25,169 bases of DNA, from IMG/VR virus record IMGVR_UViG_3300023179_000476, positions 1-25,169 of that record; one strand, written 5' to 3'. Each line of letters begins with the position of its first letter. Position 1 is the stretch's first letter. This DNA comes from a virus. Below the pieces are notes generated by a model. The model was not told where the DNA came from and searched no databases. It saw nothing but the letters and a program-made list of their open reading frames with translations. Shown here in pieces: positions 1-25,169 of the stretch. Position numbers and translations under genes: made by a program.

Positions 1-2
1 TC

Positions 3-962
3 TATAATGTTGTATCAGGCGCAGGACAATTTAGATTGTTTTGGGACAATCAAACCGCAGGGATTCCAGCTAATTCCCGGGGATTATCTAGTAGTAACGG
101 AACCTCATGGACTCCATTTTTGTCGGGGTCTACTTTAACAGCAGAAGTTTTTGTTTCTGCACCGCCCGCTTTAACTGCTGGAGAAACATATTTCCTTTCA
201 CCAACAACTGCCGGTAAAATTACTACATCAGATCCTACAGTGGTTGGCCAAGTATCTAAACCTCTTGGTGTTGCACGCTCTACAACTGCGTTTGAATTTT
301 TCAACATGCGCGGTTCAGTTGTTGGTGGCGCTAATGCCAGAACGCAGATTTCTTTATCTAATAATGCAATAACAACAATCCAAGTGGCCTCTGCTTACGA
401 TGCCGGCGAATTAACTGGCTGGGTAACTATTGACGCAACTACCGATTATCGTTTTTATGTTCAAGCCCAGTTTGCTAAAAACGGCGCCGGGACTGACTAT
501 AACATTTCATACCAAACTATGGGTGATGTTCCGCCGCTTGGATTTAGCGTTACTATCACTGCTGCCGGTTTAATACAAATTACTCTGCCAAATATTGCAG
601 GATTTGTTAATGCCAGCGTTAACTTTGCATTAAACGCTCCAGCTGTTGGCGCAACCTTTCCGTTAACAATTGGCGGAAATAATATAGTTGCAAATTATAA
701 AGCAGTAACAGGAACGTACACAATTAATGCTTCGGACTATTATGTTTCAGCATCAGGTGCAGTGGGATACACTATCAATTTGCCGGCAGCATCTACAGTG
801 TCCGGTAAAATATTTGTTGTAAAAAGTAGGCTAAATGCTGGCCAAGTTTTGACAATTGACGCAAATGGTTCGGAAACTATCGATGGAACTTTAACCGTTG
901 GCTTATTCCAAAACGAATCTTGCCATTTAGTTAGCAATGGCACATCTTGGGAGATGTTCTAA
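3..962 (+). CDS. tail fibre protein, 5' end outside window
   Basis: The reading frame is open from base 3, and the residues before the first possible start (a TTG at 36) continue smoothly into the protein, so the gene begins upstream and about 319 residues are visible. The sequence is rich in Thr, Ser, Gly, Ala and Asn with alternating beta-type segments, typical of trimeric phage fibres. It includes a motif reading LSPTTAGKIT followed by GQVSKPLGVA, of a kind I associate with phage fibre shafts. The last 85 or so residues form a domain (TIDANGSETIDG, ending NGTSWEMF) that recurs in the 111-aa protein at 3284-3619, so the two are related. The stop shares its last base with the start of the next gene. 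Role: virion fibre or baseplate appendage. The fibre class is well supported; the exact position in the virion is not. Confidence 0.75.
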   Translation, partial: YNVVSGAGQFRLFWDNQTAGIPANSRGLSSSNGTSWTPFLSGSTLTAEVFVSAPPALTAGETYFLSPTTAGKITTSDPTVVGQVSKPLGVARSTTAFEFFNMRGSVVGGANARTQISLSNNAITTIQVASAYDAGELTGWVTIDATTDYRFYVQAQFAKNGAGTDYNISYQTMGDVPPLGFSVTITAAGLIQITLPNIAGFVNASVNFALNAPAVGATFPLTIGGNNIVANYKAVTGTYTINASDYYVSASGAVGYTINLPAASTVSGKIFVVKSRLNAGQVLTIDANGSETIDGTLTVGLFQNESCHLVSNGTSWEMF

Positions 963-1690
963 TGGCATTTTTAGGCATTGCGCCAACCGGAACAGTATTA
1001 CCGTTTGCAGGCTCGGCAGCACCAGAAGGTTGGGCATTATGCGATGGCAGTGCTATAAGCCGCACAACCTATTCAAAACTATTTGGTGTTATTTCCACAA
1101 CATATGGAGTTGGTGATAATTCAACAACATTTAATGTTCCCGACATGCGCGGTGTTTATCCACGTGGAGCTGGAACAAACGGAACAGCAAATTATGGTGG
1201 AGTGACAGGACATACGCCAGCCGGTGGAGCTTTAGCTGCAAAAGGCGGACAAAAAACTGCCAAGAATGGATTAACGGCAAGTGCTAACAGCAGCAACATC
1301 AGCGCCTTAACACTTAATAGTAGTTCTATAACATTAACAATGAACAGCAGTTCTGTTTCTGGTAGCGTATCTGTAGGAAATAGTACAGTTCCAACGGACG
1401 GAATCATGCGTCCAACAGGCAGCACTAATTCAGGCGCAAAAACAGTGATTGACGATAGATGGTCAGATGGAAATTTTTATAACTGGGGTGCCACAACTCT
1501 ACCAAGTTCTTCTCACAATCACTCGGCAACCCCATCATTGACAGCCGCAGCGCAAACTTTGTCCACAGGCACAGCAGCTGCTCAAACTTTGTCTTCAGGA
1601 ACAGCATCAGCACAAACTATTACTGTAGGTGCAGGTGATACGGAAACAACACCAGCATTTTTAGCTCTTAATTATATTATTAAGTTATAA
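962..1690 (+). CDS. tail collar domain fibre protein, copy 1
   Basis: This 242-aa protein starts with a Phage Collar-type domain over about residues 8-60, recognisable from GTVLPFAGSAAPEGWALCDG, then SRTTYSKLF and FNVPDMRGVYPRG. The C terminus (ETTPAFLALNYIIKL) is a variant of the closing motif shared by the whole array. Between them is a Ser/Thr/Ala-rich stretch with short repeats (NSSSITLTMNSSSVSGS; AAQTLSTGTAAAQTLSSGTA) that closely resembles the protein at 2507-3274. One H-x-H motif (HNH) is present. The ATG at 962 is preferred: it overlaps the previous TAA and has GGGAG about 9 bases upstream. Collar proteins form trimeric tips of short or long tail fibres and often contact the receptor. 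Which fibre this belongs to is unknown. Confidence 0.85.
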   Translation: MAFLGIAPTGTVLPFAGSAAPEGWALCDGSAISRTTYSKLFGVISTTYGVGDNSTTFNVPDMRGVYPRGAGTNGTANYGGVTGHTPAGGALAAKGGQKTAKNGLTASANSSNISALTLNSSSITLTMNSSSVSGSVSVGNSTVPTDGIMRPTGSTNSGAKTVIDDRWSDGNFYNWGATTLPSSSHNHSATPSLTAAAQTLSTGTAAAQTLSSGTASAQTITVGAGDTETTPAFLALNYIIKL

Positions 1691-1699
1691 GAGGAACAA

Positions 1700-2503
1700 A
1701 TGGCAAACGCAGCATTATTAGCAACATTAGGAGACCAAACTTCGTCCCAAGCTGCGGGCGCAATCTCTGCATTAATGCCATCAGGCGTTATTTTGCCATT
1801 TGGTGGCTCATCTGCGCCACCAGGTTGGCTATTATGCGACGGTTCAGCAATTAGTAGAACAACATACGCAAATTTATTTGCTGCGATTGGCACATCGCAC
1901 GGTTATGGCGATAACTCCACCACATTTAATTTACCAGATTTTCGTGGTCGATTTATGCGTGGTGTAGATGGAACAGCAGGACGAGATCCAGATAAAGCGA
2001 CTAGAACCGCAGCTGCGACTGGAGGTAATACGGGCAATAATGTTGGGAGTATCCAAACAAACGCTACCGCTAAAAATGGATTGTCTGCAACAGCGGGAAC
2101 AGTAACTACAACAGTAAACGGGCTTAAAAATCAATTAAATGGAACTTCTGGTGGCGTATCAGCCGGCCATTATCATGGAATTAGCGGAGAAGGTGATCAT
2201 ACTCATCAGCAATACGTAACAGCAAATCCTGGTTTAGGTCCGTATAATACCCGTCTTGATTATAATTCCGATGCTAATAACCTTGCCACATATCCGCAGG
2301 TTCAAACGGGTGGTGCTGGAGCTCACTCTCATGGTGGTGGAACGGGAGGTCAAAGTGTTGACCATTCCCACTCTTGGGATTTTGGGGGTTCTGCAACTTT
2401 TTCTGCATCAGGGACAACACCAGCACAAGCTGTTACAGTTGGTAATGGAGATAATGAAACAAGGCCATTAAATATAAACGTTAACTATATTATCAAGGTA
2501 TAG
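1700..2503 (+). CDS. tail collar domain fibre protein, copy 2
   Basis: The 267-aa protein has an N-terminal extension of about 30 residues, then a collar domain (GVILPFGGSSAPPGWLLCDG, TTYANLF, FNLPDFRGRFMRG). A segment reading RDPDKATRTAAATGGNTGNNVGS follows, corresponding to the RDPDRATRTASNPGGNTGDNVGS segment of the three later copies. Four H-x-H motifs occur (HYH, HTH, HSH, HSH), and the end is ETRPLNINVNYIIKV. The start has a good ribosome site (AGAGGAAC) 7 or so bases upstream, 9 bases after the previous stop. It looks intermediate between the Ser/Ala-rich copies 1 and 3 and the histidine-rich copies 4-6. Likely a receptor-binding or fibre-tip subunit; the ligand is unknown. Confidence 0.85.
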   Translation: MANAALLATLGDQTSSQAAGAISALMPSGVILPFGGSSAPPGWLLCDGSAISRTTYANLFAAIGTSHGYGDNSTTFNLPDFRGRFMRGVDGTAGRDPDKATRTAAATGGNTGNNVGSIQTNATAKNGLSATAGTVTTTVNGLKNQLNGTSGGVSAGHYHGISGEGDHTHQQYVTANPGLGPYNTRLDYNSDANNLATYPQVQTGGAGAHSHGGGTGGQSVDHSHSWDFGGSATFSASGTTPAQAVTVGNGDNETRPLNINVNYIIKV

Positions 2504-2506
2504 AAA

Positions 2507-3274
2507 ATGTCAAGTAGTGCAATTTCTGGACTTACAATTATCGATTTTCCAGCGGGAATGATTATGCCATACGCCGGATCATCAACGCCGGCAGGTTGGT
2601 TGGAATGTAATGGGGCAGAAGTTGATATTTCTGCATATCCGTCATTATCAGCGGCACTTGGAACTACTTGGAATAATGCTAAAAATCCTTTAACTGGTGC
2701 AACATATGCAAGCCCAGCAGCGGGAAAATTCCGTTTGCCAGATTTAAGGGGTTCGTTTTTACGAGGATCTTCCGGCGGAGCTAATAACGCACAAGGTGTT
2801 GCGACTGGATTGGCGGAATTTCAAACACACAAAACTGCTAAAAATGGATTAACAGCAACTTCTGGTACGAGCAATCTTAGTGCATTAACAATGAACAGCA
2901 GCAGTATTTCATTAACAATGAACAGCAGTAGTGTCTCCGGCTCAGCAACTTCAGGAGGTATAGATCATACCCACACTGCAGGTATTTACAGAGTTACTGC
3001 AGATTTTTCCAATGGTACCACCGGCTTAATTCGAAACGGCGGTGCTGCAACTCCATCTAGCTATGGTACTGCAGAAGCTTCAAGTGGTGCTTCTGCATAT
3101 AACCATACTCACGGATTGTCCGCAACAGCAGCCGCTCAAACATTATCAACTGGTTCAGCCGCAGCTCAAACAGTTTCATCTAGCACAGTAGCGGCACCTG
3201 CTATTACAATAGGGGCTGGCGATGCCGAAACAAGACCAGATGCAGTTGGTGTTAGATATTTGATTAAAATTTAA
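2507..3274 (+). CDS. tail collar domain fibre protein, copy 3
   Basis: 255 aa. The collar domain lies at about residues 15-85 (MIMPYAGSSTPAGWLECNG, FRLPDLRGSFLRG), with an insertion between its two halves compared with neighbours. The middle carries the SALTMNSSSISLTMNSSSV repeat block also found in copy 1 at 962-1690, two H-x-H motifs (both HTH) and an Ala/Gln/Thr repeat. It ends AETRPDAVGVRYLIKI. The gene begins three bases after the preceding stop, so the two are probably translated together. The shared block with copy 1 but not with copy 2 between them suggests shuffling of shaft segments within the array. Likely a fibre-tip protein. Confidence 0.83.
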   Translation: MSSSAISGLTIIDFPAGMIMPYAGSSTPAGWLECNGAEVDISAYPSLSAALGTTWNNAKNPLTGATYASPAAGKFRLPDLRGSFLRGSSGGANNAQGVATGLAEFQTHKTAKNGLTATSGTSNLSALTMNSSSISLTMNSSSVSGSATSGGIDHTHTAGIYRVTADFSNGTTGLIRNGGAATPSSYGTAEASSGASAYNHTHGLSATAAAQTLSTGSAAAQTVSSSTVAAPAITIGAGDAETRPDAVGVRYLIKI

Positions 3275-3283
3275 GGATTTATT

Positions 3284-3619
3284 ATGGCAACATATACATC
3301 TAAATTCAAACCAACTCCAGTATTTATGAAGGACTTTTACCTTCAATACTATGTTGTTACTCTTACATCTGGTACAACTCTAACTGATTTGCCAGTAAAT
3401 TATCTTTATGCATGTAACTCTGCAACAGCCATAACTGTCGTCTTGCCTTCTGCAGTCGGAAAAGACGGTTGCGTTTTGTTCTTTAAAAATATAAATACTG
3501 GTAATGTAACTATTGATGGTAATGGTTCACAAACAATTGATGGACAGTTAACACAAATTTTGCCACAATATTCTTCATTTGAATTAGTGGCACTTAATGG
3601 AAACTGGTTTATTAAATGA
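3284..3619 (+). CDS. small fibre-domain protein
   Basis: A 111-aa protein that lacks a collar domain. It consists of about 25 lead residues followed by a domain (YLYACNSATAITVVLPSAVG, then TIDGNGSQTIDG, ending LNGNWFIK) clearly related to the C-terminal domain of the fibre at 3-962. It may be a free-standing fibre cap or attachment module, or a remnant of a longer fibre gene. The start has an AAGGATT ribosome site, and the stop overlaps the next start in an ATGA arrangement, so translation of the two is probably coupled. The relationship to the first gene is visible in the sequence; the separate function is unknown. Confidence 0.7.
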   Translation: MATYTSKFKPTPVFMKDFYLQYYVVTLTSGTTLTDLPVNYLYACNSATAITVVLPSAVGKDGCVLFFKNINTGNVTIDGNGSQTIDGQLTQILPQYSSFELVALNGNWFIK

Positions 3620-4350
3620 CGTTATTCAACTTTGTGCCGACAGGCTCAATTTTGCCATCTTCCGAATCTGCAGCACCATCAGGATGGTTGTTGTGTGATG
3701 GCTCTGCAATTAGTCGAACAATTTATCCCAATTTATTTGCTGCAATCGGTACGACTTGGGGAAATGGAGATGGATCTACTACATTTCACTTACCAGATTT
3801 AAGAGGCCGGTTTCTGAGGGGAAGAGATGGGGGAGTAGGTCGCGATCCCGACCGCGCAACAAGAACAGCCTCAAATCCTGGTGGCAATACTGGAGATAAC
3901 GTCGGAAGTGTGCAAGGCCATGGATATAAAACCCATAACCATGGCGTAACTACGTCTGGCGGCACTACTGGCAACGAAAGTGCAGATCACTATCACAGCA
4001 CTGGATACGTTTCTAACGACCATAGCCATTGGGCTAATGGCAACGGTGATCATTATCACTGGCAAAACGATGCATATTGGGCAGAATCTAATGGTGGAAA
4101 CCAGAGTCTACGAGGAGAGGGATATGGAAATGATTATGATAATCAACCGTGGTATAGATGGATTACCTATAGTAATGCCGGCTGGCATGATCATGGAACG
4201 GGTGGAGTTAATTCAAACCATGTACATGGAACTGGTGGCAGAAGCGCTGGCCATTCGCATGCAGTGACGACCTCGGTATCGGTAACGGCTAATGGCGGAA
4301 ACGAAACAAGACCTAAAAACGTAACCCTAAACTATATTATTAAAATATGA
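3616..4350 (+). CDS. tail collar fibre protein, His-rich, copy 4
   Basis: 244 aa, with a collar domain at residues 8-60 (SGWLLCDG, FHLPDLRGRFLRG), the RDPDRATRTASNPGGNTGDNVGS linker, then a histidine- and glycine-rich region of about 110 residues, and the closing motif NETRPKNVTLNYIIKI. Seven H-x-H motifs are present in order: HNH, HYH, HSH, HYH, HDH, HVH, HSH. In T4 gp37 the receptor-binding needle is a trimer whose H-x-H motifs bind a line of iron ions, so a similar metal-filled needle is a reasonable inference here. It also has many Trp and Tyr residues between the fifth and sixth histidine groups, a likely exposed and variable loop. Start and stop both overlap neighbours by ATGA. Confidence 0.85.
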   Translation: MTLFNFVPTGSILPSSESAAPSGWLLCDGSAISRTIYPNLFAAIGTTWGNGDGSTTFHLPDLRGRFLRGRDGGVGRDPDRATRTASNPGGNTGDNVGSVQGHGYKTHNHGVTTSGGTTGNESADHYHSTGYVSNDHSHWANGNGDHYHWQNDAYWAESNGGNQSLRGEGYGNDYDNQPWYRWITYSNAGWHDHGTGGVNSNHVHGTGGRSAGHSHAVTTSVSVTANGGNETRPKNVTLNYIIKI

Positions 4351-5081
4351 CTTTTTTTAATTCAATACCATCAGGAACAATTTTGCCATTTGCAGGAACA
4401 ACTGCTCCTGCTGGATGGTTGTTGTGTGACGGTTCAATTATTAGCAGAACGGTATATGCAAATTTATTCAATAAAATATCAACAAGTTTTGGAAACGGTG
4501 ATGGATCTTCCACTTTCCATTTACCAGATATGCGCGGAAGGTTTGAGCGTGGCAAAGACAGCGGCATAGCTAGAGATCCAGACAGAACTGCCAGAACGGC
4601 TTCAAATCCTGGTGGTAATACTGGAGATAATGTTGGAAGTGTACAAGACCATACGTATTCTTCTCATACTCACACAAACTCTGCCAGCGTTTCTACTGGT
4701 GGTGAAAGCGTAGATCATTCGCATAATAATACTGGCTACATTAGCGCAGATCATGGACACTATGTCAATCCTACTGGCGATCATAACCATGGTTCAGACG
4801 ATGCTTATTTTTCTGAGTTTAATGGATGGAATAGAGGATTCCAAGGCAGTAATCATGGTGGACATTGGAGCAATAGTGTAGATTCTACATGGCAAGCTAC
4901 CGAATCTCAAGGCTGGCATGATCATGGAACAGGCGGAGTTTCTGCTAACCATTATCACGGTACAAATACGGTATCTGCGTGGCACACCCACACAATACCA
5001 TTTAACTTATCGATTAATACAGACGGCGGAAACGAAACAAGACCAGTTAACGCAAATATGAATTATGTGATTAAAATATGA
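4347..5081 (+). CDS. tail collar fibre protein, His-rich, copy 5
   Basis: 244 aa, the same length and plan as the proteins before and after it: collar domain (GTILPFAGTTAPAGWLLCDG, FHLPDMRGRFERG), the RDPDRTARTASNPGGNTGDNVGS linker, a His-rich needle-like region and the ending NETRPVNANMNYVIKI. The seven H-x-H motifs are HTH, HSH, HGH, HNH, HDH, HYH, HTH, in matching positions to copy 4. Its linker is identical at the DNA level over 88 bases to that of copy 6, pointing to a recent duplication or gene conversion, while the loops between histidine groups differ. The start overlaps the previous stop (ATGA). Probable receptor-binding tip. Confidence 0.85.
   Translation: MTFFNSIPSGTILPFAGTTAPAGWLLCDGSIISRTVYANLFNKISTSFGNGDGSSTFHLPDMRGRFERGKDSGIARDPDRTARTASNPGGNTGDNVGSVQDHTYSSHTHTNSASVSTGGESVDHSHNNTGYISADHGHYVNPTGDHNHGSDDAYFSEFNGWNRGFQGSNHGGHWSNSVDSTWQATESQGWHDHGTGGVSANHYHGTNTVSAWHTHTIPFNLSINTDGGNETRPVNANMNYVIKI
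4561..4648 (+). repeat. 88-bp exact direct repeat, copy A
   Basis: These 88 bases are identical, including all synonymous positions, to 5292-5379 in the next collar gene. They encode the linker between collar domain and His-rich region. A second identical stretch of 29 bases (4500-4528 and 5231-5259) lies just upstream. The equivalent part of copy 4 (around 3830-3915) has many synonymous differences, so the identity is recent. Confidence 0.95.
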
Positions 5082-5812
5082 CTTACTTTAACTCTTTACC
5101 ACCAGGAATTGTTATACCGTTCGGAGGACCGACCGCTCCTGCTGGATGGTTGTTGTGTGATGGCTCTGCAGTGAGCAGGTCTTTATATAGCACTTTATTC
5201 TCTGCCATTGGGACAACTTGGGGCAATGGAGATGGATCTTCCACTTTCCATTTACCAGACTTGAGAGGTAGGTTTTTAAGAGGTAAAGATGGCGGCATAG
5301 CTAGAGATCCAGACAGAACTGCCAGAACGGCTTCAAATCCTGGTGGTAATACTGGAGATAATGTTGGAAGTGTACAAGATAACGCACACGGACATGATCA
5401 TGCCAATACTCGATCAGCAACATCGGACATTCCAAATGTAAACCATACGCACGGAAATACTGGTTATATTAGTGCAGACCATGGCCATTATGTAAATCCA
5501 AGCGGAGCACACACCCATGGTCGCGTTGATGCACATTTTTGTTCCGCCCCCAGTGCTGGTATGTTTGGCACAAACCAGACATATGACTATGATAATGGTA
5601 GATTAACACACGGAACAACTTCCGGATGGGCTAGCATTGGTAATCATGGGCATTCTACTGGTGGAATTAACACTAACCATTATCACGATTCACCTGGCCG
5701 TTCAGTAAATCATACTCACGAAGCAACGCCATCGGTTACTATTAATAATAGTGGGTCTATATCTGAAACTAGACCTTTAAATGCAAATGTGAATTATATT
5801 ATAAAAATATAA
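5078..5812 (+). CDS. tail collar fibre protein, His-rich, copy 6
   Basis: 244 aa. Collar domain (GIVIPFGGPTAPAGWLLCDG, FHLPDLRGRFLRG), the conserved linker, then a His-rich region with the same seven histidine positions as copies 4 and 5 (HGHDH, HTH, HGH, HTH, HGH, HYH, HTH), ending SETRPLNANVNYIIKI. The loop between the fourth and fifth motifs (about residues 160-190) is unlike copies 4 and 5 and contains one Cys. It is the last gene of the collar array; a 24-base gap with an own ribosome site precedes the next gene. Three near-equal paralogs in a row could give alternative receptor specificities, or heterotrimeric tips; the sequence alone cannot decide. Confidence 0.85.
   Translation: MTYFNSLPPGIVIPFGGPTAPAGWLLCDGSAVSRSLYSTLFSAIGTTWGNGDGSSTFHLPDLRGRFLRGKDGGIARDPDRTARTASNPGGNTGDNVGSVQDNAHGHDHANTRSATSDIPNVNHTHGNTGYISADHGHYVNPSGAHTHGRVDAHFCSAPSAGMFGTNQTYDYDNGRLTHGTTSGWASIGNHGHSTGGINTNHYHDSPGRSVNHTHEATPSVTINNSGSISETRPLNANVNYIIKI
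5292..5379 (+). repeat. 88-bp exact direct repeat, copy B
   Basis: Second copy of the 88-base block at 4561-4648, spaced 731 bases away in the same frame of the neighbouring paralog. Such a block could act as a homology tract for recombination that swaps the variable His-rich tips. Confidence 0.95.
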
Positions 5813-5836
5813 AATTCTTATTTAACCGGAGTATTT

Positions 5837-6430
5837 ATGAAAATTATCATTAAAAAAGGTGAGCCTCTTTGGTCTGAAGATGGTCATCATATTTTAGATG
5901 ATCGAGGATTTGCAAAAGTTAGTGAAGAATTGCATAAAGAAATTGTTATTACAAATCCAGACGCTGTCGAAAGAGTTAAAAAATCTCTTAGACGAGAAAG
6001 ATGGGATGAACTGTATTTGATTGCGTTAGATAGTTCTGCAGAATTTATTAAAGACAAAGAACAACAATTATTAAATTTTGAACAAGAAAAAATCGAAAAT
6101 ATTAAAAATCAATTGGAAGAAAAAAACGCCAAACTACAAGCTGCTCATAAAAAAAGACAAAAAGAAATGGAGCAGGAAAATGAAAGATTCCAGCAGGAAA
6201 GAAGATTAATACGCGAAATGCAAGAATCTGAAATGGAAGAATATCACAGAAAATATGAAGAAGAACAAAGAGCAAAAGTAGCAGCGGAAGAAGCAGAGCT
6301 TGCTAAAAAACGTGCGGAAGACGAACCTAAAATTGCTGCGCGAAAAGCTAAAGAAAAGGCTGAGGCAGATGCAAAAGAAGCTTTAATACAAGATTTAGTT
6401 AATCGAATTAATAAATTAGAAAAAAAATAA
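5837..6430 (+). CDS. charged coiled-coil protein of unknown function
   Basis: I do not recognise a family. The 197-aa protein has a small N-terminal part of about 70 residues (KIIIKKGEPLWSEDGHHILDDRGF and then a helical LRRERWDELYLIALDSS) and from about residue 72 to the end is almost entirely Glu/Lys/Arg/Gln-rich helix (for example EEKNAKLQAAHKKRQKEMEQ), strongly suggestive of a long coiled coil of about 125 residues. No signal peptide or membrane segment is visible. The start has CCGGAG about 8 bases upstream. It sits between the collar array and an AAA ATPase whose N terminus also has a Glu/Lys-rich helix, so the two may be partners, for example a scaffold or fibre-assembly factor with its ATPase. 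That partnership is inference. Confidence 0.7.
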   Translation: MKIIIKKGEPLWSEDGHHILDDRGFAKVSEELHKEIVITNPDAVERVKKSLRRERWDELYLIALDSSAEFIKDKEQQLLNFEQEKIENIKNQLEEKNAKLQAAHKKRQKEMEQENERFQQERRLIREMQESEMEEYHRKYEEEQRAKVAAEEAELAKKRAEDEPKIAARKAKEKAEADAKEALIQDLVNRINKLEKK

Positions 6431-6445
6431 TTTAGGGGGCGTTCA

Positions 6446-7435
6446 ATGAAATTGCAAAAATTAATTGTTAAAGATGTTAAAGATCTCGCCGTCGGCGCAG
6501 AAGTTGAAATAGAAAATAATTTTGTTATTCTAGATAACAAAATTATTTCATATGATATTGAGTCAAAATATATTTCAGAAGAAACTATTGATTTAGAAAA
6601 TGCCGAAGAAAAACAAAAATTAGAAGAAGCTAAAAAGAAAAAGGAAGAAGCGCTACAAGAATTTAAAGAAAAACATCAAATTCGTTGCGGAATTCATTAT
6701 CTTCATCAAGAACATGGAATGATTGCTATCCCTAAATCGGAAGAAAAATTTTTTGAGACAAACACAAGTAAATATTTAAAAAAACTTTTTTCTAATTTTT
6801 TTGAAAAAAGCGATTTATTATGGAACAAGTTTAAAAAAAATAAACGCGCGTATTTGTTATATTCTGAACCAGGTATGGGAAAATCTGCTTTAATTCGTCA
6901 TTTCACCGAACACGCTCTTAAAACAGAAGGTACGGCGGTAGTTCAGGTTGATGGAGACATCAACTTCAATATGCTTACTCATATTTTTTTAAAACCATAT
7001 GCCGATGATGTTAAACGAATTATTATTGTTATTGAAGATTTTGGCAAGCGTGATTCAGTTGCGAACTCAACGGTATTTAATCCATCGTGTTTAAATTTTC
7101 TCGATGGTACTGCTGGCCTTTTCCGCGTTCCAACAATGATTCTTTGCACAACAAACTTTGCTAAACAGCTTGGACCGCAACTAACCAATAGACCTGGGCG
7201 TTTTAATAAACTTATCAAAGTTTTACCACCATCAGATGAAGAAGTTTTTCAGCTAGTAGAAGGCATTGGTAAAATTAAAATGACTGATTCTCAAAAAGAA
7301 GCCTTTCGCGGTAAAGGACTTACGCCAGATCATATTATTGAAGCGATTATTCGCCATGAACTTGAAGAAATTTCTTTGCAGCGTTCTGTTGAAGAAGTTA
7401 TTTACGAGCGGGAGGGGATGAACCAATGGAGCTAA
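6446..7435 (+). CDS. BCS1-like AAA ATPase
   Basis: 329 aa. Residues about 50-78 form a Glu/Lys coiled coil. An AAA core follows: Walker A SEPGMGKS at 140-147 (the usual first Gly is Ser), Walker B IIIVIED at 192-198, sensor-1 TTN at 235-237 and RPGR at 249-252. Glu-Asp order in Walker B together with a TTN...RPGR arrangement resembles the BCS1 branch of AAA proteins, which remodel or translocate protein substrates. The C-terminal 70 residues look like a helical lid. The start follows a strong AGGGGG site. Located amid tail fibre genes and right after a coiled-coil protein, it may act as a chaperone in tail or fibre assembly, or on a host protein. ATPase family is well supported; the substrate is unknown. 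Confidence 0.85.
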   Translation: MKLQKLIVKDVKDLAVGAEVEIENNFVILDNKIISYDIESKYISEETIDLENAEEKQKLEEAKKKKEEALQEFKEKHQIRCGIHYLHQEHGMIAIPKSEEKFFETNTSKYLKKLFSNFFEKSDLLWNKFKKNKRAYLLYSEPGMGKSALIRHFTEHALKTEGTAVVQVDGDINFNMLTHIFLKPYADDVKRIIIVIEDFGKRDSVANSTVFNPSCLNFLDGTAGLFRVPTMILCTTNFAKQLGPQLTNRPGRFNKLIKVLPPSDEEVFQLVEGIGKIKMTDSQKEAFRGKGLTPDHIIEAIIRHELEEISLQRSVEEVIYEREGMNQWS

Positions 7436-7436
7436 T

Positions 7437-7733
7437 ATGGCTAATTATCAACGAGTAAGCGTGCAGTCATTACGATATTCGGCGATTATCACAGATCCCG
7501 TCGAATTTGATATTACCTCCGGTATAGTTATTGTCGACTATACCGACGATGCTTTTTATTATATCGATGTATTAAACCCATCTGCATCCCCGTTTGTTTT
7601 AAATGCTAATCAAGTCCATTTATCTAATAATCTCCAAGTAAACGCGGACTATAATGTTATAGGCACCATTTATACTGAAGATTCAGATATTTATGGTTCT
7701 GGTGATATTTATGGCACTGGAGATGTTGTGTAA
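7437..7733 (+). CDS. small fibre-associated protein
   Basis: 98 aa, not recognised. It is beta-rich with many Tyr, Ile, Val and Asp residues and ends in a short repeat (DIYGSGDIYGTGDVV). It starts two bases after the ATPase stop, and its stop shares one base with the start of the large fibre gene, so it is probably translated with that fibre. A role as a fibre connector or adaptor at the baseplate is a guess from position and size. No signal peptide or catalytic motif is visible. Confidence 0.6.
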   Translation: MANYQRVSVQSLRYSAIITDPVEFDITSGIVIVDYTDDAFYYIDVLNPSASPFVLNANQVHLSNNLQVNADYNVIGTIYTEDSDIYGSGDIYGTGDVV

Positions 7734-8842
7734 TGGCAAAAATATACGGCGCAACAAAATTAGATCCAGTTAATGCGCCAATTGGAATTGTCTCCGATGG
7801 CACTGCCGTCATCTTGCCCCAAGGCTTCACAATTCCGTCTGGCAAAGATGCTTCGGTTGGTCGTAATCTAACAGTTGGCGGATCTTTAACCGTAACAGGC
7901 ACTATTACACTTTCTGGCGCTGTTAATACAATATCCAATACTACTAATTTGAGTGTTTTGAATGTTTCCAGTGCGGCGACATTTAGTTCTACTGTGGCAA
8001 TTACCGGAAGTATTAATTCATCTGTTGTTCCAGACTCTAACGCTAGAGATTTTGGCAGTTCTTCAGTTAGATGGGGAACTGGGTATTTTTCAACTCTTAA
8101 TGCAACAACAGTTACAGCGGGTAGCATTTCATCATCGGGCGCTGTAACTGCCAACTCTTTAATTGTTAGTGGATCTGTTTCCTTTCCTTCAAGCATATCT
8201 CTTTCTGGAACTACAAGTTTATCGAGTTTATCAGTTAGTGGAACTGCGACTTTTAGTTCAAACGTTTCAATAACCGGATCTATAAACACAAGCGTTCTTC
8301 CGGCTGCAAATAATACATATAATATCGGAAGCTTGGCTTCTAGCTGGGGAACGGGTTATTTTTCAGCATTGAATATTAGTAGCACATTAGCTGTTCCCAA
8401 TATTACAGCATCCACCGCTATTACAAGTAAATCTTTAACTTTTTCAGATTCGAGCTATGCGTATAATGCTCAAAACACAGCTCTTACATTTTTTGGCCAA
8501 GGAACTTTTACAGGCAACTTAACAGGCTGCTCTTCTTCTCTGTCTGCCTCTTTTTCATATGTACGCGTCGGCTCTATGGTTGTTTTTTCTTCCAACGTTG
8601 CACTAGAAGGAACCAGCAACGCGACGACCATGACTTTGACCGGACTTCCTCTTTGGTTAAGGCCAACGGCAGCAGTAACTTTACCGCATATTGTAAAAGA
8701 CAATGGCGTTTTGACAGTTGGACGGGTTATCATTGGAACAGACGGAACAATGACATTTTCAAAAGATGCAAACGGAACCGCATTTACTGGTAGTGGAACA
8801 AAAGGCATTCCTGCATTGTCAGGCTGTTATACAATTCAATGA
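7733..8842 (+). CDS. tail fibre protein with shaft repeats
   Basis: 369 aa, rich in Ser, Thr, Ala, Gly and Val. The N-terminal 60 residues contain RNLTVGGSLTVTGTITLSG, a pattern common in phage fibre shafts. Two copies of a roughly 43-residue unit follow, 90 residues apart, each with the core ITGSIN(S/T)SV...SVRWGTGYFS or its variant SSWGTGYFSALN. This is the repeat seen in long tail fibres such as those of T-even-like and other myoviruses. The last 110 residues (from about FTGNLTGCSSS) look like a separate globular tip with a PLWLRP motif, ending SGCYTIQ. No intramolecular chaperone or collar domain is seen. Probably a trimeric shaft-and-tip fibre; the receptor is unknown. Confidence 0.8.
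   Translation: MAKIYGATKLDPVNAPIGIVSDGTAVILPQGFTIPSGKDASVGRNLTVGGSLTVTGTITLSGAVNTISNTTNLSVLNVSSAATFSSTVAITGSINSSVVPDSNARDFGSSSVRWGTGYFSTLNATTVTAGSISSSGAVTANSLIVSGSVSFPSSISLSGTTSLSSLSVSGTATFSSNVSITGSINTSVLPAANNTYNIGSLASSWGTGYFSALNISSTLAVPNITASTAITSKSLTFSDSSYAYNAQNTALTFFGQGTFTGNLTGCSSSLSASFSYVRVGSMVVFSSNVALEGTSNATTMTLTGLPLWLRPTAAVTLPHIVKDNGVLTVGRVIIGTDGTMTFSKDANGTAFTGSGTKGIPALSGCYTIQ
7973..8374 (+). repeat. two-copy fibre shaft repeat
   Basis: Two related coding units lie at 7973-8101 and 8243-8374. Both read A-T-F-S-S...I-T-G-S-I-N...W-G-T-G-Y-F-S-x-L-N in protein. DNA identity is partial, so this is an old protein-level repeat rather than a recent duplication. Confidence 0.75.
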
Positions 8843-8860
8843 TGCTGTAGATTTATGTAA

Positions 8861-8866
8861 TATAAT
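8861..8866 (+). promoter_or_regulatory. possible -10 element
   Basis: A perfect TATAAT lies in the 49-base gap between the fibre gene and the first tube-like gene, 26 bases before its start codon. No good TTGACA-like -35 lies at the right distance, so this is weak unless an activator or a phage sigma factor is used. In AT-rich DNA a chance match is possible. Confidence 0.25.
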
Positions 8867-8891
8867 GTATTAGAACTTATTAGGAGCTGTC

Positions 8892-9425
8892 ATGGCTGGA
8901 CAAATTCCATCGTTTTTAACAGGCGCAAACCTTGTTATTCGAATTGGTGATATTCGAGTAGCATTTGCACAAAGCCTTTCATTCCAAAGAAACGTAGCCC
9001 ATACAGCAGTAATGGGTGTTGGTGCATACGATGTACTAGCTTTAGAGCCTACCAGCTTTGCCGCTAGTGGCTCTATGCAGATTTTGCGTTGGACCGATGA
9101 TATGCTGGAAAAACGTAAAAATGACAAAAACACGCTTCCTGACAATATGGCAGAGACAGCATCTAAGCCAGATCTTATAGGCAACTCTATTGTTAGCGAC
9201 ACCGCATTTAATCCTCAAAAACTTTTATTGTCAACAACTTTTGACATTGAAGTCTACGAGAAAAAAGCAGACGAAGGACAAGTAGAAGGAACTCTTCTAT
9301 TTGTTTTAAAAGATTGTCGCATTCAAAATTATAATTTTAACTTTGTTCCCGGTGAGCTTTTGGTAGAGAACGTTTCATTCCTTTGTCGAAGGATTGAAGA
9401 CCGAATCGCAAAAGCCATTGACTAA
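8892..9425 (+). CDS. tail tube-like structural protein A
   Basis: 177 aa. The N-terminal half (ANLVIRIGDIRVAFAQSLSF, then GVGAYDVLALEP and SGSMQILRW) and the C-terminal beta segments (LLLSTTFDIEVY, LFVLKDCRIQNYNFNFVPG) follow the pattern of phage tail-tube and tube-initiator proteins: a strand pair, a stacking motif at the -EP- turn, then an SG-S-x-x-x strand. It aligns without gaps over its first 53 residues with the next gene once that gene's frame is repaired. The start has AGGAG at a good distance. Possible roles are tail tube, tube initiator or tube terminator. The family assignment rests on pattern only; no member could be searched. Confidence 0.6.
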   Translation: MAGQIPSFLTGANLVIRIGDIRVAFAQSLSFQRNVAHTAVMGVGAYDVLALEPTSFAASGSMQILRWTDDMLEKRKNDKNTLPDNMAETASKPDLIGNSIVSDTAFNPQKLLLSTTFDIEVYEKKADEGQVEGTLLFVLKDCRIQNYNFNFVPGELLVENVSFLCRRIEDRIAKAID

Positions 9426-9441
9426 TTAAAGAGAGGATAAC

Positions 9442-10094
9442 ATGTCCAACAAACTTCCATTATTTCTTCTGCGCCTCTCTGTACAATTGAGGTTGACAGC
9501 GCCAAAATTGCGTATGCAGTTGGCCTAAGCCTAAATGTTGGTATTAGTCTTCAAGAGATTCGTGTTCTTGGTCAATTTGAACTAGAATCAATTGAACCAA
9601 TGGCTATGATGCCTGTTACTGGTTCTTTTCAAGTTATTCGCCTTCTTACCGAGGCAGTCCGTAAAGAAAATGTGAGTGCGGCCACCAAAATGCCAAATTC
9701 TCTAGTTAGAACGAAAGAAGAGGTCGGTGACCTAAAAGGTCTTGCCAAAGATGCCGTTATTGCTAATTCTACAACTTCCGAACAAGGCACTGGTGCATTA
9801 ACTGGCAGTTCAGAGCTTGCTAAGCATCTTGATCCTCGTACCATTCTTTTGTCTAAATCGTTTGACATTACTATCAAAATGAAAGTTCCATCTGTTAAGA
9901 AAGATAAGGATTGGGTTCAAGGGGACGAAACAGTGTTTATGGAAATTAAAGATTGCCGACTTTCTGGCGCTAGCGCTAGTATCTCGCCTGGGGCTCTGCT
10001 CACAGAATCGGTAGAATTCCAAGGACTTATCGCTATTCGTAAAAAAGCTGGTAAACCTGTTGAAGCTTCTAGTGTTAAGGTTAATGATCTTTAA
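9442..10094 (+). CDS. tail tube-like structural protein B, frameshifted
   Basis: Paralog of the protein at 8892-9425. A start with an AGAGGATAAC site lies at 9442 and gives MSNKLP, matching MAGQIP of the paralog, but this frame stops at 9526. The rest of the protein is open in the frame one base earlier, where CTIEVDSAKIAYAVGLSLNV onward matches the paralog. From the shared Pro to the shared Glu-Pro both proteins have exactly 47 residues if a single base is restored near 9460-9465 (a T-rich stretch, CCATTATTTCTT). The later frame has no ATG until 9600, which would drop the conserved N-terminal strands. The repaired protein is 217 aa. A missing base in the assembly, a real mutation or a programmed -1 shift are all possible; no classical slippery heptamer is present. 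Confidence 0.7.
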
Positions 10095-10804
10095 TCTTTC
10101 CGCAGCGCCTTTTTAGCTTTCTCGAAGTCTCGTTCGTATAGATGTAAACTACCGGCATTACAAATAATAGTGCCGGTTTTTACGTTTAATTGATCTGCAA
10201 TTTTAGTTTGTAGATAGTGCATAAATTCAATGTCGTATGGCACACCCAAGAATATATCCCAACTGCGAAAATTAATAATACAAACTAGTTCGTCATTACG
10301 AATAATAAACTGATTATTAGCGCAACATGGCGTATCCTTATTCCCTTCCCAAAAATTTTTTGATTCGCCGTAATGCATAATTGCTTGGCGACTATCCCTG
10401 TCCTTTTTAAGAGTTTTTACCACAAATTCATAACCAGTAAGCCACTCCCCCCCACTGGTGGGGTACTTCTTGGCAAACAAGGTAAGGTATCCATAGTTGC
10501 TAGTAATAATTCCATTTTCGTCGGCAATTGTTTGCCAGAATTTGGCGGGTGCAGAATCTGCCCTAAGATTACCGCTTAGATACCAATCAAGTTCTTTTTT
10601 ACAGTAATTATCGTAGATTGGTTGGCGTTCTGGTAGGCCAGTCTTTGTCCAATCCAGTTTTATCCCAAGATTAGGATTAATGACAAACTGTTTACCGACA
10701 AGTTCGTGTATCTTTTGGCCCCGTGGCGCAGAAACATATTGTGGTCGGCTATAAAGTTCTTCCAAAAGATTAAAATATACGTCATGAAAATCAGCGTAAA
10801 TCAT
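10091..10804 (-). CDS. thymidylate synthase-family protein, probable dCMP hydroxymethylase
   Basis: 237 aa. It has the thymidylate synthase catalytic layout: nucleophile Cys160 (TPCCANNQF), Arg180-Ser181 and Asp183 (FRSWDIFLGVPYDI), then His221 and Tyr223 (HLY). Spacings from the Cys (20, 21, 23, 31, 61, 63) equal those of E. coli ThyA from Cys146. At the position of ThyA Asn177, which selects dUMP, this protein has Asp191; T4 dCMP hydroxymethylase has Asp at that site, so dCMP is the likely substrate and 5-hydroxymethyl-dCMP a likely product. The residue after the nucleophile is Cys, not the usual His. The start at 10804 is preferred over 10825 because AGAGGA lies just upstream and 10825 falls inside a possible -10. 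The gene runs against the tail genes and shares stop bases with its neighbour. Confidence 0.8.
   Translation of the reverse strand: MIYADFHDVYFNLLEELYSRPQYVSAPRGQKIHELVGKQFVINPNLGIKLDWTKTGLPERQPIYDNYCKKELDWYLSGNLRADSAPAKFWQTIADENGIITSNYGYLTLFAKKYPTSGGEWLTGYEFVVKTLKKDRDSRQAIMHYGESKNFWEGNKDTPCCANNQFIIRNDELVCIINFRSWDIFLGVPYDIEFMHYLQTKIADQLNVKTGTIICNAGSLHLYERDFEKAKKALRKD
10450..10463. repeat. GC-rich hairpin inside the dCMP hydroxymethylase-like gene
   Basis: CCCCAC and GTGGGG flank a two-base centre, extended on one side by a run of seven C from 10447. It encodes part of a Pro-Thr-Ser-Gly-Gly loop between two conserved regions. It stands out from the AT-rich surroundings and resembles the palindrome at 18744-18759 in make-up. 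Confidence 0.55.
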
Positions 10805-10823
10805 GTATTTTCCTCTTTGATAC

Positions 10824-10852
10824 ATGGTACGATTTTATTAATACGGAGACAA
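10824..10852 (-). promoter_or_regulatory. candidate promoter for the minus-strand hydroxymethylase-like gene
   Basis: On the minus strand TTGTCT and TACCAT are separated by exactly 17 bases (each 4 of 6 to consensus). A transcript would begin near 10817 and carry the AGAGGA ribosome site right before the start at 10804. This would allow the gene to be expressed apart from the surrounding plus-strand tail genes. Confidence 0.35.
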
Positions 10853-10859
10853 TATATAT

Positions 10860-11483
10860 ATGGGCATCTTTCAAGAAAATCAATTTAAAAATGCTTTGCT
10901 TGGGGATCTTGACGTTGCAAATGAACGCAGAAAAGCCGAGACTAATGCTCTTCTTGATGGTAAACCATCTCCTAATTTTCCTAATTACGGCTCTGGTGCC
11001 AGAGCAAAACTTTTGGTTAATGGAAAAACGATTGGTGCTGCATTAGATGTAAGTTATTCTGTTACAGCTAGTGTAACAGAAATAAGAACAATTGATCAAT
11101 ATTTACCGTGGGAGATTGTTCCAGGACAAATGTCTATAAAAGCTAACTTAAGAAGAATTGTTGACCCAAATAGATCTTTAGGATCAGATTCTTTATACTC
11201 GACAATTCAGTCTTATTTGCATCAACCTTACGTATCTATTGAGATTAGAGATAAATTAGGTAATTTGCAATTTTATGCAAAAGGCATGTTTACAGATATC
11301 CAAGCAAATATTCAAGCTGGGCAAATGTCAGTGGAAGGTGCGTCCTTTGTTGGATATTATTGGCGAGAAAACGTTAAACAAGATTATTCTCCGGAAGACG
11401 CTGCTGACAGCGTTGATAGTTTAATCAAAAAGAAATTTACACAGAATTCTTTAGTAAAAAAAGTTTCTTCAATATTTAAGTGA
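10860..11483 (+). CDS. tail tube-like or baseplate tube protein C
   Basis: 207 aa. After about 45 variable residues it has a tube-type core: ARAKLLVNGKTIGAALDVSY, VTEIRTIDQYLPWEIVPGQM, SIKANLRRIVDP, PYVSIEIRDKLGNLQFYAKG and IQAGQMSVEGASFVGYYW. This strand order, with a turn at the E-(L/I)-V-P-G motif followed by an S-(V/I)-x-(G/A) strand, is typical of phage tail tube and tube-initiator proteins. It is only distantly similar to the two tube-like proteins upstream. The C-terminal 40 residues are a charged tail. A GGAG lies about 11 bases before the start. It leads the block of genes that runs through tape measure and spike. Probably the baseplate-proximal tube piece or the tube itself. Confidence 0.6.
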   Translation: MGIFQENQFKNALLGDLDVANERRKAETNALLDGKPSPNFPNYGSGARAKLLVNGKTIGAALDVSYSVTASVTEIRTIDQYLPWEIVPGQMSIKANLRRIVDPNRSLGSDSLYSTIQSYLHQPYVSIEIRDKLGNLQFYAKGMFTDIQANIQAGQMSVEGASFVGYYWRENVKQDYSPEDAADSVDSLIKKKFTQNSLVKKVSSIFK

Positions 11484-11490
11484 GATTTAT

Positions 11491-12498
11491 ATGGCAAACG
11501 CTTTTGAAGGAGAGGGCGGTGGTGCCCTTGGGTTTACTGGATTTAATAGTTATTTGTTCTATAGTATAGATCCTTCTAATTGGTATAAAACATATCCATT
11601 TGTATTTGAAGTTAGAAAAAATCGTGAATTACAATGTCGGTTTTTCCTACCCATTCCGCCACAAAACTATACTATTCAAGATATGTCAACTGCAGAGGCT
11701 CATGCCACAATTGGTGGGGTTGTTGAAGAAATTAACAAACCTGTTTTTAGTATGATAACTTTAGTAGGTACTACTGGTTTATCAATTAATAGTCCATTTT
11801 TGGGAAATGGGGTTGAACAAGATTTAACAATTAATCAAAGAAAAATGTTAGATGAAATTACAAGAACAAATACATTTGCGGGTAAAATCTTATCTCAATT
11901 GCGAAATAATGTATCAGATTTGATTTCTCTCTCTTTTACCGAGCAAGAAACTTCATTGCCATACCAAGATGCGCCAAGCTCTGTTAATACCCCTTCAAAA
12001 GGGGCGTTAACTCAATTGTTTAATCCGACATCAGGGGACACAGAAAATTGGCTTGAAAAAATGAATCCGTTCAAAAAAATTGATATTCCAAACACTGCAT
12101 TTACAAACGGATGGGCGTGGTCTCAGGCTTTGCGGCAATTTTTTTTAATTTATCAAAGAGAGAGATCTGAAGACTCAGCTCTGGAATTATATTTTTCTGA
12201 TTATAAATCAAATACAACTTACCGGTGTGTTCCAAGATCTGCACAGTTTCAACAAAATGCCAACACCCCATATTTAATTAATTATACAATTATTTTAAAA
12301 TGTTGGAATCTTTTAGATGCAAACGCAGAATTTGGTACTCAAAAAGATATCAATCGATTTGATACCGATCTTAAAGAAGTAAACACAGCTTCTATTACCG
12401 GAGTAGTGTCAAAGGTTGGAAAAATTGCTAATAACCTAAATAGGTTTCCTTCAGTTGCGGGCTCATTTTTAAGAAACTCAACTGGTTCATTTTTATGA
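11491..12498 (+). CDS. baseplate or tail structural protein
   Basis: 335 aa. Not firmly recognised. The N-terminal half includes YPFVFEVRKNRELQCRFFLP, IPPQNYTIQDM and IGGVVEEINKPVFSMITLVG, reminiscent of tail/baseplate proteins in which a strand reads lPv-P-x-x-y-x-I, as in the N-terminal part of XkdP-like proteins. The later part (TNGWAWSQALRQFFLIYQRE, then TYRCVPRSAQFQQNANTPYL, INYTIILKCWNLLD) looks like a folded alpha/beta domain. No LysM or enzyme motif is seen. It lies between a tube-like gene and the chaperone/tape-measure block and its stop overlaps the next start (ATGA), both consistent with a structural part of tube or baseplate. The structural role is likely; the precise one is unknown. 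Confidence 0.55.
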   Translation: MANAFEGEGGGALGFTGFNSYLFYSIDPSNWYKTYPFVFEVRKNRELQCRFFLPIPPQNYTIQDMSTAEAHATIGGVVEEINKPVFSMITLVGTTGLSINSPFLGNGVEQDLTINQRKMLDEITRTNTFAGKILSQLRNNVSDLISLSFTEQETSLPYQDAPSSVNTPSKGALTQLFNPTSGDTENWLEKMNPFKKIDIPNTAFTNGWAWSQALRQFFLIYQRERSEDSALELYFSDYKSNTTYRCVPRSAQFQQNANTPYLINYTIILKCWNLLDANAEFGTQKDINRFDTDLKEVNTASITGVVSKVGKIANNLNRFPSVAGSFLRNSTGSFL

Positions 12499-12875
12499 TT
12501 CACGATAGCGATCTAGTAATAGATAGCAATATAGAAAAAATAAGAAAAAAAGCTTCGGCGTTAAAATACGCCGAAATTTCTTCGTTTGAAGATTCTGTAA
12601 ATTTTGTCCGTTTTTGGCTGGCCGATTATTATAAAGTGCCCTCAAAATCTTCAATATTTGATGAATATACAGTTGAAGAACTATTTTTTGAATATTATTA
12701 TCTGACTACGCCTGAGAAAAAAGTTGATTCAGCATCCATAGTGCGCGAATCAGCTAAAGAATTAGCTAGTTTGTTTGAACAAGAGTTTTCCGACGAAGAA
12801 CAGGTCGCTATGGACAAAATGTTTGAAAATGATGTAAATTGGTCGTTAGATGAATTGGAAAAGAAAGGAAAATAA
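12495..12875 (+). CDS. small acidic protein in the tail-assembly chaperone position
   Basis: 126 aa, acidic, helical. The region FEDSVNFVRFWLADYYKVPS and then YTVEELFFEYYYL resembles a short motif in several phage tail proteins (aromatic segment, Lys-x-Pro, then T-x-E-E-L-x-x-E-(F/Y)), but I cannot name a family. It begins inside the stop of the previous gene and ends two bases before the next. In many phages two small genes just before the tape measure encode assembly chaperones, which fits here. I saw no classical -1 slippery site joining it to the next gene. Confidence 0.55.
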   Translation: MIHDSDLVIDSNIEKIRKKASALKYAEISSFEDSVNFVRFWLADYYKVPSKSSIFDEYTVEELFFEYYYLTTPEKKVDSASIVRESAKELASLFEQEFSDEEQVAMDKMFENDVNWSLDELEKKGK

Positions 12876-12877
12876 TT

Positions 12878-13219
12878 ATGCCAGTCGTAAACGGAAAAGC
12901 TGTGTTTGATGTAAACGTAAAAGGTGAATTCAGCGGGCAAGTTTACGGGGGAAGTTTTGTTTTGAAGCTTTTTCCCACTCTAAAAGACCGCCAACAAATT
13001 GCGGTAGAATTTAGTAGGCGCAATTTAGGAAACGATTCTGATTTTGAAACACAACAGATCACAAAAGCAATCTGTGAACTAACTACGTTGTGCGAAAAAT
13101 GTCCTGAGTGGTTTTCTAAAGAGAAAATCTGGGATTTAGTTGATTTAAATCCGATTGTTGCCATAAGGGAAGGTTTAGAAGCCGCTCAAAACGAGCATAT
13201 GGAAGCTTTAGATAAATAA
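12878..13219 (+). CDS. probable tail assembly chaperone
   Basis: 113 aa. The sequence begins with a beta-hairpin-like part (GKAVFDVNVKGEFSGQVYGG, SFVLKLFPTLKDR), followed by helices with a conserved pattern seen in phage tail-assembly chaperones: LG, then a run of helical residues, then a motif like CPEWFSKEKIWDLVDLNPI. It lies directly before the long probable tape-measure gene, the usual place of the chaperone that coats the tape measure during tail assembly. The ribosome site AAAGGAAAA overlaps the end of the previous gene. The role rests on position and general pattern, not on a named family hit. Confidence 0.6.
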   Translation: MPVVNGKAVFDVNVKGEFSGQVYGGSFVLKLFPTLKDRQQIAVEFSRRNLGNDSDFETQQITKAICELTTLCEKCPEWFSKEKIWDLVDLNPIVAIREGLEAAQNEHMEALDK

Positions 13220-13231
13220 AAGAGACTATGA

Positions 13232-16099
13232 ATGGGCAAGAACAAAGGCGGTTTTAATCAAGTCCGGCGTGATATGGAGAATGCTGCAAAGCTCGCCTCT
13301 GCAAAAAATCGCACACAAATTGTTCAAACTGAAAATATTAATAAGCTTCAAAATAGTGTAATTCCGCCCAATCAAATTAAAACCTCTGCGCAAACAGCTT
13401 CATCAAAAATATCAAATTCACCAGCATTTGGGCAGCCTCATTCTATTTATTCTGTAATTGGTGAACAAAACAAACCATCTATTTATAATACTTCGTATGC
13501 TCAATCTCAGAATCAGGCAGCTAGATTCAACACAGGGCTTTCTAATTTAAGTCAATATTCACCATCACATCAAGGAATGGGGGTTATTCAACGACCATTG
13601 ATGCAAACACAAGGCACGTTTGGAAGCGGGGTGTTTGATCGTAGCCAAATTGCAAACGCACCACAATCAGCTTTGTTTATACAAAAACAAGACAGATTAG
13701 CCAGCTCTACTGATAAATTAACTCAAGCCGTTGAAAAACTTAACACAAATTTATCTAATCCATCACGATCAGGTGCCGGTGGAGCCGGAGGCGGAGGAGA
13801 TGGTGGTGGCGGAGGTGGTTTAGGAGATGTTATTGAAAACCTTGGCACAAAACCTCGTAAAGGTCTTCGTGGGGGATTGACTGGCCTTGGATTACAAACT
13901 GCTGGATCTTTAATTAATTCTGGTATTGATGCATATTTAAATTATCAGTCAGAAATGGCTACCGCAGCCACTGATACCTATGCAAATATGGCTCGCTTGA
14001 GCGGTTTCCAACAGAAAAGATTTTTAAGAAATTTTCAAGATTATAGCGCAGAAGCTTTAGTTTTACGTTCTCCCGGTTTGTCTTCTACCGCCGCAACATC
14101 TAATTTAGTCGGTCGGATTGATAAATTAGCGACGGAAAATAAACAGGCAATTGATATTGCCGAAACTCAAAGAGAATTAAAAGATATTGCCAAAACGGTA
14201 ATATTTGATAAAGGTTTTAATCCAAAAAACTTATTAGAAGGTTTTACTTCTGGTGGTGGTGGTGGCGCAGTTGCATCTGTTTTGGCCGGTGGCTTAACCG
14301 CTGCTGCTGATGTTGCAGCTAACGCGCCAGGTAATAATATCTTAATGCGCCAAAGCATGACTAAAGATTTATTTGGTGGCATGCTAGGCGATCTATACCT
14401 TAAAAATAGAACTGCGTTTGATACTAAAACTCTTACTGAGCAAATTAGCAAGATGGAAAACGCGGTTCTTCAAAACGAAACCGTAAATATTAATAATCTT
14501 AATAAATATCTTGGTTCTGTTAATCCGCGTATGGGTGCAACAAAATCTGGGCGTTTCTTTGACGTTCTTGAAGAATCTGCAAAAGAAGTTACAGCTCCAG
14601 CATATGACCAAGAAGGCGCGATGATTCGCACTGCCGAACAGCTCCGCGCTCCCGAAAAGAAGCAGTTTGCAAATGTTTTAGGAAGGATGGGGGTAACTGT
14701 AGGTACCGAGGCAAGCGAGTCTATAATGACTTTATTAAGCGCCGTTGGTGGTGCTGGCGCTGGAGGAATTAAAGCTTCCGATGCTGCTTCTCTTGAACGT
14801 GTTCGCCGCATGGCAGTTAGTGGTCGTGGAAACGAACAGCAATTATTAGGGCAGGCTGCTCTTTTAGGAAGAATTTCTGGCGGTGTTTCTGTCGAAGGAA
14901 ACATTAAAAAGCTAGAAGAAGTTCTCGGTCGAGCAGTTGCTGTTGGAATGGATAATAGTGAATTAGGCCAAGCGTTTGTGCAAAACGTGGCAAATGTTGC
15001 CGCGCAAATGAAAACTGGTGATATTGATATGGTCTCTAAGCTTGTAGCAAATATGCAACAAGCGGGTGGTGGTCAATTAGTAGACTTTGAACGCATGCAG
15101 CGTAGTTATGGACAGGCTGATGAAGTAAGAAATAAAAACATCGGGGTTAAAACGTATACACGCGAAAACATAGCAGCGTTTTTGGACAAAGTAGACATTA
15201 AAGATAAAGACGTTGCATTAAATATTTTAGGGGAAAAATTCGGTACAAAAGACTTTCAGGTACTTGGAGATTACGCAAAAAAATTCTCCAAAACTGGAAA
15301 AATAGATACAAATGCGCCCCTGCCTGTTCGAGAATTACTCGAATCAGTAGGACGTGAAAAAGCCGGTCTATTCTCTGGCAAGGCCATGGACGACTTACGA
15401 GATTCCATGGTTTCTGCATTAGTAATGATGACTCTAAAAGAGTTTAGAGAAAAGTTTGGCACGACAAAGGGAATGTCGGCTAAAGAAATAGAAAATGTAA
15501 AATCAGAGGCCAGAAGAATAGCCGGTTCTAGCGGCGTAATGGTCGAAGATATCATAAAAGGTACTAGATCAAACCTTAATCTTGGTGGAAGTGCCTCTAA
15601 TGACGATGCAGTAAAATCTGCGGATAGAAAAAATGCTGCTGAACAGACTCGGGCTACGGCCAATACCGCTGCCGCGTTAGCTGGAGCAAAAAATGCACGG
15701 GCGACTTTTTTTGATAAAATCTCCGAAGGTGTATTAAATATAGATCAATTACAGCAGTATAAAGATCTAAATATTTCAGCAACTGAAACAAAGTTGATGG
15801 AAAAGCACAAAGCTCTCTTTACTCAGAGTGTTGATCCAAGTAAATATTTTAAAGAAAAAAAGGTTTCAGCCGATGAACAGCTTCAACTTACTGGTCTATT
15901 AGGCCAATTAAAAGGTACAGAAGTTTTACCCACTGAACTTAAGAAAATTCCCGCTTCAACAGAGCAAATGGCTAAAGGCACTGTGATGAGCGGAGAACAA
16001 GCTGCAGATATTGGTTCTAAGTTTGCGGACGCCTTTTTTGCTAAATTGCAAAGTACTGGCGGAAAAATTGTTTTGGATGTTCCTGCTAAAGGAAAATAA
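13232..16099 (+). CDS. probable tape measure protein
   Basis: 955 aa, the longest protein here. N-terminal ~175 residues are Gln/Asn/Ser-rich and probably flexible; a Gly-rich hinge (residues about 179-196) follows, then a long, mainly helical body with Ala, Gly and charged residues, and weakly hydrophobic segments such as the one near residue 345 (VASVLAGGLTAAADVAANAP). Length, helical make-up, and position after the chaperone-like genes and before hub and spike fit a tape measure that sets tail length. At about 1.5 Angstrom per residue the full chain would span roughly 140 nm, an upper estimate. No lysozyme or peptidase domain is visible. The ATG at 13232 is the start; another ATG at 13228 is in a different frame. 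Confidence 0.7.
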   Translation: MGKNKGGFNQVRRDMENAAKLASAKNRTQIVQTENINKLQNSVIPPNQIKTSAQTASSKISNSPAFGQPHSIYSVIGEQNKPSIYNTSYAQSQNQAARFNTGLSNLSQYSPSHQGMGVIQRPLMQTQGTFGSGVFDRSQIANAPQSALFIQKQDRLASSTDKLTQAVEKLNTNLSNPSRSGAGGAGGGGDGGGGGGLGDVIENLGTKPRKGLRGGLTGLGLQTAGSLINSGIDAYLNYQSEMATAATDTYANMARLSGFQQKRFLRNFQDYSAEALVLRSPGLSSTAATSNLVGRIDKLATENKQAIDIAETQRELKDIAKTVIFDKGFNPKNLLEGFTSGGGGGAVASVLAGGLTAAADVAANAPGNNILMRQSMTKDLFGGMLGDLYLKNRTAFDTKTLTEQISKMENAVLQNETVNINNLNKYLGSVNPRMGATKSGRFFDVLEESAKEVTAPAYDQEGAMIRTAEQLRAPEKKQFANVLGRMGVTVGTEASESIMTLLSAVGGAGAGGIKASDAASLERVRRMAVSGRGNEQQLLGQAALLGRISGGVSVEGNIKKLEEVLGRAVAVGMDNSELGQAFVQNVANVAAQMKTGDIDMVSKLVANMQQAGGGQLVDFERMQRSYGQADEVRNKNIGVKTYTRENIAAFLDKVDIKDKDVALNILGEKFGTKDFQVLGDYAKKFSKTGKIDTNAPLPVRELLESVGREKAGLFSGKAMDDLRDSMVSALVMMTLKEFREKFGTTKGMSAKEIENVKSEARRIAGSSGVMVEDIIKGTRSNLNLGGSASNDDAVKSADRKNAAEQTRATANTAAALAGAKNARATFFDKISEGVLNIDQLQQYKDLNISATETKLMEKHKALFTQSVDPSKYFKEKKVSADEQLQLTGLLGQLKGTEVLPTELKKIPASTEQMAKGTVMSGEQAADIGSKFADAFFAKLQSTGGKIVLDVPAKGK

Positions 16100-16108
16100 A
16101 GGGTTATT

Positions 16109-17971
16109 ATGAGCACTAGTAACGTTTCTCATGACATAGCCCTTATTCATTATGGTTGGAAAGACTTTATTCCAGAAGTTAATGATTTAGCAGAAAGAAG
16201 ATTGGTTCGAGAAGGACTAACTTATGTTTCTTTTACAAGAACAAAAAATATCGGAAACATACTAAATTTAACATTTACAGGCAAACTGCCAGATTTATAT
16301 GTTGGCGACTGGTTAGTTTTAAAAACTACAAGTAGCGGTAGATTTTCGGAAGACGAAAATAGTTCAGAATTTTATCTAAAAAAAGGATTAGTTAGATTTA
16401 TTGGCCAAATTTATAATGTTAATTCACAGTATAACGTTGATGCAGATGGTATTTTGCGCAAAACGTTCAATATTTCTGTTCGTGAATGGTCACACTGTTT
16501 AAACATTCCCGTAAGATATAGTGACCAAATTCGACTTTTAAGCCTTAATCAAGAATCGCAAACTAAAGAATTAAAGAAAATTATATCTCAAGAAACTGCC
16601 AAAATACAAAACCCACAAATTAGAAAGTTCGTTGACAGTAATTGGAAGGAATATCTTTCAACACGCAAACCAGCCTTTGAAATTATTAAAAATATTTTAA
16701 CAATGATTGGTGTAAGGTCTTACGCTCTTTCGGAAAGAAAAGAACAATCTTGGATTTATCTCACAACGAGCCAGTTACCGTCGATTCCCGCTCAAATTTA
16801 TGAAGATCATATTTTTAAATACCAAGAAGAAAAATATGAAGAAGATTTTCCATTCAATACAGGTTTTATGGAAACTTTAGTTGGACCCCAAAAATGGGGA
16901 CCCGATACTCAATTAATGACATATGATTTTTTCTCTCCGCTAGCAATTTTTGATATTGTAAATAAAAACGCAAATCGGCCAGTTACATTTATCAGCCCAG
17001 CTGAGTATTCAAAGGGCGATCCATTTCCAGAACTTGTAAAATCAATTTTGGATTCTGGTGGAGAATACGAAATTTATTCCGACATGTTATATATTGCAAA
17101 TTCTAATAATAGTTCGTCGACCAATTTATGTAAACCGGTTTTTATTGTTAGAGATAAACCTATTTCTTTTAAAACATTGCAGAATTCTAACGATATCAAA
17201 GAATATAAAGAAAGCGAAAAAGATTTTGGTTTTACCTATAAAGACGATGTTCCGAGAATCACTATTCCGTTAAACCACGTTTTATCTTTATATGTTTCTT
17301 ATACAAGCCAAGAAACATTTAATTATTTACAATTTAATCCAAAGGCAAAAGCGTTTATAGAAACATATGCTCAATCAGTTGCATATCGAGAAGGTCGATA
17401 TAAAGACGTCCAATCTCAAAAAAGATTTGGTGGGCAGGAGTATTTTGCATCAATTGGCGAATTTATTTCCGCTCCTAAAGAAGAGCCTGCCGAAGCTCCA
17501 CCTACATTAAAACGAACTGAGAAGAAAGATAAACAAAATCCAAAAACTAAAGTTGGTTCAGAACCAGAGGCTAAAAAAAATGGTGCATTGTCTGTTGATT
17601 GGTTTAAAGCATTAACTCAAAAATATCGATATTATATGCCTATTAAACATGCGATGCCTCATGTTAACGTGCAAATTATTGATAAAGATTTTCCGTTAAC
17701 TGTCGGTTTAATGGTTCGTATCGAATTAGGAGAAAATAGGCCAACTATTTGTGGAGAAATCCAAGAAATTTCTTATACGACAAATATAAATGGCGAGGGT
17801 AAAATTTCTAATCAAACTTACGTAAAGTTAATAGATTTGTTAATGGAAAATCCAGAAAATCCAAGCGAGCTAATTATTATTCCAAAACAATTTTCACAAA
17901 CATTATTTATTGATACTACTCAATATAATGCAGAAAACGACTCTTTCTTAAATATTAAAAGAGAGAATTAA
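16109..17971 (+). CDS. baseplate hub protein, gp27/late-control-D-like
   Basis: 620 aa. The N-terminal part is beta-rich with a binding-type segment (YVSFTRTKNIGNILNLTFTG, then LPDLYVGDWLVLKT) as in the first domain of T4 gp27-like hub proteins. A charged, low-complexity linker at about residues 450-492 (KEEPAEAPPTLKRTEKKDK) separates a C-terminal domain with DFPLTVGLMVRIELGENR and CGEIQEISYTTNINGEGKIS, typical of the second tube-like domain of hub proteins. It lies between the tape measure and the spike, where hub genes are normally found, and the spike gene starts 3 bases after its stop. It should be a trimer joining tube and spike. The hub role is likely; the long linker is unusual. Confidence 0.7.
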   Translation: MSTSNVSHDIALIHYGWKDFIPEVNDLAERRLVREGLTYVSFTRTKNIGNILNLTFTGKLPDLYVGDWLVLKTTSSGRFSEDENSSEFYLKKGLVRFIGQIYNVNSQYNVDADGILRKTFNISVREWSHCLNIPVRYSDQIRLLSLNQESQTKELKKIISQETAKIQNPQIRKFVDSNWKEYLSTRKPAFEIIKNILTMIGVRSYALSERKEQSWIYLTTSQLPSIPAQIYEDHIFKYQEEKYEEDFPFNTGFMETLVGPQKWGPDTQLMTYDFFSPLAIFDIVNKNANRPVTFISPAEYSKGDPFPELVKSILDSGGEYEIYSDMLYIANSNNSSSTNLCKPVFIVRDKPISFKTLQNSNDIKEYKESEKDFGFTYKDDVPRITIPLNHVLSLYVSYTSQETFNYLQFNPKAKAFIETYAQSVAYREGRYKDVQSQKRFGGQEYFASIGEFISAPKEEPAEAPPTLKRTEKKDKQNPKTKVGSEPEAKKNGALSVDWFKALTQKYRYYMPIKHAMPHVNVQIIDKDFPLTVGLMVRIELGENRPTICGEIQEISYTTNINGEGKISNQTYVKLIDLLMENPENPSELIIIPKQFSQTLFIDTTQYNAENDSFLNIKREN

Positions 17972-17973
17972 TA

Positions 17974-19509
17974 ATGTTGTGTTTAGGTGAAATAATTGAA
18001 TCATATCCACCAAATGATCCAAGGAACCTAAATAAAGTTCGAACAGAATATCTTGTCCGCTCTGTTTCGCCGAGTGGCGCTATGACTACTTATAACAATT
18101 GCATTATTATGCAAAATGTTGGTGGAGTAGATGATTTTTCCGAACTTGTTGTACAAACAACTTCAAACGACGCCCAATCTCCATATTTTGAAGAATATCC
18201 AGTTGGCGCCGGTAGCACTGTAGATACTGATGTTTCTAAACAAATTAAAAGAATTGGCGCAAGATGCGTACTCAGTTTTATGGGTCCAAATGAAACATTG
18301 CCAATTATTATTGGGTTTTTACCATTTGAAATTTATAGTGAAGACGGCGAAGAACTTCTACAAAATGTAGAAAAAAACGAAGATCAAATATTAAATAGAC
18401 CAATTAATATTGAACGCATGGGACCAATGTGGCGTATGCGTATGAATGGTGTTAATCTCCATATTGATGAACTTGGTCAATATCGTATTCAGCACACAGG
18501 ATTGCCTAATGTTGCTTTGCAAGATGGATATTACGGATATACCGAATGGGGTAATTCCGCCATTACTACAACTTTAGATTTCTTACAAAACGGCGAATTT
18601 AGACTTGTTGATGGGCAGCAGCAGGGATTAGTAATAAATCCCGATAAGAAATATATAAGTCTTAATAATACAATTGAAATTCCAAATAACGAATACGACC
18701 CTCTAGAAGAAGTTTTAATCCATGAACCACAAGAGGACTCCCTCTCCCCCATGGGGGAGGAGGTTCGACTTGACAAAGAAAATAAAGCTCTTATCTTAAG
18801 GTCATCCGGAACCTTTTTAAAACTCATTGGAGATAATGCCAAGGAGATAATTTTTGGCAATGAGGATAGAACTGTACAGAAGAATAAGACCGAGACTATC
18901 GTAGAAGACTCGCAGATAAAGATTGGCAAGAATAGTGTTATGAACATTGCCAAGAACTACTCGGTGAGCGTTGGCGATACCTTCGCTTTGACTTCTACAC
19001 AAGGAACCCAAGCACTGATAATGGATTCGACAAAAGGAAAAGAGTCGATCTTCCTTAACCACAAGACTGGCGCACAGTTAGTTATGGACAAGGACGGTTC
19101 GGTTAAACTGACGGCTAAAGATGGCTCGTTTTTGTTTTTTGATGCCACCACGGGTGCTGCAAGCATAGTAACAAAAGCAGGGGATGTGATATCCGCAAAA
19201 GAGGGAATCGTAATTTCTGACTCGGCTGGTACTGAGCTACTCAAAATGAAAGACGGCAAGATTGAAATTAGTGCCAAGCAAGATGTTGTAGTATCTGCAA
19301 CTAACGTATCTGTAAACGCGGGAAGTGTCTCTTTGGGTGCAGGAGCAGCCCTCAGCGCAGTATTGGCAGAAAAGCTTGTAGCAGCATTCAACATGCATCT
19401 TCATCCAACACCAACTGGCCCATCAGGCCCCCCTGTTATGCCACTCTTAGCAAACGGCACACCTGCACCAAATGACATTGCCAGTGGCAGCGTCAAGCTA
19501 AAGGCTTGA
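17974..19509 (+). CDS. baseplate spike protein, gp5/VgrG-like
   Basis: 511 aa. The N terminus looks like an OB-fold spike domain (KRIGARCVLSFMGPNETLPI, then IIGFLP). From about residue 265 it turns into a repetitive beta-helix (strands such as GSVKLTAKDGSFLFFDATTG and KIEISAKQDVVVSATNVSV), as in the trimeric needle of T4 gp5 and VgrG. It ends with FNMHLHPTPTGPSGPPVMP, a tail seen in many phage spikes. No lysozyme domain is seen between OB-fold and helix, unlike T4 gp5. The second part uses more AAG for Lys (13 of 24, against 1 of 6 before) and is richer in GC; the change falls near a 16-base palindrome at 18744, suggesting the needle was acquired or exchanged as a unit. Confidence 0.82.
   Translation: MLCLGEIIESYPPNDPRNLNKVRTEYLVRSVSPSGAMTTYNNCIIMQNVGGVDDFSELVVQTTSNDAQSPYFEEYPVGAGSTVDTDVSKQIKRIGARCVLSFMGPNETLPIIIGFLPFEIYSEDGEELLQNVEKNEDQILNRPINIERMGPMWRMRMNGVNLHIDELGQYRIQHTGLPNVALQDGYYGYTEWGNSAITTTLDFLQNGEFRLVDGQQQGLVINPDKKYISLNNTIEIPNNEYDPLEEVLIHEPQEDSLSPMGEEVRLDKENKALILRSSGTFLKLIGDNAKEIIFGNEDRTVQKNKTETIVEDSQIKIGKNSVMNIAKNYSVSVGDTFALTSTQGTQALIMDSTKGKESIFLNHKTGAQLVMDKDGSVKLTAKDGSFLFFDATTGAASIVTKAGDVISAKEGIVISDSAGTELLKMKDGKIEISAKQDVVVSATNVSVNAGSVSLGAGAALSAVLAEKLVAAFNMHLHPTPTGPSGPPVMPLLANGTPAPNDIASGSVKLKA
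18744..18759. repeat. 16-bp perfect GC-rich palindrome in the spike gene
   Basis: CTCCCCCATGGGGGAG is its own reverse complement and encodes Ser-Pro-Met-Gly within the spike gene. It lies at the border between the OB-fold part and the beta-helix and between two stretches of different codon use. It may be a recombination scar or small inserted element; chance is possible but a perfect 16-mer of this GC content is unexpected in AT-rich coding DNA. Confidence 0.75.
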
Positions 19510-19513
19510 TGCT

Positions 19514-20077
19514 ATGCCATCAAGTTTGGTCTATACTTACAAAGTTTATAAAGATGACGAACTAATCTCCGAAAAATCTTTTAGCATTCCTATTCCTGAA
19601 CTTCCCATCCCTAGCCTTGGTATTAGCCTGCCAAGTTTGAGTGTACCAGAGTTGCCAGAACTGCCTAAAATGCCACAAATAGATATACCAGCTATACCCA
19701 AAATGCCGGGTATGCCAAAGATGTCTGCCCTTGCGATTCCCGCTCTGCCATCGTTACCATCTTTAAATTTACCAATTCCATCTTTTGGAATATCATTACC
19801 AAGCTTATCTGTCCCTGAATTACCAGAATTGCCAAAGTTGCCAGAAATACCCGCTCCTAATCTGCCAAAAATGCCCGGTATGCCAAAGATGTCTGCTATT
19901 GCAGTTCCACCTCTGCCTCCGCTGCCATCATTGGATTTGCCGATTCCGTCTTTTGGAATATCATTGCCAAGTTTATCTTTGCCGGAATTACCAGAAATGC
20001 CAAAATTGCCGAGCATAGACATTCCGTCTTTACCCGGCTACAGATTTACACAATCTAAAACTGTAAAAAGCACTTAA
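19514..20077 (+). CDS. proline-rich repeat protein following the spike
   Basis: 187 aa; no family recognised. About 29 lead residues (VYTYKVYKDDELISEKSFSI) are followed by 2.6 copies of a 56-residue unit starting at residues 30, 86 and 142. Each begins LPIPS(L/F)GISLPSLS and contains PELPELPK and, in the first two, PKMPGMPKMSA. Proline comes about every third residue, often preceded by Leu, Ile or Met, so a long polyproline-type or extended rod is likely rather than a globular fold. A short basic tail (YRFTQSKTVKST) ends it. It starts four bases after the spike stop. In other contractile systems a PAAR tip gene often follows the spike; this has no PAAR features. It could be a tip sheath, a fibre or a spacer; function unknown. 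Confidence 0.75.
   Translation: MPSSLVYTYKVYKDDELISEKSFSIPIPELPIPSLGISLPSLSVPELPELPKMPQIDIPAIPKMPGMPKMSALAIPALPSLPSLNLPIPSFGISLPSLSVPELPELPKLPEIPAPNLPKMPGMPKMSAIAVPPLPPLPSLDLPIPSFGISLPSLSLPELPEMPKLPSIDIPSLPGYRFTQSKTVKST
19601..20038 (+). repeat. 168-bp tandem coding repeat, 2.6 copies
   Basis: Copies start at 19601, 19769 and 19937; the last is cut after 34 codons. Between the first two copies, protein identity is high over the first 24 codons and over the PKMPGMPKMSA segment, but many third bases differ, so selection has kept the protein pattern while DNA drifted. Confidence 0.9.
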
Positions 20078-20081
20078 TCTA

Positions 20082-20258
20082 TTAATTGGATTGCTTAGGC
20101 AGACATCTAATCACATTTGGGTGGGCAGATATAACTTTTTTAATCATATCTTTTTCAATCACAACTACACGTTTGCATTCTATAATCTGCTTTTTTGATT
20201 CCGAGGCCATCGTAACACTCGTCAGGAATAGCCCCAAAATCAAAACAAACAGTTTCAT
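20082..20258 (-). CDS. 58-aa predicted secreted small protein
   Basis: An ATG at 20258 overlaps the TGA of the VWA gene (ATGA), with GCGAAAG shortly before, and opens a 58-codon frame. The first 18 residues (MKLFVLILGLFLTSVTMA) are a good signal peptide: Lys, hydrophobic core, Thr-Met-Ala cleavage site, then SESKK. The mature part of about 40 residues is basic and holds two Cys (residues 28 and 52), which could form a disulfide in the periplasm. Its stop lies four bases from the end of the convergent proline-rich gene. Stop-start overlap, signal peptide and fit to the gap support a real gene. It may work with the transglycosylase or VWA protein of the same cluster; no known family was recognised. 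Confidence 0.7.
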   Translation of the reverse strand: MKLFVLILGLFLTSVTMASESKKQIIECKRVVVIEKDMIKKVISAHPNVIRCLPKQSN

Positions 20259-22006
20259 CTTTCGCCCAATACTTTTGGAATGTTAATCACATGCAATTTC
20301 CAGCGATCATCGCGCAGCGATTCTTCGAGGCCATTTACATACTCATCTGTAAGATACACGAAATCAACATTCTTGGATAGGTTGTTTTCTTCGAGCATCT
20401 TAGCCAGTAGTTGTGGCGACAATTCCGTACCGCCTCCACCCTGCATCTCGATTTGGGAGAAGTTACTCTTTAGGTCGATTTTGTGGTGTTCGGTATCGCA
20501 GCAATAAAACGCAGCGAGCTTGTTAGACTTGCTGTAGAACTTCGCGGCAGCGGCAATTTGATTGAACCACTGTTTGTTCCACATAGAGCCGGATGTGTCG
20601 GCAATCATAATAACTTGCTTCTTGGGCTTTTCGATCTTTTGGCGACCTGGCAAATCTTTAATGTCGTTGAAAATACGATTGATCTTGGCAAAGTTGTAAT
20701 TCTTTTCGTTGCTTGGTGCAAAGAGTCGAACAAACTTGATGTGCAAATGCTCAAGCAGCTTTTTGATTTTGGCATCAAGTGCGGCAGTAGCATCGCCAAA
20801 CATGGAGTTATCAGCGGCATTCTTACCGGCTTTATGAGCCATAAGTCGCCCTTCTTCCTGCGCTTTGCGAACAGCTTCGCGCAACCGACGCTCTGCCTCT
20901 TCCTTCTTGTCGCCACTCATACCGTGGTGGTCGAACTCGTTATCTTCCATTTGCTTGAGGATTTCATCAATTTCATCACCACTACCGCCGCCTTCTCCAC
21001 CTTCCCCGCCTTCACCTTCTCCCTGTTGTGGATCATTGGCATCGCTGTTTTCATCAAGCTGCCGAGCAAGCCATTCAATATACTCGTCAGCATAGTTTAG
21101 CCACTCACCCTCACGCCGCAGGGTGGGTTGATAATGTGGCATATTCCGAAAGCTATCTTCCAAATTTTCAACAGTACAAAGTCCAATCTGGAGGCGCATA
21201 CATTCAGCAAGAGCCGCAGCTTGGTCTGAACTATGCTTCTTGAGGGCAGTTTCGATCTGAGACTTTTTCTTTGGACCCGCGTACTTCAGAATGCCCTGCA
21301 CTTCTTCTTCAAACTTGCCTGCTGCAATCTTATCCTTGGCCAGTTCTTCCGTTGGAAAACCGTTCAGGTATGGAACAAACCGATCAGCCATAAATTGGTT
21401 GATAGTTGCCATCACTTCTTTAGGACTGGAGAACGCTTTCACCAAATCTTCGTGTAGAGCCGAATCCATTGTGATGTTCGATGCACGATACTTGAGGTTT
21501 TTCCACCGATTATTATCTTTATTGTCGAAGCTATCAATTTGTTTTTGCCAAATATCTTTGTGTTCCTGTTCTTTAGCTTCATCTCGTTTTTTGATATAAA
21601 CATCACGAATTGGCGACAAATCAATAAGGTTTTCGATAGCTCGCATATCAGAGCATTGGATCAAGTGGCGAAGCTCATGCATGATAATAAAGAACGCAGC
21701 GTTTTTGTTCTTTTGAGCCAGCTCCGCCATGAGGGGGTGGATATACATTGTAAGGCGATCAACGTTGGTGATGCCCGCAATAGCGGGAAAATTAGGATCA
21801 GTTTTAATTTCAACAGTGCCAAGCAGTGCAAGTGTGAAATAAAATTCACGGCCAGCGGCCCACGCGCAGAAATCGGCACGCAGGTTCAAGATACGATTGC
21901 GATATTCTGCAACTTGCGCATCAGTCAACAAAGGAATTTGTCGTTGAAGTGCATTCTGCAGGAACTTTGCTTTCTTGGCTTCGAGGCTTGTATCATGGCT
22001 GGCCAT
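20255..22006 (-). CDS. VWA-domain protein with N-terminal metallopeptidase-like region (DUF2201 type)
   Basis: 583 aa. An HExxH motif (HELRH, residues 110-114) lies in a helical N-terminal region, then an acidic Gly/Glu-rich linker (about residues 325-370) and a C-terminal VWA domain with a full MIDAS: D470-x-S472-x-S474, Thr527 and Asp554. This layout matches the putative metallopeptidase plus VWA-like family (DUF2201), usually encoded with a MoxR ATPase, as it is here with one gene between. VWA/MoxR pairs are thought to act as chaperones or metal-linked remodelling machines on protein targets. No signal peptide, so it is probably cytoplasmic. The start at 22006 is chosen because AAGGAG lies just before it; an ATG 30 bases upstream has no such site. 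Zinc binding and peptidase activity are inferred only. Confidence 0.85.
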   Translation of the reverse strand: MASHDTSLEAKKAKFLQNALQRQIPLLTDAQVAEYRNRILNLRADFCAWAAGREFYFTLALLGTVEIKTDPNFPAIAGITNVDRLTMYIHPLMAELAQKNKNAAFFIIMHELRHLIQCSDMRAIENLIDLSPIRDVYIKKRDEAKEQEHKDIWQKQIDSFDNKDNNRWKNLKYRASNITMDSALHEDLVKAFSSPKEVMATINQFMADRFVPYLNGFPTEELAKDKIAAGKFEEEVQGILKYAGPKKKSQIETALKKHSSDQAAALAECMRLQIGLCTVENLEDSFRNMPHYQPTLRREGEWLNYADEYIEWLARQLDENSDANDPQQGEGEGGEGGEGGGSGDEIDEILKQMEDNEFDHHGMSGDKKEEAERRLREAVRKAQEEGRLMAHKAGKNAADNSMFGDATAALDAKIKKLLEHLHIKFVRLFAPSNEKNYNFAKINRIFNDIKDLPGRQKIEKPKKQVIMIADTSGSMWNKQWFNQIAAAAKFYSKSNKLAAFYCCDTEHHKIDLKSNFSQIEMQGGGGTELSPQLLAKMLEENNLSKNVDFVYLTDEYVNGLEESLRDDRWKLHVINIPKVLGER

Positions 22007-22035
22007 AGTGTTCTCCTTATTGCTATTATCCCACA

Positions 22036-22065
22036 TTACTTATCGGAGCCTTTGGCATCTAACTT
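22036..22065 (-). repeat. imperfect 30-bp direct repeat, copy 1, before the VWA gene
   Basis: TTACTTATCGGAGC (14 bases, plus strand) and, after a diverged 8-base spacer, TCTAACTT occur here and at 23944-23972 in the same order and orientation. Here the element ends 30 bases before the VWA start and overlaps the last codons of the transglycosylase. Confidence 0.7.
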
Positions 22066-22725
22066 TAGGGGTTTTGCGTCCTTTACCTTTTCTAAAAACC
22101 TCGAAATTTTAGTGACATAATTAGCAGTTTCATTATTGATGTTTGCCATTTGTTCAACGCGTTTAAGGTCTTTGGAGAACTGGCCCGCATTGTAAGAGAT
22201 GAGCGCAAGCGTTTTAGAGCCGTTTACGTTCTTTAACATCTCCTTAAAAGCACATGCAGAAATCGCAAGGTTAATTTCTGTCATGTACAAGTCTTCGTCG
22301 GTAAAGTCATTAGGTAGCCCACATTTTTCTGCATACCACTTGGCAGATTTAGGCATGATCTGGCCAATGCCAATCGCACCAACGGGTGATTTAGCTTTGT
22401 GATTAAACCGACTTTCATTGGCAAGAATTGCAACCCAAGTTTCACGTTCATCGCGACTCTCAAAAGAATCCATACCAACGCGAACAATTTGTGAACCAAG
22501 ATAAGCATTCTTAGCTTCGGAGTTTTTTGGTGCTGCAATAGCCATTGCGTTGCTAACAAATCTAATAAACTCTTTTTGCTCGCTGCTTTGTCTGTCGAGT
22601 AGCTCGGAGTATTGGTTTACAGCGCACTCATTGCTTTTGCTGAGTTTGTGTTCAGCATTAGGGCTCGAACAGCTAATCAATGCCGCAGAAACAATAGCCA
22701 AAGATACATACGAAGAACAATTCAT
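22036..22725 (-). CDS. SLT-family lytic transglycosylase lipoprotein
   Basis: 229 aa. A lipoprotein signal with lipobox LISC (Cys19) starts the protein, so it is expected to be anchored in a membrane facing the periplasm. The catalytic domain at about 95-190 has the soluble lytic transglycosylase motifs: Glu104 in ANESRFN, SPVGAIGIGQIMP, and ALISYNAG. Such enzymes cleave peptidoglycan between MurNAc and GlcNAc. Its start has GAGGTG upstream. A lipid-anchored lytic enzyme made inside the host is less common for phage than a virion-borne or soluble endolysin and suggests action on the wall from within the envelope, perhaps for lysis or to aid release. It lies between the MoxR and VWA genes. Confidence 0.87.
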   Translation of the reverse strand: MNCSSYVSLAIVSAALISCSSPNAEHKLSKSNECAVNQYSELLDRQSSEQKEFIRFVSNAMAIAAPKNSEAKNAYLGSQIVRVGMDSFESRDERETWVAILANESRFNHKAKSPVGAIGIGQIMPKSAKWYAEKCGLPNDFTDEDLYMTEINLAISACAFKEMLKNVNGSKTLALISYNAGQFSKDLKRVEQMANINNETANYVTKISRFLEKVKDAKPLKLDAKGSDK

Positions 22726-22753
22726 TAAAACACCTCATGTTATAGTACAAAAC

Positions 22754-22780
22754 TCTCCACCCGTGTAGCACAGGTGGAGA
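22754..22780 (-). terminator. rho-independent terminator-like hairpin after the MoxR gene
   Basis: An 8-base perfect stem (TCTCCACC/GGTGGAGA), one C-A mismatch, three more pairs and a three-base loop. On the minus strand it is followed by GTTTTGT. It sits about 20 bases past the MoxR stop and about 29 before the transglycosylase start, so it may lower expression of the downstream genes or stabilise the message end. Confidence 0.5.
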
Positions 22781-22800
22781 AGGGGCGCATCAAACCGTCC

Positions 22801-23907
22801 TTACGAACGGTCTTTCGGAGAAAGCTTACCGAGTTTCAGTGCGTAGAGTTGCCATGGAAGGCCAGTGTCTTTGATTTCCGCATCGTTCTTGCCAGGGCGG
22901 TTATCTTTGTAAGGCTGGCCTTCTTTGTTAAGGGGAAACTCTTCTTGGTCGTAACGGAACGCAAACTTGGCTTCTTGCATGGAACGGGCAAGTTCAGGCG
23001 AACCGTATTGAAGCAGGTAGTCGGCCATGTGGCGTTCAACTTTTTTGAGTGTACGCTTGCCTTCATGAGCTTCGAGTTCATTTTTGAACAATGAAACAAT
23101 TTCAATGATCATACCTTCCTGTTCGCATTGAGCAATTTTCTCAAACGCTTCGGGTGTTACTTTGCGTGGCAACTTAAATTCTTGCTGTCGCTTGATTTGT
23201 AGCAGTGTGCTTGCAAGAACATTGCCGGATTCATTGCCAAGGCGACCGCGACAGACCAAAGCCAGTTCTTCTTCATTGAGCAACTCGGTTTCCCACAGTT
23301 GAACAGCGGCGTCAATTTGGCGTGGACAGTTTTTCAGTTTAAGTTCTGGCACACCCGGCTTGCCTGCAATTTTTGGATTGAGTTTAAGTGCTTCTTGCGC
23401 GAGTTTGCTCTGCATGTTACCAATGATTTGGAATTCATCGGGAGCAAAAACCAAGTGGGTCAGGCGGTTAATCACCGCATCGGGAAGCTCTTGCACACCA
23501 GTATCTTCAGTGTCGAGGTTGCCCGCAGCAACTACCAGAACATTGTCGGGAAGTTGAATACCATTAAGTTCACGATCGAGCAAGAGTTGTGTAAGCATAT
23601 TCAGTGTTTGAATGCTATTTGGACGATTAAGTTCATCAAGGAACAGAACAGTTGGCTCACTGCTTTTGCAAAGTTCATGGAGCCAGCGTGCGGGCCACAG
23701 GTCAACAACGCGCTCGTTTTCATTCTTAACCGGAAGTTGGATTTCAAGCGGGTCAATAAACACAGTGCGCTTATCAACGAGGCGATAGTTATGACGTTTG
23801 CAAAAACCTTTCACGGTGGACGATTTGCCGTAGCCGGAAGAACCCCACAAAATAAGCGGCAGCTTAGTTTTGTGATGTGCAAGGAAGATGTTGTCGAACT
23901 GTTGCAT
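22801..23907 (-). CDS. MoxR-family AAA+ ATPase
   Basis: 368 aa. Walker A GSSGYGKS (residues 22-29), Walker B VLFLDE (87-92) followed by LNRPN, sensor-1 Asn130 in VVAAGN, and an Arg-finger candidate Arg148 in VINRLTH. The DELNR motif and the sequence around LPDAVINRL are typical of MoxR/CbbQ-type ATPases. These normally act with VWA-domain partners as chaperones that remodel or activate target complexes; the VWA protein of this cluster is the obvious partner. The C-terminal 150 residues, with many charged helices, have no match I recognise and may bind the partner. The start has AGGAGCG upstream. Substrate unknown; ATPase family well supported. Confidence 0.87.
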   Translation of the reverse strand: MQQFDNIFLAHHKTKLPLILWGSSGYGKSSTVKGFCKRHNYRLVDKRTVFIDPLEIQLPVKNENERVVDLWPARWLHELCKSSEPTVLFLDELNRPNSIQTLNMLTQLLLDRELNGIQLPDNVLVVAAGNLDTEDTGVQELPDAVINRLTHLVFAPDEFQIIGNMQSKLAQEALKLNPKIAGKPGVPELKLKNCPRQIDAAVQLWETELLNEEELALVCRGRLGNESGNVLASTLLQIKRQQEFKLPRKVTPEAFEKIAQCEQEGMIIEIVSLFKNELEAHEGKRTLKKVERHMADYLLQYGSPELARSMQEAKFAFRYDQEEFPLNKEGQPYKDNRPGKNDAEIKDTGLPWQLYALKLGKLSPKDRS

Positions 23908-23943
23908 GATGCGCTCCTATTTTACAGCGAAATTGCTGCTACC

Positions 23944-23972
23944 TTACTTATCGGAGCTTTTAGTTCTAACTT
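23944..23972 (-). repeat. imperfect 29-bp direct repeat, copy 2, before the MoxR gene
   Basis: Second copy of the element at 22036-22065, 37 bases before the MoxR start, in the 161-base gap between the divergent MoxR and kinase genes. No convincing -35/-10 pair was found around it; a binding site for a regulator or a leftover of a duplicated end of the transglycosylase gene are both possible. Confidence 0.65.
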
Positions 23973-24068
23973 AATGCTTAGTCGAAAAACTTTTTTATCA
24001 TTGTATTTTTTGTTTGTCTTGCACTAAAAATGGTCGCACACTAATAGTAGGAAACGGAGTAACAAAAA

Positions 24069-24623
24069 ATGAAAGTAATTGCATTCTATGGCGCACCAGG
24101 TTCTGGTAAAAGTACTCTGGCAACAGCTTGCTATTCTACGATGGGATATTTAGGCAAGAATGTTGGATATTGTTGGGAATTTATTAAAGACCCAGCTCAA
24201 CGCGCTGAGTACAGACCAACTCCGATTGACCAGCTTTGGATTGCGGGAAACCAGTCACAACTATTAGTCAATTGTGTTAAAGCAAAGTATGATGCGGTGT
24301 TCTGTGACAGCACACCAAAACTCTGTGCGTGGTTTAGTGAACACTACGGCAAGGGACAATTCAAGCAATTAGAGCATTGTGTTATTGAATGGGAAAAGCA
24401 ACTGCAAGAACAATATAATTGCGAGATTATAGATGTGTTCTTGGATATTCCACCAGAAGTATATGCCGAACGACATAGAGGAAGCGGTCGTTGGGAGAAC
24501 TTTGAAGATGCACTAAAAATGCACAACGAAATGCGAGACTGGTTAAAAGCTAGAAGCAGCAATTTTATATCTATTGTTGAAACAACTCCCAATTATGTTC
24601 TTCGGAAAGTAGGTTTAATATGA
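24069..24623 (+). CDS. P-loop kinase-like protein
   Basis: 184 aa. It opens with a P-loop (GAPGSGKST, residues 8-16) after a hydrophobic strand (MKVIAFY), followed by a second strand-Asp pair (YDAVFCDSTP) and a helical C-terminal part with a possible lid (ERHRGSGRWENFED), the layout of small nucleotide or nucleoside kinases and AAA_28/NadR-type kinase domains. Which substrate it uses cannot be read from the sequence; a deoxynucleotide such as hydroxymethyl-dCMP is possible given the hydroxymethylase-like gene elsewhere in the window. CGGAG lies about 10 bases before the start. The stop overlaps the next start (ATGA), suggesting coupled expression with the oxygenase-like protein. Confidence 0.7.
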   Translation: MKVIAFYGAPGSGKSTLATACYSTMGYLGKNVGYCWEFIKDPAQRAEYRPTPIDQLWIAGNQSQLLVNCVKAKYDAVFCDSTPKLCAWFSEHYGKGQFKQLEHCVIEWEKQLQEQYNCEIIDVFLDIPPEVYAERHRGSGRWENFEDALKMHNEMRDWLKARSSNFISIVETTPNYVLRKVGLI

Positions 24624-25169
24624 GCGAATTATTTAGATTATATGAGGATTTTTATGCAGGCAAAGAAATTCAGTCTAAACTTATTGAAGATACTAAGCGA
24701 CTTATTAGACGATTTTATAATGTTCTTAACCTTCAAAACCATGCAGCTTATTTTTCAGATATATCCAACAACAGATCCAGTTACGCTTTTATCTTATGTC
24801 CAGAAAACAAATCAAGCCTGCCTGCTATTGATTTAGCAGATGTTGCTAGTGTTTCTAGGCCAATTTCGCTTTTGACTTTGGAGCTCTACGAGATTCTTAA
24901 TCTTCCAAAGACTAGCCGTGTTTTGTTCAACATACAGATGTACAAAGGTGATAGCAAGCCCGTCGCAAAACATTTTGATGGAGAATTCTTGGAGTTTTCC
25001 GTTGACGGCGAAAATCTAAACATTAAACGCGCAATTAGACCAAAGCAGGTTGCAGTGCTCACATTATTAAATAACACCCTAGAGGGTGGCACAAGAATAC
25101 ATTTTGACACCTCGCAGGATGTCAGCGAGTCTGCAGTCATTAAAGGCAAGGCTGGAGACTTATTGGTTT
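24620..25169 (+). CDS. 2-oxoglutarate/Fe(II) oxygenase-like protein, 3' end outside window
   Basis: 183 residues are visible and the frame runs off the window. The start overlaps the kinase stop. The later part carries the signs of a double-stranded beta-helix oxygenase of the prolyl-4-hydroxylase-like type: H118-x-D120 (VAKHFDGEF), then VAVLTLLNNTLEGGTRI, a hallmark Gly-Gly-Thr turn, and a GKAGDLLV strand that normally precedes the second iron-binding His, which would lie just past the edge. The N-terminal 100 residues are not recognised. Such enzymes hydroxylate proteins or nucleic-acid bases. The target here is unknown. Confidence 0.65.
   Translation, partial: MSELFRLYEDFYAGKEIQSKLIEDTKRLIRRFYNVLNLQNHAAYFSDISNNRSSYAFILCPENKSSLPAIDLADVASVSRPISLLTLELYEILNLPKTSRVLFNIQMYKGDSKPVAKHFDGEFLEFSVDGENLNIKRAIRPKQVAVLTLLNNTLEGGTRIHFDTSQDVSESAVIKGKAGDLLV

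What the first reader, a model, noticed from the sequence alone, without database searches (positions are those of the whole stretch)
20082..23907. Minus-strand cluster: MoxR ATPase, lipoprotein transglycosylase, VWA/metallopeptidase-like protein and secreted peptide
Seen: four co-directional genes with complete motifs (MoxR Walker A/B, VWA MIDAS, HELRH, lipobox plus SLT motifs, signal peptide), opposite in strand to the tail genes and visibly richer in GC. Known: MoxR and VWA/DUF2201 proteins act as pairs. New here is a membrane-anchored peptidoglycan enzyme placed between the pair and a secreted peptide translationally coupled to the VWA gene. Inference: an envelope-remodelling, lysis-timing or host-takeover device in which the AAA/VWA machine controls export or activity of the wall enzyme.
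Basis: partly seen in the sequence, partly recalled or inferred. Interest (0 to 1): 0.68.

Follow-up and report, generated by a model that had tools for sequence, protein, structure and literature searches.

The report
Phage ATPase–metallopeptidase pair, transglycosylase inserted

Summary
In detail: on the minus strand lie a MoxR-like ATPase (23907-22801), a membrane-anchored SLT lytic transglycosylase (22725-22036), an HELRH/VWA protein (22036-20255; true start probably 22006) and a 58-aa secreted peptide (20258-20082). One relative, a 169-kb IMG/VR contig (G001), keeps all four in order (89, 81, 84, 28% identity). The four-gene device is not general. In 79 distant phage loci found through the ATPase, 60 have a downstream HExxH-VWA gene and none has this SLT; the space between often holds unrelated genes. 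The ATPase + metallopeptidase-VWA pair was already described in jumbo phages and N4-like phages. In both genomes the MoxR gene has its own promoter-like element and is followed by a conserved terminator-like hairpin; a second promoter copy lies in the 3' end of SLT, before VWA. These elements resemble sigma28 (FliA) promoters (TAAAGTTA-N11-TCCGATA). G001 has 18 near-perfect copies, all within 106-136 kb, a block of small genes plus this cassette. G001 has a separate GH19 endolysin, so SLT is probably not the main lysis enzyme. Best reading: known early/middle chaperone-peptidase pair with a lineage-specific envelope enzyme inserted. AAA/VWA control of the SLT has no support beyond adjacency.

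The parts
23948..23974 (-). sigma28(FliA)-type promoter-like element TTAAGTTA-GAACTAAAAGC-TCCGATAA upstream of MoxR
   Evidence: 13/16 to TAAAGTTT-N11-GCCGATAA; the only site >=13/16 to the phage consensus in the window (0.27 expected)
22801..23907 (-). MoxR-like AAA+ ATPase, 368 aa
   Evidence: PF00004 3.5e-6, PF07728 1.1e-4, phrog_1297 3e-29; 89% identical in G001
22753..22781 (-). terminator-like hairpin (13 bp) followed by TTTTG, between MoxR and SLT
   Evidence: conserved in position with changed stem sequence in G001 (12 bp, 9 GC)
22036..22725 (-). membrane-anchored family-1 (SLT) lytic transglycosylase, 229 aa; lipobox LISC here, TM anchor in the relative; catalytic Glu104
   Evidence: PF01464 6.9e-18; 81% identical from residue 45 in G001; sequence hits to Slt structures, weak fold hits to Slt/MltE
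22040..22067 (-). second copy of the promoter-like element (spacer one base longer), encoding the SLT C-terminus KLDAKGSDK* and lying just before the VWA start
   Evidence: also present at the same place in G001 (137348)
20255..22036 (-). metallopeptidase-like (HELRH) + VWA (MIDAS DTSGS) protein, 593 aa as called; conserved start probably at 22006
   Evidence: phrog_1314 1.3e-16
20082..20258 (-). 58-aa peptide with type-I signal peptide and two Cys; ATGA overlap with VWA
   Evidence: 28% identical 79-aa counterpart in G001 with two conserved Cys, not overlapping

Best explanation
The core is a divergent member of the known phage pair of a MoxR-like AAA+ ATPase and a metallopeptidase-VWA partner, transcribed early or in mid infection. 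By analogy with MoxR/VWA systems, the hexameric ATPase and the VWA co-chaperone bind a protein in the cytoplasm and remodel it, and the HELRH domain may cleave it (inferred). In this lineage a membrane-anchored SLT transglycosylase and a small secreted Cys peptide sit at the same locus. The SLT appears to have been inserted between a terminated MoxR unit and the promoter of VWA: its last nine codons read through that promoter-like element. The SLT most likely opens peptidoglycan locally from the periplasmic side of the infected cell, as one of several exported envelope-acting proteins in the early-type gene set, rather than as the main lysis enzyme and rather than as a client of the ATPase. 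Shown: gene content, motifs, conservation in one relative, promoter-like elements, hairpin, absence of SLT in the distant loci examined. Inferred: timing, biochemical roles, insertion history.
For: MoxR + HExxH-VWA pair in 60 of 79 distant loci (60/60 with HExxH) and in named phages of several families. Same pair reported in PMC7824862 with the accessions ASV44729.1/ASV44728.2 seen here. N4 gp24/gp25 are middle genes (PMC4193335; gp24/gp25 named as this pair in St11Ph5). Promoter element: 18 copies >=15/16 in G001, all within 106.7-135.5 kb and 20-116 nt before same-strand start codons; 3 more in a third contig, G003, which ends inside the homologous block; exactly 2 in the window with spacer 10-11, both in the cassette, 0 in shuffles. 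Terminator-like hairpin conserved by position, with changed stem sequence. Separate GH19 endolysin in G001 (PF00182 4e-15, phrog_181 endolysin 2e-21). Other exported proteins in the same block of G001: ClpP-like protease with signal peptide (PF00574 2e-15) and a HELGHCLLDLGH lipoprotein.
Against: Only two genomes show the cassette. The cargo of the ATPase is unknown. All four genes stay together in both genomes, which also fits a joint function. PF13203 (DUF2201_N) was not detected and PF09967 only below cut-off, so metallopeptidase activity rests on motifs. The VWA model was too poor to use (pLDDT 38). Terminator and promoter calls are sequence-based. The hairpin has only a short T-run, so readthrough into SLT is likely.
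Confidence: 0.6

Rival explanations
1. One reading: the MoxR-VWA machine controls export or activity of the transglycosylase, with the peptide as cofactor, to remodel the envelope or time lysis.
For: Same order and strand of all four genes in both genomes, purifying selection on three. A few other phages also have exported proteins between MoxR and VWA: L106/L107 an LPP20 lipoprotein plus a secreted protein, L066 a secreted protein.
Against: SLT in none of 79 distant loci nor in the named phages checked. MoxR is separated by a terminator-like hairpin. ATPase and VWA have no export signal, so they sit in another compartment than the mature SLT. SLT N-terminus (11% identical over residues 1-44) and peptide are poorly conserved.
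Confidence: 0.1
2. The SLT (with the peptide) is part of the lysis apparatus, for example an exported or signal-anchor endolysin.
For: SLT domains occur in phage endolysins. The relative's anchored N-terminus resembles a signal-anchor design.
Against: Separate GH19 endolysin in the relative. SLT lies with early-type, not structural, genes. A lipoprotein anchor in the window would not act as a releasable signal-anchor.
Confidence: 0.15
3. SLT and the peptide act in superinfection exclusion or in protecting and conditioning the envelope after infection; the MoxR-VWA pair is unrelated to them.
For: Anchored exported enzyme and secreted peptide beside genes of the promoter class shared with the early-type block, together with other exported proteins. 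Phage lipoproteins are known exclusion factors (general knowledge).
Against: No sequence match to a known exclusion protein. A wall-cutting enzyme is not a typical exclusion factor.
Confidence: 0.25
4. The MoxR/metallopeptidase-VWA pair serves virion (tail) assembly and proteolytic processing, as proposed for jumbo phages.
For: Proposal in PMC7824862. The cassette lies next to the baseplate-hub gene here and in G001.
Against: Opposite strand to the tail genes and carries a promoter class absent from the structural regions. N4 gp24/25 are middle genes.
Confidence: 0.3

Closest known systems
Phage MoxR AAA+ / metallopeptidase-vWA pair (Iyer et al. 2021, PMC7824862; Atu_ph07 ASV44729.1/ASV44728.2)
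   Same: AAA+ ATPase followed by a co-directional protein with N-terminal metallopeptidase-like region and C-terminal VWA with MIDAS
   Different: VWA partner is longer and very divergent (no full-length match in public phages); SLT and secreted peptide genes at the locus
N4 gp24/gp25 pair of Schitoviridae (phrog_1297/phrog_1314)
   Same: Same two-gene core; some members have an extra gene between (LUZ7)
   Different: No SLT between; 391-407-aa partner; unrelated phage group; the partner is labelled 'HNH endonuclease' in databases
RavA-ViaA and CoxD-CoxE MoxR/VWA systems of bacteria
   Same: ATPase plus VWA co-chaperone
   Different: No metallopeptidase domain fused there (general knowledge); not close in sequence
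Bacterial membrane-bound lytic transglycosylases (MltE, MltC, Slt family 1)
   Same: SLT domain with catalytic Glu; exported and membrane-anchored
   Different: Phage-encoded; anchor type differs between the two genomes; only about 26% identity to Slt
sigma28 (FliA) promoters, TAAAGTTT-N11-GCCGATAA (consensus quoted in PMC7286023)
   Same: Phage element matches 13/16 with the same 11-nt spacer
   Different: Longer conserved phage extension (AGATT.CAAA, TATGTAA); recognising sigma factor not known

Membership tests
Phage MoxR / metallopeptidase-vWA pair | AAA+ ATPase with Walker A/B and sensor 1, matching the phage ATPase family | tested here: met
   PF00004 and PF07728 above cut-off, phrog_1297 3e-29
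Phage MoxR / metallopeptidase-vWA pair | Co-directional downstream partner with HExxH and VWA MIDAS | tested here: met
   HELRH 120-124, DTSGS 480-484; hhalign VWA region to the phage family prob 90%, E 1.4e-6; phrog_1314 1.3e-16
Phage MoxR / metallopeptidase-vWA pair | Hexameric ATPase activity and physical ATPase-VWA complex | not testable with these tools
   needs biochemistry
MoxR clade in the strict sense (Pfam AAA_3, PF07726) | Match to PF07726 | tested here: not met
   Only AAA and AAA_5 reach their cut-offs; hence 'MoxR-like'
DUF2201 metallopeptidase/VWA proteins (PF13203 + PF09967) | Match to both domains above cut-off | tested here: not met
   PF13203 no match at E<=10; PF09967 21.8 bits vs 26.4; works like, membership unproven
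Family-1 lytic transglycosylase (SLT) | SLT domain with catalytic Glu, GxGxxQxxP and YNAG motifs | tested here: met
   PF01464 64.8 bits vs 21.3; motifs
Bacterial lipoprotein | Lipobox with basic N-region, conserved | tested here: inconclusive
   LISC present but no K/R before it; relative has no lipobox Cys
Four-gene envelope device as a recurring system | SLT kept between or beside the pair in distant phages | tested here: not met
   0 of 79 distant loci; kept only in the 169-kb relative
sigma28 (FliA)-type promoter | -35/-10 consensus with 11-nt spacer, enriched before genes | tested here: met
   25 sites >=13/16 in G001 vs 4.0 expected, count highest at spacer 11; positions
sigma28 (FliA)-type promoter | Transcription by sigma28 holoenzyme of host or phage | not testable with these tools
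   No Sigma70_r2 in G001; one weak Sigma70_r4-like protein below cut-off

The most novel reading that the evidence does not exclude
A large phage, closest by DNA polymerase and portal to Myxococcus phage Mx1, places a block of early-type genes, several of them exported envelope-acting proteins (ClpP-like protease, metallopeptidase-like lipoprotein, and at this locus the transglycosylase), under flagellar sigma28-type promoters. It would thereby exploit the host's flagellar sigma factor, with the MoxR/metallopeptidase-VWA pair and SLT as part of that envelope-takeover regulon.
Probability: 0.25. Interest if true: 0.7.

Novelty: new variant of a known kind. Interest (0 to 1): 0.42.

Why it matters
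It places this minus-strand cluster within a widespread but functionally unsolved phage pair, shows that the space between its two genes carries variable cargo, and shows that a third-gene 'device' should not be inferred from one window. The sigma28-type elements give a testable handle on timing and host: if confirmed, a phage gene block is tied to flagellar gene control.

Tried and rejected
AlphaFold model of the VWA protein (two-sequence alignment): pLDDT 38, not used. The SLT model (pLDDT 67) gave only weak fold hits, to Slt and MltE. A genome-contig scan with the SLT alignment used poor patterns and gave one distant locus. Searches for the cassette in six further contigs of the same phage group were empty; the four that were mapped lack the homologous region. 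PADLOC: no match. Rfam: no match in the window. Single-protein and two-sequence searches of viral contigs found only G001. Papers on sigma28 promoters in phages and on transglycosylase lipoproteins in exclusion: nothing relevant in the listed titles. Considered and dropped: SLT as sole endolysin (GH19 present in G001); peptide as Rz1-type spanin (no lipobox, not proline-rich); a Bdellovibrio-like host (suggested only by the metallopeptidase-like lipoproteins and sigma28-type elements, not testable here).

Full report
Observation. The window is a 25,169-base IMG/VR virus fragment. Four co-directional minus-strand ORFs lie at 23907-20082, between a convergent tail region and a divergent kinase gene. 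Pfam and PHROGs assign the first to AAA/AAA_5 ATPases (phrog_1297), the second to SLT transglycosylases, the third weakly to DUF2201 VWA (phrog_1314, labelled 'HNH endonuclease', a label the sequences do not support), and the peptide to nothing. No PADLOC family matches the ATPase, SLT or VWA protein.

Conservation. One contig, IMGVR_UViG_3300020204_000007 (G001, 169 kb), carries the same four genes in order, opposite to the tail genes. Identity is 89% for the ATPase, 84% for the VWA protein, 81% for SLT residues 45-229, and 28% for the peptide. dN is far below dS for the ATPase, VWA and the SLT core, although dS is saturated; the SLT N-terminus is not conserved (11% over residues 1-44). The relative's SLT has a hydrophobic anchor without a lipobox cysteine. 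The relative's VWA starts at window codon 11, and its peptide does not overlap VWA.

Distribution. tblastn to public phages finds the ATPase in 165 records at E<=1e-5 and 403 at 0.01, all below 60% identity. In named phages the ATPase is followed, directly or after other genes, by an HExxH-VWA protein: St11Ph5 (gp24/gp25), LUZ7, RHph_I1_6, CR3, phiR1-37, PhAER-3, the PA5oct-like phage 30-3 and SCTP-2; Atu_ph07 has HQ in place of HE. A profile search of viral contigs gave 79 distant loci. 60 have a downstream co-directional VWA gene, all 60 with HExxH, at gaps from -4 to 2368 bp, and 31 of the gaps reach 340 bp or more. The 19 without it have at most 2.1 kb of sequence left. A profile from the two SLTs finds 30%-identical SLTs in control loci but none in these 79. 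The intervening genes looked at vary: small unknown proteins, a radical-SAM protein, and in three loci exported proteins including an LPP20 lipoprotein. So the core is the pair; the SLT is specific to this lineage as far as these data reach.

Regulation. A blastn side-match led to a repeated element, AAAGTTAGATTnCAAAnCTCCGATATGTAA. It matches the FliA (sigma28) consensus TAAAGTTT-N11-GCCGATAA, quoted in PMC7286023, at 13/16 with the same spacer. G001 has 25 sites with 13 or more matches against 4.0 in shuffles, with the highest count at spacer 11. For the phage's own consensus, 18 sites reach at least 15/16, all in 106.7-135.5 kb and each 20-116 nt before a same-strand start codon; a third contig, G003, has three more. 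In the window, allowing a spacer of 10 or 11, exactly two sites occur, before the ATPase and in the 3' end of SLT before VWA; the second is also present at that place in G001. Between ATPase and SLT both genomes have a strong GC-rich hairpin followed by TTTTG with changed stem sequence; by my scan it is the most GC-rich of about a dozen intergenic terminator-like hairpins in G001. The simplest reading is a monocistronic ATPase unit and a separately promoted VWA unit, with SLT placed between them and its last codons reading through the VWA promoter. The insertion order is inferred.

Setting. G001 encodes a GH19 endolysin elsewhere. Its promoter-bearing block also encodes a ClpP-like protease with a signal peptide and a lipoprotein with HELGHCLLDLGH; a second lipoprotein with HELMHCVFDVEH lies just upstream at 101 kb. 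Its DNA polymerase and portal are closest, among annotated phages, to Myxococcus phage Mx1, in which the element is not enriched (one 13/16 hit, 0.5 expected). The host is unknown.

Mechanism and known systems. The ATPase and VWA partner fit the chaperone/co-chaperone pair with fused metallopeptidase reported for jumbo phages, where a role in virion assembly was proposed (PMC7824862). N4 gp24/gp25 are middle genes (PMC4193335). I favour an early or mid-infection protein-remodelling and cleaving machine in the cytoplasm, with the SLT as a separate exported wall enzyme that conditions the envelope. No result here ties ATPase or VWA to SLT beyond adjacency in two related genomes.

Noticed in passing
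G001 (IMGVR_UViG_3300020204_000007) 106700-135500; G003 1-4000: Regularly repeated sigma28(FliA)-type promoter-like elements before a block of small genes; absent from the structural regions.
   Followed up: partly
G001 101287-101757, 113181-113900, 122806-123375, 125634-125870: Other exported proteins in or near the same block: two HExxH lipoproteins, a ClpP-like protease with a signal peptide, a Cys-rich secreted 78-aa protein.
   Followed up: partly
PHROGs phrog_1314; phage records cited: The metallopeptidase-VWA partner is widely annotated as 'HNH endonuclease', which its sequence does not support.
   Followed up: yes
L106 1499-2903, L107, L066 7527-8078: Exported proteins (LPP20 lipoprotein, secreted proteins) lie between the ATPase and VWA genes in a few unrelated phages.
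   Followed up: partly
L128 8139-9593: A radical-SAM protein with a B12-binding-like stretch lies between the ATPase and VWA genes.
   Followed up: no
window 947-5812: Run of similar tail collar fibre-like genes (four of them tested) in tandem, possible receptor-binding diversity.
   Followed up: no
window 19514-20077: Proline/leucine-rich repeat protein directly after the baseplate-hub gene; no family match.
   Followed up: no
window 10091-10825 (minus): Conserved opposite-strand ORF inside the structural block (77% identical in G001 at 149162-149869).
   Followed up: no
window 24069-25168: Divergent kinase-like and oxygenase-like genes next to the cassette, also conserved beside it in G001.
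   Followed up: no
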